DNA of 64,000 nucleotides, taken from contig CALLIL010000009.1 in NCBI GenBank assembly GCA_938009755.1, positions 1 through 64,000 on the forward strand, written 5' to 3'. Under the pieces are notes generated by a model. It did no database searches. It saw only the letters and a list, made by a program, of their open reading frames with translations, and was not told the DNA's origin. Source of the DNA: an uncultured Marinomonas sp. (GTDB lineage: Bacteria; Pseudomonadota; Gammaproteobacteria; Pseudomonadales; Marinomonadaceae). Position numbers and translations under genes: made by a program. Positions 1 through 64,000 of the stretch are shown in pieces. Numbering within the stretch: position 1 is the first letter of the stretch; the number at the start of each line of letters is the position of its first letter.

Positions 1-100
1 GAAGAAACATCATTGAATCCTATACTTTGCGCGCACAACTCACCTAAGCCATCGAGTATGGCTGCTCGTTTCTGCGTGGAATTATTTACTACTTGAGGGG

Positions 101-142
101 ATTATTTACGCGCACCGCTTTGAGTCGATGCGCGTAAATAAT
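101..142. repeat. 14-nt perfect inverted repeat (ATTATTTACGCGCA ... TGCGCGTAAATAAT) with 14-nt loop, downstream of ahpC
   Basis: Arms read directly at 101-114 and 129-142; no T-tract adjacent. Confidence 0.7.
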
Positions 143-164
143 GGTTGCTAGATCTAAATATGCT

Positions 165-737
165 TTAGATTTTGCCAACTAGGTCTAGTGATGGCGCTAA
201 TGTTTCTTCGCCTTCTTTCCATTTTGCTGGGCAAACTTCACCTGGGTGAGCGGCTACGTATTGAGCTGCTTTTACTTTGCGAAGTAGGTCTTCAGCGTCA
301 CGGCCGATACCTTCAGCAGTGATTTCCATTGCTTGGATAGTACCTTCTGGATCGATCAAGAAAGTAGCACGGTCTGCAAGGCCTTGACCTTCACGCATCA
401 CACCGAAGTTGTTTGTGATGTTGCCAGACTGGTCGCCAACCATGAAGTAATCGATTTTACCGATTGTGTCAGAGCTGTCGTGCCATGCTTTGTGAGTGAA
501 GTGTGTGTCTGTAGAAACAGAAAATACTTCAACGCCGCGAGATTTAAGTTCTTCGTATTTGTCTGCAACATCGCCAAGCTCAGTTGGGCAAACAAATGTG
601 AAGTCAGCTGGGTAGAAGAAGAATACAGACCATTTGCCTAGTACGTCTTTTTCAGAAATTTCAACGAATTCGCCAGATTTGTAAGCAGAAGCGTTAAACG
701 GTTTTAGTTGAGTGTTTACCATGTGATGTATCTCCAA
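165..737 (-). CDS. ahpC: Peroxiredoxin, alkyl hydroperoxide reductase subunit C
   Basis: Typical 2-Cys peroxiredoxin: [14 protein letters not shown] and [10 protein letters not shown] motifs. Confidence 0.95.
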
Positions 738-895
738 TATTTCTTTTTAAAAGAATGAAAAGTTAAAAAGTATTTCTTAGTGCGTTACCAACAAGATTCA
801 TATTAGGGGAAATATTAAAATTAAAGAAATTGTTATTATCTAAAATATTGATTAATAAAAGCTATCGAGGTGTATTTTGTTTATCAAACCTCATA

Positions 896-931
896 AAAAA
901 AGCCCCAAAAGACTTTGCTCTTGGGGCTTTC
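896..931 (-). terminator. Rho-independent terminator downstream of the TRAP operon
   Basis: AAGCCCCAA-loop-TTGGGGCTT followed by a T-run on the minus strand. Confidence 0.8.
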
Positions 932-959
932 AGGCGTTACTGAGCGCGACGAAAAGCGC

Positions 960-2267
960 TTAGTTTTGTGACATGGTGGTCGGCAAATACGTGACAATCT
1001 CAGGAAATACACTGATGAGCAAAATGGCGAGGCCAATCAATAGGAAGAAAGGCAACGCGGCTTTTGCCACATACAAGATATTTTTCCCCGTGAGGGACTG
1101 AATCACAAAGAGGTTGAAGCCAACCGGCGGTGTGATTTGTGACATCTCTACCACCAAAACGATAAAAATACCGAACCATAATAAGTCGATATTTGCCGCT
1201 TGAACCATAGGCAACACAACCGCCACCGTCAGTACGACAACTGAAATACCGTCAAGAAAGCAGCCCAATATCACGAATAAAATCGTCAGGTAAAAAATCA
1301 ATTCCATTGGCGAAAGTGACATACCACCGATCCACACGGCAAGTGCTTTTGGTATGCCTAAGAAGCCCATTGCTAAGGTTAAGAAATGTGCGCCGACCAA
1401 AATGAAGCCGATCATACAAGAGCTTTTCACAGCGCCCAATAAGCTTTCCATAAAACTGTGGCGGCTTAGAGAACCAGTGAATGCGGCCAATATTAACGCG
1501 CCAGTCACACCAATAGCCGCGGCTTCCGTTGGTGTTGTGATGCCGCCATAAATGGAGCCTAAGACAAAGCCAATTAATCCAACCACAGGCAAAAGTTTAG
1601 ATAAGCCTTGGATTCGTGCTGACCAGCTGGTTTCGTGTCCGGTGCTTTTTGGTAGTTCGTCTTTGTGTAGATGTCCCCAAATCATGGTGAAGCCCATGAA
1701 CAAAGACACTAGCAACAAACCCGGTAATGCGCCTGCGATAAATAAGCGAGCAATAGAGACTTCGGCTGCAACACCGTAAACGATCAAGATAATCGATGGT
1801 GGAATCAGCAAGCCTAAAGTGCCTGAACCGGCAAGTGTGCCAATCGCCATGCGGTCGCTGTAACCTTGCTTACGAAGCTCTGGTAAGGTCATGCGTCCAA
1901 TGGTCGCCGCAGTGGCCGCGGACGACCCTGATACCGCAGCGAAAATACCGCAACTTAGAATGTTTACATGCAATAATTTTCCCGGTACGCCGCCAAGCCA
2001 AGGCGACAAACCTTTGAACAGGTCTTCTGATAAACGAGTACGAAACAGCACTTCGCCCATCCAGATAAACAAAGGCAAAGCGGTCAGTGACCAAGCCGTA
2101 CTTGCGCCCCAGCTAGACGTCGCGAAGAGCAAATCGATTTGGTAGTTCTCAGATAAAATCAGCCCTAATCCACCAATGGTGATGAGGGTAAACGATACCC
2201 AAACACCCATGGATAAAAGGAAGAACATTCCGAACGCCAGTAAAATGGAGATCCACATCATGTCCAT
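960..2267 (-). CDS. TRAP transporter large permease (DctM family)
   Basis: Multi-TM; GTLGLLIPPSIILIVYG and PTEAAAIGV motifs typical of DctM. Confidence 0.93.
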   Translation of the reverse strand: MDMMWISILLAFGMFFLLSMGVWVSFTLITIGGLGLILSENYQIDLLFATSSWGASTAWSLTALPLFIWMGEVLFRTRLSEDLFKGLSPWLGGVPGKLLHVNILSCGIFAAVSGSSAATAATIGRMTLPELRKQGYSDRMAIGTLAGSGTLGLLIPPSIILIVYGVAAEVSIARLFIAGALPGLLLVSLFMGFTMIWGHLHKDELPKSTGHETSWSARIQGLSKLLPVVGLIGFVLGSIYGGITTPTEAAAIGVTGALILAAFTGSLSRHSFMESLLGAVKSSCMIGFILVGAHFLTLAMGFLGIPKALAVWIGGMSLSPMELIFYLTILFVILGCFLDGISVVVLTVAVVLPMVQAANIDLLWFGIFIVLVVEMSQITPPVGFNLFVIQSLTGKNILYVAKAALPFFLLIGLAILLISVFPEIVTYLPTTMSQN

Positions 2268-2821
2268 TAGATTTCCTCCATCGACAATGTGTCTTCGTGT
2301 TCACAATACGTTGGGTTTTTGCCCAATAGTAAGGTGACGAGAGCATCTAGAATCGCCAAGTTTAACGCAATCACGCCGACAGCCACTGGCACTTGAGGAA
2401 TCCATAATGGCACCGGAATGTAGCCATAAGAAACTTCCTCGTAGATATAAGATTCGTACACCATGAATGAGCAGGAGTAAGACAAGAAACACATCAGAGC
2501 CAGAGAGAGTACAAGAATCGAGCCTTCTTGTATTTTGCGTGGCACAGGAGAAAAACGTTGAATCAATAAGGTAACGCGAATGTGACCACCTTCACGAAAG
2601 GTGTATGCCAGCCCCAGAAAGGTGGATGCTGCCAGTGCATAACCTGCAAAATCTTCAGCAGAAGGCACAATAAAACCGAAAACACGTCCGATAATTTGCG
2701 CTAATAAAAGTAAGGTAATAATGACAATGCCTAAACCAGAAAGAAGGCCAGAGGCGAAGTAGAGTTTTTCTTTGAGTTGGCTCATAGGGTTCACTTTTGG
2801 TGATGTCCTTGTAAACCTCAC
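2267..2821 (-). CDS. TRAP transporter small permease (DctQ family)
   Basis: Four-TM small protein abutting DctM; FAGYALAASTFLGLAYTFREGGHIRV motif. Confidence 0.9.
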   Translation of the reverse strand: MRFTRTSPKVNPMSQLKEKLYFASGLLSGLGIVIITLLLLAQIIGRVFGFIVPSAEDFAGYALAASTFLGLAYTFREGGHIRVTLLIQRFSPVPRKIQEGSILVLSLALMCFLSYSCSFMVYESYIYEEVSYGYIPVPLWIPQVPVAVGVIALNLAILDALVTLLLGKNPTYCEHEDTLSMEEI

Positions 2822-2886
2822 CCTAGACCTCCCATTTTTAATAGGAAGGCTAGGGCGGTGTTTAGTTTTCTAAAATGAAAAGAAGA

Positions 2887-3849
2887 TTAATTCTCGTAGC
2901 GAGACAAGATTACGTCGATGTCCTTTGGTGCTTCTGCTTTCCATTCTGTAGACATGGTTTCACCGATTTCTTTTAGTTCTGCGACTAATTCTGCAGAAGG
3001 CTTAGAAACCGTCATACCATTCTCGATCAAGATTGCTCGGTCTTTCGCGGCACGCGCAGCTACGCCTGCCCAACCAGCACTTTCTGCGTTAGCCGCAGCA
3101 TCTAAGATGATTTGTTGAGTGGTTTTGTCTAAACGACGGAATGCGCGTTTATTGGCAACCACAATGTTTTTTGGTACCCAAGCGTTGATTTCCGTAAAGT
3201 AATTAACATAATCCCATGCTTGGCTACTAACACCCGTTGAAGGCGACGTAACCATGGCTTGAATAATGCCCGTACTGAATGCTTGTGGGATGTCTGGAGT
3301 TTGTACCGTAGTTGGTGTTGTTCCCATTAAGTCCGCTAGACGAGAAGTTGATGGGCTGTAAGCTCGCATTTTTGCGCCTTTCAAATCAGCCAAGGTGTTC
3401 ACAGGCTCTTTGCTGTAAAGGCTTTGAGATGGCCAAGCAACTGCATAAAGCAGAATCATGCCGTCTTTGTCTAAGGCTTTTTTGACAGAAGGCTTAGCGG
3501 CTTCCCATAATTTTTCTGCTTCAGGGTAGGTGGTTGCTAAAAAGGGAATGTTGTCGTGCTTATAGATTGGGTTTTCATTGCCTAAAATTCCCAAAAACAC
3601 TTCACCCATTTGAACTTGGCCTGTTTTTACAGAGCGCGGAATTTCTGTGTGTTTTACTAAAGACGCACCAGAGTGGACGGTGATATCGAGCTCGCCCTGA
3701 GTATTGTCTTTGATTTCTTGAGCGAAGTTATACGCGATTTGAGTTGGTAAGTTGCCGTCACCGTAAGGCGTTGGCATGTGCCATTTCGCGGCAAGTGCGC
3801 CTGTAGAAACAAGTCCGCCGATAAGTAAAGCACTGGTTAATTTCAACAT
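2887..3849 (-). CDS. TRAP transporter substrate-binding protein (DctP family)
   Basis: Signal peptide and DctP-like fold sequence; same operon as DctQM. Confidence 0.92.
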   Translation of the reverse strand: MLKLTSALLIGGLVSTGALAAKWHMPTPYGDGNLPTQIAYNFAQEIKDNTQGELDITVHSGASLVKHTEIPRSVKTGQVQMGEVFLGILGNENPIYKHDNIPFLATTYPEAEKLWEAAKPSVKKALDKDGMILLYAVAWPSQSLYSKEPVNTLADLKGAKMRAYSPSTSRLADLMGTTPTTVQTPDIPQAFSTGIIQAMVTSPSTGVSSQAWDYVNYFTEINAWVPKNIVVANKRAFRRLDKTTQQIILDAAANAESAGWAGVAARAAKDRAILIENGMTVSKPSAELVAELKEIGETMSTEWKAEAPKDIDVILSRYEN

Positions 3850-4034
3850 GGTTTTTATTCCTCTGAGGGTGGTAAGTGGGTTGATGTCTAATAAGCATTT
3901 TTTGCGCCATGTTTACGATTTTGCTGTGTAAGGTTTTTTACCTTTAAATAATCTTTTCATTCTTGCTCTTTAGAACCTTTGGCGTGAAGTGAGGCTTGCG
4001 TTATGCTGTGGGCAATTTCAGAGGAAGGCTTAAA

Positions 4035-4628
4035 ATGAACAAATTGATTTCGTTGTTATTGAAAGGCATGGTGGCGGTTTTACCGATTGGCTTAACGATT
4101 TATTTGATTTACTGGTTGTTAGCAACAGGTGAGGCTTTAGCGCAACCTTTGTTGTTATGGCTCATTCCAGATCAATATTACTTTCCTGGTTTAGGATTAA
4201 TTGCCAGTTCAATAGGCTTGGTGATTGTCGGTTTTTTGGTCAATGTTTATGGTGTTCGCTATGTGGTAAAAGCCAGTCAAGACCTGTTTGAGCGCATTCC
4301 TTTTGTAAAGTCCATTTATGGTGCGTTTAAAGACATGATGATGGTTTTTAACCAAGCCGAAAATAAACAGATGAAAAGTGTAGTGTCGATAGAATGGAAC
4401 GGCGCGCAAGTGATTGGCTTTATTACTGCTGAACAGACAGGAAAAAGGCTGTTTGGCGACCAAGATTTGGTTGGTGTATACGTGCCATTAAGTTATCAAA
4501 TTGGTGGCATGACATTGTATCTTTCTCGAGATCGCTTAACGGAGCTCGACATAGGAGTAGAAGAAGCGATGAGGCTTGCACTAACTGCGGGCGTCCAAAG
4601 TCAATCCGCACCAAAAGAGAGCCTTTGA
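4035..4628 (+). CDS. DUF502 family membrane protein
   Basis: LLKGMVAVLPIGLTIYLIYWLL N-terminus and VYGVRYVVKASQDLFERIPFVKSIYGAFKDMM; ATG at 4035 with upstream GAGGAAGG preferred over 3996. Confidence 0.85.
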   Translation: MNKLISLLLKGMVAVLPIGLTIYLIYWLLATGEALAQPLLLWLIPDQYYFPGLGLIASSIGLVIVGFLVNVYGVRYVVKASQDLFERIPFVKSIYGAFKDMMMVFNQAENKQMKSVVSIEWNGAQVIGFITAEQTGKRLFGDQDLVGVYVPLSYQIGGMTLYLSRDRLTELDIGVEEAMRLALTAGVQSQSAPKESL

Positions 4629-4946
4629 ATGCGTTCTGAAAACAAACAAAAGACCGTATTGGTGATAGGTGCCGGTCCAGCAGGTTTAATGGCGGCAGAA
4701 AGCATTTGTGCCGCAGGTCATCAAGTTCAGGTTTATGACGCGAAGCCCAGCGCTTGTCGTAAGTTTTTATTGGCTGGCGTTGGCGGAATGAACATTACCC
4801 ATTCGGAAGCGTATCCTGAGTTTATTCAACGCTATTACGATAAAGCCAACTGGCTCGATTCCGCGATTCGTCAGTTTGATGCCGATGCCTTGCTCGGGTG
4901 GGCTTACTACCTAGATTTTAGGGATAAATTCTCTTTAAAAGGTTAG
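4629..4946 (+). pseudogene. Truncated 5' copy of the HI0933/TIGR03862-type flavoprotein gene (full copy at 10500-11726)
   Basis: First ~90 codons closely match 10500-10770, then the reading frame diverges (AYYLDFRDKFSLKG*). Confidence 0.88.
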
Positions 4947-5617
4947 GTTAATTTAGAGAGGGGATCGCTTTTAGCATATGCACCAAATAAAAAGAAATTC
5001 CATGCTTGCTCAAAATAATCATCTTGAGCTTTGATGGAACTATAGGTTGTGTTTCCTAACATTGCGTCATTCGATGGCCCAAAAACGATGGAGTGCAACA
5101 AATGCATTGCTAATTTCTCAGGGGAGCCTTGACACAAGAAACTTGACGCTTGTGCTTCTTTAACTAGCATAACCAAACTGTCCATAATTGGATCGCTATA
5201 TGGTTGGTCTGCTTGGATGGCAACGAAAAATTTGGACTCACTAAGGGCGATGCGTTTAAAGGCAACCATTTCAGGGTCTAAGTTCACAGTAAGAAACCAG
5301 CGAGCAATGTGTTTGAGTTGTTCTAGCTTATTACCTTCGCTACTTATTTCTTCAATTTCTAATGCTAATTTATCCACGATGCGGCAACGCATACTGGCAA
5401 CAACCGCTTGAAAAAGCTCAAGTTTTGAGGGATAACGGCGATAAATTGTATCCTTTCCTGCACTGCATGCGGATGCAACCTGTTCAATAGAGGTTGCGGC
5501 ATACCCCTGTGTTGCAAATAAATTGGCAGCGGTACTGATGATTCTTTTCGATGTTTCCTCAGCCCTATTTTTTGAAGGCCTTCCTGAGCGTTTTTCTTTA
5601 TTAGGCTGTTCTATCAT
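4943..5617 (-). CDS. TetR/AcrR family transcriptional regulator
   Basis: N-terminal HTH: RIISTAANLFATQGYAATSIEQVASACSAGKDTIYRRYPSKLELF. Confidence 0.93.
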   Translation of the reverse strand: MIEQPNKEKRSGRPSKNRAEETSKRIISTAANLFATQGYAATSIEQVASACSAGKDTIYRRYPSKLELFQAVVASMRCRIVDKLALEIEEISSEGNKLEQLKHIARWFLTVNLDPEMVAFKRIALSESKFFVAIQADQPYSDPIMDSLVMLVKEAQASSFLCQGSPEKLAMHLLHSIVFGPSNDAMLGNTTYSSIKAQDDYFEQAWNFFLFGAYAKSDPLSKLT

Positions 5618-5736
5618 TATCTCTCCTATTTATTTCCCATTTTTTATCTGCCCATAAGTCATGAGTCACAGGACTGTTTCCTGTGATCATGGACAATAAC
5701 AATTTGAGCCAAAATTTTCCTTATTATAGCAAAAAT

Positions 5737-5760
5737 AAACTGGACGGGTGCGTCCCGTTT
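5737..5760. promoter_or_regulatory. Candidate TetR operator palindrome AAACTGGACGGGTGCGTCCCGTTT
   Basis: AAACtGGACG-N4-CGTCCcGTTT inverted repeat (one mismatched pair) between divergent tetR and the TonB receptor gene. Confidence 0.5.
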
Positions 5761-5780
5761 GATTTATATTCATCTCAATT

Positions 5781-5799
5781 GCTAATGCGAATCAATATC
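5781..5799. promoter_or_regulatory. Candidate Fur box GCTAATGCGAATCAATATC
   Basis: 15/19 match to GATAATGATAATCATTATC, directly upstream of the TonB receptor start. Confidence 0.6.
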
Positions 5800-5813
5800 A
5801 ACAAAAATATAAA

Positions 5814-7973
5814 ATGAAGGCTAATAATCTTATGACCATAGCTACATCTAAGAAAATTTCGATTTCAATTGTGACTTTTTCACTCTTTCATGGCATCACA
5901 GGTTATGCCTTTGAAGCTGATAACTCACTGCCAACACTTGTGATAGAAGAGGAAGCGTTGGCAAGTTCAACAGAAGATCAGTACTTAAAAGATGATTCTA
6001 GTAGTGCAACTAAAAGTGCTTCATCTATGTTAGAAGCGGCGCAATCCGTTTCAGTTATTACTCGTAAACAGATGGATGATCAAAGTGCGAAAACAGTAAA
6101 AGAAGCCTTAAATTACACCTCTGGGGTGTTATCAACGACTAATGTTACGAGCCGATACGACAGCGTTTTTATACGGGGCTTTGGTGGATTTGGTACGGCA
6201 ACCCGTTCCGTAGACTTTTTAGATGGATTAAAACTGCCAAGAGGGCAAGGCTTCTTGGTATCTTCTATCGAGGCATTTTTACTAGATCGTATTGATGTAT
6301 TAAAAGGCCCGTCCGCCTTGTTGTATGGTAACACTAGCCCTGGTGGATTAGTGAATCAGGTTAGCCGTTCACCTGATTCTAATCCTTATAACGAAGCAAA
6401 TATTACAATTGGTACAGATAATTATCTGCAAGGGAGTATTACTACCCAAGGAGCAATCGATAAAGAAGGGAAATGGCAATATAGTTTGACTGGAGTGAGC
6501 ACCTATGCAGATAGTCAATATGATGATGTTAGCGAAGAGCGAATTGCCTTGGCGCCAGTTATAAAGTGGACTCCAAATAATAAAACACAATTGACACTAA
6601 GAGCTTTGTATCAAGAAGACCCTGAAGGTGGGTATTTTAATTCTATTTACTCTAGATCATTGGCTGATAGCGAGTATAAAACAGCACTGAGTAGGGATCT
6701 AAATGTCGGCGACCCAAGCTTTGACGATTATGAGCGAGAGCAATATTACTTTGGTTATGAGCTAGACCATGTCATTAACGACATGATTAGTATTAGTTCA
6801 AAAGCAAGGTATTTTTCCGCGGAACAGGATTTCCAAGGCATACAAATGAGTGGTGAGCTCACCAGTGATGGTCTTTTACCTAGAGCCGCTGCACATTCTA
6901 TTGAAGATGTAGAAAGTTTTACGGCAGATAACTTTGTGCAGTTTGATTTCAACACCGAAGGCGTTCAGCATACAGCGCTCGTCGGCTTAGATTACCAACA
7001 GACAACGAGCAACTGGGAGTATTTGTACGGTGTCGTCGATTCTCTTGATGTAACATCGCCTGTGTACGGTATCACTGTAGACTCACTTACCACTTTTGCT
7101 GATAGTAAGCAGACATTAGAACAAACCGGAATCTACTTGCAAGATCAGCTAAAAGTAGGTCGTTTAACGGCTCTTTTCGGTACTCGTTATGATTGGACAA
7201 AACAAGAAACCGAAAACAGGTTAACAGACTCAGTAAGCAATCAATCTAGTGGAGCATCGAGCCATCGAGCTGGGTTACATTACTTATTTGATAACAATGT
7301 CGCACCTTATATTAGTTACTCTACCTCGTTTGAACCAACTGTTGGTGTGGATGCTGACGGAAATGATTTCGTTCCAACAGAAGCAGAACAATGGGAACTT
7401 GGGGTTAAATTCAAACCTTCTGTTATAGATGCGCTTATCACACTTTCTGTCTTTGATATTGTTCAAGAAAATGTATTAACAGCAGGAACAACCGCAGGTT
7501 TTTACGTCCAACAAGGTGAGGTTCAATCTCGTGGAGTTGAGCTAGAAGTACGCGGTCAAGTCAGTGAAAACTTAGAGTTGATCGGTGCTATTACCGGATT
7601 AGACACACAGACGACAGAATCGACGGTAGCTGAAAATATAGGCAAACGCCCTCAAACCTCTCCTGAATATTATGCGTCTTTATGGGCGAACTACAGCTTC
7701 CTTGATGGGGTAAGTGTTGGCAGTGGTATTCGTACTGTTGGTTCTAGTTATGCGAATGATGCTAATACCATCAAAACAGACGGTTATACCTTAGTGGATG
7801 CAAAAATCAGTTATAACCTAGGTGCTTTAAATCCCTTATTTAAAAATATAGATACAACCTTAAGCATTTCTAATCTGTTCGATGAAGAGTACTACGCTAG
7901 CTGCAGCTATAACTATTACTGTCAATACGGTGATGGAAGAGAAGTGCTGCTTAATGCTAGCTACAAATGGTAA
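5814..7973 (+). CDS. TonB-dependent siderophore receptor
   Basis: Plug motifs (SVSVITRKQMDDQSAKTVKEALNYTSGV, DRIDVLKGPSALLYGNTSPGGLVNQVSR) and a C-terminal barrel ending in W. Confidence 0.95.
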   Translation: MKANNLMTIATSKKISISIVTFSLFHGITGYAFEADNSLPTLVIEEEALASSTEDQYLKDDSSSATKSASSMLEAAQSVSVITRKQMDDQSAKTVKEALNYTSGVLSTTNVTSRYDSVFIRGFGGFGTATRSVDFLDGLKLPRGQGFLVSSIEAFLLDRIDVLKGPSALLYGNTSPGGLVNQVSRSPDSNPYNEANITIGTDNYLQGSITTQGAIDKEGKWQYSLTGVSTYADSQYDDVSEERIALAPVIKWTPNNKTQLTLRALYQEDPEGGYFNSIYSRSLADSEYKTALSRDLNVGDPSFDDYEREQYYFGYELDHVINDMISISSKARYFSAEQDFQGIQMSGELTSDGLLPRAAAHSIEDVESFTADNFVQFDFNTEGVQHTALVGLDYQQTTSNWEYLYGVVDSLDVTSPVYGITVDSLTTFADSKQTLEQTGIYLQDQLKVGRLTALFGTRYDWTKQETENRLTDSVSNQSSGASSHRAGLHYLFDNNVAPYISYSTSFEPTVGVDADGNDFVPTEAEQWELGVKFKPSVIDALITLSVFDIVQENVLTAGTTAGFYVQQGEVQSRGVELEVRGQVSENLELIGAITGLDTQTTESTVAENIGKRPQTSPEYYASLWANYSFLDGVSVGSGIRTVGSSYANDANTIKTDGYTLVDAKISYNLGALNPLFKNIDTTLSISNLFDEEYYASCSYNYYCQYGDGREVLLNASYKW

Positions 7974-9139
7974 TGGAGCCTGTTGTCAAACCATGTCAAA
8001 GGCCTCTGTATATTGATGAAAAGACAGGAATTTCTCCAATGCCATATTTAAAAGCGAACTCAACCATACAGTTTAGTGATCTCACTCGGTGCATGGCTGA
8101 TATTGTTGAATTCATTACTTCACATAACATTAAGCTAACAACAAAAGATAATGTGTATTACCTGGTGTCTGCTTTTGGCACTGCCACATTGAAACCGAGC
8201 CAAAGCTGTTTAGATGTCTCTATTGAAGCATCTTCTCCAGCTGCATTTAATCGGTTGAAGACAGAGTTAACTGGCCTTATTGATTTTTCGGCGCAAGACG
8301 AAACACTGGATATTCAATGGACAGGTGATTCAGTCGGCTCTGTATTACCACCGGATTTACGTATTGTAACGGTATGTGATGTGCAGCAAATAACACCTTG
8401 CATGCGACGAGTGACTTTTACAGGCAGCGACTTAGAGCGCTATGCCGTATCTGACCAACTTCATTGTCGTATCTTGTTTATGGATAAAGATACTGAGCAA
8501 CCTCAGTGGCCTATGCTGGGGGATGATGGACGGATTATTTGGCCAAAAGCAGGCCAAATCGCCACACGTATTTTTACTGTGCGCAGTATTGATGCCGAGC
8601 TAGGAAAGTTAGACATAGATTTCGCCATACATGATGGAAAAGGCCCTGCGAGCACATGGATCGCTAAAGTAAAGCAAGGTGATGTTGTGGGCATACTTGG
8701 GCCAGATGCCCATGGCCCTAAACCCGCAGAACAGTATTTTCTTGCTGGTGATGAAACAGGCTTACCTGCCATTGCGCGTATTCTAGAAACGCTTCCCAGA
8801 ACGGCTTCAGGGTATGCGGTTGTCGAAGTAGACAATCCTTTGGAGAAGCAAGAAATTAACGCGCCATCAGGCATCACCGTTAAATGGTTGTACCGCAGTG
8901 AAGCGACAGCTGGGGGAGCAATATTGCTCAGTGACGCTTTTTTCGCACTCCCTTTACCAGAGAACCACGATCTCGCTTTTTATTGGGTTGGGGCTGAGTT
9001 TTCTGCTTTTCGCGCAATTCGGACATACCTGCGTTCTGAAATAAAGGTCCCTTCAGATCGCATGGTGTGCTTTTCCCATTGGCGGCGAGGGATGAGTGAA
9101 GAAGACATTATCGAAGCGGGCCCAAGCGCTCTTTCTTGA
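7967..9139 (+). CDS. Siderophore-interacting protein (FAD-binding/SIP) with an N-terminal DUF2218-like domain
   Basis: C-terminal part: MRRVTFTGSDLERY, FLAGDETGLPAIARILE, FYWVGAEFSAFRAIRTYLR, i.e. ViuB/SIP family. The extra ~110-aa N-terminus resembles DUF2218. Confidence 0.88.
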   Translation: MVMEPVVKPCQRPLYIDEKTGISPMPYLKANSTIQFSDLTRCMADIVEFITSHNIKLTTKDNVYYLVSAFGTATLKPSQSCLDVSIEASSPAAFNRLKTELTGLIDFSAQDETLDIQWTGDSVGSVLPPDLRIVTVCDVQQITPCMRRVTFTGSDLERYAVSDQLHCRILFMDKDTEQPQWPMLGDDGRIIWPKAGQIATRIFTVRSIDAELGKLDIDFAIHDGKGPASTWIAKVKQGDVVGILGPDAHGPKPAEQYFLAGDETGLPAIARILETLPRTASGYAVVEVDNPLEKQEINAPSGITVKWLYRSEATAGGAILLSDAFFALPLPENHDLAFYWVGAEFSAFRAIRTYLRSEIKVPSDRMVCFSHWRRGMSEEDIIEAGPSALS

Positions 9140-9169
9140 TTTTAAAATCCTGTAATTAAGTGGAAAAAT

Positions 9170-10375
9170 ATGCCTAATGACACTAAATATTCGTTAAGAA
9201 AAATGACTTTACTAGGTGGTTTATATGTCACTCAATTTCTAGGGTTGGGTTTTATATTAACGGCGGTGCCTGCTATTTTGCGTGATCAGGGCAGTTCTTT
9301 AAGCGACATTAGTATAGTTTATACATTAGGCTTTATATGGTCGATTAAGTTTCTATGGGCGCCTTTAATTGATAGGTTCAGTCCCTCTACAAGTCAGCAT
9401 TATCGCAGTTGGCTAATCCTCTTGCAGAGCCTTATGATTCTTTCATTAATTTGTGCCGCAGTGTTGGATATCACCTCTCAATACACATTATTAATTGTGT
9501 GTTTTGCTTTATTTTCTGTTTTCTCTGCAAGCCAAGACATTGCGGCGGATGCGCTGGGAATTACTATCTTAGAGCCTCAGGAGAGAGGGGTAGGTAATAG
9601 CATTCAAGCAAGTGGAGGATTTATTGGTAACTTTGTGGGTGGAGGCGTTGTCTTAATGACCTATGAATGGTTAGAGTGGACAGGAAGTTTACTCATTTTG
9701 GCAATGGCAACGACATTACCTTTAGTGAATATATGGCGCTATAAGGAGCCTGCCCGAGCGGCCAACATCGATCATAAAAATGTTCGTTACCGTGACATGA
9801 TCAATTTTTTCAAACGCCCTAATTCAGGTCGTTGGTTATCTATTCTACTCACCTACACCCTTGGAATATCCATCGCCTATACCTTGGTTAACCCTATGTT
9901 GGTTGATATTGGTTGGTCACTTGATGAAATAGGTTTTGCCACGAGTATTGTTGGCTCCTTCGCAGCCATTTCTGGCGCAGTGATTACGGGCTTACTTGTT
10001 CAAAAACTGGGGCGAAAACGGTCGATGATGCTCGCTAACACTTTAGTGGGATTGTCTATCATCACTCTTTTTGCTGTGGCGCAGGGTGTGAGTCACACTG
10101 TTGTGATTTATTGCTCAATCTGTTTTATGCTTTTTGCGTTTGGTGCCAATTCGACCATGCTTGCAACAGTCATGATGGATAATTCTGCAAAGCAAACCGC
10201 AGGTACGGATTACACTCTTCAATACTCCCTGTCTTCAATTGTTGGGTTCATGTGCGCAAGTTCGGCTTTATTATTAGCTGAAACACTGCAATACACTGGC
10301 GTTTTAATTATTAGCCTAGGTGTTACCTTGTTGTCGATTATGCTTTTGAAAATTAATGGCCGTTACATCGAATAA
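9170..10375 (+). CDS. MFS transporter, RhtX/FptX-like siderophore permease
   Basis: 12-TM MFS; LWAPLIDR and SASQDIAADALGITIL motifs; located behind receptor and SIP genes. Confidence 0.8.
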   Translation: MPNDTKYSLRKMTLLGGLYVTQFLGLGFILTAVPAILRDQGSSLSDISIVYTLGFIWSIKFLWAPLIDRFSPSTSQHYRSWLILLQSLMILSLICAAVLDITSQYTLLIVCFALFSVFSASQDIAADALGITILEPQERGVGNSIQASGGFIGNFVGGGVVLMTYEWLEWTGSLLILAMATTLPLVNIWRYKEPARAANIDHKNVRYRDMINFFKRPNSGRWLSILLTYTLGISIAYTLVNPMLVDIGWSLDEIGFATSIVGSFAAISGAVITGLLVQKLGRKRSMMLANTLVGLSIITLFAVAQGVSHTVVIYCSICFMLFAFGANSTMLATVMMDNSAKQTAGTDYTLQYSLSSIVGFMCASSALLLAETLQYTGVLIISLGVTLLSIMLLKINGRYIE

Positions 10376-10499
10376 ACGGCATGGTTTTTTATTAAAGTGA
10401 AAGCATTTCTTGCTAGCTTATTGTCAACTTTTATAAGAAGCCGTTGGTGTCTGTTGGGATATTCTTTATTATGCGTTTCTATTTTATGAGACGAGCTCA

Positions 10500-11726
10500 G
10501 TGCGCATGCAGAAAACAGTCATCATTATCGGTGCCGGTCCAGCAGGTTTAATGGCGGCGGAAGGGATTCGTGCCGCAGGCCACCAAGTCCACGTTTATGA
10601 CGCTAAGCCCAGCGCTTGTCGTAAGTTTTTATTGGCTGGCGTTGGCGGAATGAACATTACCCATTCGGAGGCGTATCCTGAATTTATTCAACGCTATTAC
10701 GATAAAGCCGACTGGCTCGATGCCGCGGTGTCTCAATTCGATGGTAATGCGCTGCGAGAGTGGATTCACGGTTTAGACATCGAAACGTTTGTCGGGTCGT
10801 CTGGTCGCGTTTTTCCAAAAGATATGAAAGCAGCGCCGTTGCTGCGTAATTGGCTAAAGCGTTTACGTGAATCGGGTGTCGAGTTCCACATGCGTCACAA
10901 AATGGTGGGATTAGAAGGTAAGCAAGCCACGTTTGATCATCTTGGTGAAACACGTGTCGTCAAAGCGGATGCAGTGGTTCTGGCGTTGGGCGGCGCAAGC
11001 TGGCCAAAACTCGGAGCGGATGGCGCTTGGGTGCCAGTATTGCAAGAGCAAGGCGTTGACGTGGCCGAATTGCAAAGCGCGAACTGTGGCTTTTACAGTG
11101 AATGGAGTGAACACTTACAAACGAAATTTTCGGGTGAGCCGTTAAAAGGCGTGGCGTTTTCGTTTACTCAAAACGACGGGCAAGTGGTGACGAAGAAGGG
11201 CGAGTGCATTGTCACTCAAGATGGCATGGAAGGCAGTTTAATTTATGCGTTTTCCAAATACCTTCGAGATGGGATTAACGCGGATGGCTCCGCCTCTTTG
11301 ACGATTGATCTTCTGCCACTAAAAAGCGAAGACGAACTGATTAAAAAGCTGGGCAATACCAAACCGAAAGAATCCTTTAGTAAATACTTGAAACGGACTC
11401 TAGGGATCAGTGGTGTTAAAACGGCTCTATTGCATGAAGTGTTCGATAAGCAGCAACTTCAAACACCAGAAGGCTTAGCAACGTGCTTGAAAAACGTGCC
11501 TGTGAGTTTTTATAAAACCAAACCCATTGAAGAAGTTATTTCCAGTGCCGGCGGTGTCTGTGAAAGCGGTGTAAATGAGCAATTGATGATTCGTAATTTG
11601 CCCGGCGTTTTTTGCGCAGGTGAAATGCTGGATTGGGAAGCGCCAACAGGCGGTTACCTTTTGACTGCGTGTTTTGCCACAGGGCGTTTATCTGGAAAAG
11701 GTGTGGTCGATTGGCTTAGAGACTGA
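10500..11726 (+). CDS. HI0933/TIGR03862 family NAD(P)/FAD-dependent oxidoreductase
   Basis: IIGAGPAGLMAAE, AGVGGMNITHSE, GGASWPKLGADG and AGEMLDWEAPTGGYLLTACFATGR motifs. Confidence 0.9.
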   Translation: MRMQKTVIIIGAGPAGLMAAEGIRAAGHQVHVYDAKPSACRKFLLAGVGGMNITHSEAYPEFIQRYYDKADWLDAAVSQFDGNALREWIHGLDIETFVGSSGRVFPKDMKAAPLLRNWLKRLRESGVEFHMRHKMVGLEGKQATFDHLGETRVVKADAVVLALGGASWPKLGADGAWVPVLQEQGVDVAELQSANCGFYSEWSEHLQTKFSGEPLKGVAFSFTQNDGQVVTKKGECIVTQDGMEGSLIYAFSKYLRDGINADGSASLTIDLLPLKSEDELIKKLGNTKPKESFSKYLKRTLGISGVKTALLHEVFDKQQLQTPEGLATCLKNVPVSFYKTKPIEEVISSAGGVCESGVNEQLMIRNLPGVFCAGEMLDWEAPTGGYLLTACFATGRLSGKGVVDWLRD

Positions 11727-11768
11727 GTCGCCTATGTGTTGTTGATTATGTAGTGCAGAGAAAGTAAA

Positions 11769-11807
11769 AAAGCCCAACTGTCGTCGGCGACGATTGGGCT
11801 TTTTTAT
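11769..11807. terminator. Bidirectional Rho-independent terminator
   Basis: AAAAAGCCCAACTGTCGTCGGCGACGATTGGGCTTTTTT hairpin between convergent genes. Confidence 0.85.
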
Positions 11808-11813
11808 GAGGTT

Positions 11814-12353
11814 TTATCGGAACTTTTCACCGAAAGAGTATTGCACGCCAACGGACGCAATGTTGTCAGTGTAATGGTCTTCTAAATCTTTTATAACACG
11901 ATAATCTGCTCGTAAATTGATATCTTGGTTTAATTGATATTTTACGCCACCACCAATATTCACGATCAAATTCGTACTGGGATCACTTCCGCCTATGTCG
12001 TTAATGCCCGTCCCAGCAGCGACATAAGGTGTGAGTTTTGTGGTCGTGAATTCTGGTAAGGAATACAAAGCATCAAGGCGATATTGATAAAGGTTGTGAT
12101 CTTCTCCTGCGATGTCTGCATCAGAATGTAAAAACACCGCTTCTAGCGCCAAAGGCGTGTTCGTCTGATAACCGATACCAACAGAATAAGATGTATCATT
12201 GCCTGCAGCTTTGTTTGCATCGCCATTATAAAAACCGACGCTTGGTGTGACCGTGAAACCTTCCACAGGCGCGGCTGCATAGGTCATTGTTGAAAGAGAG
12301 GACGCAAGTAACATACCGCTAAAAAGTGTGCGTTTGGTAAAAGGCGTTATCAT
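11814..12353 (-). CDS. OmpA-like outer-membrane beta-barrel protein (barrel only)
   Basis: Signal peptide, EGFTVTPSVGFYNGD start, C-terminal barrel; homologous to the N-terminal half of the next gene. Confidence 0.85.
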   Translation of the reverse strand: MITPFTKRTLFSGMLLASSLSTMTYAAAPVEGFTVTPSVGFYNGDANKAAGNDTSYSVGIGYQTNTPLALEAVFLHSDADIAGEDHNLYQYRLDALYSLPEFTTTKLTPYVAAGTGINDIGGSDPSTNLIVNIGGGVKYQLNQDINLRADYRVIKDLEDHYTDNIASVGVQYSFGEKFR

Positions 12354-12652
12354 ATTTTTCTCCTAATCAATTATGTCTTATCTTATTTTTCTGCCAGATT
12401 ACGCTGATTTTTCGTGTTGAGAAGAGGGCTGAGAAGATGGAAGAAATAGGACGTGAAAGAGGGTTGCTCAATCTTAGCGGAAGCTTGACGAAATCAACAA
12501 AATGGCTTGCTCGTTAAGCATGAAGTGTTCAAAAGAGAGCTAAGAAAAGTGTAGGAAATAGGCCGCTTATTACAGTAATTTTTCACGCCAAATGCCTGTG
12601 CTTTTATTAAGGTTAAAATGAGTAAGAGCGACAATATTTGGAGAAGATCAAA

Positions 12653-12690
12653 TAAAAAAGCTCGATCTACAGATCGAGCTTTTTTGTAAA
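12653..12690. terminator. Rho-independent terminator
   Basis: AAAAAAGCTCGATCTACAGATCGAGCTTTTTT hairpin. Confidence 0.8.
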
Positions 12691-12721
12691 GCCGTTGTAC
12701 GTGTCGCTATATAAGGTGTTT

Positions 12722-14035
12722 TTAGTCGTTAGAAATGATAGCGGTAACACGACGGTTAATGGCGCGGTTTTCAGCTGTGTCATTATCAACTAATGGCTTG
12801 GATTCTCCGTAACCAATTGCACTTACGCGTTCTACTGCAATACCAAATGAGTCCGTTAGCACATTCGCGATTGCTTGAGCGCGACGCTCAGAAATGGATT
12901 GGTTGTAAGTAGCAGAGCCGGAGCTGTCTGTGTGGCCTTCAATGACAGCATGACTGTTTGGGTATTCCGTTAGGAACTGTGCGACTTCTGCAATTTGGTC
13001 GTAGTATTGCTGATCTACAACCACTGAGTTGTTGCCGAACTGAACGTCTAGGCTAACCGACTTCGCTTCTTCCAACACCACGTAACAACCTGTTTCATCT
13101 ACTTTTGCGCCTGCTGCTGAGTTCGCACATAAGTCAACCGTATTAAGAACACCATCGTTGTCTGTGTCTAAAGAACAGCCTAATGCGTCAACCGCACTGT
13201 TGGCGCGAGTTGTTAAACATTGGTCAGCGTGATTTGCTACGCCGTCTTTGTCGTCATCAAGAGCACAACCTTCAGAATCAACGGCGGCGCCAGCTGGTGT
13301 ATTTAGGCACTGATCTTTGATGTCATAAACACCGTCGTTGTCTTCATCTACCTTTGCTTGAGCTTCCGCTTTAGCGGCTGCGATTTTGGCTTCTGCCTCA
13401 GCAAGTGCTTCTTCTTTTGCTGCAATAGCGGCTGCTTTTGCTTGTGCTACTTTTTCATCGATTTCAGGTTTTTTGTCTGCAACCACTTCATCGAATTTTT
13501 CTTTTAAACCAGACTCTGCAATAAGGTTGCCGCCGAACACAAAGTGCAACCCGATAGTGGTGAGATTGTCTAGTTCGTTGTCTTCAACATCATTGATAAG
13601 GCGGAAGTCCGCACGCAATGCTAAGGCATCGTTAATGGCGTATTTTAAACCGCCGCCTGCATTGATTAGCGCGTTTGTTGAACCTGGGCTGAAATCGGTC
13701 GTGCCAACCCCTGCAGCAAGATAAGGCGTAAAGTGGTTGCGTTCTGTTAAATGGTACAAACCATCAAAGCGTAATTGATCGATGCTAACGTCACTGCCAC
13801 CTGTTGATTCGCTGTCTGCTTTTAGGTAAACAAGCTCAATCGCCCAAGGATTGCCAAATTGATAGCCTAAGCCAAGAGAAAATGCGGCGGAATTATCAAC
13901 GCCACGGTGATTATCTGAATTGTAATAACCAATGCTTGGCGCGATAGTGAAACCTTCTTCTGGCTGAGCATGAGCAACAGAAGAAGCGGCAATAAAGCCT
14001 GTAAGTAGCGCGTATTTCTTACGTAGAAGAGACAT
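12722..14035 (-). CDS. OmpA family porin: barrel, Ala/Glu/Lys-rich helix, TSP3 repeats, OmpA peptidoglycan-binding domain
   Basis: DNDGVYDIKDQCLNTPAGAAVDSEGC-type repeats and VIEGHTDSSGSATYNQSISERRAQAIANVL; ATG at 14035 preferred over the ORF-track start at 14140. Confidence 0.92.
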   Translation of the reverse strand: MSLLRKKYALLTGFIAASSVAHAQPEEGFTIAPSIGYYNSDNHRGVDNSAAFSLGLGYQFGNPWAIELVYLKADSESTGGSDVSIDQLRFDGLYHLTERNHFTPYLAAGVGTTDFSPGSTNALINAGGGLKYAINDALALRADFRLINDVEDNELDNLTTIGLHFVFGGNLIAESGLKEKFDEVVADKKPEIDEKVAQAKAAAIAAKEEALAEAEAKIAAAKAEAQAKVDEDNDGVYDIKDQCLNTPAGAAVDSEGCALDDDKDGVANHADQCLTTRANSAVDALGCSLDTDNDGVLNTVDLCANSAAGAKVDETGCYVVLEEAKSVSLDVQFGNNSVVVDQQYYDQIAEVAQFLTEYPNSHAVIEGHTDSSGSATYNQSISERRAQAIANVLTDSFGIAVERVSAIGYGESKPLVDNDTAENRAINRRVTAIISND

Positions 14036-14251
14036 TTTATAAGTACCTTGTGAATGAATAAATCTTGTATTTTCTTTAAAAAGTGGCGCATTATCGCCTA
14101 ACGTGTTGGAAAAACTAGGCTTTGATACAAAATCCAACAAATTCTAAAAATGTTACAAATCGGTTACTTAAAAGTGCTTTAGATAACAATAAAAATGTGA
14201 TGTTGCATAAGCTGAGTTAGAATAAATGCATTACTGATGCTGATGAGATAG

Positions 14252-14683
14252 TTGATGAGAAAAGACAGCCGTTTGTCCCGTATGTTGCATGTATTGATTC
14301 ATATGAATCATCTTGATGAACCTGCCACGTCGGAAAAAATCGCGAAGATGCTGAACACTAATCCAGTAGTGGTGCGTCGTACTATGTCAGGGCTCAGAAA
14401 AGCTGGTTACGTCACCTCGGAAAAAGGCCACGGAGGCGGTTGGACGCTTTCTGCCGCCTTGTCTGATATCACCTTATTGGACATTTATAATGCGCTTGGC
14501 GATCGCTCTGTTTTTTCGATCGGGCTGTCCGATGAGCAGACGTCGTGTCCTGTTGAAATCGCAGTGAACAAAGCCATCCATGATGCTTTAGAAGACGCTG
14601 AGGCTTTATTGTTGGCACGCTTTCAGAATGTCACATTGGATGTGCTCGCCGAGAATGTCGCGGGTTACTCGCTTAATCTGTAA
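14252..14683 (+). CDS. Rrf2 family transcriptional regulator
   Basis: SEKIAKMLNTNPVVVRRTMSGLRKAGYVTSEKGHGGGWTL. Confidence 0.9.
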   Translation: MMRKDSRLSRMLHVLIHMNHLDEPATSEKIAKMLNTNPVVVRRTMSGLRKAGYVTSEKGHGGGWTLSAALSDITLLDIYNALGDRSVFSIGLSDEQTSCPVEIAVNKAIHDALEDAEALLLARFQNVTLDVLAENVAGYSLNL

Positions 14684-14806
14684 TCTTATGAGTGTGGTCA
14701 TGTTGGCTCCTTTCTCTTTGTAAAATGTCCGATCTTGGTGGCATTTTTGTGGGACAATAAGCATTAATATTGTTTGTTCTCTTAATGGTTTTGTATCGCA
14801 AGGACA

Positions 14807-16177
14807 ATGATGTCTTCTCCATCCTATCTTAGAAAAAATATCTCCCTCGCTTGGCCGTTGGCACTCAATGGCTTGTTAATGCAATCTATGCTGATGATCG
14901 ATACTTTATTGGTGTCTCCGCTGGGTGAAGTGCCATTGGCGGCGTTGGGCATTGCGTCTGCTATTTTGGCGTTCATGCTGGGTGTGCAAATGGCGCTGGC
15001 GAACGGCACTCAACTCATTTTAAGCCGTGCTGTTGGCTCTGGAAAAAGTGACTCTCTGACCAAAGGATTTTGGGCGGGATTAGGTATAAACCTCGCGGTG
15101 GCGTTGGCTTTTTGTGTGTTCATGTATGGTTTTGGCCAATCTATCGTGACGGCCTTGTCAGATGATCTTTTGCTTCAGCAACAAACTAAAGGCTATTTGG
15201 ATTTGGCCATCATCTTGGTGCCTTGTACAGCGATAGCGCAAGTGTTGATCGCCTTATTTAACAGTCGAGACAAAAGCAAAATCCCATTAAAAGGCTATTT
15301 GATAGAGATGCCAGTCAATGCTGTCTTGTCGTATTTTTTGATTCATGGCGTGAGCAGTTTTCAGGGAATGGGCGTGGAAGGCGCGGCATTAGGTAGTGTC
15401 TTGGCCATTATGATCCGTTTGTTTTATTTAAGCGTTTGCTTAAAAATTGACCGAACTCTCAACCTTTCTTTTACCAGTAACGTTTCTGCTTTCTTGAGAA
15501 GCGTACGCTTGCACAGTGTTGAGATTTTTCCTTTCGCGGCGAACATCACTATCTTGCAGATCGGCATCAGTGTGTACCAATTGTTGTATTCTCAACTCAG
15601 TATCAATGCGTACGCGGCGATCATTCTGATTATGCCTTGGGTGCGAGGAGGCAGCCAGTTTGTGGCGTCTTGGGCGCACGCGTCGGCCATCAGCATCAGT
15701 CAGTCAATCGGTTCAAAAAAGCTGGATGACTTGTCAGAAAACATCAATAAAAGCATCGACGTCGCGGTGATCGTTTCTGTCATTTGTGCTGGCTTGTTTG
15801 CGGTTTTGTATTTCTTCGTACCGAGCATTTACCCTGATCTAGAAGCCGAAACCTACTTGGCATTGAGTGTGATCGCGCCCTTGTATATTTTCTTGCCGAT
15901 TGTGCGAGGTTACAACACAGTGCACGGACACATCTTGAGATCGTTGGGTAAAACCACGTCGGTTTTCAAAATCAACTTCATCGGTCAATGGGTCATTTCC
16001 ATTCCTTTGTGTGCCCTAATTATTTTGTATTTTGATGCGTCTATCTTCTGGGCGTTCGCGGTTCAACCGTTTGAAGAAATGATGAAAGCGCTACCGTTTA
16101 GACAACTCGCACGTCGATCCGTCAAAGAGTTTGATCAAGTGAAAATGGACGAGTTGATGTACGACGAAGACGCATAG
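14807..16177 (+). CDS. MATE family efflux transporter
   Basis: NGTQLILSRAVGSG and 12-TM pattern; paralog of 34232-35617. Confidence 0.9.
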   Translation: MMSSPSYLRKNISLAWPLALNGLLMQSMLMIDTLLVSPLGEVPLAALGIASAILAFMLGVQMALANGTQLILSRAVGSGKSDSLTKGFWAGLGINLAVALAFCVFMYGFGQSIVTALSDDLLLQQQTKGYLDLAIILVPCTAIAQVLIALFNSRDKSKIPLKGYLIEMPVNAVLSYFLIHGVSSFQGMGVEGAALGSVLAIMIRLFYLSVCLKIDRTLNLSFTSNVSAFLRSVRLHSVEIFPFAANITILQIGISVYQLLYSQLSINAYAAIILIMPWVRGGSQFVASWAHASAISISQSIGSKKLDDLSENINKSIDVAVIVSVICAGLFAVLYFFVPSIYPDLEAETYLALSVIAPLYIFLPIVRGYNTVHGHILRSLGKTTSVFKINFIGQWVISIPLCALIILYFDASIFWAFAVQPFEEMMKALPFRQLARRSVKEFDQVKMDELMYDEDA

Positions 16178-16181
16178 AAGG

Positions 16182-17075
16182 CTAGGCGTGACGCCTAAAA
16201 TCGAGTCGTATAATTTGCCTTGGAAGAGAGGAGATATTGGCTGACGTCGAATGAAGGCAACGAGGGTTGAGTATGATAATGTCGCCTGCGGAACCCGTAA
16301 GGGAAACTACTTTTTGTTCGATTCCATGGTAAGAGCAACCTTCTTGGACGAATTGTTTGATGCGCAGCTCTGGCGTGCTTTCTGTCACCAGTGCTTTCAT
16401 CCAAGGATCTTCTTGGGTGAGCGGTTCTAATACGTTATCGATCGTCAGCAAACGTGTGTTTTTAGGGTCATTAATCAATCCGCTGTTTACCGAATCAAAG
16501 GCTTTTATTGCTGCTTCCTGATTTGAACTGGCGATTCTCTCTGCGAGTTTCTCTGCACGACGATGAGAACCTGAAACCACCGCCGTTGCGCCCATGTCGA
16601 CACTGACGTCGTCGAGTAATAAAAAGACGAATAGACTCCACGGATTCGAATCCTCAACGACGATCGGTTCGTCACAATGCCAAGATTTATGCGGCACATT
16701 CCATGTGGTTTCGCAGCCCGGAAAACTCAATAGGGAATACCAAAGGTCTAGCGGACGCCACGTGTTGTCACCAAATATTGGATCGATTGCCGACTGCATC
16801 ATCGCTTCTATCTTGTCGAATTTTCCTGACGCTTTTAAGTCTCGCATCATCGGCCCAATGCCATTTAAACGCTTTGCCCCTGAGCCACCAACAGGGTTGC
16901 TAGGATTGTGAAACCATGTAGTCGGGTCACTAAGGAAAATGCCAAACGTGTTATTTATCTCACGCCAAAACTGCCCACGAAGTGTCGTGATGCTTTCTTC
17001 ATCAATGATATTGGAAAGTTTTAGAAACCCAGTTTCTTGGAAGGTTTTTAATTGGAGTATTGACGTGCTCTCCAT
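16182..17075 (-). CDS. Phytanoyl-CoA dioxygenase family protein
   Basis: Fe(II)/2OG fold: SWHCDEP (HxD) ... LNPRCLHSTSAN ... RQIIRLDFR. Confidence 0.82.
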   Translation of the reverse strand: MESTSILQLKTFQETGFLKLSNIIDEESITTLRGQFWREINNTFGIFLSDPTTWFHNPSNPVGGSGAKRLNGIGPMMRDLKASGKFDKIEAMMQSAIDPIFGDNTWRPLDLWYSLLSFPGCETTWNVPHKSWHCDEPIVVEDSNPWSLFVFLLLDDVSVDMGATAVVSGSHRRAEKLAERIASSNQEAAIKAFDSVNSGLINDPKNTRLLTIDNVLEPLTQEDPWMKALVTESTPELRIKQFVQEGCSYHGIEQKVVSLTGSAGDIIILNPRCLHSTSANISSLPRQIIRLDFRRHA

Positions 17076-17094
17076 GGTGTTGACCTCTCATGTT

Positions 17095-18012
17095 CTAGTG
17101 ATTAAACGCGTTTTTTAAGTGCTCCGAGAGCATTTCCCAAATGCAGTTAGCGGCTCGGCTGCGATAGCTTTTTCCTAAGCAAACTAGGTTGATTGGTTCG
17201 CTGTCTGGGTGCGGACGATCGGCTAATATTGGTACTAACTGGTTAGTATTTAGATCTTCTTGAATCATCAATGGGTAAATCATGATGATACCCAATCCAA
17301 GGCGTCCCATTTCTACTAAAGCTCGACCATCATCAGTTGATAATTGGTGTGAGATTTTGGCCTTTGTTACATCACCATTTGGCTGTTGAAATAACCAATG
17401 ATCCAAGGTGATGCTTTTGTTTTTAAAAACAATACATTGATGCTTTTTTAAATCATCAGGGCTTTTTAGTGTGCCATTTTGCTCTAAATACGCTGGACTG
17501 GCGTACAAGCCTAAGCGTTTTTCACCTATCTTTCTCGCAACTAAAGAGGAATCTGGCAGATGACCGATACGAATGGCAATGTCAATTTCCTGCTCGATTA
17601 GATCCACATAATCATCGCTTAAACAAAGCTCCAGCGAGATAGCGGGATACGCTTCACGTAAGGTACTAATGAAAGGCAATACCAAGTGCTGAGCAATCAG
17701 AGAAGGGCAGCTGAGTTTCACTTTCCCAGAGGGAGTGGACTCGTGTTCGTCGATGATGCGTTGAGTGTCCACCATCAAATTGTTTAATGGCTCAGATGCA
17801 GCGAGTAAATCTCGTCCAGCGTCTGTTAAGCTAAGTTTTCGCGTGCTTCTTTGAATAAGACGTTGGCCAATTTTATTTTCTAATTGTTGGATTTTTTTAC
17901 TGACAGAAGAGCGAGGTAAACCGTATTTGGTTGCGGCCGCTTGAAAGCTACCCAAACGCGCCACGGTTTGAAATAAGTATAAATGAGGAAGGTGGTTGTG
18001 TAGATCGTTCAT
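17095..18012 (-). CDS. LysR family transcriptional regulator
   Basis: LGSFQAAATKYGLPRSSVSKKIQQLENKIGQRLIQRSTRKLSLTDAG. Confidence 0.95.
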   Translation of the reverse strand: MNDLHNHLPHLYLFQTVARLGSFQAAATKYGLPRSSVSKKIQQLENKIGQRLIQRSTRKLSLTDAGRDLLAASEPLNNLMVDTQRIIDEHESTPSGKVKLSCPSLIAQHLVLPFISTLREAYPAISLELCLSDDYVDLIEQEIDIAIRIGHLPDSSLVARKIGEKRLGLYASPAYLEQNGTLKSPDDLKKHQCIVFKNKSITLDHWLFQQPNGDVTKAKISHQLSTDDGRALVEMGRLGLGIIMIYPLMIQEDLNTNQLVPILADRPHPDSEPINLVCLGKSYRSRAANCIWEMLSEHLKNAFNH

Positions 18013-18186
18013 CGTTTTATTGCGCCTGAGTATGTTGGATAAAAGATAGGCATGAAATACATAAGATAGAGCATAAAACCATTGTTTCTAAAATGGAAAC
18101 ATAATGTTTTTTTTGCATGGCTAATAAGGAACCAATAGCGGAGTTAGACTGTACATATTCGAGCTATTTAATTTATTGGAGTATAT

Positions 18187-18918
18187 GTGATGCAAACAAA
18201 AACGATTTTAATCACAGGCGCCACATCAGGCATCGGCTTGCAATTGGCAAAGCATAATGTGGCATTGGGCCATCAGGTTATTATTACGGGCAGAAATCAA
18301 GCTAAATTAGATCAAGTCGTCGCAGATCTTGGTGTGAAAGCTTATTTAGCTGACAGCGCGGATTTGTCTCAACTCGCGTCGCTGGGGGAATCATTACAAA
18401 ACGAAGGTATCACATTAGATGGTGTTGTTTTAAACGCTGGTGTGTTTTATCCAAGTTCTTTTATGGACGCTACACCAGATCACTTTGATGACATCATGAC
18501 GATTAATACCAAAGGGCCATTCTTTACCCTACAAGCATTACAGCCTTGCTTGGCAAACCCTTCTAGTGTGGTGTTTATCTCTTCGATTGTGGTTCAGAAA
18601 GGTTTCGCAGGTGCGGCAGTTTATTCCGCTAGTAAAGCCGCCTTTGAAGCTGTGATACGCGTTTTAAATGTTGAGCTAGCCAGTGCAGGTGTTCGTATTA
18701 ACTCGATCCGTCCGGGCATCACAGCAACAGAAATTCACGGCAAAGCTGGTATGGATGAAGAAACACAAGCCGCTGTCTTCGACAGCCTGAAAACCACGCC
18801 ACTTGGCCGCGAGTTAAGAGCAGACGACCACATCGGTTCAATCCAATACCTACTTGATGACGCATCGAAAGCACTGCGTAACGTCACCATAGAAGTAGAC
18901 GGCGGGTATTGTCTTTAA
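18187..18918 (+). CDS. Short-chain dehydrogenase/reductase (SDR)
   Basis: TGATSGIGLQLA, LNAGV and YSASKAA motifs. Confidence 0.93.
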   Translation: MMQTKTILITGATSGIGLQLAKHNVALGHQVIITGRNQAKLDQVVADLGVKAYLADSADLSQLASLGESLQNEGITLDGVVLNAGVFYPSSFMDATPDHFDDIMTINTKGPFFTLQALQPCLANPSSVVFISSIVVQKGFAGAAVYSASKAAFEAVIRVLNVELASAGVRINSIRPGITATEIHGKAGMDEETQAAVFDSLKTTPLGRELRADDHIGSIQYLLDDASKALRNVTIEVDGGYCL

Positions 18919-18925
18919 GGGTTAT

Positions 18926-18962
18926 TAAGTAACCAGCCTTCGATAAAGGCTGGTTACTTTAA
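18926..18962. terminator. Rho-independent terminator
   Basis: AAGTAACCAGCCTTCGATAAAGGCTGGTTACTTTAA hairpin. Confidence 0.7.
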
Positions 18963-18978
18963 GGTATATTTTTGTCAA

Positions 18979-19671
18979 TTAAACGTCTATACCCACTTCT
19001 GCAACATCAATCACGGCGTCTTCTGCTTTCGCACCTTTTAACCATTCTTGCATGGCTGGGTGAGCCAGCATTGTTTTCAGATAGTCTTTTGACGGCTCTG
19101 AAACGTCAATACCATAAGTTGCAAAGCGGAAAACTACGGGAGCGAAGAAGGCGTCTGCTAAGCTAAATTCGCCAAATAAATAATCGCCTTTGGCTTTGTT
19201 CTGCGCTCTTAAGTTAGTCCAAGCGTTATCTAACCACTCAACTTCTTTTTTCGCTTCTGGCGATAAAGATATTTTTTTCTTTCCTCGGCAGTTCATTGGC
19301 ATTTCACCGCGAACGGCAAACAGGCCAGAGTGCATTTCTGCTACGAAAGAGCGAGCTTCTGCACGGTGTTTTTTGTCTGTCGGCCAGCCTTTGTTGTTCA
19401 AATGTTGTTCATTGAGGTATTCACAAATCGCGAGTGAGTCCCACACATTGATGTCGCCATCGACGAGAACAGGCACTTTGCCAACAGGGGAATACTGTGT
19501 GAGTTCGGTATAAAAATTTTCTGTGAAAAGACCGAGTTCGATTTCGTCGAAAGCAACGTTGAATGCTTTTAATGCCAACCAAGGTCGTAGCGACCAAGAA
19601 GAGTAGTTTTTGTTGCCGATGATGAGTTGCATGTCTTGATCCTTTTTTGAGATATTGTCGATAAAATTCAT
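18979..19671 (-). CDS. Glutathione S-transferase family protein
   Basis: NKNYSSWSLRPWLALKAF, SPVGKVPVLVDGD, DSLAICEYLNE. Confidence 0.92.
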   Translation of the reverse strand: MNFIDNISKKDQDMQLIIGNKNYSSWSLRPWLALKAFNVAFDEIELGLFTENFYTELTQYSPVGKVPVLVDGDINVWDSLAICEYLNEQHLNNKGWPTDKKHRAEARSFVAEMHSGLFAVRGEMPMNCRGKKKISLSPEAKKEVEWLDNAWTNLRAQNKAKGDYLFGEFSLADAFFAPVVFRFATYGIDVSEPSKDYLKTMLAHPAMQEWLKGAKAEDAVIDVAEVGIDV

Positions 19672-19708
19672 TGTGTCAGCTTGTTTTTGTGACGACTAAC
19701 GAATAGTT

Positions 19709-20602
19709 TTGATACGACCTATTCCAAACCTTGATAGATGGCTTTTATTTATGGACATTGATGCGCTGCGTAGTTTTATCGCGTTTGTCGATACGGGCAG
19801 TTTTACTCGTGCTGCTAAGCAGACTTTTCGTACCCAAAGCGCGATCAGTATGCAAATGAAGCGTCTGGAAGAAGACACTGGCCATACGTTGTTTGTGAAA
19901 GAAGGGCGTAACCTTGGATTAACTGAACAAGGCCAACAGTTAGTGAGTTATGCAAGACGCCTTGTGGCTTTGCATGATGAAGCGCTTGGACACTTTTCAA
20001 CGCACCTTCAACATCCACCTTTGGTGATTGGTTGCCCTGATGATTACGCGGAATCTATTTTGCCTTCTTTGGTCGATTTGATCCGAGAAACGTTACCGAG
20101 TCAAAGTTTGCGTATTATTTGTGATTGCAGCACTCAGCTACGCTTGATGCTGGACCAAGGGAAAGTTGACTTAGCCGTCTTAAGTCGTGCACCAGATATG
20201 GAAGAAGGTTACTTGCTGAAACACGATACTGGCGTTTGGGTGAAAGGCGCGAATGTAGGAAAAGTGGAAGGCATAAAGCCATTACCTTTGGTGCTTTATG
20301 AACCTGACTGTAAGTTCCACAGTGCCGCTATTGACGGGTTGGAAAAACAAGGGCATGAGTATCAAATCATGTGCAGTAGTGCCAGTGCGACGGTAATGAA
20401 AGGTTTATTGCGCAAAGGTCATGGGGTCAGTGCCATGGCTATGTCCAGCGTGTCTTATGGGTTAGAGATCATCCAAAGCAGTGATTTACCCGCTGTGCCT
20501 TCTGTGGATATCGTTCTTGCGGTGGCGCCTGTGCCTCACCCATTATTTGGCTCTCATTTGGCAGCGAATCTGAGTCAGCGTTTTGTTGCTCAAAAAAATT
20601 GA
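19709..20602 (+). CDS. LysR family transcriptional regulator
   Basis: DTGSFTRAAKQTFRTQSAISMQMKRLEEDTGHTLFVKEGR; true start probably ATG 19751 (MDIDALRSF). Confidence 0.93.
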   Translation: MIRPIPNLDRWLLFMDIDALRSFIAFVDTGSFTRAAKQTFRTQSAISMQMKRLEEDTGHTLFVKEGRNLGLTEQGQQLVSYARRLVALHDEALGHFSTHLQHPPLVIGCPDDYAESILPSLVDLIRETLPSQSLRIICDCSTQLRLMLDQGKVDLAVLSRAPDMEEGYLLKHDTGVWVKGANVGKVEGIKPLPLVLYEPDCKFHSAAIDGLEKQGHEYQIMCSSASATVMKGLLRKGHGVSAMAMSSVSYGLEIIQSSDLPAVPSVDIVLAVAPVPHPLFGSHLAANLSQRFVAQKN

Positions 20603-20726
20603 ATTTACATGAGTACTTATTGTCTACTTCTGGGCCTTGTGAATTTGATGCCCTTTACATAAAGCGCCTTTCTTTTTTATAGGCGTTATTAAACAATGAG
20701 ACATAATCAAATAATGGAGCATAATC

Positions 20727-21236
20727 ATGCTGTTTAAAAGTGTGTTTTTCGTTGGCCTGTCATTGTTATTAATGGCTTGCAGCAGCGTTCAGAAGCCGAC
20801 ACAGATAACTCTGCCATTATTTTATGCTTGGTATAATGGCGAAGAAGTGGCTTACGTCACGACAGATGTTTCTGATCGAGACATTGCTCGGTTAAAAAAT
20901 GCCAATTATGCGCCACGCTTGCGTGATGCTATTCCGAAATACCCGAAACCACCTCAAGTCAAAACGGCTTTAGAGCGTGTGTATTCATTTCCCAATAATG
21001 AACAAACTCACACTGTTTTCCCTTCTGCGCCTGAACCATTAGGTTATTTGAGTGAAGACCGCCGCTATTCTCCTCTTTGGATCATGTACGCAGTGGTATG
21101 GAAAGACCCAAGCCAAGCGAGAGAATTAAAATCAGAAGAAGCCATCTTCGTCGCGGAAGAAGAAGGTTTGGTAACGATTGAACGTACGGATGTTGTATTG
21201 AATTGCCCTGTTATTCCTTTTCCCGTCCATCGATAA
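20727..21236 (+). CDS. Uncharacterised lipoprotein
   Basis: Lipobox-like LLLMACSS; no family recognised with confidence. Confidence 0.7.
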   Translation: MLFKSVFFVGLSLLLMACSSVQKPTQITLPLFYAWYNGEEVAYVTTDVSDRDIARLKNANYAPRLRDAIPKYPKPPQVKTALERVYSFPNNEQTHTVFPSAPEPLGYLSEDRRYSPLWIMYAVVWKDPSQARELKSEEAIFVAEEEGLVTIERTDVVLNCPVIPFPVHR

Positions 21237-21238
21237 TC

Positions 21239-22345
21239 TTAGAAAAGAATCATTTGGTCGCCGGTTTTTGGAGGAACCTTAAACTGGCGACAATCCAAAG
21301 GGCTTAACCGCTCATTCCCCAATCCATGCTTTCTTCTTGCAATGTGGAAACGCTGGTTCATTAAGTCCGCGAAAATGCCTTCTCCTGACATGCGCTTTCC
21401 AAACTCGCTGTTGTAAAGTTTGCCACCACGCATGTCCATAATGCGCTGCAGCACATGATCCGCTCTGTCTGGATAATGCTGATGTAACCAATCTTCAAAC
21501 AATGGTGCCACTTCATGAGGAAGGCGTAGCATGATGTAGTTTATGGATTGAGCGCCCGCTTTGGCTGACCCTTCTATGATGGCTTCTAATTCATGATCAT
21601 TAATAAAGGGAATCATTGGCGCGGCTAACACAGTGACGGGAATGTCCGCTTCTCGGAGTGTTTTAACAACGCGCAATCGCGTAGTGCCTGAGGCCGTTCT
21701 GGGCTCCAAGATACGTTTGAGTTCATTGTCGAGCGTGGTGACACTGATTGCCACATGAATGAGATTCTTTTTGGCCATTTTGGCTAATAAATCCGTGTCT
21801 CGTAAAATCAAAGTGCTCTTGGTGATGATAGATATTGGCTGGTGGTATGCTAAGGCCACTTCAAGTAATTGACGAGTGATTTTGAGCGACTTTTCAATGG
21901 GCTGATAGGCGTCGGTGTTAATGCCTAAGGCAATGGTTTCGCAACGGTATCTTGGGTTTGCTAATTCTTTTTCGAATAACGCAGCGGCGTTTGGCTTCGC
22001 GACTAATTTGGTTTCAAAATCCAAACCTGGTGATAGGTCTAAATACGCATGGCTTGGTCGAGCAAAGCAATAAATACAGCCATGCTCACAGCCTTTATAA
22101 GGGTTTATGGATTGAGAAAAAGGCACATCTGGCGAACTGTTTCGGCTGATGATGCTCTTGGCTCTTTCATAACGCACTTCCGTTTTCGGTGACGTGGTTT
22201 CCAATAATGCTACGGCTTCGTCGTTTTCATCCACTTCGACAAGAGTAATAGCAAAACGTCCAGCAAGATTGTTGGCTGTTCCACGACCTTTTATTGGTTG
22301 GCTAAGAGGGTGTGTTTGTTCGGAGTGATGGTGTGAAGACGACAT
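21239..22345 (-). CDS. PA0069 family radical SAM protein (SplB-related)
   Basis: NPYKGCEHGCIYCFARPSH CxxxCxxC cluster; ATG at 22345 preferred over the TTG at 22357 in the track. Confidence 0.9.
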   Translation of the reverse strand: MSSSHHHSEQTHPLSQPIKGRGTANNLAGRFAITLVEVDENDEAVALLETTSPKTEVRYERAKSIISRNSSPDVPFSQSINPYKGCEHGCIYCFARPSHAYLDLSPGLDFETKLVAKPNAAALFEKELANPRYRCETIALGINTDAYQPIEKSLKITRQLLEVALAYHQPISIITKSTLILRDTDLLAKMAKKNLIHVAISVTTLDNELKRILEPRTASGTTRLRVVKTLREADIPVTVLAAPMIPFINDHELEAIIEGSAKAGAQSINYIMLRLPHEVAPLFEDWLHQHYPDRADHVLQRIMDMRGGKLYNSEFGKRMSGEGIFADLMNQRFHIARRKHGLGNERLSPLDCRQFKVPPKTGDQMILF

Positions 22346-22351
22346 AAAAAA

Positions 22352-22387
22352 CGCCAATATACTGTTTATATATACAGTATATTGGCG
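22352..22387. promoter_or_regulatory. LexA (SOS) box inside a 36-nt perfect palindrome
   Basis: CGCCAATATACTGT-TTATATAT-ACAGTATATTGGCG; core CTGT-N8-ACAG at 22362-22377, just upstream of the radical SAM ATG. Confidence 0.8.
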
Positions 22388-22519
22388 TCATTATAGAAAA
22401 AAGACAAGTAAAAATCTGCCTGTTTTTGAGTCTAGTGCAATAGTTGGCTTACGATCACAGAAACGGGTTTTGCGCCTTTTTATTAATCAATATTGAAAGA
22501 GGCGTTTTATTAACATGCG

Positions 22520-23530
22520 TTAGTTTAACTCGGACATCTCTTCTGAGAAGTTATCCTTAATATCTAGGATGTTAGGCAGAATACTCTTTAGTAATGGCGG
22601 TAGTGCAGGGTCAAAGTGCGTGCCTGATTGATCAAAAATATAGTTAAGAGCGTCTTCAACAGACCAAGCTTTTTTATAAGGGCGTTCGCTGGTGAGTGCG
22701 TCAAAGACATCGGCAACGGCTATGAGTCGACCTTCGATTGGTATTTCTTCTCCCATCAATCCATTTGGATAGCCAGAACCGTCCCATTTTTCATGGTGAG
22801 TAAGCGCCATGGTTTGCGCCAGTTCGATGAGGTGTGACCTTGGGTTGGAGAGAATTTCAGCACCGATTTCAACATGCGTTTTCATGATCTCATATTCTTC
22901 TTCCGTGAGTTTGCCAGGCTTTAAGAGAATATTGTCAGCGATGCCGATTTTACCGATATCGTGCATCGGTGCGGCCATCATTAAATCGTTGGCGTCTTCT
23001 TCATTGAAACCGTAGGCAATGGCCAGTTCTCGTGTGTAACGACTCATGCGCTGAACGTGCATGCCTGTTTCGTTATCCTTGTATTCCGCAGCACGACCTA
23101 ACCTCGCCATTAAATCGAGGTGTGTTAAATGCAACTCTGCCACATTGGTTAAGGACATGTGATTTTTGACACGAGCGAGGACAATCGCGGGTACGACAGG
23201 TTTTGTTATGTAGTCTACCGCACCGATTTCAAAGCCTTTTTCTTCATCAACGGAATCACGTAGCGCCGTAACGAAAATCACAGGAATGTCTTTGGTTGCA
23301 GGGTTTTTCTTTAATTCCTCGCAGACTTCGATGCCGGTCATGTTAGGCATCATCACATCCAGCAGAATTAAATCGATGTCTTCAGCGTTTGCCAAATCTA
23401 AGGCTGCCTCGCCTGAGCGAGCAAACGACAAAGCATAATGTTCTTGTAGAATGTGGCGTAACACTCTTAAGTTTGTCGGTTCATCATCAACCAATAGGAT
23501 TCTAGGTTGGGCTTTTCTCTTCAATATCAT
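22520..23530 (-). CDS. Response regulator with HD-GYP phosphodiesterase domain
   Basis: REC: ILLVDDEPTNLRVL / LILLDVMMP. HD-GYP: HDIGKIGIAD ... HHEKWDGSGYPNGL. Confidence 0.95.
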   Translation of the reverse strand: MILKRKAQPRILLVDDEPTNLRVLRHILQEHYALSFARSGEAALDLANAEDIDLILLDVMMPNMTGIEVCEELKKNPATKDIPVIFVTALRDSVDEEKGFEIGAVDYITKPVVPAIVLARVKNHMSLTNVAELHLTHLDLMARLGRAAEYKDNETGMHVQRMSRYTRELAIAYGFNEEDANDLMMAAPMHDIGKIGIADNILLKPGKLTEEEYEIMKTHVEIGAEILSNPRSHLIELAQTMALTHHEKWDGSGYPNGLMGEEIPIEGRLIAVADVFDALTSERPYKKAWSVEDALNYIFDQSGTHFDPALPPLLKSILPNILDIKDNFSEEMSELN

Positions 23531-26520
23531 GCTTTGCCTTCCATGGTTCTTTTCATTGCTAGCAAAAGCTGGATGGCAACATGGAAATTGAAGTCGAAAA
23601 TAGCATTCTTTACTTCAATCGCTTTGTTTCGGTCATTGGCTTCAACACTGTTTACAAAAGTGTCTAGCGTTTCATCTTTCACTTCGCCTGCGTTGGCGAG
23701 CTGAATGAGTTCGTCAATCATATCTAATGCATCACTTTTTGAGATGACTTGAAGAGAGTCGGCGCTCTCTTGCGTTGTTTCTTGGTATTTTTCATTGAGT
23801 GGTTTTAGTTCACGAATAATCAGCTGCATGGCATTTTGTAGCGCATGAATCGTCTGTAAGCCGGACTCGGTATCTTGTGCAATGGCGGCGGCTTCTAGCT
23901 TTGCTGCGAGGCGGCTTAATTCTAACAGCGCTAAATTGCTTGAAGTGCCTTTGACGGCATGAGAAAGCTGGCTCAACTCATCAAATGCTTGGCTATTCAA
24001 ATGTGTTGTTAGTGTCTGAGGCAATGTTTCGTTGCTTTGAATAAAGCGGTTTAGCTCGGCGACATACACTTCTGGTTCGCCCCATAAACCAAGGCCTTTT
24101 TTGAAGTGAATTTGTTTATGAGATGTTGGCACTGAGGATTCGTCATGGTTATGCGTTTCTATTGCAGAAAGCTCCACACCCAATACACGAGCCATTTCAT
24201 CGGTCAACGAGTTGACGTCAATCGGCTTATTGGCAAAACCATCCATGCCGGCATTTTTGGCTTCTAGTCTGTCTTCCATTAGTACGTTAGCGGTAAGCGC
24301 AATAATAGGGGTTCTTGCTAGATCAAACTTTGCTTCGTAGGTACGAATGATTTGAGTCGCCGTTAACCCGTCCATCGTTGGCATTTGAATGTCCATTAAA
24401 ATAATGTCGGGTTTAAATTGCTTGAATTGATCCATCGCTTCAATACCGTCTTTTGCGATGCAAATCGCGTGTCCTTGCTTCTGCAATATAATGGTGAGCA
24501 GCGTAATATTCTGCTCGACATCGTCTGCGATTAGGACTCGCTGCGGTGGCAACTTCACAGTATGTTTTGGCTTGGCAGCAGGTAGCGTATCCACTTCTTT
24601 GAGAGGTATATCAAAGTAGAAAGCACTGCCCACGCCCATTTCACTCAACGCATGTATTTCACCGCCCATAAGGTCCACTAACTGTTTTGAAATCGTGGTT
24701 CCCAACCCTGTTCCTCCGAAGCGTCGACTCATAGAAGCATCCGCTTGGGTAAATGGGTCAAAGATGGCTTTTAATCTGTCCGCTGGTATGCCAATCCCTG
24801 TGTCTTGTACGTAAAAACGTACAAAACCATTAGGTTGTTTGGAGATGATTAAGGTTACGCTGCCTTTTTCTGTGAACTTAATGGCGTTACCCAGTATATT
24901 CATGAGCACTTGATGAATGCGATCTTCGGCACCGAAGTAGACTTCTCCTACGTTATTTTCAATAGAAAAGCTGAGCTCGATATTTTTACTTTTAGCTTGC
25001 AACCAAAGCGTCGAAATAGCGCTATCAACAAGCCTAATCAGCTCAAAAGAGCGGTTTTCAAGTTCTAGTTTATTCTTTTCTAGTTTTGCGCTGTCCAAAA
25101 TGTCGTTTAATAAATGCAATAAAGAACGAGCAGATTTACTAATAATACCCAAGTGCTTTTTGTTTTCTTTCGACATTTCAGAATCTAATAATATGTCCGA
25201 AAAGCCGATAATGGCGTTCATTGGTGTGCGTATTTCGTGGCTCATATTCGCAAGGAAAGAAGACTTACTTTCAGCGGATATTTCTGCTCTATCTTTCGCT
25301 TGCCGCAGATCGTCTTCCATTTTTTTACGAGCTGAAATGTCGGTGACAAAGCCAACAAAAAGAGGTGGAAAGCCGTTGAGTTTTACTTCTCCAATGCCAA
25401 GGCGAATTGGAAAGTTGTGTCCGTCTTTGTGGCGTGCATAGGTCTCTTTTTCTCCTCCAGAAAGGTTTTTAATGTTCTGAAGTTTTGTGCTGAAATCCTC
25501 TTTTATATCGTTGCTGAGCATCGCTTCGCTATTGGGTTCATTGCTTTCTAATGGCATCAGTAACGAGACACTTTGTCCTATTATATTTTCTTCTTGCCAG
25601 CCATAAATAGACACGGCGGCTTTATTAAAGGCTTGAATAATCCCTTTATGATCAATGGTGATGATGCCATCGACGGCAGTATCTAAAGTGGTTTTTAAGC
25701 GTAATTCGTTTGTTGTTTTTTCCAGCAATAGTTGGCGATAACGTAACTGGGAAGTGATGTTAGTGGCCAAAATGGAAATTAAAATAGTGAGTACCGCAAC
25801 GGCAAAAGGCAGGCTTCCATTGTGACTGTCATACGTCATATGGTGCATATGGTTCTCGGTATTTTGAATGAAGCGAGCACCAGTCATGCCAGCATAATGC
25901 ATGCCTGAAATAGCCGCGCCCATTATGATTGCGCTGAAGCCATTGATTATGTGTTCATTAAGTCCCTTTTGGACATGGGAAATATAATGTTTGACTGATA
26001 GCGCTACAATTGCCAATACGGCGGCGATTAGGATGGAGAAAGTAAACCAATAAGGGTCGTAACCTAGTTTGACATCCATTTCCATAGCCGCCATGCCCAT
26101 GTAATGCATAGTCCCAATACCCAAACCGACTAAGGAGCCTCCGATTATTAGGAGCCAAGGAGTAAGGTCGTTTTTAATTAAAATATTGAGAGCAATATAG
26201 GAGGCGATGATGCTAGGTAAAATAGAGGCTAGCGTTAGCCAAGGCTCATAAATAACAGCGTGGCCCATATCAAAAGCAAGCATGCCCACAAAATGCATAC
26301 TCCAAATACCGCCAGCCATAACCAAAGAACCTGAAATAAGGGCAATGATCTTATGTCTTGGTGATAAGATGTATTTCGCAACTGAGGCAAAATGCAGAGA
26401 AAAGAAAGAGGCTGCGACAGCGAGAGAAATAGACAGCAGAATAAGCCAATAATTATAGGCTCCTTCATAATGCTCGTAAGTTGCGATATCAGAGATAAAA
26501 AAGTCAGTTAACCAATCCAT
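23527..26520 (-). CDS. MHYT-PAS hybrid histidine kinase with REC and Hpt domains
   Basis: MHFVGM, MHYMGM and MHYAGM repeats; PAS; NMSHEIRTPMNAIIGFS H-box; REC LMDIQMPTMDG; Hpt SHAVKGTSSNLAL. Confidence 0.94.
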   Translation of the reverse strand: MDWLTDFFISDIATYEHYEGAYNYWLILLSISLAVAASFFSLHFASVAKYILSPRHKIIALISGSLVMAGGIWSMHFVGMLAFDMGHAVIYEPWLTLASILPSIIASYIALNILIKNDLTPWLLIIGGSLVGLGIGTMHYMGMAAMEMDVKLGYDPYWFTFSILIAAVLAIVALSVKHYISHVQKGLNEHIINGFSAIIMGAAISGMHYAGMTGARFIQNTENHMHHMTYDSHNGSLPFAVAVLTILISILATNITSQLRYRQLLLEKTTNELRLKTTLDTAVDGIITIDHKGIIQAFNKAAVSIYGWQEENIIGQSVSLLMPLESNEPNSEAMLSNDIKEDFSTKLQNIKNLSGGEKETYARHKDGHNFPIRLGIGEVKLNGFPPLFVGFVTDISARKKMEDDLRQAKDRAEISAESKSSFLANMSHEIRTPMNAIIGFSDILLDSEMSKENKKHLGIISKSARSLLHLLNDILDSAKLEKNKLELENRSFELIRLVDSAISTLWLQAKSKNIELSFSIENNVGEVYFGAEDRIHQVLMNILGNAIKFTEKGSVTLIISKQPNGFVRFYVQDTGIGIPADRLKAIFDPFTQADASMSRRFGGTGLGTTISKQLVDLMGGEIHALSEMGVGSAFYFDIPLKEVDTLPAAKPKHTVKLPPQRVLIADDVEQNITLLTIILQKQGHAICIAKDGIEAMDQFKQFKPDIILMDIQMPTMDGLTATQIIRTYEAKFDLARTPIIALTANVLMEDRLEAKNAGMDGFANKPIDVNSLTDEMARVLGVELSAIETHNHDESSVPTSHKQIHFKKGLGLWGEPEVYVAELNRFIQSNETLPQTLTTHLNSQAFDELSQLSHAVKGTSSNLALLELSRLAAKLEAAAIAQDTESGLQTIHALQNAMQLIIRELKPLNEKYQETTQESADSLQVISKSDALDMIDELIQLANAGEVKDETLDTFVNSVEANDRNKAIEVKNAIFDFNFHVAIQLLLAMKRTMEGKA

Positions 26521-26801
26521 AGGAATGCGTAAACCTTGTCATTAAACGGTAGTGTTGAATATCTGGTGAGGCGAGTCGTTTTAAAACGCTTTATTACACT
26601 GTGTTACAATATGTTTACCAGCCATATACATATTTTAACCTAGTTGATTTGAAATCAATCTAATTTAGCGCTTTCTAATGTGTAAACTAAAAGGAAAAAC
26701 AGCATAAATTGTAGTAATCATGACGTATTGGGTTGTTTGTTTTTTATGGCAAGACGCTATGGTTTCAATATGCTGAACATAAATGTAGATAAGGAAAGAA
26801 A

Positions 26802-27260
26802 ATGTCAGAGTACTTTGCGACGATTGAGTGGAAACGTGGTACACAAAACTTTCTGGATCGACGATACAGTCGCGCACATGAATGGCAGTTTCAAGGCGGT
26901 GTTGCCATTCCTGCATCCTCTTCACCGCATATTGTGCCGATTCCCATGTCCGTTGCGGATAATGTTGACCCAGAAGAGGCCTTTGTGGCGTCTATTTCCA
27001 GTTGTCACATGCTGTTCTTTCTCGACTTTGCGTCACGTAAAAAACTCATTGTCGATCAATACACAGACAAAGCCGTTGGAACCTTAGCCGTCGGACCAAA
27101 TGGCAAACAGATGATAACGGAAGTCGTGTTAAAACCAGAAGTCACTTTTTTGGGAGAAAGACCCAGCTTAGAAGTGTTAAAAGAACTGCACCATCAATCT
27201 CATGAAGCCTGCTTTATTGCTAACTCAGTGCTGACGGATGTCAGAGTGGAGAGCGTCTAA
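26802..27260 (+). CDS. OsmC family protein
   Basis: DPEEAFVASISSCHMLFFL; HHQSHEACFIANS. Confidence 0.9.
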   Translation: MSEYFATIEWKRGTQNFLDRRYSRAHEWQFQGGVAIPASSSPHIVPIPMSVADNVDPEEAFVASISSCHMLFFLDFASRKKLIVDQYTDKAVGTLAVGPNGKQMITEVVLKPEVTFLGERPSLEVLKELHHQSHEACFIANSVLTDVRVESV

Positions 27261-27557
27261 AGCGCTTTTAGACTTTGTCACCGTATAAAACCTTTTTACA
27301 TTTTTAGTCACTTCTCCCCACTTTGATGCTCTCACTCTGGCTTGGTGTTTGTCAAAACTGACTTGATCGATGAATTCTTCGTATACATCAAAATGGTGTT
27401 GGTGAGTTGTGTCTTTTTTGATGTTTCTTTTTACACTGAATATCAAGCACCCCTCTTCTTTATGGGTGAGCGCTATGTGTTTTGGCAATGCTTCTAAAAC
27501 GCCCTTTAAGTCTTCGCTTGGCACTTTTATATGGCCACTTAATCGAATTTTCTGCAT
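27225..27557 (-). CDS. Antibiotic biosynthesis monooxygenase (ABM)-like protein
   Basis: KEEGCLIFSV ... FDVYEEFIDQVSFDKHQA; convergent 36-nt overlap with the OsmC gene. Confidence 0.75.
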   Translation of the reverse strand: MQKIRLSGHIKVPSEDLKGVLEALPKHIALTHKEEGCLIFSVKRNIKKDTTHQHHFDVYEEFIDQVSFDKHQARVRASKWGEVTKNVKRFYTVTKSKSALDALHSDIRQH

Positions 27558-27750
27558 AGGTTTTCTCTTAATACATAACGTATTGATTTACTTAATGAAG
27601 GCGAATTCTGTTAACGCTTTAACGACAAAAGAGTGATGTAGGGCAATTGTATTATTATATTGAGATATATATAGTAACGATTCGCAATATCATACTGAGC
27701 TCCAAAGAGAGCCGTATTACATAAGAAATAGCATAAACAATAATAAAAGG

Positions 27751-29739
27751 ATGCTAACGATGAACTACCTATCTAAAGGGTTGTTGTGCTTGATGCCTGC
27801 TGTAATGGTTGGTTGTGCAACATCCAATTCGGTTAATACCTCTGCTACACCTCCTCCTGTTGATGTTACTGCCAGTGACCATGATGGCAATGGCCCAGAA
27901 CGCCTTATCGATAACGATTTAAAAACACGTTGGTCTGCCAATGGCGACGGCGCGTGGGTTATGTTTGATTACGGCAAAGTGGTTGAACTAGACGCGGTTA
28001 AAATGGCTTTCCATAAAGGCGACGCGAGGTCGACTCGTTTTGCGCTTGAAGTCAGCAACGACGGCTCGACATGGAAAGAAGTGCTGCCAGAAACGCAGAG
28101 CTCAGGTTTAACCTCTGGCCTTGAGCGTTTTAACCTTGGCTCAGTACAAGCGCGTTATATTAAATACGTTGGTCACGGAAACTCTTCTAATACATGGAAC
28201 AGCGTAACGGAATTTCAAGCGGTAAACTGCCAAGCGCAAAGTTGTCCAACAGATGAACTGAACCCAATGAAGATGACATCTGTTCCTGTGAGCGTGACAG
28301 CAAGCGATCATGATGGAAATGGCCCTGAGCGTTTACTTGATTTAGACACGAACACCCGCTGGTCTGCCAATGGCACGGGTGCATGGGTTGTGTTTGACTA
28401 CGGTAAAGAAGTCGAAGTGAACGCATTGAAAATGTCTTTCCACAAAGGCGATGCACGTTCAACCTCCTTTGTGATTGAATCAAGTAACGATGGCAACTTA
28501 TGGAATACCGTTTTGCCAATGACAACCAGTTCTGGTTTTTCAAAAGGGTTAGAGCGTTTTGAAATTGGTGATACGAAAGCGCGTTACTTCCGCTATGTTG
28601 GTTTTGGTAACTCTTCAAATACATGGAACAGTGTGACGGAATTCCTTGCTGCGAACTGTGATGTGGACGCCTGCCCAGTGAGTGAAACGGTTCCAGAATT
28701 AGAAAAAGCCGCCGTGATTGCGAAAGCAAAAGCGGAAGCGAAAAAGTTAGCTGACGCGAAGAAGAAAAATGTTCGCCAAGGCGACTTTGGTGCCAATGTT
28801 CCTTTAGTTTGTGATGCAAAAGTGTCTGATTGTACGTGTCTTGCAACCAACCCTGATTGCCGTTGGTGGACAGTGCCATTGCCTGTTGTAAAAGCGCCAG
28901 CTCAACTAAAAGCCAATGTGCCGCCAAGTGAAAACTTTGATCTAGGTGGTTGGTATTTGTCTATGCCAACGGACCATTATGTTCGTGGTAAAACAGACAT
29001 TGCAGATGAGCAATATTTGGCTCAAGGCTTTGAACACCCAGACTTTTTCTATACAGCAAAAGATGGTGGGTTAGTAATAAACAGCCCAATCAAAGGGGTT
29101 CGTACGTCTAAGAATACAAAATACGTTCGTACTGAATTACGTGAAATGATGCGTCGCGGCGATGACTCTATTTCTTTGAAAGGTGTGACGAAAAACAACT
29201 GGGTATTCAGCTCAGCACCTGAGGAAGATCGTAAAAATGCCGGTGGCGTTGATGGCGTATTAGAAGCGACGTTGAAAATTGATCACACCACTTCGACAGG
29301 TGAGCCTGAGCAAGTAGGTCGCTTCATTATTGGTCAGATTCACGCCAACGATGACGAACCAATTCGTTTGTACTTCCGTCAATTACCAGGCCACAAAAAA
29401 GGCTCTATCTATTTTGCTCATGAAAATAGAAATGACGGTTCTGATATCATTTTTGACATGATTGGTAGCAGCTCTGGCGCCGCTTCTGATCCAGTGGATG
29501 GTATTGCGATTGGTGAAGTCTTTAGTTACCGAATCGCCGTGAAAGGGAACAACATGACGGTGACCATTTCTCGTGATGGCAAACCTGACGTTGTGCAAGA
29601 AGTGGATATGAGTAACAGTGGTTACGACGCTGGTGGACAGTACATGTACTTTAAAGCGGGCGTATACAACCAGAACCATTCTGGTGATCCAGATGATTAC
29701 GCGCAAGTGACTTTCTATAAGTTAAAAGCGTCTCACTAA
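27751..29739 (+). CDS. Polysaccharide lyase family 7 (alginate lyase) lipoprotein with two F5/8 type C (CBM32-like) modules
   Basis: Lipobox MVGC; two ASDHDGNGPERL...SNTWNSVTEF modules; PL7 signatures RTELREM, IGQIH, YFKAGVYNQ. Confidence 0.93.
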   Translation: MLTMNYLSKGLLCLMPAVMVGCATSNSVNTSATPPPVDVTASDHDGNGPERLIDNDLKTRWSANGDGAWVMFDYGKVVELDAVKMAFHKGDARSTRFALEVSNDGSTWKEVLPETQSSGLTSGLERFNLGSVQARYIKYVGHGNSSNTWNSVTEFQAVNCQAQSCPTDELNPMKMTSVPVSVTASDHDGNGPERLLDLDTNTRWSANGTGAWVVFDYGKEVEVNALKMSFHKGDARSTSFVIESSNDGNLWNTVLPMTTSSGFSKGLERFEIGDTKARYFRYVGFGNSSNTWNSVTEFLAANCDVDACPVSETVPELEKAAVIAKAKAEAKKLADAKKKNVRQGDFGANVPLVCDAKVSDCTCLATNPDCRWWTVPLPVVKAPAQLKANVPPSENFDLGGWYLSMPTDHYVRGKTDIADEQYLAQGFEHPDFFYTAKDGGLVINSPIKGVRTSKNTKYVRTELREMMRRGDDSISLKGVTKNNWVFSSAPEEDRKNAGGVDGVLEATLKIDHTTSTGEPEQVGRFIIGQIHANDDEPIRLYFRQLPGHKKGSIYFAHENRNDGSDIIFDMIGSSSGAASDPVDGIAIGEVFSYRIAVKGNNMTVTISRDGKPDVVQEVDMSNSGYDAGGQYMYFKAGVYNQNHSGDPDDYAQVTFYKLKASH

Positions 29740-29773
29740 ATTCTCGTATTTTTAATCGAGAATAGGTGATCCC

Positions 29774-29825
29774 AAATCTCGGTGCCTTTTCTACTCAAAG
29801 AGTAGAAGAAGCACCGAGATTTTTT
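29774..29825 (+). terminator. Rho-independent terminator
   Basis: AAATCTCGGTGC...GCACCGAGATTTTTT. Confidence 0.85.
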
Positions 29826-29878
29826 ATGGGTGATTGCTCGAAGATGATCACAATAAATGACATGTGCCATGCAAAGGT

Positions 29879-30496
29879 TTACGGGTTTAGTAAGTCTTTT
29901 AATACTCGGCTAGAAGTTGGAACAAGGCTGACTTTTAAATGAAAAGGTGCGAACACTTTATTGATGATTTCTGGCGTGTAATTGCCTTTATTGTTCTCTA
30001 TTTCAGACAAGGTTTTACGGGAAACGCCTGTGAGTTCTGTGTAGGCTTCTTGCCTTAATCCAAGGACTTTTACACGTAATTCGCGTAATGCTGCGCCTTG
30101 AGAAAGGTTGCCGAGCAACATGCGTTTTATCACCTGCTTAATCGCGGCAGACTGCTCTGTTTTTGACATCGGCGCTAAACCTTTTGATACGCGCTGACGG
30201 TCGGCACGTGGCGTTGTTGTGCCTCTTACAGAAGACGCTCTGTTTGTCGTTTTAATGACTGGCGTAGCAGCGGGTACAGGAGAAGGCGCGGCCACCGTTT
30301 CTTGTTTCACCGCTTTTATTTTGTCATTAGAAAGCGGTTTAGGCGTTTGCTTGGACGACTTTTTTTTGTCTTTGGATTGTTTCTTTGCTTCTAGCTTTGC
30401 CTGCTTTTTCTTTTTCACATCGGCTTTCTTGTGCTTCGCTTTATGCTTCTTCAAAGGTTGAGCGCTGTCTAGTTGATCTTTCATTTTCATCTTCAT
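29879..30496 (-). CDS. XRE-type HTH protein with long lysine-rich N-terminal tail
   Basis: C-terminal LRQEAYTELTGVSRKTLSEIENNKGNY; K-rich first ~60 residues; ATG at 30496 with GGAGACGC RBS preferred over 30661. Confidence 0.8.
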   Translation of the reverse strand: MKMKMKDQLDSAQPLKKHKAKHKKADVKKKKQAKLEAKKQSKDKKKSSKQTPKPLSNDKIKAVKQETVAAPSPVPAATPVIKTTNRASSVRGTTTPRADRQRVSKGLAPMSKTEQSAAIKQVIKRMLLGNLSQGAALRELRVKVLGLRQEAYTELTGVSRKTLSEIENNKGNYTPEIINKVFAPFHLKVSLVPTSSRVLKDLLNP

Positions 30497-30701
30497 ATGC
30501 GTCTCCAAGGCTAAATAAAGTTTAGAACATATATTTAGACTAACGTAATAAGATGACAAATAAGTAACAAAAGAAAAGCAGAGGAATGATTGTTTAGAAA
30601 TAAAAAAACCAGGTATGGCGATTGAGATAAGGTGTAGGAATCCGCGTCTTTTATCGTGCACTTATTGGCACAATAAAAGACATGGATAGGTTTATGTAAG
30701 G

Positions 30702-32042
30702 TTAATTTCTTGAGCGTTTCATTTCTCGTAGAGCAATCGTTTGCGCTCTGGAAAGGGCTTCTTCTACTGAAATATTACCTTGTAATGCTTCAGATACTTG
30801 TTGCCCTGCAGCACCTGCAATAGAGACAAACTCTGGAATCGGCACAAATTGAACACCAGAATAAGGCGACGGTGGCAATGTACTCGCATCAGGGTTAGCG
30901 GTTCGCAGCGCTTCTAATTCGGCTTTAGCAAAGTCTCCGGCAACAGACAAAAACGCCTCTTGTTGGTAAGTCGAGGTACGGGTTCCTGTTGGGATGTTTG
31001 CCCAGCCATTCTTGCTCGCAACGAGTTCTATATAACCTTTCGATGTCGCCCAACTAATAAACGTTTTTGCGGCCTCTACGTTCGTCGATTTTTTAGAAAT
31101 TGCCAACGACCACGCCCAAAGCCAATTGGCTCCTGAGGTTGTATATTGATAAGGCGACTGAGCAAAAGCCCATTCGTCAGCAACGCTACTTTGACTGTCA
31201 TCCGTTAAAAAAGAAGCCGCAATCGTCGCATCTATCCACATGCCGCATTTGCCTTCACGGGATAGTTTGAGTATTTCGTTGAAGCTGTTCTTCTCTGATT
31301 CAGGTGGTCCGTAGTTGGTGAGCAGATCAACATAAAAGCTCACGGCCTCTTGCCAAGGTTGGCTGTTGATTTGTGGTGTCCAGGACATATTAAACCATTG
31401 TCCGCCAAAGCTATTGGCGATGGTTGATACCAATGCCATGTTGTCGCCCCAACCAGGCTTACCGCGTAAGCAAATGCCATAAACGCCATTATCTGGGTCG
31501 TGAATACGCTTCGCTGCGTCGTAAACACTGTTCCAATCTGGTCGACCGCTAAGCGTAATATTCGCTTTTTCAAACAAATCTTTTCGATACATCAGCATGG
31601 AACTTTCACCATAAAAAGGCGCAGCGTATAAATTACCATTGTAAGAGAGACCTTCTCGAACCGATGGCAGTAAATCATTGATATCGTAAGAGGCATTGAA
31701 GTTGAGAGGTTGCAGCCAATCACGCTCCGCCCAAATAGGTGCTTCATACATACCAATGGTCAATACATCATAACGACCGCCTCCAGAAGCAATATCTGCA
31801 ATGGCGCGCATGCGTAAGCTCCCTTCGTTATACACGTTCCATTTTAAGGTAATGTCTGGGTTGGCCTTTTCAAACTCAGCCGTTAGCTTTTGCATTTCGA
31901 TCATATGGCCGTTGTTTACTGTGGCGATGTTCAGTTCGACGGCTGAAGCGAGAGGTGAAACCATTACGCCAGAGGCAAGTAATGATACCGATGTAGCCAA
32001 AGTGCGTATGCTTAGAGCGTTTTTTATAGAAAAATTTAACAT
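30702..32042 (-). CDS. Extracellular solute-binding protein, sugar/polyol ABC type
   Basis: SBP family 1: YDVLTIGMYEAPIWAERDWLQPL, APFYGESSMLMYRKDLF; no permease or ATPase adjacent. Confidence 0.88.
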   Translation of the reverse strand: MLNFSIKNALSIRTLATSVSLLASGVMVSPLASAVELNIATVNNGHMIEMQKLTAEFEKANPDITLKWNVYNEGSLRMRAIADIASGGGRYDVLTIGMYEAPIWAERDWLQPLNFNASYDINDLLPSVREGLSYNGNLYAAPFYGESSMLMYRKDLFEKANITLSGRPDWNSVYDAAKRIHDPDNGVYGICLRGKPGWGDNMALVSTIANSFGGQWFNMSWTPQINSQPWQEAVSFYVDLLTNYGPPESEKNSFNEILKLSREGKCGMWIDATIAASFLTDDSQSSVADEWAFAQSPYQYTTSGANWLWAWSLAISKKSTNVEAAKTFISWATSKGYIELVASKNGWANIPTGTRTSTYQQEAFLSVAGDFAKAELEALRTANPDASTLPPSPYSGVQFVPIPEFVSIAGAAGQQVSEALQGNISVEEALSRAQTIALREMKRSRN

Positions 32043-32048
32043 GGTCAA

Positions 32049-34073
32049 TTACACCTCATCCAAGATGAATTTGGAGACATTTTGTTGCAAAGAGTGAGCA
32101 ACATCGACTTGTGAGACGGCCACGTTTTTAGCCGACTCGGCTGTGGTGTTGGTCTCATCAGCAAGATTAGATATTTTGGTGATGTTGTTTTCTAGTTCTA
32201 GCGCTGTCTGTGCTTGCTCTTCCGCCGCGGTCGCGATTAAGTAAGAAAGCTCGCGTATATCATTCATTTTGCTTTCGAATTGAACGATGGTTTCATCAGA
32301 GATTCTGGCTTGTTCTAAGCTTTCAGCCACTTTTATTTCACTTTGCTTTATGACATCCACTGCAATTTTAGAGTCGGTCATCATTGAGGTGATTTTGTCT
32401 TGAATTTCTTGGGTGGATTCTTGTGTTCTGGTTGCGAGAGAGCGAACTTCATCGGCCACAACGGCAAAGCCTCGGCCTTGCTCTCCAGCCCTCGCGGCTT
32501 CAATCGCCGCGTTTAAAGCGAGTAGGTTCGTTTGATCTGCAATTTCAGTAATGGTGTCGATGACACCTTCAATACTGGTAACGGCACTGTCTAACTGCTG
32601 GATCACTTGAATGGCTTGGCTGGTTTGCTGTGATATCTGTTCAATACTATTAAAGCTTGATTGCACATAGCCTCTGCTTTCCTTAGACAGTTCTGCGGCA
32701 GACAACACTTGAGTGTGTGTTTGCTCTGTATGTTGTGCTACTTCGTTGGCGGTGGAGCTCATTTCCACCAATGCAGTAGATACCATATCGATCTCGTCTT
32801 TTTGCTTTTGGACAATGCTGAGAGTGTTTTGAGAGCTATTTACAACACTTTGTACGGATTCTTCAACAATGTGAGCGGATTTATCAATGCTGCTTACCGT
32901 TTGTCTTAAACCATCCACGACATTAACCATGTAATTATTTAGCTGACCAAATTCATCTTTACGATGAGTTGGAGTAATGCGTTTAAGATGACCTTTCGAT
33001 AACGCATTAAGTTGAGACATTAGAGTCTGAATGGATTTTTTCAAATACCGGCTAATCCAAGTAGATAGCAGTGCAACGGCGAGTAGGATAAATATTGCTA
33101 AGCCGATGTTGATCGTATTTTGCTGCACAGCGTCTTGGCTAATGGTATTGGCCAGTTCGTTGTTAATCCTAAATGCTGTCTCTAGCAAACCATACGTTGC
33201 CTCTTCTGCAGAGGCGATTCTTTCCTCTAACATATTGGCATCAAGCATAGAGAGACTGGCCAATTCCAACTTTTTTCTTTGTATTTCCAATAGACCATTT
33301 TCCCCTTCAACGGCATCTAGAATCGACAGCGTTAAGAGAGATAATTCAGAAACAAAGTTTTGAAAGTTGGTGTCAGTAGAGGAAAAAATGAGAGAAGGAA
33401 GTAGGTTCGAATGAGCGTTTTGCCATTGAATAAAGTTGTCTCTATTTCGTTGTAAGCTGGCTATGTCGTTTGTATTAACCAGTTGCTCAATAACTAGCAT
33501 GCCTGACGTGACAGAAGCATTGGTTTGATTGACGATAGAAATAACACTTTCCCGTTCTATCTCGAGCAATATATTACTTAGTAGTGGGGCGACTTCATCT
33601 CTTAATGTATTTAACTTTTTTGAAATGCTTTCGGCTTGAAGAAACAATGCAATATATTGCTTTTTTTGCTCGACTAATTTTTCCGAGTACTCAAACATCT
33701 GTTTGATTGCAATATTTAAGCGCTCTAAGTCGGGCGTGATTTCTTGACTAACTTGCTGATCTATAGAGGTTGTCGTTAACGTTTTAAGCGAGTTTGAAAT
33801 AAGTTTGTTGTTTTCGGTTACTGTACTCAATCGAGGAGTGAATACTTCCATATTGTCCGACTGAAGTAGTTCTAACATCAAAAGTTCAGCTCTTTGAACA
33901 TGGAGGTTTAGGTCAGAGGAAAATTTTACCACAGGAGTGGAGGATTTATTGATAATGCTTAGTCCATTAATTACCTTACTACGGCTTTCATAACCGAGCC
34001 AAGAAGAGCCAAGAAACAGAATACCAATGCAGGAGAAGCAAAGGATAATTTTAGTCGAAAGTTTAAAGTCCAT
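32049..34073 (-). CDS. Methyl-accepting chemotaxis protein
   Basis: Two TMs, HAMP, hairpin [38 protein letters not shown]. Confidence 0.95.
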
Positions 34074-34231
34074 ATATCACCATTTTATTGAGTAATGGGA
34101 AAGCAAGAGCATAAGCCATTTACGCTTTCATTATATTAAACTTCGGTTTTTACTCACACAATAAATATAATCAATATTAGAAAAATTGAATAAGATAATA
34201 TCGATTTTTTGCAAAAATGTATCTATGCGGT

Positions 34232-35617
34232 TTAGTTTTGCATTTTTTCTTTAGGCTGGCTTTTTTTAGGCTGGTAATGACTTAAGCATTTTTTCAAGGT
34301 TTTACTAAACGCGCGTACTTTGATCACTTCATCAAACAAGACGGTTCCGAAAACCACAAAGAGTGGGGCGTCCAGATAAATTAATAAAGCGCACAAAGGC
34401 AGTGTGATTACCCATTGAGAAATAATATTAACTCGTACGATCATATAACTTTCACCCATGGCGCGTATCATGTGCCCACAAAACATATTATTGGTTCTGA
34501 ATAAGGGCAGAATGATGTAAATAGGCGCGATAATCGCTAAAGCAGACAAGGTTTCGTCGGATAAGTTTGGGTAGAAAAACGAAAAAGACAGGCTTAATAA
34601 GACAAAGCCCAGTGCGATAAAAACCGCAATAATACGCGTCACAATGAAGGATTGAGCGACAAAAGGTCGAATACTCTCGAAGTCTTTTTTTCCTAAATAT
34701 TGGCTCACCATAATAGTACTGGCTTGCGCCCATGTATTGGCGAACATGGACAAAATTTTGATCCAAGGTAACACCAAGGTAATGGCCGCATAAGCAGGTA
34801 CAGGCAGCTGAGCAAACAGCACTTGAAACAAAAGTAACCCAGTTAACAGCACAATAAAGTTCGCTACAATCGGCACCACTTCTTGGATATGCGCGATGAT
34901 TGACGCTCGGCTGATAACACTGAATCCTGCTACATAACCTTGTTTCTTTTCTTGATAAAGTCGATAGGAAAGATAGCAAAAGCGCACCGCAATGGCGATT
35001 ACACTGCCCAATGCGGCTCCTGTTAAACCCAATGCAGGCGCGCCCCATAAACCATGAATCAGAATGACACTGCAGGCTATATTGAGGGGAACTTCAATCA
35101 TAAAACCGTAGAGTGGAATTCGAGTCTTTTTGTTGGCATTAAAGTACACCACCATAACCTGCGATGCAGAGGCAAAAATCAATAAAAATAACGAAACATG
35201 AATGTAGTTAAGTGCTTGCTCTGCAACGGTTCCGTTGTCTGTAATTGCTTTGACAATCGGTTCTGCCGCGAACAATAAGAAGAGCAATGACATGCTCGAA
35301 AAACCAAGGTTTGCGACCCAGCCAGACGCCATTTCTAAGCCTACTTTACGTTTATCTCCCGCACCGACTGCCCGCGAAAGCACCAATTGAGTTCCGTTCG
35401 ATATGGCAAACTGAATACCGATAAAGAAGGCCACAATGGCGCCAGCAATCCCAAAGGCAGCAATAGGTAATTCCCCTAATGAGGCAATCAGTAAAAGGTC
35501 AATAATGGTGACAGATTGCATCAGCATGGCGTTGCAGGTCATTGGCCACGCAAGCGAGGCATTTTGCAGCAAGGTTGCTCTCGAGAAATTGCCAAATAGC
35601 GCGTCTGATATTTTCAT
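34232..35617 (-). CDS. MATE family efflux transporter
   Basis: SNGTQLVLSRAVGAG; paralog of 14807-16177. Confidence 0.9.
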   Translation of the reverse strand: MKISDALFGNFSRATLLQNASLAWPMTCNAMLMQSVTIIDLLLIASLGELPIAAFGIAGAIVAFFIGIQFAISNGTQLVLSRAVGAGDKRKVGLEMASGWVANLGFSSMSLLFLLFAAEPIVKAITDNGTVAEQALNYIHVSLFLLIFASASQVMVVYFNANKKTRIPLYGFMIEVPLNIACSVILIHGLWGAPALGLTGAALGSVIAIAVRFCYLSYRLYQEKKQGYVAGFSVISRASIIAHIQEVVPIVANFIVLLTGLLLFQVLFAQLPVPAYAAITLVLPWIKILSMFANTWAQASTIMVSQYLGKKDFESIRPFVAQSFIVTRIIAVFIALGFVLLSLSFSFFYPNLSDETLSALAIIAPIYIILPLFRTNNMFCGHMIRAMGESYMIVRVNIISQWVITLPLCALLIYLDAPLFVVFGTVLFDEVIKVRAFSKTLKKCLSHYQPKKSQPKEKMQN

Positions 35618-35683
35618 TATTATTCCAGTACTCCATTACTTGCAGAGTGTTCAGTAAACGACACAGAAATGAATTGGCTTACA

Positions 35684-35705
35684 AAATACAGTTTTAGTTG
35701 TATTT
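35684..35705. promoter_or_regulatory. 22-bp palindromic motif copy 1: AAATACAGTTTTAGTTGTATTT
   Basis: Arms ACAAAATACA/TGTATTTTGT, 8-nt spacer; ~67 bp upstream of the MATE start. Confidence 0.6.
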
Positions 35706-35920
35706 TGTTGTTAAGGCATTGCATTGGATGATTTCGATAGGAGGAAAGCGATAGAAACAGCACAATCGAAAGGTTTTTTTGTATGTACATTAATATCTTA
35801 AAACGCCTTACAGATTATTCCACAGTAAGCGGTTCTGTCAATTCGGAAGCGGTTTAAACACTCAATCAGTAGAAAAAAACCAAACGAACAAAAAAGACAA
35901 AAAGATTGAGCGAGACCAAT

Positions 35921-35942
35921 AAATACAACTTTAATTGTATTT
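35921..35942. promoter_or_regulatory. 22-bp palindromic motif copy 2: AAATACAACTTTAATTGTATTT
   Basis: 19/22 identical to copy 1, same 8-nt spacer; extended 12-nt arms CAATAAATACAA/TTGTATTTATTG at 35917-35946, followed by T-run. Confidence 0.6.
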
Positions 35943-36132
35943 ATTGTTTTTAATGCAAAAATCACAGTAAGGCAGAAAACGTAAAAGCCTCTTAATATCT
36001 ATAACAGTATAAGAAATAGCCTTTTGTAGGTAAGATATACTGAACGGTATAAAGCTTTGTATTTGCAGGTTTTAAGCTTTTGATAAGCAATAACGGCGAA
36101 TAATATTGAATGTAGATTAAAGGATATCTGTG

Positions 36133-36441
36133 ATGAAAACGTATGTGATTTCAGAGGTTCAATACCTTGATAGATCGCCAAAAGAAGTACATTACTTAAA
36201 AGTAAATGAAACAGAAACAGGTTATTCGTTTACCGCAGGTGAAGTGATCGGCCAAGGTTTTGGGGCTGGCGGAGGCGAAGGGACATTTGATATTGAATCG
36301 CTTCAAGCCATGAAAATGTACAAACAGTTTCTTATCGACATTGACTGCCCGTGGTTAGACGATATTTTGAGAGATTCAAACACCAGTGATCAAGAAAAAT
36401 ACATGGATATCATTAAGCGTACTAACAACGAAAGTTGTTAA
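36133..36441 (+). CDS. Hypothetical protein
   Basis: Intact ORF from ATG 36133 with a downstream terminator; no recognised family. Confidence 0.6.
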   Translation: MKTYVISEVQYLDRSPKEVHYLKVNETETGYSFTAGEVIGQGFGAGGGEGTFDIESLQAMKMYKQFLIDIDCPWLDDILRDSNTSDQEKYMDIIKRTNNESC

Positions 36442-36477
36442 CCCCTAGTGAATATTTGATAGTTCAGAAGCGCGATA

Positions 36478-36516
36478 TAAAAAAGCGCTGCGATGAATTA
36501 ACCGCAGCGCTTTTAT
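36478..36516. terminator. Bidirectional Rho-independent terminator
   Basis: AAAAAAGCGCTGCGATGAATTAACCGCAGCGCTTTTA. Confidence 0.85.
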
Positions 36517-36527
36517 TTGAGATGACG

Positions 36528-37838
36528 TTATTTCTTCGCCATGACTTTATGGATTCGAGTGCGATCAACAGGGCGAATTTTTCCTCCAAAGAAAAACACA
36601 GCGGCCATGCCTAATGGAACGAAAACACCGATCATAATGAAGATTGGAGTGTAAGACACCTCGGCGATTTTTGGCACAATGAAGTTCAGCAAAATGACAG
36701 AAAATACTCCCACCATGCCGCCCATTCCTGCTAAAGAACCGACAGATTTACCGTCGAAGAAATCCCCTGGCAATGTTTGGATATTACCAATCGCAAACTG
36801 GAAGCCAAATAACACACAAAACACAATTGCCATGAAAGAATACTCATTGTGTTGGAAAGCCACAGAGCTGATTAAACCAATGAGCATAATCGCAGAACCG
36901 ATTGCGACAGTGGCTTTGCGACCTTTGCCAATGGAATTCGTGCGTTCAATGATTTTGCCAGACACAATACCGCCAACGATAGAGCCAATGGCCGCGCCAA
37001 CGTATGGAAACCAAAGGAACATGCCAAGTTCATGCACATCAAAGCCGTAGACTTCAGCCAAATACAAAGGCATCCAACCCACAAAGAACCACCAAATTGG
37101 CTCTAAGAAAAAACGACCTGCCAAGATTGCCCATGTTTCCTTAATGCGTAAAAGCTGTCCCCAACTTAAACCGTGATCATCGGCATCGTCTGAGCTTTCG
37201 GTTTCTGCAGGTTGGCCTGACATAATATAGTCACGTTCTTCTTCTGTGACCCAAGGGTGAGATTTTGGTCCCGCTTTATTGATTAACCACCAAGGAATAA
37301 TCCAAACGAGCGCCAAGGAACCGACAATCATGAACGTGACGCGCCATCCGAATGCCGCAAATAGCACCGCAATCAAAGGCGGCGCAATAACAGAACCAAT
37401 AGACGCGCCCGCATTAAACAAGCCTTGGGCAATCGCACGCTCCTTGACTGGAAACCATTCTGCATTACTTTTAACGGCGCCGGGCCAATTGGCTGCCTCA
37501 GACGTACCTAATAGAATGCGGACCAAGGCCAAAGACATAAAGCCTCGCGCTGCAGAATGGAAGAAGGTCGCCAAGCCCCACACGCCAATCGCAATTACAT
37601 AACCAATGCGTGTGCCGATTTTGTCGAACAACTTGCCGGACAACAACTGACCCAACGCATACGCCACCATAAACACATTCAGCAGTAAACCGTAATCGCT
37701 TTTGTCTAAGCCCAAATCCGCAGCAATGCCGTTCTCGCCTGGCCACATAATAGACAGTGCAGAACGGTCAATGTAGTTAATCACCGTTGCCAAAAAAATG
37801 AGGGCGATGATCGCCCATCTAAAACCTTTTATTTTCAT
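36528..37838 (-). CDS. MFS transporter, ACS family (hexuronate/galactonate type)
   Basis: VINYIDRSALSIMWP; LGTSEAANWPGAVKSNAEWFPVKERAIAQGLFNAG. Confidence 0.88.
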   Translation of the reverse strand: MKIKGFRWAIIALIFLATVINYIDRSALSIMWPGENGIAADLGLDKSDYGLLLNVFMVAYALGQLLSGKLFDKIGTRIGYVIAIGVWGLATFFHSAARGFMSLALVRILLGTSEAANWPGAVKSNAEWFPVKERAIAQGLFNAGASIGSVIAPPLIAVLFAAFGWRVTFMIVGSLALVWIIPWWLINKAGPKSHPWVTEEERDYIMSGQPAETESSDDADDHGLSWGQLLRIKETWAILAGRFFLEPIWWFFVGWMPLYLAEVYGFDVHELGMFLWFPYVGAAIGSIVGGIVSGKIIERTNSIGKGRKATVAIGSAIMLIGLISSVAFQHNEYSFMAIVFCVLFGFQFAIGNIQTLPGDFFDGKSVGSLAGMGGMVGVFSVILLNFIVPKIAEVSYTPIFIMIGVFVPLGMAAVFFFGGKIRPVDRTRIHKVMAKK

Positions 37839-38119
37839 TATTATCCATCCTTTTGATATAAAACATCGCTAGACAGGCAGAGCTAAGCTCCAGCTATCTA
37901 TTCAGAATATTTATACAACAAAAGGTTGAGAGACTTTCGCCAGAGTTCGGGTTTCTTGACGCAAGACAAGATAATAAATAGAGCAGTGGTTAAGGCATCA
38001 GGATTGGCACATTTTTTCTTTAAAAAACGCTTGAGTCTTGTAAACCATGCCTCATGAAGAGAGACGCCACAGCGCTGTCATGATGCATGGTTTGGGGAGA
38101 GTGATGGGTGAACATTGCA

Positions 38120-38848
38120 CTAGAGCACAGCGCCAATGAATTGCTTCAATTCCTCTGTTTGTGGGTTGGATAATAGTGTTTTTGAATCGCCTTCTTCCCA
38201 GACTTTTCCTTGGTGCATGAAGACCACGCGGTTGCCGACGTCGCGGGCAAAGTTCATTTCGTGGGTGACAAGGATCAAGGTCATGCCTTCTTTCGCCAGT
38301 TCTTCTAACACTTTAAGGACTTCGCCAACGAGCTCAGGATCGAGTGCCGAAGTGATTTCATCGCACAGTAAAACCTTTGGGTTCATGGCCAAAGCGCGAG
38401 CAATCGCGACGCGTTGTTGTTGTCCGCCAGACAATTTTTCTGGATAACTATCAAACTTTTCCTCTAACCCCACTTTTTCCAACATAACGCGAGCGATTCG
38501 TTGCGCTTCGAATTTGGGTTTGTTTAAGACGATAGTGGGCGCCAACATAATGTTTTCCCCCACTGTCATGTGTGGGAACAAGTTGAAGTTTTGGAAAATC
38601 ATACCGACACTCAGCGCCAACTGACGAACCTGAATGTCTTCTGTCGTGACTTCTTTGCCATCAAGGACAATGCCGCCTTCTTGGTATTTTTCTAAGCCGT
38701 TCATACAGCGTAAAAGCGTGCTTTTACCTGAGCCGCTTCGACCGATAACAGAAACGACTTCTCCTTTATTGATTTTAAGATCAATGCCTTTCAGCACATG
38801 AAGATCGCCGTAATATTTATGGACTTGGTCTAGATTAACGAGAGCCAT
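38120..38848 (-). CDS. Amino-acid-type (polar) ABC transporter ATP-binding protein
   Basis: GRSGSGKSTLLRCMNGLE; LSGGQQQRVAIARALAMNPKVLLCDEITSALDPELVGEVL; ATG at 38848. Confidence 0.93.
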   Translation of the reverse strand: MALVNLDQVHKYYGDLHVLKGIDLKINKGEVVSVIGRSGSGKSTLLRCMNGLEKYQEGGIVLDGKEVTTEDIQVRQLALSVGMIFQNFNLFPHMTVGENIMLAPTIVLNKPKFEAQRIARVMLEKVGLEEKFDSYPEKLSGGQQQRVAIARALAMNPKVLLCDEITSALDPELVGEVLKVLEELAKEGMTLILVTHEMNFARDVGNRVVFMHQGKVWEEGDSKTLLSNPQTEELKQFIGAVL

Positions 38849-39485
38849 TGAATTTTTTCTCCAATACCTTGCTGTACAAAGACAGCGGGTAACAAAGTAA
38901 GAAATAGATAATTGCCACCAAAGCGAATACTTTGAAAGGTTCAAACGTTGCATTATTGAGCATGGTGCCGACTTTGGTCAGTTCAACGAAACCAATCACG
39001 GAGGCTAATGCGGTGCCTTTTATCACTTGTACTGAGAAGCCAACGGTCGGCGCAATGGCGACACGAATGGCTTGCGGCAAGATGATATGGCGTAAGGTCT
39101 GTAGAAAGCTTAACCCTAAGCAGCGGCAAGCTTCCCATTGACCTTTTGGCAGCGTATCAATACAACCACGCCAGATTTCGACCAAAAACGCACTGGTAAA
39201 TAATGTCAAAGATAAAATCGCAGCGCCCCAAGCGGAAATCTCATAACCCAACAAAGATAGGCCAAAGAAGCACAGAAACATCTGCATTAATAACGGTGTG
39301 CCTTGGAACAACTCCACATAGCCGCGAATCAGTTTGTGTACGACTTTATTCCGTGTCAGGCGCAAAGCCGTGAGGGTTAACGCAACGGAGGAACCGCCAA
39401 TAAAAGCCGCGAGCGATAATAGAATCGTCCATTGCGTGGCGAACAAGAGGTTACGAAGTATGTCCCAATTTGAGAACTCAATCAT
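38835..39485 (-). CDS. Amino-acid-type ABC transporter permease (HisM family)
   Basis: GYVELFQGTPLLMQ; EACRCLGLSFLQTLRHIILPQA. Confidence 0.93.
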   Translation of the reverse strand: MIEFSNWDILRNLLFATQWTILLSLAAFIGGSSVALTLTALRLTRNKVVHKLIRGYVELFQGTPLLMQMFLCFFGLSLLGYEISAWGAAILSLTLFTSAFLVEIWRGCIDTLPKGQWEACRCLGLSFLQTLRHIILPQAIRVAIAPTVGFSVQVIKGTALASVIGFVELTKVGTMLNNATFEPFKVFALVAIIYFLLCYPLSLYSKVLEKKFNGSR

Positions 39486-40144
39486 GACGCCTCCCGATAA
39501 ACAAACAAGCGTTTGCCAATCGCATTAAGAGCAAACCGCAGCAGAATCGATAAACCAAGATACAAAGCAGCGGTCACCAAATAGCTTTCAAACGCACGGA
39601 AATTCCGAGATTGCACAAGGTTGGCTGCGTAGGTTAAATCTTCCACTGAAATCTGCGAAATGACCGCCGAGCCGAGCATGACGATAATGCATTGGCTGAC
39701 GAGAGCGGGGTAAATTTTTTCAAAAGCAGGGATGAAAATAACGCGAGTGAGCGTTTGACGAAAATTCAGTCCGAGCACTTTCGCGGCTTCGACTTGACCC
39801 TTGGGAATGCTGGCCAGGCCCGCGCGAATAATCTCTGTGCTGTACGCGCCTAAGTTAATGGTTAGCGCGATCATGCTGGCTTCCCATGGCGACAAACGCA
39901 CGCCCAGAGCAGGAAGACCAAAGAAGATAAAAAAGAGTTGAACGATGAACGGCGTGTTGCGGATAAGTTCGACATAAACCGATACGACGCCTTGGCTAGT
40001 TTTATTGCCGTATTGGCGAATGCTGGCGCAAGATGTTCCCACCGCAATGCCTAAAATAGTCGTCAATACAGTTAATTCCACAGTGGTCAAAAGACCACTG
40101 AAGAATAAATCGCTGTATTGTAATAGATCAGCGAAGTGCAACAT
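39482..40144 (-). CDS. Amino-acid-type ABC transporter permease (HisM family)
   Basis: VYVELIRNTPFIVQLFFIFFGLP; GQVEAAKVLGLNFRQTL. Confidence 0.93.
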   Translation of the reverse strand: MLHFADLLQYSDLFFSGLLTTVELTVLTTILGIAVGTSCASIRQYGNKTSQGVVSVYVELIRNTPFIVQLFFIFFGLPALGVRLSPWEASMIALTINLGAYSTEIIRAGLASIPKGQVEAAKVLGLNFRQTLTRVIFIPAFEKIYPALVSQCIIVMLGSAVISQISVEDLTYAANLVQSRNFRAFESYLVTAALYLGLSILLRFALNAIGKRLFVYREAS

Positions 40145-40153
40145 GGAAATCCC

Positions 40154-40945
40154 TTATGCGCCAAAGCCTTTTGGTAATGGCGCTTTTAACCATTTCATAG
40201 AAATTTTGTTGAGCTCGCCATTGGCTAATGCTTTTTGGATCAAACGGTTCACTTCAGCTTGTAATGCGGTTTCGCCTTCCGCCATGCCGATGTAGCAAGG
40301 AGAATCTTTTAGCATGAACTTGTTTTCAGGTGCGCGGCTTGGACGACGCGTTGCAATCTCAGTGGCAACTAAGTTACCGGTTGCGATCAAGTTAACCTGA
40401 CCAGAAAGGTAAGCTGTAAGGGTTGTGTTGTTGTCTTCAAAACGGCGCACGTCGACAGATTTAGGTGCGTATTTTTCCAGCTCCAAATCTTCTACCGAGC
40501 CACGAGTTACGCCAACTGTCTTGCCAGCTAACTCTTCTATTTTTGTCACAGATACGTCTTTGGAACCAAAAACACCTAAGAAGAACGGTGCGTAAGGAGT
40601 TGAAAAGTCGATGGCTTTTTCACGTTCTGGGTTTTTGCCAAGGCTGGAAATCACCAAATCTACTTTTTTCGTTTGCAGATAAGGAATACGGTTCGCGCTG
40701 GTAACTGGCACGATTTCTATGTCGACACCCATTTCGTCAGCAATGTAATTTGCCATGTCGATATCGATTCCTTGGGGTTTTAAATCCGTGCCAATAGAAC
40801 CAAAAGGCGGGAAGTCTTGTGGTACAGCGATGCGTATAAGGTCACGCTTTTTGATGTCTTGCAATACATCGGCCGTCGCCGTTAATGCTGAAAAACCCGC
40901 TGCGATGATGAGTGTCTTGCTCAATAACTTGGTAAATCTTTTCAT
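40154..40945 (-). CDS. ABC transporter substrate-binding protein (SBP_bac_3)
   Basis: RIAVPQDFPPFGSIGTDLKPQGIDIDMANYIADEM. Confidence 0.93.
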   Translation of the reverse strand: MKRFTKLLSKTLIIAAGFSALTATADVLQDIKKRDLIRIAVPQDFPPFGSIGTDLKPQGIDIDMANYIADEMGVDIEIVPVTSANRIPYLQTKKVDLVISSLGKNPEREKAIDFSTPYAPFFLGVFGSKDVSVTKIEELAGKTVGVTRGSVEDLELEKYAPKSVDVRRFEDNNTTLTAYLSGQVNLIATGNLVATEIATRRPSRAPENKFMLKDSPCYIGMAEGETALQAEVNRLIQKALANGELNKISMKWLKAPLPKGFGA

Positions 40946-41025
40946 GGTTGGGGAACCTTCCGTTTTCGTTTTTAAAAATTACTTGAATGCCTAACGGATT
41001 TAATTAGCAACAGACATGCCAATTT

Positions 41026-41039
41026 GAAACAAATGTTTC
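41026..41039. promoter_or_regulatory. Candidate RpiR operator GAAACAAATGTTTC
   Basis: Perfect GAAAC-N4-GTTTC palindrome between ABC-importer and rpiR-family genes; matched by the site at 46374. Confidence 0.55.
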
Positions 41040-41270
41040 TTATTTGTTTTTGGTTGCAACGTTTTGTTCTATATTTCCTATAATTTCCCTACAAATTATG
41101 ACGAAAGCGAAGTGATCACACAGGCAAAAAACGTTTTTGGGCGCTTTGTTTAAAACAAGTAATGATGGTTTACTCCGCCTAACTTGCGTTTTTGCCGTGC
41201 ATTTCTAGCAAATGTGTCTTTTTGTAGTGCATTTTCAAGAGAGAGTGTGTGTTTTAGAGGTGTAATCAGG

Positions 41271-41344
41271 TTGGCAGTACCATCACAATCGATTACCTTA
41301 TTGCTCATAATTATCAAACAGAGGTTTAGAAGTGACGACAAAGC
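41271..41344. repeat. Imperfect direct repeat, copy 1 (upstream/start region of the RpiR gene)
   Basis: TTGGCAGTACCATCACAATCGATTACCTTA...GTGACGACAAAGCA resembles 45211-45281. Confidence 0.7.
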
Positions 41345-42150
41345 AGGACGTATTATCCCTGATAGAAGAAAATTATTCGAAGCTGTCTCCTTCTGCGCGG
41401 GCGATTGCCAATTATTTGCAGCAAAACCCTCTGGCGATTGTGAGTCAAACGTCGGCTGAAATTGCGGAAAAGACGCAAACGTCAAAAGCCACCGTAAGTC
41501 GCTTTTTTCGTCAGCTTGGTTATGAAACGCATCACGGTGCGAAACAAGCTCAGCTTGCTTTGCGAGAAAGTGGCGTGCCGACTTTTATCGAAGGTGCGTC
41601 GTTAGACCAAACCGCTCAAGAAATGAAAAACCTTTCTTTGACCTTTGAAGGCCTGCGCCCCGATATCCTTAACGACATAAGCCAGAGATTGGCGAAGGCG
41701 AGTCGAGTGACCTTGATTGGTTTCCGTAATGCGTACCCAATGGCGCTGCATTTTCGTCAACAACTTCAACAAGTGCGACATTCTGTGCGTTTATTGCCGC
41801 AGCCCGGTCAAACCTTGGGAGAAGACTTACACGATATTCTTGATGATGAAGTGATTGTGCTTTTGGGATTCAGAAGGCGCACACGTCAATTCAAACACAT
41901 CATACAAGTTTTGGAAGGGCGCGATACTGTCTTGATTACCGACCCAACAGGGCAGATTTACAATCAACAAGTGTCTGACGTGCTTGTTTGTCACCTTGGC
42001 AACGAAAGCCCATTCGACAGTTACGCCGCACCAATGAGCTTGATCTCCATGTTGTGCAACCGCACCTTTGGTTTTCTGGGCGACAGTGCCAGCAACCAAG
42101 CGCAAGACATTTCAGAGTTGTATGAAACACTGGATGAATTAGAGCCTTAG
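41332..42150 (+). CDS. MurR/RpiR family transcriptional regulator (HTH + SIS)
   Basis: SPSARAIANYLQQNPLAIVSQTSAEIAEKTQTSKATVSRFFRQLGY; SIS-like C-terminus; GTG start. Confidence 0.92.
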   Translation: MTTKQDVLSLIEENYSKLSPSARAIANYLQQNPLAIVSQTSAEIAEKTQTSKATVSRFFRQLGYETHHGAKQAQLALRESGVPTFIEGASLDQTAQEMKNLSLTFEGLRPDILNDISQRLAKASRVTLIGFRNAYPMALHFRQQLQQVRHSVRLLPQPGQTLGEDLHDILDDEVIVLLGFRRRTRQFKHIIQVLEGRDTVLITDPTGQIYNQQVSDVLVCHLGNESPFDSYAAPMSLISMLCNRTFGFLGDSASNQAQDISELYETLDELEP

Positions 42151-42186
42151 GGAAAAAAAACAGCCTTTAGTTTTCTTTTTAATCGC

Positions 42187-42218
42187 TTGTAAACCACCAA
42201 AAAACTTTCAGTTTACAT
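42187..42218. promoter_or_regulatory. BirA operator-like site TTGTAAACC-N14-AGTTTACAT
   Basis: 7/9 match in the right half-site to the TTGTAAACC/GGTTTACAA consensus; located upstream of bioM. Confidence 0.75.
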
Positions 42219-42340
42219 TGATTGCTGGCATTGCTAGTATCTCGCGCTCAAGATTTACGGATACGCGCATTTTATCCGTGTGTCTTCTTTATAGCGCGTG
42301 CGTTTGTGGCACGTTTTATCTGTACTGAGCGCTGATGTGA

Positions 42341-43102
42341 ATGATGAATATGAAGAGTCCTGCTGAAAGTTCTACTACGACGGGTTGTGCCATTCGGTTA
42401 GATCAGGTTTGCCTAGAAGTCGAAGGCAAACAGGTCATTAACCAATTGTCTCTGGAGACGAATGCTCGTCGACTTGGCGTGATTGGTCGTAATGGCTCAG
42501 GCAAGTCCACTTTATCTCGCTTACTATCTGGATTGATTGACACTACGTCTGGAGAACTTGAAATTGCTGGTTTCAATCCGTTTAAAGACCGCCGCGCAGC
42601 CTTGCGTGAAGTTGGCCTGTTGTTTCAAAATCCAGAACACCAAATTATTTTCCCAACCGTATTAGAAGAAGTCATATTCGGCTTGCGTCAATTGGGTCAA
42701 GACAAAGCCACTGCCAAACATAACGCTCTGGAAGTCTTGTCTAGATTCGGCAAAGAACACTGGCAGGATGCTCATTGTTCTGCGTTATCTCAAGGACAAA
42801 AACATCTGGTTTGCCTGATGTCGATTGTCGCCATGAAACCGAATCTTATTATTCTTGATGAACCGTTTGCTGGCTTGGACATTCCGACCAAGCGCCAATT
42901 ACAGCGTTACCTCGACACCTTTTCTGGCAGTCTTATTCACATCAGTCACGATCCCGATGATTTGCAGAATTACGATCAGCTTTTATGGTTGGAAGCTGGG
43001 CAAGTCGAAGCCTTGGGACAGTCTGACGAAGTGATGCCACGTTATTTAGCGGCCATGCACGAACTGGGAGAAAGCGATGATATCTCTGACCTCTCCAATT
43101 GA
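42341..43102 (+). CDS. bioM: Biotin ECF transporter ATPase
   Basis: GRNGSGKSTLSRLLSGL; ECF-A-type ATPase, followed by ecfT and bioY. Confidence 0.88.
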   Translation: MMNMKSPAESSTTTGCAIRLDQVCLEVEGKQVINQLSLETNARRLGVIGRNGSGKSTLSRLLSGLIDTTSGELEIAGFNPFKDRRAALREVGLLFQNPEHQIIFPTVLEEVIFGLRQLGQDKATAKHNALEVLSRFGKEHWQDAHCSALSQGQKHLVCLMSIVAMKPNLIILDEPFAGLDIPTKRQLQRYLDTFSGSLIHISHDPDDLQNYDQLLWLEAGQVEALGQSDEVMPRYLAAMHELGESDDISDLSN

Positions 43103-43691
43103 AACCCGCGCACATCGCTGGCCCGCTGGATTAAAGCTAGGGCTGCTGAGTCTGGTGACCTTTGGCTTGTTCTTTGTTGATAGTGTCCTTTTTCATGGTG
43201 TGTTTTTGGTATTTGTAACAGCGCTCTATGCATTACCTGGAAGACTATTTTTTAAAAATGGCTGGAAGCACCTGAAAATATTATGGCCGTTTGTTTTTAT
43301 TGTGGTTGCTTGGCACCTGTTTACAGATGAGCTGCCGCTGGGGTTAACCGTGGCTTTTCGTATGATCTCCGCCGTGGGACTGGCGAATTTAGTCACCATG
43401 ACAACGCGCCTTTCCGACATGATTGATGTTGTGCATTGGTTGACTCGCCCGCTGCAACGGCTTGGCTTTAACCCCCGAATATTAGAATTGGCGATTGCCT
43501 TGGTGATACGAATGACACCCGTGCTGGTTTCCAAAGGGCAGAGCTTGGCTTTGGCTTGGCGAGCCCGTTCAAATCGTCGCTCCGGCTGGCGAATCATTTT
43601 ACCTTTTACGGTCCTCGCGCTTGACGATGCGGACCATGTTGCCGAAGCCTTAAAGGCCCGCGGCGGATTAACAAACCAAGAGAGAGAATAA
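43077..43691 (+). CDS. bioN: Biotin ECF transporter T component
   Basis: EcfT-like; TPVLVSKGQSLALAWRARSNRRSGWRIILPFTVLALDDADHVAEALKARGG. Confidence 0.87.
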   Translation: MISLTSPIETRAHRWPAGLKLGLLSLVTFGLFFVDSVLFHGVFLVFVTALYALPGRLFFKNGWKHLKILWPFVFIVVAWHLFTDELPLGLTVAFRMISAVGLANLVTMTTRLSDMIDVVHWLTRPLQRLGFNPRILELAIALVIRMTPVLVSKGQSLALAWRARSNRRSGWRIILPFTVLALDDADHVAEALKARGGLTNQERE

Positions 43692-44251
43692 TGGAAAAAA
43701 ATATTGCTTATATCGCTTTGTTTGCAGCTTTGGTTGCCGCACTGGGTTTGATCCCTAAAATAACCCTTGGCTTTGGTGTGCCGATTACGGCGCAGGGTCT
43801 TGGTATTATGCTTTGCGGCACGATATTAGGCGCCAAACGCGGTGCGTTAGCGGTGTTGTTGTTGCTGTTATTGGTTGCTATTGGCTTGCCTTTATTGGCG
43901 GGTGGTCGCGGCGGCTTGGGACTGTTCTTTGGCGTAACGGGTGGTTTTCTAATTGGCTGGCCGGTTTCTGCTTATGTGACAGGATTAATCGTTGAAAAGT
44001 GGCGCAGCGGTTCTATTACGCTTGTGTCATTCGTTGCTTCCATTATTGGTGGCATCTTCGTGATGTATCTGTTTGGCATTGTTGGCATGGCGATCGTGTT
44101 GGAGAAAACCTTCTTTGAGTCCGCAGCATTGATGATTGCTTTCATACCTGGAGACATTATTAAAGCGATTATTGCGGGTTTGTTAACCGCAGCCATTGCG
44201 AAAGCTCGTCCAGCCAGTTTGTTGTCTCGACAAGTTAAAGTGACATCCTAA
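43691..44251 (+). CDS. bioY: Biotin ECF transporter S component
   Basis: Six-TM BioY: TAQGLGIMLCGTILGAKRGALAVLLLLLLVAIGLPLLAGGRGGLGLFFGVTGGFLIGWP. Confidence 0.93.
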   Translation: MEKNIAYIALFAALVAALGLIPKITLGFGVPITAQGLGIMLCGTILGAKRGALAVLLLLLLVAIGLPLLAGGRGGLGLFFGVTGGFLIGWPVSAYVTGLIVEKWRSGSITLVSFVASIIGGIFVMYLFGIVGMAIVLEKTFFESAALMIAFIPGDIIKAIIAGLLTAAIAKARPASLLSRQVKVTS

Positions 44252-44282
44252 TATCTGTGTGGACAGTAGTAGAGGAAGTCAG

Positions 44283-45038
44283 GTGAAGATTCTGATTTAT
44301 ACCGATAATGTTTCCGCTAACCACGTCCTCTATTATGCGCTGGCACGGCTGTACGGTAAAAGCAGCGTTTGCTTCGTTAACGCCAATGAAGTTTTAAACG
44401 GTGCTTTAACCGACGATGTGGATCTGTTCGTTATGCCTGGCGGAGCCAGTCGCTATAAAGCCGATAAACTCAATGGCGCAGCAAACCGCATGATCAAACA
44501 TTATGTTGAACAGGGCGGCCGCTATTTTGGTATTTGTGCTGGCGCTTATATGGGCTGCAGTGTGACAAAATGGGCACAAGGTTTGCCCCATGAAATCATT
44601 ACTGAGAATGAATTGGCTTTCTTCTCGGGAGCGGCGGTCGGCCCGATCGAGGCGTTTGGTCGGGGTGATAACTACAATCAGACTGACGCCCATTCAGTGA
44701 CTCTGGAATACCAAGGTAAATTAGTCTCTTCTCTGTATTTGGGCGGCTGTGTTTTTAAGCCTCATACGGCAACAGATGATGAGGCAAAAGGTTATAAGGT
44801 GCTGGCGTCTTTTGCTGATTTACCAGAAAAACCAGCAGCGGTTGTCTCAGGCCAATACGGAAAGGGGCAGTGGTTGTTGTGTTCAACACACCCTGAATAC
44901 GATAACGAAGCCGTTGAGCTGTTAAATTTTGATGTGATCGGCAATCAATACGAGCATTTCTCTCGGTTGCCAGATGACATTGATCTACGTCTGGAACTAA
45001 TGGAAAGCTTATTAGCCAGCCTTAACCTCCCTTCCTGA
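44283..45038 (+). CDS. Stand-alone biotin-protein-ligase N-terminal (BPL-N) domain protein, class-I glutamine-amidotransferase-like fold
   Basis: MPGGASRYKADKLNG, RYFGICAGAYMGCS (nucleophile elbow), LLCSTHPEYDNE (His/Glu). GTG at 44283 preferred over 44259. Confidence 0.82.
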   Translation: MKILIYTDNVSANHVLYYALARLYGKSSVCFVNANEVLNGALTDDVDLFVMPGGASRYKADKLNGAANRMIKHYVEQGGRYFGICAGAYMGCSVTKWAQGLPHEIITENELAFFSGAAVGPIEAFGRGDNYNQTDAHSVTLEYQGKLVSSLYLGGCVFKPHTATDDEAKGYKVLASFADLPEKPAAVVSGQYGKGQWLLCSTHPEYDNEAVELLNFDVIGNQYEHFSRLPDDIDLRLELMESLLASLNLPS

Positions 45039-45210
45039 GGTATTGGCACGGCTAGTGCTCCTTACTAATACCTCGTACAAAAGCTTCTTCCTGTTAATAA
45101 GACGTTTATTCAAGAACCTCTCGCTCAGTGTGTTCATAGCATCTTACCTAACATTGTTTCATTTGACTTATTGGTGCGTAATGGAATAAAAAGCCAATCG
45201 TCAATCTAAG

Positions 45211-45281
45211 TTGGCAGATAATCTACAATCGATTACCTTACTAATAATTATCAAATAGAGGCTTTTAAGTAACGACAAAAC
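45211..45281. repeat. Imperfect direct repeat, copy 2 (decayed copy of the RpiR upstream/start region)
   Basis: TTGGCAGATAATCTACAATCGATTACCTTACTAATAATTATCAAATAGAGGCTTTTAAGTAACGACAAAA; start codon reads GTA. Confidence 0.65.
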
Positions 45282-45382
45282 AATCGATAGCTATGTTGCG
45301 ACCATAAGCCGCCAAAGTATTTTTAATGTAGGCAATTTAGCTTTACATTGTCTCAAAAAAAATTAATTGAAAGGGAAAAGAA

Positions 45383-46264
45383 ATGAAAAGATATATAGAA
45401 AATGGATCTATAAAACCAAAGCGAACAATAATCGACGCACTCATTACGATTACTTTTTTAACCGTTATTTTCGATTCTACATACACGGTTAATGAAGGTC
45501 ATGTAGGCATTGTGAAAAGGTTTAGTGAAGCACAGAATCAAGTTTCACCGGGATTGCATTTCAAAGTTCCATTAATTGACTCTGTTGAAGAAATTGAAGT
45601 TAGAACTCGTAAGAATGAAGAGAAAATGGCATCAAGTACTGAAGAGCAAATGCCAGTGACCGTTGTGGTTTCTGTTAACTGGACAGTTGAAAAATCAGCG
45701 GCATTAGAACTATTTCGGCAGTATGGCGGCTTATCTCAATTTGAGCAGAGAATATTAGACCCGAGATTTAGATCTGCCACCAAAGATGTGATACCTAAAT
45801 TTGCAGCTGAGCAATTGATCCAAGATAGAGCCAGTGCTATTCAATTGATTGAAAGAAACTTGATTGAAGAAATGAAAAGTTTCCCCGTTACAGTCGATAA
45901 TATCCAGATTGAAAATATAGAATTGCCTGCCAAATACATTGCATCGATTGAAACAAAACAAACAGAAAAGAACCTCGCTGATGCAGAAAAGCATAAATTA
46001 GCACGTCAAAATCTAGAGGCTCAACGTGGTGTGAATACAGCAAAAGCAAAGGCAGATGGAATTAACTTGGTTGCCATAGCAGAAGCCGAGTCTATTAGGA
46101 TTAAAGGCTTGGCTGAGGCTGAAGCGATCACGGCTAAAGCAAAAGCGTTAGGTAATAACCCTTTAATTATTAAACTGACTGAAGCTCAAAATTGGGATGG
46201 TAAACTACCAGCAACCATTCTCGGAAACGGAAATATGCCTATCTTAGATTTACGCGCTAAATAA
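45383..46264 (+). CDS. SPFH/prohibitin (band 7) domain protein
   Basis: NEGHVGIVKRFSEAQNQVSPGLHFKVPLIDSVEEIEVRT; C-terminal coiled-coil AEAESIRIKGLAEAEAITAKAKAL. Confidence 0.88.
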   Translation: MKRYIENGSIKPKRTIIDALITITFLTVIFDSTYTVNEGHVGIVKRFSEAQNQVSPGLHFKVPLIDSVEEIEVRTRKNEEKMASSTEEQMPVTVVVSVNWTVEKSAALELFRQYGGLSQFEQRILDPRFRSATKDVIPKFAAEQLIQDRASAIQLIERNLIEEMKSFPVTVDNIQIENIELPAKYIASIETKQTEKNLADAEKHKLARQNLEAQRGVNTAKAKADGINLVAIAEAESIRIKGLAEAEAITAKAKALGNNPLIIKLTEAQNWDGKLPATILGNGNMPILDLRAK

Positions 46265-46373
46265 TTGAAATCTCTGCGGGGTTAAATATGACTTTACGTC
46301 GCAGATGATTTTAAAGCAGTTGAATCTGACCACTGAAATGCATTAATTATACTGTTTCAATTGACAAACATGT

Positions 46374-46387
46374 GAAACGATTGTTTC
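46374..46387. promoter_or_regulatory. Candidate RpiR operator GAAACGATTGTTTC
   Basis: TGAAAC-GATT-GTTTCA palindrome 25 nt upstream of the amidase ATG; same pattern as 41026-41039. Confidence 0.6.
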
Positions 46388-46411
46388 ATGTTTCTTCACC
46401 AAGGGGGAAAC

Positions 46412-47617
46412 ATGAAACACTTCATCGCAAAAAGTCCATTTCTCGAAATATCAGATCAAGCTCGGATTCAGCCATCGTCTGGCGAAGACTTGATTGACCA
46501 AAAACACTCTCTGAGTGGTTTGCGTTTGGCGGTGAAAGATTTGTTTCATGTGGCAGGTTTGCCGACGTCAGCGGGCAATCCGACTTGGTTGGCAACACAC
46601 GATATTCCTACGCAAACCGCTTCTAGCGTCACTGCATTATTGCAAGCGGGCGCGCAATTCAGTGGCAAAACCATTACCGATGAATTGGCTTACAGTTTAA
46701 ACGGCCAGAACATTCATTACGGCACTCCTGAAAACCCAATCACGCCCGATCGTTTGCCTGGTGGTTCGTCTTCTGGCTCGGCCATCGCCGTATCTGCTGG
46801 TTTGGCGGATATTGGTCTAGGAACCGACACAGGCGGCTCGATTCGTGTGCCTTCTAGCTATAACGGCTTATTCGGTTTACGCCCAACGCATGGTGTGATC
46901 GAAATGGACAATATGGTGGGATTAGCGCCGTCTTTTGATACGGTTGGTTGGATGACAAAAGACCTAATTAGTCTAGAAAAAGTCGCGAACGTTTTGCTGC
47001 CAAACAATGCCAAAACCTCGTTTGATAAGGTGCTCATTTGTGACAACCTCATTGATCAAGTCGCCCATTCAAACGAGCTGAAAAAACAGTTGGCAGTATG
47101 GCGTCAGCAAGGCTTGTTGACGAACGAAGCGTCTTTTGACATTGACACACAGGCTTGGCAAACCAGCGAAACCTTTAGAACACTACAAGGGGCTGAAATT
47201 TGGTCCGAGCACGGTCAGTGGATTGAAAAAGAAACGCCGGTCTTTGCGCCAGACATTCAAATACGACTTGAATGGTGCGCTACGATTTCTGCGGATGACG
47301 TAGCGGTCGCCAAGCAACAACGTAAAAACTTTACGGATTGGATTCAAAAGGCGTTGAAAGACGCGATTCTTATTATGCCAACGACACCGGGCTTATCGCC
47401 GCTTTTTGAAACAGATGTCGACGAGTTAGCCGCCTATCGAAACCAGCTAATGGATATGACAGCCATTGCAGGCTTAGCAGGTTTGCCTCAGCTGCATTTG
47501 CCTGTGTGTGAGCTAAACGGTGCGCCTTGTGGTTTGTCTTTGGTTGGCCCGCAAGGCAGTGATTTAGCCTTAATTGCGTTCGCCAAAACAGTGTTAGGAG
47601 TTGGCTCTCATGAGTAA
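46412..47617 (+). CDS. Amidase (amidase-signature family)
   Basis: AVKDLFHVAGLPTSAGNP, PGGSSSGSAIAVSAGLADIGLGTDTGGSIRVPS; ATG 46412 with AAGGGGGA RBS. Confidence 0.92.
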   Translation: MKHFIAKSPFLEISDQARIQPSSGEDLIDQKHSLSGLRLAVKDLFHVAGLPTSAGNPTWLATHDIPTQTASSVTALLQAGAQFSGKTITDELAYSLNGQNIHYGTPENPITPDRLPGGSSSGSAIAVSAGLADIGLGTDTGGSIRVPSSYNGLFGLRPTHGVIEMDNMVGLAPSFDTVGWMTKDLISLEKVANVLLPNNAKTSFDKVLICDNLIDQVAHSNELKKQLAVWRQQGLLTNEASFDIDTQAWQTSETFRTLQGAEIWSEHGQWIEKETPVFAPDIQIRLEWCATISADDVAVAKQQRKNFTDWIQKALKDAILIMPTTPGLSPLFETDVDELAAYRNQLMDMTAIAGLAGLPQLHLPVCELNGAPCGLSLVGPQGSDLALIAFAKTVLGVGSHE

Positions 47618-49208
47618 TAGCAAGACAACCAAAGTCGCTTTTACCGCGCCACATTTTAAGGCCACAGAAGCTGGGCAAAAAATTCTCGACCAAGGCGGCA
47701 CGGCCATTGAAGCCATGGTCGCTGCGGCCGCCGCCATCGCGGTGGTGTATCCGCACATGAACGGATTAGGTGGTGATGGTTTTTGGTTAATCAGTGAACC
47801 GAACAAAGCGCCGATTGGCCTTGACGCATCAGGCAAAGCCGCACAAAACGCAACATTAGACGCTTATAGAGGTTACGACAGTATTCCAGCACGTGGCGGA
47901 AAAGCGGCCATTACCATGGCGGGCGCGGTAGCGGGTTGGCAAGACGCGTTATCGATCAGTAAAGATTGGCAGTCGCCTCTGCCGTTGGCGCATTTATTAG
48001 AAGACGCCGTGCGATTTGCCGAACAAGGCAGTGCTGTGACGCAAACTTATGTGGACGCAAGTAACAAGGTTTTTGATGATTTAGCCGACGTTCAAGGTTT
48101 TTCGACCTTTTTGAAAGACGGTGACGTATATGAAAAGGGTGATAATTTAACGCTTCCTGCCTTAGGGAAAACGTTAAGACGTCTTGCTGAAAAAGGCTTA
48201 GACGATTTTTATCATGGTGAAATCGCAGACACCTTGGCAAAAGAGCTGGCAACGGCTGGATCGCTTATTAGCTTGGCAGACTTTCATTCTTATCAAGCAA
48301 AACGTGTCACGCCATTGGCCGTCAAAACACGTGTGGGGACTTTGTATAATTTGCCTGCGCCGACGCAAGGCATCGCGTCTTTGCTGATTTTGGCTTTATA
48401 CGACCGTTTGTTTCATCGCTTTGAGATGCAGAACAAAACGCCAACCGACATGGCGCATTTGTTGATTGAATGTACCAAGCAAGCGTTTATTGCTCGAAAC
48501 ACGTTTTTAACCGATGAGACGAGATTGGCTATTGAGTTGTCTTCGTTATTGGACGATGAGCAATTAGAAACCATGTGCCATGACATCGCCTTAGAGCGTG
48601 CGCAACCTTGGCCGCATCAAGCGAAACACGGCGACACTATTTGGATGGGCGCCTGTGACAGCGAAGGTCGTATGGTGAGCTATATTCAAAGTCTGTACTG
48701 GGAGTTTGGCAGTGGTGTTGTGAGCCCTTCGACCGGTATTGTGTGGAACAATCGTGGCTCGTCTTTCTCATTAGAAAAAGGTTCTCTACAAGAGCTTGGG
48801 CCAGACTTGAAACCTTTCCATACGTTGAATCCTGCTTTTGCGGAGTTGAACGATGGTCGTCGTATGAGCTATGGCACCATGGGCGGTGAAGGCCAACCAC
48901 AAACCCAAGCGGCGCTGTTCAGTCGTTATGTATATCACGGTTTTCCATTAGACAAGGCGATCAGTGAAGGGCGTTGGTTACTGGGGAGAACCTGGGGCGA
49001 CGTGAGCCATAACTTGAAAATTGAGTCAGATTTTGCCGACACAAGCGCCGATGAATTGAAGGCACGAGGGCACGATTTAGTGGTCGTGGATGCGCAAAGT
49101 GAAATGATGGGACACGCTGGTGCTGTTGTCTTATTAGTCGATGGCGAAACCTTGGCCGCGACGGATCCGCGCAGTGATGGCTTAGCGGTATCGAGTAACG
49201 TTACGTAA
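47610..49208 (+). CDS. Gamma-glutamyltransferase-family Ntn hydrolase, HpxW (oxamate amidohydrolase)-like
   Basis: GGTAIEAMVAAAAAIAVVYPHMNGLGGDGFWL; candidate nucleophile Thr in HGDTIWMGACDSEGRMVSYIQS; GTMGGEGQPQTQ. Confidence 0.82.
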   Translation: MSNSKTTKVAFTAPHFKATEAGQKILDQGGTAIEAMVAAAAAIAVVYPHMNGLGGDGFWLISEPNKAPIGLDASGKAAQNATLDAYRGYDSIPARGGKAAITMAGAVAGWQDALSISKDWQSPLPLAHLLEDAVRFAEQGSAVTQTYVDASNKVFDDLADVQGFSTFLKDGDVYEKGDNLTLPALGKTLRRLAEKGLDDFYHGEIADTLAKELATAGSLISLADFHSYQAKRVTPLAVKTRVGTLYNLPAPTQGIASLLILALYDRLFHRFEMQNKTPTDMAHLLIECTKQAFIARNTFLTDETRLAIELSSLLDDEQLETMCHDIALERAQPWPHQAKHGDTIWMGACDSEGRMVSYIQSLYWEFGSGVVSPSTGIVWNNRGSSFSLEKGSLQELGPDLKPFHTLNPAFAELNDGRRMSYGTMGGEGQPQTQAALFSRYVYHGFPLDKAISEGRWLLGRTWGDVSHNLKIESDFADTSADELKARGHDLVVVDAQSEMMGHAGAVVLLVDGETLAATDPRSDGLAVSSNVT

Positions 49209-49262
49209 AACCTATTTTAAACATCATGCGCCTTGTTGCGTATGAAGAGGAGAAGAGAAGAA

Positions 49263-50081
49263 ATGTCATTTGTAATGGAAAATTACCCAATGTTATTGGC
49301 CATGATGGGAACCGGCGTGGTCGGTGGTATTTTAGCGGGATTATTGGGTGTGGGTGGCGGTATCGTCATTGTTCCTGTGTTGTTCTTTATTTATCAAGGT
49401 TTGGGCATAAGCAGTGATACGGCTATGTTAGTAGCGACGGCAACCTCGTTGGCAACCATTATTCCAACGTCTGTTAGTTCGATTCGCTCTCACCATGCCA
49501 AAGGTAATGTGGATTTTGATTTGCTAAAACAATGGGGCGTGTTTGTGTTTATCGGCGTTGTGGTTGGCAGTATTGTTGTGACTCGCGTTGAAGGCCAATG
49601 GTTAACCTTGTTGTTTGGCATCATTGCTAGCTTGTCTGCGTTGAACATGTTGTTCGCACGTAAAACCGCGTTGTTCCAGTCTTTACCGGGCAAAGCAGGG
49701 CAAAGTGTGATGGCCACTTTTATCGGCTTTTTCAGCAGTATGATCGGCATTGGCGGTGGCACATTGACCGTTCCGTCTCTGACATTTTGTAATTACCCAG
49801 CACACCGTGCCGTGGGAACCGCAGCCGCTGTTGGTTTGATTATTTCCTTGCCAGCGGCGATTACCATGTTGGTGGTGGGGGTGCGTCCTATCGATGCGCC
49901 GTTTGGCACCGTTGGCTTGGTTAACTTAATTGGCTTTGCTTGTATCGTGCCGTTGACCGTGTTGTTTGCGCCAGTGGGTGCGGGGTTGGCGAATCGTTTA
50001 GATGCTGCGAAGTTGAAAAAAGTGTTTGCTGTTGTGCTCATTATTACGGGCTTACGTATGTTGTATCAGGTTCTCGCTTAA
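49263..50081 (+). CDS. TauE/SafE family membrane protein
   Basis: GVVGGILAGLLGVGGGIVIVPVLFF ... GFFSSMIGIGGGTLTVPSL. Confidence 0.9.
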   Translation: MSFVMENYPMLLAMMGTGVVGGILAGLLGVGGGIVIVPVLFFIYQGLGISSDTAMLVATATSLATIIPTSVSSIRSHHAKGNVDFDLLKQWGVFVFIGVVVGSIVVTRVEGQWLTLLFGIIASLSALNMLFARKTALFQSLPGKAGQSVMATFIGFFSSMIGIGGGTLTVPSLTFCNYPAHRAVGTAAAVGLIISLPAAITMLVVGVRPIDAPFGTVGLVNLIGFACIVPLTVLFAPVGAGLANRLDAAKLKKVFAVVLIITGLRMLYQVLA

Positions 50082-50103
50082 ACTATTTTTTTAGGAGCTA
50101 TTT

Positions 50104-51324
50104 ATGCAACCTTTATCTTTTCCACCAAGACTATTAATGGGGCCGGGCCCAATTAACTGTTATCCGCGTGTGTTGTCCGCGATGTCGACACAGTTGGTTG
50201 GTCAGTACGACCCAACGATGACGAACTACATGAACGAAGTCATGGCATTGTATCGTCGTGTGTTTAATACGCAGAACCAGCAAACTTTTTTGATCGACGG
50301 AACCTCGCGTGCGGGCATTGAAGCGGCGCTAATTTCTTGCCTTGAACCGGGCGATAAAGTCTTGGTGCCGATCTTTGGTCGCTTTGGTCATTTGCTAGCG
50401 GAAATCGCAGAACGCGCGGATGCGGAAGTTCATACGATTGAAGTGCCTTGGGGTGAAGTGTTTGATCCTCAGCAAATCGAAGATGCAATAAAGCGAATAC
50501 AACCAAAGTTGTTAGCGATTGTGCAGGGCGATACGTCCACAACCATGTTGCAGCCATTGGAGCATTTGGGTGAGATTTGCCGTGCTCATGATGTGCTTTT
50601 TTACACAGACGCTACTGCATCCATCGGCGGAAACCCTTTTGAAACAGATACTTGGAAAGTCGATGCGGTGTCTGTTGGCTTGCAAAAATGCCTTGGTGGC
50701 CCGTCTGGCAGTGCGCCTATTTCATTGAGTGAGCGTTTTGTTTCAACGGTGCGTAAACGTGCGCACGTCGAAGCAGGGATTCGTGATGTACATCACCAAG
50801 GTTCTGCGGGTATGCGTATTCGCTCGAACTATTTTGATTTGCCAATGATCATGGATTATTGGGGTGAAGAGCGTTTGAACCATCACACTGAAGCGGCCAC
50901 CATGTTATTTGGTGCGCGTGAATGTGCGGTTGGCTTGTTAACGGAAGGCCAAGACGCTGTATTGAAACGTCACCAGTTAGCAGGAGATGCCATGCTAAAA
51001 GGGATTCAAGCCATGGGACTGAAACCGTTCGGTGATTTGAACCACAAAATGAGCAACGTGGTTGGCGTAGATATTCCAGACGCGGTTGACGGTGAAGCGA
51101 TTCGCCATGAATTGTTGAATACCTTTAACATTGAAATCGGCACCAGCTTTGGCCCATTAAAAGGCAAAGTATGGCGCATCGGCACCATGGGTTATAACGC
51201 TCGCCAAGACGCGGTTCTACAAACCTTGCAGTCTCTTGAAACTGTTTTACGTCGTGGTGGATTCTCTCTTCCTGCGGGCGAAGCGGTTGATGCGGCCATG
51301 TCGATTTACGCTGGAGAAGCCTAA
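50104..51324 (+). CDS. Class V aminotransferase, (S)-ureidoglycine-glyoxylate transaminase (PucG/HpxJ)-like
   Basis: LLMGPGPINCYPRVL, TSRAGIEAALISCLEPGDKVLVPIFGRFGHLL, QGDTSTTMLQPLEHLG. Confidence 0.85.
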   Translation: MQPLSFPPRLLMGPGPINCYPRVLSAMSTQLVGQYDPTMTNYMNEVMALYRRVFNTQNQQTFLIDGTSRAGIEAALISCLEPGDKVLVPIFGRFGHLLAEIAERADAEVHTIEVPWGEVFDPQQIEDAIKRIQPKLLAIVQGDTSTTMLQPLEHLGEICRAHDVLFYTDATASIGGNPFETDTWKVDAVSVGLQKCLGGPSGSAPISLSERFVSTVRKRAHVEAGIRDVHHQGSAGMRIRSNYFDLPMIMDYWGEERLNHHTEAATMLFGARECAVGLLTEGQDAVLKRHQLAGDAMLKGIQAMGLKPFGDLNHKMSNVVGVDIPDAVDGEAIRHELLNTFNIEIGTSFGPLKGKVWRIGTMGYNARQDAVLQTLQSLETVLRRGGFSLPAGEAVDAAMSIYAGEA

Positions 51325-52547
51325 TGACGGATTATGGCAAAATCGCACAACAAGTAATGTCTCGTTGTGACGAGCTTGGCAAAATCAGTCAGTCTGACGA
51401 GTATCTAGACCGTCGTTATTTGACGGCAGAGCATAAGCAAGCCAATGAATTGGTTGGCGGTTGGATGGCCCAAGCGGGCATGAAAACATGGCAAGACGAA
51501 GCGGGGAATTTGTGTGGGCGTTTAGAAAGTAAAACGCCTAATGCACCTCGCTATTTGATCGGCAGTCATTTAGACACAGTGCCAAATGGCGGTAAATATG
51601 ACGGCATGTTGGGGGTTATTACACCGATTTGCTTGATTCAGGAGTTGACAGATCAAGGGTTTGAACTGCCGTTTCATTTGGATTTAGTTGGCTTCGGAGA
51701 CGAAGAAGGCACGCGCTTTCGTTCCACTTTGCTTGGCAGTCGCGCGCTCACAGGCAAATGGCCAGAAGAATGGCGAAAGGTGGAAGACAGCGACGGTGTG
51801 AGTTTGCCAGACGCGTTAAAAGCCTTTGGTTTAGACTTTGATAAGGTCAAACACGCCGCCATAGATAACCGTAATTTATTGGGTTATTTAGAACTGCATA
51901 TCGAGCAAGGCCCCGTACTAGAAGACGAAAATTTGCCTGTTGGCGTTGTGAGTGCCATTGCCGGTGCGAAGCGTTTTGATTTGTCTGTAAAAGGCATGGC
52001 TGGACACGCAGGCACAGTGCCAATGCCATTGCGCCAAGACGCGTTATGCGCAGTCAGTGAGATGATTCTTGCGGTCGAAAAAGTTGCTCAAGAGCACGGT
52101 ATCGTCGCCACGGTTGGTGAGATTAATAACCGACCAAATGGCGTGAATGTGATTTCAGGTTACACGCAATTTTCCTTAGACATTCGAAGCGAATTTGATG
52201 AAAAGCGTGACGCTGGATTGGCGAAAATCATGTCAGATATTGAAATGATTGCTGCTCGTCGTAATGTCATTCTCGAAGCCAAACAGACTCACGCTGCGCC
52301 GTCGGTTCATTGTGATCCTGCATTACAAACCGTGCTTCGTAATGCCATTGAACACACAGGGCATCGGGTTTTGACACTGCCTTCTGGCGCAGGTCACGAC
52401 GCCATGGCAATTGCTGATATCTGTCCTGTTGCCATGTTGTTTATGCGCTGTGACAAAGGCATTAGCCATAATCCTGCTGAAGCCATCATGGAGCGAGATG
52501 TGGTGGTGACATTAGAAGTGCTAGACCACGCCATTCAAAATTTGTGA
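51324..52547 (+). CDS. Zn-dependent M20-family amidohydrolase, allantoate amidohydrolase (AllC/HpxK)-like
   Basis: GSHLDTVPNGGKYDGMLGV, GFGDEEGTRF, LHIEQGPVLE, GHAGTVPM. Confidence 0.87.
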   Translation: MTDYGKIAQQVMSRCDELGKISQSDEYLDRRYLTAEHKQANELVGGWMAQAGMKTWQDEAGNLCGRLESKTPNAPRYLIGSHLDTVPNGGKYDGMLGVITPICLIQELTDQGFELPFHLDLVGFGDEEGTRFRSTLLGSRALTGKWPEEWRKVEDSDGVSLPDALKAFGLDFDKVKHAAIDNRNLLGYLELHIEQGPVLEDENLPVGVVSAIAGAKRFDLSVKGMAGHAGTVPMPLRQDALCAVSEMILAVEKVAQEHGIVATVGEINNRPNGVNVISGYTQFSLDIRSEFDEKRDAGLAKIMSDIEMIAARRNVILEAKQTHAAPSVHCDPALQTVLRNAIEHTGHRVLTLPSGAGHDAMAIADICPVAMLFMRCDKGISHNPAEAIMERDVVVTLEVLDHAIQNL

Positions 52548-52555
52548 GGTAAACA

Positions 52556-52921
52556 ATGAAATTCACACGAATCTATAACGACGAAGAAGGCAAAAGCCAC
52601 TTTGGAGAATTGGAGCTGACGTTAAAAGACGGCGGGCCGATTGGTTTCTTATCAGAGCGTTTCCCAGCGGGTGACATCATCTTCCGAGAAACCCCAAGTG
52701 ACTACGATTTTAAATGGCACCCAGCACCACAACGTCAACTGTTGTTCATCATTAAAGGGCGTTGCGAATTCAAAGTCTCGTCTGGCGAAACACGCCAATT
52801 CGGTGGCGGTGATTTGCTGTTTCTCGAAGACACAGAAGGCGAAGGCCATTGCAGCAAAGCCTTATTCAACGAAGTCCGCCATTCTATTTTTGTCACGGTT
52901 CCTGAAGATGTGGAGCTATAA
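52556..52921 (+). CDS. Small single-domain cupin protein
   Basis: WHPAPQRQLLFIIKGRCEFKVSSGETRQFGGGDLLFLEDTEGEGH. Confidence 0.82.
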   Translation: MKFTRIYNDEEGKSHFGELELTLKDGGPIGFLSERFPAGDIIFRETPSDYDFKWHPAPQRQLLFIIKGRCEFKVSSGETRQFGGGDLLFLEDTEGEGHCSKALFNEVRHSIFVTVPEDVEL

Positions 52922-52948
52922 GATAGAAAAGGAAAACTATTTTCCCCT

Positions 52949-54034
52949 TTAATTGTTTAAGTGTTCAAACAAAAAGCTTTGTACTGCGTCTAAATGTTTG
53001 TAAATCGCTTCTATATGCGATGACATGCTTGCTTCTGTAGAGGCCAGTTTCTCAAAGCTTTCCCCATCAAAACTCATCATGTCTTTGGCTAAATTTTCTA
53101 GTTGCTCCAGCGCATCATGGATCTTTATAAAGCCTGTTTGTTTTCTAAAATCAAACTCGTTGTCTGTGCCGTTGTAATACCAGTCGCCGAAGTTGGTGGC
53201 TCTAATGTCCATGTGTGTGGCTTGTGTGTCGCCCTTGAGCGCAGCGATTAAATAGCCTGATTTCCATTGGTTCAGTTCCAATAATGACGCGGCTGAATGT
53301 GCAAACGCCATAGATTGATAACCGACTGTTACCAGTTCGCCTGAGCTGGTAGCGGTTTTTTCAGAGGATTCGCTGAGTTTTGCACAGGCTTGGCTGGCAT
53401 CAAGCGTGGCGGCGTGTAGATCGTCGATCTGTTCGCTGACTTTGGTGGTGCTGTCGTCAATGCGATTTACCAAGGTAGAAATTTGCTCACTGGCGTCTCT
53501 GGATTTGGTGGCGAGTGCTCTCACTTCGTCGGCCACAACGGCAAAGCCTCGACCATGTTCACCAGCTCGTGCGGCTTCAATAGCGGCGTTCAACGCCAGT
53601 AGTTTGGTTTGCTCAGAGATACTTTGGATGATGTCGGTAAAGCCTTTTATCTCGCCTGCAATGCTTTTTAAACCAACCACGTCTTCTAAGCTTAAATTGG
53701 TTTGATTGGAAATAGCGAGCAATTGGTGAGTTAGCTGAGCGATCTCTTTTTGGTTATTTTCTATGTCTTCATTGTTCCCTTCAGATTCACTCATTGGAGT
53801 GAACAAGAGTTCAGAAATCTGGTTGATGGCATTGAGAGAGTGATTAAGTATCGCTTGCTGCGGTATTAAAAATTTCTCGTTAATAGGGCTAGGTGATGCT
53901 TTTTTATTGTGTTGTGCTTGGAAATTATTGAAGTCGGATGTGATCGTTTCCAATTTTTGTTCAATGGACTGCTTTTCTCGCCGTGTTTTGGCCAACTCAT
54001 TTTCCAATTCTTGAATACGTTTTTTACCAAACAT
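52949..54034 (-). CDS. Soluble methyl-accepting chemotaxis-like protein with degenerate CZB-like C-terminus
   Basis: [35 protein letters not shown]; no TM; C-terminal NQWK...FGDWYY...IHDALEQ. Confidence 0.87.
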
Positions 54035-54067
54035 GTTCTATAAATTCCGTTGTGAAAGAAGAAAGTA

Positions 54068-54099
54068 AAAGACGCCAGCTTTTTATTAAGGCTGGCGTA
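54068..54099. terminator. Putative terminator hairpin
   Basis: ACGCCAGCTTTTTATTAAGGCTGGCGT. Confidence 0.6.
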
Positions 54100-54122
54100 C
54101 GAAAGAGAGATTCTTTGGGGGG

Positions 54123-55496
54123 TTAGCCCATGTCTGGTTCAAACAAACCACGCTTCATATACAGCTTGACCCAAAGTGCACCAATAACGCTAAGAACCAA
54201 TAAAATGCTGCCTGCAATGGTGTAAACCAATTGCGTCATTTCTGGTGCTGGAGAGTTATTCGCCGCCACATAAAGCATGCCTGCAATGCCTAAGATTTGA
54301 GGCAAAGGGTAGAAAGGCGTTTTGTAAGGACGCTCTTGATTCGGCAAACGTTTACGCAGAACGATGACATCAATATGCGCCACACAGTAAGCCAACAACC
54401 AACTTGTTGTTGCGGCAATGATTAATGGAATCAAAGCATCGATACTGAAAATGAAGAATGGAATCGTAATACCAACCGCCATCATCAAAGTGCCAACCCA
54501 AGGCACATTATGCTTATTGGTGATTTTCAACTGCGGGAAGGCTTGTTTGTTTTCAGACATACCTTGAAGCATTTTAGGCACGGCAGATAAAATGGTGTTC
54601 ATTGTGCTGCAAGTCGCTGTAACCGCCATAACTGCCGCAATGATTAAGCCACTCTGACCAAAGACCGCATTCGCATAATCAATGAAAGGCAGCGGTGATC
54701 CCATGATGCTTTCTACATCCATCAATAGGCTTGCACCATAAGCGAAAGCAACGAAGATGGTGAAGATCAAGAAAAGCGACAAGTGCATAGCACGAGGAAT
54801 GTTTTTATTTGGGTTCTTAACCTCATTGATCAGTGGGCAAATGAATTCAACACCCACCATAGTCCAAAGTGCCAAGCCAACTAAACCAATAACACTGCCG
54901 TTTAATATGCCATCGAAGCTCCAATCCACTGGCGTGCCAGTAAATTCTTGTGGGGATGCTAAGCCACTAGTAATAGCTGTTGCGCCAGTAATGACCAAGG
55001 CTGTGATGAGTATGAATGCCAATAGATTTTGTACTTTTGCGAAAACATCCGTACCGATTAGATTTGTCACTGTGAAGAGCCCAAGGATCAATAATGGAAC
55101 CAGCTTTTCTGGCAGTAATCCCGGAAATAATTCACCCAAAATGGCATCAACCAAGAACATTTCCACAGGTAAAGCGAGAATCGCCACGACAACATAACCT
55201 GCAAACACAGAGACAATGGCTGGGAAATGACCAATGGCCTTTTGTGTGTAAGTTGCCAATGTTCCTTCTTGTGGGAACATTAATGACAGTTCCGCAAAAC
55301 TCATGGCATTAAATTGCGCTAGAATCAGTGCAATGATCATGGCAAAAACAAACGCCATGCCGCCAATACCTATGCCTTGTAATGCCGAAATCATAACGCC
55401 TTGTGCGATAACTAACCCTACACAAATGGCCATCATGGTTAAAAAGCCTATTTTTTTATTCGCGCCCGAAGCCGCTGAACTCTGAATATCGCTCAT
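54123..55496 (-). CDS. APC family amino acid/amine permease
   Basis: 12-TM APC pattern; AELSLMFPQEGTLATYTQKAIGHFPAIVSVFAGYV. Confidence 0.88.
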   Translation of the reverse strand: MSDIQSSAASGANKKIGFLTMMAICVGLVIAQGVMISALQGIGIGGMAFVFAMIIALILAQFNAMSFAELSLMFPQEGTLATYTQKAIGHFPAIVSVFAGYVVVAILALPVEMFLVDAILGELFPGLLPEKLVPLLILGLFTVTNLIGTDVFAKVQNLLAFILITALVITGATAITSGLASPQEFTGTPVDWSFDGILNGSVIGLVGLALWTMVGVEFICPLINEVKNPNKNIPRAMHLSLFLIFTIFVAFAYGASLLMDVESIMGSPLPFIDYANAVFGQSGLIIAAVMAVTATCSTMNTILSAVPKMLQGMSENKQAFPQLKITNKHNVPWVGTLMMAVGITIPFFIFSIDALIPLIIAATTSWLLAYCVAHIDVIVLRKRLPNQERPYKTPFYPLPQILGIAGMLYVAANNSPAPEMTQLVYTIAGSILLVLSVIGALWVKLYMKRGLFEPDMG

Positions 55497-55557
55497 GTAT
55501 TTGTTCCTCTTATGAGTAGTTTTTATGTTTCTTTACTGTTCTTATCTTTTTATTGTC

Positions 55558-56850
55558 TTAGAGCCGATCAAACCGATAAGGGCTTGGGTCGATGATGGGC
55601 TCAGCGCCAGACACAAGGTCGGCTGCTAATTGCCCTGCGGCGGGTCCTGTGCCAAATCCGTGTCCTGAGAATCCTGTGGCTATCGTGAGCCCTGGAATCG
55701 CTTGTATTTTGTCAATAACAGGGTTGGAATCTGGTGTGACATCAATGACGCCAGCCCACTCTTCGTCTATTTCTGCGTTATTAAAGACGGGCCAAGCGTT
55801 ACAAAGGTTGGTCAATGCTTCTTGGTTTAAGCTTGGATTCGCTGCTGGATCATTCACGCGGACTTTTTCAAAAGGAGAAAGTTGGTTGGCTTTCCAACGT
55901 CTTGCTAACCCAAGGTCTTGCATAAACGCTTTGCCTAAAGACGGTCTCAAAAAGCTGTGTTGAGCTTTTAGTTGGCTTAAATAGCGCCAACCAATTAACA
56001 AATGATCCAAAGTCAGAGGGGCATCTAGAGCGCTACGTTGCGTGATGATGAAGCCGCCGTCTTGGTGTTTTCGGAAGGAGAAGTCAGGGCCGCCAACGGC
56101 AATATCTGTCGGGCCATCCATTGGTTTGGTTCTTACCACCGAGCAAACAAGAGGTAATGTTGGTAAAGAAACACCAAGGTTGCCTAAGAAACGTCGTGAC
56201 CAAGCACCGCCCGCAAGAAGGACTTGCTCACAGCGTATTTCGCCTTTTTCGGTAACGACACCGCTCACTTTGCCACCGGTTGTTGATAAGGTTCGCACGG
56301 CGCAATGTTGAATAATCACAGCCCCTTTATTGATTGCCGCTTGGGCAATAGCGCTTGCAGCAATCGAAGGTTCAGCACGGCCATCAGAAGGGGTGTAAAT
56401 GCCGCCAGCCCAATCGCCTTTGCCACCGGGAACCGATTCATCAATCTCTTTTGTGCTCAGCATTTTTGAGTCCAAAGAAAGAGAATCAACGGACTTGAGC
56501 CAAGCTTCATGCATGGCGACTTGTTCTTCTGTTTTAGCTAAGAACATAATGCCAGCTTGCTTGTAACCCACTTCTTTGCCGATGCGTTCTGGCATCTCCG
56601 CCCAAAGCTTGTCTGCGGCTAAGGCCAGAGGTACGTCGTCAGCGTGTCGACTGGTTTTACGAATCCAACCCAAATTTCGGGAAGACTGTTCACCTGCAAT
56701 ATGGCCTTTCTCAATCAGCACAACCGGAATGTTGCGTTCTGCTAGTGTCAGAGCGGCGGTAACACCGACAATCCCACCGCCGATAATCACAACTGTGGTG
56801 GATTCAGGCAGTTGGTCAGTGGTCTGAACTTTCTCAAGGGTTTTGGTCAT
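55558..56850 (-). CDS. FAD-dependent oxidoreductase (DAO family)
   Basis: VVIIGGGIVGVTAALTLAERNIPVVLIEKGHIAGEQSSRNLGWIRK; ATGFSGHGFGTGPAAGQLAADLV. Confidence 0.92.
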   Translation of the reverse strand: MTKTLEKVQTTDQLPESTTVVIIGGGIVGVTAALTLAERNIPVVLIEKGHIAGEQSSRNLGWIRKTSRHADDVPLALAADKLWAEMPERIGKEVGYKQAGIMFLAKTEEQVAMHEAWLKSVDSLSLDSKMLSTKEIDESVPGGKGDWAGGIYTPSDGRAEPSIAASAIAQAAINKGAVIIQHCAVRTLSTTGGKVSGVVTEKGEIRCEQVLLAGGAWSRRFLGNLGVSLPTLPLVCSVVRTKPMDGPTDIAVGGPDFSFRKHQDGGFIITQRSALDAPLTLDHLLIGWRYLSQLKAQHSFLRPSLGKAFMQDLGLARRWKANQLSPFEKVRVNDPAANPSLNQEALTNLCNAWPVFNNAEIDEEWAGVIDVTPDSNPVIDKIQAIPGLTIATGFSGHGFGTGPAAGQLAADLVSGAEPIIDPSPYRFDRL

Positions 56851-56878
56851 CAGGTGAACTCCTAAGCTAAAGGCGATA

Positions 56879-57298
56879 TTAAGCGAGGTCGATTTTCTGT
56901 ACGTTGGCGGAAGAAGCGCCTTTATAAGCCGTTACTTCCAGCTCGACCTTGTACGTCGTGGAGCCAAGAGGTGGACATGTCACGGTTGTTGCTGGGTCAA
57001 TGCCGTGGAATTTTGAACCTATGTATTCCATTACTGTGTGCGTGTCGGCTGGATCTTGAATGAACACACGTGACATCACGACGTCTTCTAAAGAAGAGTC
57101 GACGGCTTCTAGAGCGGATTCTATGTTTCTAAATACTTGTTCCGTTTGTTCAATTGCATCGGTTGGGATTTCTTTTGTGTCAGGGTTGCGGCCTGCGGTA
57201 TTGGAAACAAAGATCCAGTTATCGACGGCAACAAGACGTGAATAACTGCCGATTTCTTCGAACTTAGAACCTGTTTTTACTTTGGTGATGTTGGTCAT
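56879..57298 (-). CDS. RidA family (YjgF/UK114) protein
   Basis: Rid-family pattern: WIFVSNTAGRNPDTKEIPTDAIEQTEQVFRNIESALEAVDSSLEDVVMSRVFI. Confidence 0.88.
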   Translation of the reverse strand: MTNITKVKTGSKFEEIGSYSRLVAVDNWIFVSNTAGRNPDTKEIPTDAIEQTEQVFRNIESALEAVDSSLEDVVMSRVFIQDPADTHTVMEYIGSKFHGIDPATTVTCPPLGSTTYKVELEVTAYKGASSANVQKIDLA

Positions 57299-57383
57299 GA
57301 GGTCTGCCTACTTACATTAAAAATGAATAGAGAAAGCAGCGTAGAAGACTCTCTCGCTGCTTTTTGTTTGTTGGTTATGGTGC

Positions 57384-58523
57384 TTATTTAAGCTCAGGGC
57401 TTTCCCATAGGTTCAAACTAACGCCGATGCCTTTTTCTAATGCATTACGGTAGATCTTGGTGGCCCATGCCACGTCTTCTACTGGCATACCGCCGACAGA
57501 TAAAATGATGATTTCTTCGTCGCTTTGGCGAGCAGGTGTTGCGCCTGCCACAATGTCAGTGAGATCTTCAAGCTGCTCTTGTTTCATGCTGCCTTCTTCG
57601 ATCATGTCCATAAAACGCATACCCACTAGAGGAATACAGTTATGTGCTGGCTTAGGTACTTCTTCGTACCACGCTTCGTACAAGCCTCTGTTGTCGAGCA
57701 CTTTACGAACATCGTCGCCGCTCATGCCATCGTCCAAACTGCAACTTGCTGGCATCGCTAAGAAAGCGCCCGCTTTCACCCATTCACGTTTTACGATTGG
57801 ATAAGTTGTTGGGTCACCTGTTTCACCTGAATTACAGTAAGTGACAATGTCTGAGTCACGGACAACGGCTTCGATTGAATCGACGATTTGAATGTTGGTG
57901 ATTTGTGGAAAGGTGGCTTTTGTCCAGCTGACGAAGTCATCAAGGCTTTTTTGACCACGGCCTTTGATTTTAATCGTATCGATTTCTGGGCAAGCGGCCA
58001 TGAAGGCTGCAACGGACGTTTTACCCATCACGCCCGGCCCAAGCAAACCAATGACTTTAGAATCTTTACGTGCCAAATAGCGCGCGCCAACCCCTGGGAT
58101 AGCGCCAGTACGATAAGCAGATAATAAGTTTGCGGACATGTACGCCAGAGGAGCGCCAGTATCGATGTCGTTTAAGATGAACATCAAAATAGAACGTGGT
58201 AAGCCTTTTTCGCGGTTCGCTATGTTAGAGCCGTACCATTTCACGCCACAGGTTTGAAAGTCGCCACCAAGGTAAGCTGGCATCGCCATCAGACGACGAT
58301 CAGCGGTTGGTTTTGGCATGGTTGGAAAAGGTGATTCCTCAGGAAACGTCACCATGGCACCGTGGGAGTCGCTATTAGGGCCAGCCATGCGATAGTCGCC
58401 TTTATGCAATAGAACAAACATTTCTTCCATAGTGTCGACACACGCAGGCATATCAGTAACGCCTGCCTTGATCATGTCGGGTTCTGATAAATAGATAAAG
58501 TCGATTTTGGTATTGTCTGACAT
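57384..58523 (-). CDS. Ornithine cyclodeaminase/mu-crystallin family protein
   Basis: LSAYRTGAIPGVGARYLARKDSKVIGLLGPGVMGKTSVAAFMAA. Confidence 0.88.
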   Translation of the reverse strand: MSDNTKIDFIYLSEPDMIKAGVTDMPACVDTMEEMFVLLHKGDYRMAGPNSDSHGAMVTFPEESPFPTMPKPTADRRLMAMPAYLGGDFQTCGVKWYGSNIANREKGLPRSILMFILNDIDTGAPLAYMSANLLSAYRTGAIPGVGARYLARKDSKVIGLLGPGVMGKTSVAAFMAACPEIDTIKIKGRGQKSLDDFVSWTKATFPQITNIQIVDSIEAVVRDSDIVTYCNSGETGDPTTYPIVKREWVKAGAFLAMPASCSLDDGMSGDDVRKVLDNRGLYEAWYEEVPKPAHNCIPLVGMRFMDMIEEGSMKQEQLEDLTDIVAGATPARQSDEEIIILSVGGMPVEDVAWATKIYRNALEKGIGVSLNLWESPELK

Positions 58524-58779
58524 AGCGTCACCTTAATAATTGGGGTTGCACTTTTTAGGTAGAGCTACAAAGAAAGGTTGCATGAAAAGCAGAAGAAACT
58601 CTTACAACGAGCTTTCAAATTCGTAGCAGATGATTTCGATCCTAGATGTTCAAAAAGTATTCGTATTGAACTTTTGCGACATGACATAACAATTTGTTTA
58701 CAAATGATAGATTGGTTTGTTTGGCACTCTGTTTGCAGAAGATCGAGGATATTCGGTATTTTTTAGACAGGTTTGACCA

Positions 58780-59613
58780 ATGTCACATTCGCCCTTAATC
58801 AGTTATTTAGCAGGTATTCGCTCGAAACAACCTTGGCTTGTATTGAGTGCGGCTGAGAAGTTCTCTCTTTCTGGTTCGAATCATCCTGCCATTTCTCATT
58901 TTTATAGCTTTGAATCAAAATCCTCAGAAGAGCAGACTTTTGTTATTCCTGATGGCTGTATTGATATCCTTTTTGATTGCGATAAAAACAACCCAAGTGC
59001 AGAAGTGTTTGGTACGCCAACGGCGGCGGTGAATGTGGAGCTGAATAAAGGAAATCGTTATTTTGGTGTGCGTTTTGTCTCTGGCGCCATGCCAGATTTC
59101 TTGAACGTTTCTGCAGGGGAATTAATTGATCACCATTACCGTTTGTTGGACCTAGTTCCTCAAGCAAATCAAATGTTTGAAGAAGTGATTAGCAGCTCCA
59201 ATTTCTCAGAACAGACTGACTTATTTGGTTCATTTTTTGAAGCAGAAGACATTCGCCAACCTTCCGATTTAACTTCTCAAGCGTTGCGAAGTATTTGTGA
59301 AAGTCATGGCACAATTCGCGTTAATGAACTGGAAGCATTAACCGGTTACACCTCGAGAACATTGCAGCGTCAGTTCCGTGCAGATATGGGCATGTCACCT
59401 AAGGCGTTTAGTCGAATCATTCGCTGCCAATCAGCGGTTTACGATATTAATCAAAACGATGATGTCGCTTTTTCAGACTTAGCGTGTGAGCTAGGGTTTA
59501 GCGATCAAGCACACTTTCAGCGAGAGTTTAAAAAGCTGGTTAATGCGACGCCATTAGACTATTTACAACGTGTTAAGCACGAAACTTATTTGAAACGAAT
59601 ACAGTATTTGTGA
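58780..59613 (+). CDS. AraC family transcriptional regulator
   Basis: LEALTGYTSRTLQRQFRADMGMSPKAFSRIIRCQSAVYDI ... ACELGFSDQAHFQREFKKLVNATPLDYLQ. Confidence 0.95.
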   Translation: MSHSPLISYLAGIRSKQPWLVLSAAEKFSLSGSNHPAISHFYSFESKSSEEQTFVIPDGCIDILFDCDKNNPSAEVFGTPTAAVNVELNKGNRYFGVRFVSGAMPDFLNVSAGELIDHHYRLLDLVPQANQMFEEVISSSNFSEQTDLFGSFFEAEDIRQPSDLTSQALRSICESHGTIRVNELEALTGYTSRTLQRQFRADMGMSPKAFSRIIRCQSAVYDINQNDDVAFSDLACELGFSDQAHFQREFKKLVNATPLDYLQRVKHETYLKRIQYL

Positions 59614-59701
59614 GCCAAAAAGGCGCTTTTTTGTAAAAACGCTCTGGTTTTGTGCGGATTATTGCGTATTTCTTTTTCCTCAAGCAGTGAGGTTAATACA
59701 C

Positions 59702-60532
59702 CTACATAATGAGTAATAAGCCAATTCCAAACTCTCTTGAGTAGTTATAAGGCTCTACCCAGCCATCACCGTTACTGTCATAAGTAACGTCAGAAGTTTG
59801 TATTTGCCAATGCTTGTAGAAAGGTTCAATAGAAATGGAACGCCCTGTTGAAGAAAATTTCTTGGTAAAACGTAGGCTTATTCGGTTTCCGTAACCATTA
59901 TCTTGTTTGAAACTCAGGTCATCATGTCCAGAAATGTATCCAGTATAAGTGTTATTTTTTCCCTCTATTAGGTGGTCATATTCAATTTTACCACTTAACC
60001 CCCATCCCCAAATTGGTGTTTGCTTGGTCAATTCAATGCCGAGAGGAAAATAAATGTACGTTTGCTCTCTTTCATAGCCTTTGGCATTGGTGCTGGATAC
60101 CATATAACTGGAATCGTCGTTTAAGTAGCGATACCCCAGCCCTATATAAAGTGAAATGTTATATCCAAGAGTGTTTACTAAATGGCTGCCTAATAGCCCA
60201 CGCAGTTCAAACATTTCATCTGGGATGTTTTCTATCGTTCCAGTACCAACATAATCCATGTAGCCGAAAGAATAATTGGCTTCTAATGCTTTAAAAGAAG
60301 AAGCGTCACTGAATCTTATTTGCCCAATAAAGCCTGACAAACTGCCAGTTTCATACATTACGTTTGGCTCAGTATAAGTAATATCAGAAGTATAAATGCC
60401 TAGTTCAAACGTATTGTCTGATTGCTTAGCAGAGGCTGATACGCTCAGCATTAAAAGCCAAATAAGAGGCGTATATTTATACCTCTTTAGATGAACATTA
60501 TTTAAAGAAAATGATATTTTTGTTTTGTGCAT
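59702..60532 (-). CDS. Putative outer-membrane beta-barrel protein
   Basis: Signal peptide and alternating aromatic barrel-like strands; no family assigned. Confidence 0.6.
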   Translation of the reverse strand: MHKTKISFSLNNVHLKRYKYTPLIWLLMLSVSASAKQSDNTFELGIYTSDITYTEPNVMYETGSLSGFIGQIRFSDASSFKALEANYSFGYMDYVGTGTIENIPDEMFELRGLLGSHLVNTLGYNISLYIGLGYRYLNDDSSYMVSSTNAKGYEREQTYIYFPLGIELTKQTPIWGWGLSGKIEYDHLIEGKNNTYTGYISGHDDLSFKQDNGYGNRISLRFTKKFSSTGRSISIEPFYKHWQIQTSDVTYDSNGDGWVEPYNYSREFGIGLLLIM

Positions 60533-60571
60533 GCATACTCTCCATGTGCTTATTCTGTTCCCTTTATGCGT

Positions 60572-61498
60572 TTAAGCTGGCGGATGATTTTCTATCCAAT
60601 GATCTGCAATGTCACCTCGACGAGCAATCCATACATCTTCATGTGACTGCACGTAATCTAGGAAACGCTTTAGCGCCATGAAACGGCTTGGTTTTCCTAA
60701 GGTTCGACAGTGCATGCCGATAGACATCATTTTCGGTGCGGTTGCGCCTTCCTCGTACAAACAATCAAAATTGTCTTTTAAATATTGGAAAAACTCGTCG
60801 CTATGACTGAAGCCATAAGGCGAAGAAAATTTCATGTCGTTGCAGTCGAGCGTGTAAGGCACAATCAGGTGCGGTTTCGTTTTCGTTGCGTCTTCATGAT
60901 GCGGTACTTCAACCCAGTAAGGTAAGTCGTCGCCATAGTTGTCGGAATCGTATTTTAGTTGAGGTTGTTCTGCGACCAACGCGCGGGTGTTTGGGGAATC
61001 GCGTCCTGTGTACCAGCCGCTTGGTTTCACGCCAGTCACTTGCTCTATCATGTCGAGCGCTTGTTGCATGTGTTCGCGTTCTTGCTCAATATTCATGTCT
61101 TGGTAATGAATCCATTTAAGGCCGTGACAGACGATTTCGTGATTGGCGTCGACAATGGCTTTCGCAACTTCAGGGTTACGTTGCAAAGCGGTGGATACGG
61201 CAAATATGGTCAGAGGCAAATCGCGGCGTTCAAACTCGTTGAGAATACGCCACACGCCAGAACGTGAACCGTATTCGTATAAAGATTCCATGCTCATATG
61301 GCGGTCTTTATAAGGCTGCGCGCCAAAGATTTCAGACAAAAAGGTTTCTGAATGTTCGTCGCCATGAAGCACACAGTTTTCACCACCTTCTTCAAAGTTT
61401 AAAACAAACTGCACAGCAATTCGGGCCTTGTTTGGCCAGTTCGCATAAGGTTGTTGGCGGCCGTAGCCTGCGTAATCTCGTTCTAAATAATGTTTCAT
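60572..61498 (-). CDS. puuE: PuuE-type allantoinase (polysaccharide deacetylase superfamily)
   Basis: YLERDYAGYGRQQPYANWPNKARIAVQFVLNFEEGGENCVLHGDEHSE; GWYTGRDSPNTRALV; ATG 61498 (61528 also possible). Confidence 0.88.
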   Translation of the reverse strand: MKHYLERDYAGYGRQQPYANWPNKARIAVQFVLNFEEGGENCVLHGDEHSETFLSEIFGAQPYKDRHMSMESLYEYGSRSGVWRILNEFERRDLPLTIFAVSTALQRNPEVAKAIVDANHEIVCHGLKWIHYQDMNIEQEREHMQQALDMIEQVTGVKPSGWYTGRDSPNTRALVAEQPQLKYDSDNYGDDLPYWVEVPHHEDATKTKPHLIVPYTLDCNDMKFSSPYGFSHSDEFFQYLKDNFDCLYEEGATAPKMMSIGMHCRTLGKPSRFMALKRFLDYVQSHEDVWIARRGDIADHWIENHPPA

Positions 61499-61545
61499 AA
61501 ACTGTGTCCGATTGAGTGGCAAAAGCATGTGATCAGTATAAAACG

Positions 61546-61580
61546 AAAAAGCCCTATACTGAATCAGTACAGGGCTTTTT
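61546..61580. terminator. Bidirectional Rho-independent terminator
   Basis: AAAAAGCCCTATACTGAATCAGTACAGGGCTTTTT. Confidence 0.8.
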
Positions 61581-61612
61581 AAATCATTTAGCAATGATAA
61601 ATAACCTTTATC

Positions 61613-61641
61613 GTTTCACTCATTATTAAAGTGAGTGAAAC
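61613..61641. repeat. 10-nt perfect inverted repeat downstream of the small membrane ORF
   Basis: GTTTCACTCA-N9-TGAGTGAAAC. Confidence 0.7.
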
Positions 61642-61652
61642 AAATAGTTAGA

Positions 61653-61817
61653 TTATTTATGGTTTTTAAATGCTTCTTTCTCGTGTTTCATGATCGAGCC
61701 GATTAAGCCGACCACAATACCCGCTACACCAATGCTAAACAGAACCAATGCCATTGGGCTATCAGCGAAAGTGAAGTATGCTGAAACATTTTCCCAAGTT
61801 GTAATAGATGTACCCAT
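61653..61817 (-). CDS. 54-aa predicted single-TM membrane protein downstream of amt (not in ORF track)
   Basis: MGTSITTWENVSAYFTFADSPMALVLFSIGVAGIVVGLIGSIMKHEKEAFKNHK*; AAGGAGT RBS; 17 nt after the amt stop. Confidence 0.8.
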   Translation of the reverse strand: MGTSITTWENVSAYFTFADSPMALVLFSIGVAGIVVGLIGSIMKHEKEAFKNHK

Positions 61818-61834
61818 TTCAATACTCCTTTTAC

Positions 61835-63160
61835 TTATGATTTAGCCGTAGACGATGGAACCGTTTCTGGGTAAGGATGGGCAAGAATTTCTACTTCATC
61901 AAGACCCAAATCTTCTACATTCGCTGGTACGCGTAGCATGTCAAGTTTCTTAAGTACGAGAGACACAAGATAACCAGGAACAAAGCCTAGAATGGCAATA
62001 ACAATCGCACAAACGGTTTGACCATATAGCGTGATATCAGGGTTGCCACCAACGTTTGGCGTTCCGCCAGCAAAGACACCAACAAGAATAACCGCAATAA
62101 AGCCTGTTATGCCGTGTACGCCAACTGCACCAACAGCGTCATCAATACCCATTTTTTCAAGGAATTTAGCAGAACCAACCGCAACGAAGCTCATGCAGAT
62201 TGCGATGATGAACGCTAAGCCTGGATCGTATAGATCTAAACCAGCGGCAACAGAAATGATACCAACAAGGCCACCAGACATCGTCCAGAAAGGGTCGCGA
62301 GTAGCAATGTAACAACCGATTACACCACCTGCGAAGCCCATTAAGGTATTGAAAGCAAAAGCAGATAAGTTCGTTGGTGTGTTGTAAATCGTTGTCCAGC
62401 CAGTATCGCCACCATTAAAGATAATACAACCGCCTAGGAAGCCGAAGAAACCGAAGATGATCATCATCAAGCCGATCAATGTCATCGGCAGGTTGTGAGC
62501 TTTAATTTGCTGAGCCACACCGTTGACGTATTTACCAACACGAGGTCCTAAGTTGATCAACACACCTAGCGTGAAGAAACCTGCAATCGCGTGAACCACA
62601 CCAGACGCACCAACATCGTGGTAGCCGAACTTAGTCAGCATCCAGCCGTCTGGGTGCCAGCCCCAAGCGCCCGCAAGAATCCATATAGCACTACCTAGAA
62701 GGATAGCAAGGATCAAAAATGCACTTACACGGATACGCTCGATGACCGCACCAGAAAGAATGGAACCTGTAGTCGCACCAAATAAAGCGAAGGCTGCCCA
62801 GAAAATACCGGAACCCATGTCTTGAACATCTGGGCCCATACTTGTGGACCAAGGTAATGCACCGGATGCTTCAGCAGGAATAATGCCTGCAGGGAAAGCG
62901 TTGTAAATCCACCAGCCGAACAAGTAGAAGGTTGGAATGATGACGGCGAGTGCAAGGATATTTTTTACACCTGCTGCCAATGCGTTTTTACTACGGGATG
63001 CACCCATTTCGTATGCCAAGAAGCCTGCGTGAATCATCACCATGATGGCTGTACACCACCAATAAAAGACTTCTACGTTCATCGCTTGATGCATGTTGAA
63101 TACCGCCTGCTGCGCATCGAGTGCAGCTTGGAGGGACTCAAGCGTCGTTTCTGTCGCCAT
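61835..63160 (-). CDS. Ammonium transporter (Amt family)
   Basis: Amt pattern: GASGVVHAIAGF, GAVGVHGITGF, multi-TM; somewhat divergent signatures. Confidence 0.9.
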   Translation of the reverse strand: MATETTLESLQAALDAQQAVFNMHQAMNVEVFYWWCTAIMVMIHAGFLAYEMGASRSKNALAAGVKNILALAVIIPTFYLFGWWIYNAFPAGIIPAEASGALPWSTSMGPDVQDMGSGIFWAAFALFGATTGSILSGAVIERIRVSAFLILAILLGSAIWILAGAWGWHPDGWMLTKFGYHDVGASGVVHAIAGFFTLGVLINLGPRVGKYVNGVAQQIKAHNLPMTLIGLMMIIFGFFGFLGGCIIFNGGDTGWTTIYNTPTNLSAFAFNTLMGFAGGVIGCYIATRDPFWTMSGGLVGIISVAAGLDLYDPGLAFIIAICMSFVAVGSAKFLEKMGIDDAVGAVGVHGITGFIAVILVGVFAGGTPNVGGNPDITLYGQTVCAIVIAILGFVPGYLVSLVLKKLDMLRVPANVEDLGLDEVEILAHPYPETVPSSTAKS

Positions 63161-63403
63161 AATATTGTTCCTTATTGTGGGATAAGTTAAACAAAGAGAT
63201 CATTGATCTGTTGGTTCTTATTACCGCTTATTGCTAAGTGGCTTGTTCTCAGTTCAGCATCTTTGTGCTGTTTTCTGATTCTTTCGATTTTCAATCCTGA
63301 TTGATCCAATGATTGAAAATATTATTCTCCTGAATTTTTTAATCCTGATGGTAAAGAATAATTGCAAATAGTGTGCCTACTCTTTGCAATTTTCTGACAT
63401 TGG

Positions 63404-64000
63404 CTAGTTCGTTAAGAAATTACGTGACTCCACTTCTTCATTCAGTATTAAGTCATTATCTGAGCGATCTTTTAGGTTCACGCCAGACAGTTTTAGTGTG
63501 CGAGCTTCGTTTAATAAGTAAAACGCCTTACGCGCGGCTTCTTGGTATACAAGCCCTGCAGGGCGGACATTTGAGATGCAATTTCGTGAGGCGTCTGTAA
63601 GGCCGACTTTGCCTTCCCAAGTGAGGTAAAGTCCCAAACTGTCGGGTGAGCTTAACCCTGGGCGTTCACCTATTAATACCAATACGCATTTGGCGTTTAG
63701 GCGCTGGCATATATCATCACCAATGGCCACTCGACCTTGTTGTACGATACAAATTGGTGCGATATTCCAGTGCTCTTGTGCATGTTTGGAAGTTGTATTG
63801 TTTGGATTTAAGTAAGTGGATAAAGCCGCAAGGAAAGGAACGGTGTTTTGCTCAATGGCCAATGAAGACAATCCATCAACCACAGCAATCGCCAAATCGT
63901 ATTGCGCTAGGTGAGGGTTCTCTGCTGTGTGTTTATCCAAAATACGTCCAGATTCGTCATCCAGTCGGCGACCATAATCTGGGCGCTGTAAATAAGTTGC
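63404..64000 (-). CDS. eutC: Ethanolamine ammonia-lyase light chain (partial, runs off right edge)
   Basis: Frame is open to the window edge: ATYLQRPDYGRRLDDESGRIL-DKHTAENPHLAQYDLAIAVVDGLSSLAIEQ ... IGERPGLSSPDSLGLYLTW. Confidence 0.9.
   Translation of the reverse strand, partial: ATYLQRPDYGRRLDDESGRILDKHTAENPHLAQYDLAIAVVDGLSSLAIEQNTVPFLAALSTYLNPNNTTSKHAQEHWNIAPICIVQQGRVAIGDDICQRLNAKCVLVLIGERPGLSSPDSLGLYLTWEGKVGLTDASRNCISNVRPAGLVYQEAARKAFYLLNEARTLKLSGVNLKDRSDNDLILNEEVESRNFLTN

Follow-up and report, generated by a model that had tools for sequence, protein, structure and literature searches.

A stand-alone BPL_N protein in a BirA-box biotin uptake operon of Marinomonas: a possible enzyme of biotin salvage

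The N-terminal domain of the eukaryotic class III biotin protein ligases, such as yeast Bpl1 and human HLCS, belongs to the family PF09825 (BPL_N; COG4285, uncharacterised conserved protein) and carries a Cys-His-Glu triad, which has been reported for the yeast ligase as C89, H215 and E217 (PMC12582158). In these enzymes the domain is fused to the ligase and is thought to recognise the acceptor protein, and mutations in it cause a biotin-unresponsive disease in people (PMC12582158). The protein considered here belongs to the same family, but is encoded as a separate bacterial protein and is tied to a biotin transporter. With BirA-controlled BioMNY systems the present locus shares all three transporter subunits and a BirA box that overlaps the promoter, but it has BPL_N as a fourth gene. 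With the class-I glutaminase subunits PdxT/YaaE and HisH, BPL_N shares the fold, the PGG loop, the nucleophile elbow and the HxE motif. Human biotinidase (BTD), finally, would share the reaction proposed below, i.e., the release of biotin from biocytin; it is a secreted member of the nitrilase superfamily, with a fold unrelated to that of BPL_N.

In the window, by which we mean the whole 64,000-nucleotide stretch of Marinomonas DNA that was analysed (source genome 78% complete; no match in a plasmid search), the genes bioM, bioN, bioY and BPL_N form one rightward unit, flanked by an RpiR/SIS regulator gene and a Band-7 gene (Table 1). The ATPase, with its Walker A (GRNGSGKST), signature (LSQGQ) and Walker B (LIILDEP) motifs, the CbiQ-type T-component and BioY, which together define a BioMNY transporter, all lie within this unit. 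The genes bioM and bioN overlap by 26 nt, bioN and bioY overlap by 1 nt, and 31 nt separate bioY from BPL_N. These coordinates confirm the tightly packed arrangement described in the earlier note, and the bioM-bioN-bioY-BPL_N operon is real and well supported. The GTG start of BPL_N agrees with the start position in its relatives. The hairpin at the BPL_N stop codon has no strong T-run and is absent from the intrinsic terminators predicted; it is a possible end of the unit.

Table 1. Positions of features in the window and of MsrA genes in three other loci
Feature	Sequence	Positions	Strand	Remarks
RpiR/SIS regulator gene	window	41332-42150		upstream flank
BirA-type operator TTGTAAACC-N14-AGTTTACAT	window	42187-42218	+	motif match, conserved N14 layout
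Sigma70-like promoter	window	42212-42240	+	-35 TTTACA, 17 nt, -10 TAGTAT
bioM	window	42341-43102	+	biotin ECF transporter ATPase; ABC_tran
bioN	window	43077-43691	+	ECF transmembrane coupling protein, CbiQ family; Ala-Arg motifs ARS and ARG
bioY	window	43691-44251	+	biotin-binding S-component; PF02632, 4.5e-33
BPL_N gene	window	44283-45038	+	stand-alone, 251 aa, GTG start at 44283; PF09825, 4.4e-38
Cys85 codon	window	44535-44537	+	predicted nucleophile; strand 80-84, Cys85, helix 86-91
His203-Pro204-Glu205 codons	window	44889-44897	+	remainder of predicted triad
Hairpin	window	45036-45075	+	11-bp outer stem, begins at BPL_N stop codon; -18.2 kcal/mol, z = -1.8
Band-7/SPFH gene	window	45383-46264		downstream flank
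Amidase gene	window	46388-47617		PRK08310
MsrA	L032, Vibrio sonorensis	3398-3919	+	upstream of bioM
MsrA	L031, Photobacterium proteolyticum	5379-5888	+	directly upstream of BPL_N; genome without BioY
MsrA	L035, Aliagarivorans	6810-7283	+	2 nt 3' of BPL_N

An amidase gene lies directly 3' of BPL_N in M. sargassi, M. ushuaiensis and M. colpomeniae, and only in the window does the Band-7/SPFH gene stand between the two. Considered as a further member of the operon, this amidase follows BPL_N in the three species just named but not in the other gammaproteobacterial loci, among them those of Vibrio and Aliagarivorans; it was rejected, and is probably a local neighbour.

The earlier note had also placed a BirA operator upstream of bioM, and this assignment holds: TTGTAAACC-N14-AGTTTACAT is the sole match in the 64 kb, with none in 100 shuffles. 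The operator has two mismatches with respect to TTGTAAACC/GGTTTACAA, and 942 kb of Markov-shuffled loci contained no match with two mismatches or fewer. The -35 element falls within the right half of the operator, and operator and promoter overlap; this overlap and a spacer within the N14-16 range agree with membership in a BirA regulon. The region upstream of bioM retains the right operator half, the N14 layout and the promoter spacing in four relatives (M. sargassi, M. ushuaiensis, M. colpomeniae and the genome G139), while the left half is variable and in some of these four degenerate. The promoter spacer is 17 nt in all five bioM upstream regions and 16 nt before bioB of congeners, where five of them have a matching design, TAGTAAACC-N14-GGTTGACAG, 16 nt and TAGTAT. 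The window genome encodes a class II BirA of 317 aa (HTH_11, 4.7e-12). Conservation across species thus supports, at the level of sequence, the BirA control that had been proposed. In Vibrio, Aliagarivorans, Pasteurellaceae and Chlamydiae there was no clear BirA box, the best matches being at chance level, and the predicted operator control is therefore supported for Marinomonas and its near relative, and limited to them.

The product of the fourth gene is, as had been claimed, a protein in its own right. It matches PF09825 end to end with 131.3 bits against a curated cut-off of 24.2 (residues 1-249 on profile positions 1-263 of 283), BPL_N covers all 251 aa, and the Pfam search found neither a ligase nor a nitrilase domain. 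NCBIfam has no model for stand-alone BPL_N. An AlphaFold model built with an alignment of 53 relatives (pLDDT 91.9, pTM 0.91) predicts a class-I glutamine amidotransferase-like fold rather than a nitrilase fold, and its best Foldseek matches are PdxT and HisH (E down to 3.9e-9, TM 0.56/0.71). A profile search gave weak PdxT matches only, and a phmmer search of the PDB with the single protein gave no match. From PdxT and HisH the protein differs by an identity of just 14-18%, by an operon without a partner synthase and by the loss of the PdxT PGG-E-S-T (PGGEST) loop, of which the PGG part is present. Beyond the triad, residues Y6, D8, GG154-155 and F158 are invariant and specific to the family.

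Both motifs to which attention had been drawn, GICAGAY and THPEYD, are present, and they provide an elbow Cys and a His-x-Glu in sequence and in predicted secondary structure. The likeness to active class-I amidotransferases stands as regards fold and Cys-His-Glu, but may not extend to activity, for yeast BPL has the triad and yet did not convert glutamine to glutamate (PMC12582158). Nor does the triad mark the stand-alone form: the motif is common to class-I GATase-like proteins and fused eukaryotic ligases, and the triad itself is no new observation, since it is already described for the yeast ligase (PMC12582158). What is informative is its distribution. His203 occurs in all 53 relatives and Glu205 in 51 of them, neither being imposed by the search pattern, while the invariance of Cys85 is partly built in because the pattern included the Cys. 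All 26 copies of BPL_N linked to bioY have an intact Cys-His-Glu.

To exemplify the contrast, consider the many alphaproteobacteria, chiefly around Micavibrio, that carry BPL_N as a tandem pair. In these pairs the first copy retains Cys-His-Glu, while the triad is found in only three of the 19 rows of the second-copy class (one of the three being a fused ligase); in most of the 19 the His is gone. Because of the fold, and because the conservation of His and Glu contrasts with the degenerate second copies, the primary BPL_N is predicted to be catalytic and not merely structural, a conclusion that sequence and model support. Such pairs occur in most of the loci L041-L055, L057, L070, L071, L076 and L079 (in L044, for instance, at 5995-6750 and 6753-7664), and an intact and a diverged BPL_N in tandem could possibly form an active/inactive heterodimer.

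The earlier note had further tied BPL_N to biotin import and had suggested a survey of genomes for BPL_N beside bioY, and here the genomes bear it out: of 94 family rows, 26 have bioY no more than 1 kb away from BPL_N, where we estimate a chance expectation below 0.1. The linked copies come from three phyla (Pseudomonadota, Chlamydiota and Spirochaetota) and in at least three arrangements. A codirectional bioMNY-BPL_N order is found in Marinomonas, Vibrio, Thaumasiovibrio, Aliagarivorans and an Osedax symbiont, and a divergent bioY/BPL_N order in Mannheimia, Bibersteinia, Brevinema and the genome G495; in chlamydiae the two genes overlap or lie close together. A quick tree, built from the 80 best among 370 matches, requires six changes of linkage, at least three of them forced by starred branches; this count has lower resolution. 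Within Marinomonas, bioY is present in four of 50 species, and BPL_N comes directly after it in all four. Order-wide, BioY is found in 19 of 195 genomes, and all three strong BPL_N genomes are among those 19, with BPL_N adjacent to BioY. One verrucomicrobial BPL_N adjoins bioB-bioF, and in Cupriavidus and Photobacterium the gene is remote from biotin genes. In the open-access literature we found no paper on the bioY-BPL_N link; the setting is recurrent and apparently unreported, the protein family itself being known.

The linkage is not obligatory in either direction. BPL_N as a strict partner of BioY was rejected, as several BPL_N genomes are without BioY. Conversely, the genome G163 (locus L155, of the same genus, g91, as G139) has a bioMNY operon and is without BPL_N both at the locus and in the genome.

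Several hosts of a linked bioY and BPL_N have lost bioB or have only a damaged copy, namely M. ushuaiensis, G139, G495, Brevinema and some chlamydiae; the gene is kept in many others, the window genome included, so that BPL_N as a marker of biotin auxotrophs is only partly true. In M. ushuaiensis (locus L137, contig C6 of G235, 130000-143000) bioD-like and bioH-like genes are kept and bioB is reduced to a broken C-terminal piece with a stop, from which follows that this species probably depends on imported biotin. Among 27 BPL_N genomes, mostly alphaproteobacterial (around Micavibrio) and mostly MAGs, 26 are without bioB over the cut-off and 24 without BioY; BirA was found in both of those that were checked. 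These absences suit lineages that live on biotin bound in the proteins of other cells, and are suggestive only. BPL_N is over the cut-off in 37 of 114 genomes in the order of Micavibrio sp. UBA2137, against three of 369 in the gammaproteobacterial sample.

This evidence makes it probable that BPL_N serves to release biotin, or to manage it, within the cell. The reading that we tentatively prefer, although we put it somewhat short of even, is that BPL_N takes part in salvage as a Cys hydrolase, releasing biotin from biotinyl amides. When biotin is scarce, BirA would leave its operator and the bioM-bioN-bioY-BPL_N unit would be derepressed, so that biotin would be imported by the BioMNY pump while in the cytosol BPL_N would hydrolyse biotinyl amides by means of a catalytic cysteine. 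In biocytin or biotinyl peptides the amide carbonyl would be the target of Cys85, aided by His203, Glu205 and the PGG loop; the substrate would arise as the cell's own biotin proteins are turned over, or would be taken in with food, and the freed biotin would supply BirA. BPL_N would then be a bacterial counterpart of biotinidase, built on an unrelated fold. There is a precedent in gamma-glutamyl hydrolase, a folate-salvage enzyme with the class-I GATase fold. The substrates proposed in the earlier note, biocytin or biotin amides, would fit. Uptake of biocytin via BioY is doubtful and, because BioY proteins are known to be specific for biotin, the more likely source is biotin recycled as the cell turns over its own proteins.

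Hydrolysis would explain the triad and the regulation, as well as the tie to import and the fact that predators and intracellular bacteria have BPL_N. Against it stand the nearest folds, which are glutaminases and not amide hydrolases, the many BPL_N hosts that are biotin prototrophs, the position of the gene away from biotin genes in Cupriavidus and Photobacterium, and the eukaryotic relatives, which are tied to ligation and not to hydrolysis (PMC12582158). Should BPL_N prove to hydrolyse amides, it would close a gap in the bacterial recovery of protein-bound biotin. A much wider proposal, that BPL_N is a widespread unrecognised biotinidase on the glutamine amidotransferase fold, that predatory and intracellular bacteria without bioB or BioY live on protein-bound biotin through it, and that the activity or a remnant of it persists at the N-terminus of the human and yeast ligases, is unlikely. 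In any case, a free-standing bacterial BPL_N that accompanies a biotin transporter offers a small protein for a direct test of the conserved triad.

The main rival to the hydrolase reading is that BPL_N acts in trans as a partner of BirA, recognising or holding the acceptor protein or tuning the ligase, as the fused class III domain does in eukaryotes; it would be co-expressed with import since ligation has to follow the supply of biotin. It is the fusion to eukaryotic ligases that gave the family its name, in yeast and human the domain touches the acceptor protein and shifts when a ligand binds (PMC12582158), and BirA is present in 36 of 36 genomes tested. The gammaproteobacterium G387 even has a BPL_N-biotin ligase fusion of 811 aa (L016 1138-3573, contig C17), directly 3' of a solitary BPL_N gene, but a second, separate BirA in the same genome is without the BPL_N domain. 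Moreover, such a partner has no need for the Cys-His-Glu triad that nearly all primary copies keep, and the recurrent neighbour of BPL_N is bioY, not birA. We consider a BirA partner a real rival, only somewhat less likely than the hydrolase.

Distinctly less is to be said for a protein without turnover that serves as a carrier, store or regulator by binding biotin, a derivative of it or the BioMNY complex. The start codons of BPL_N that overlap bioY in some chlamydiae suggest coupled synthesis, and a ligand pocket could be made up of the family-specific residues that are invariant in addition to the triad, but His and Glu are strict in primary copies and mostly lost from the second copies of tandem pairs, which speaks for catalysis, and binding alone is improbable.

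A glutaminase subunit that passes ammonia to an acyl-adenylate partner, such as the biotinyl-AMP of BirA, and so makes a biotin amide or modifies biotin, would agree with PdxT and HisH as best fold and profile matches, with the retained triad and PGG loop, and with the eukaryotic fusion of a GATase-like to an adenylate-forming part, which mirrors known amidotransferases. However, the operon is without a synthetase gene, the PGG-E-S-T loop of PdxT is lost, and we know of no biotin amide product. A plain glutaminase is further weakened because yeast BPL, when given glutamine, produced no glutamate and showed no change in biotinylation (PMC12582158); we regard this alternative as very improbable.

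That the biotin link is incidental, BPL_N hydrolysing an unrelated amide or countering an unrelated stress and sitting in the operon by chance or through shared regulation, would suit the members without a bioY neighbour (Cupriavidus, Photobacterium) and the MsrA gene that recurs beside BPL_N, but bioY is a separate neighbour in three phyla, bioB-bioF adjoins one copy, and ligase fusions exist as well; coincidence is very unlikely, and we give this explanation hardly any credence.

The MsrA genes encode a methionine sulfoxide reductase of the PRK05528 type and lie near BPL_N in three gammaproteobacterial genera (Table 1); it is conceivable that the enzyme acts on biotin sulfoxide.
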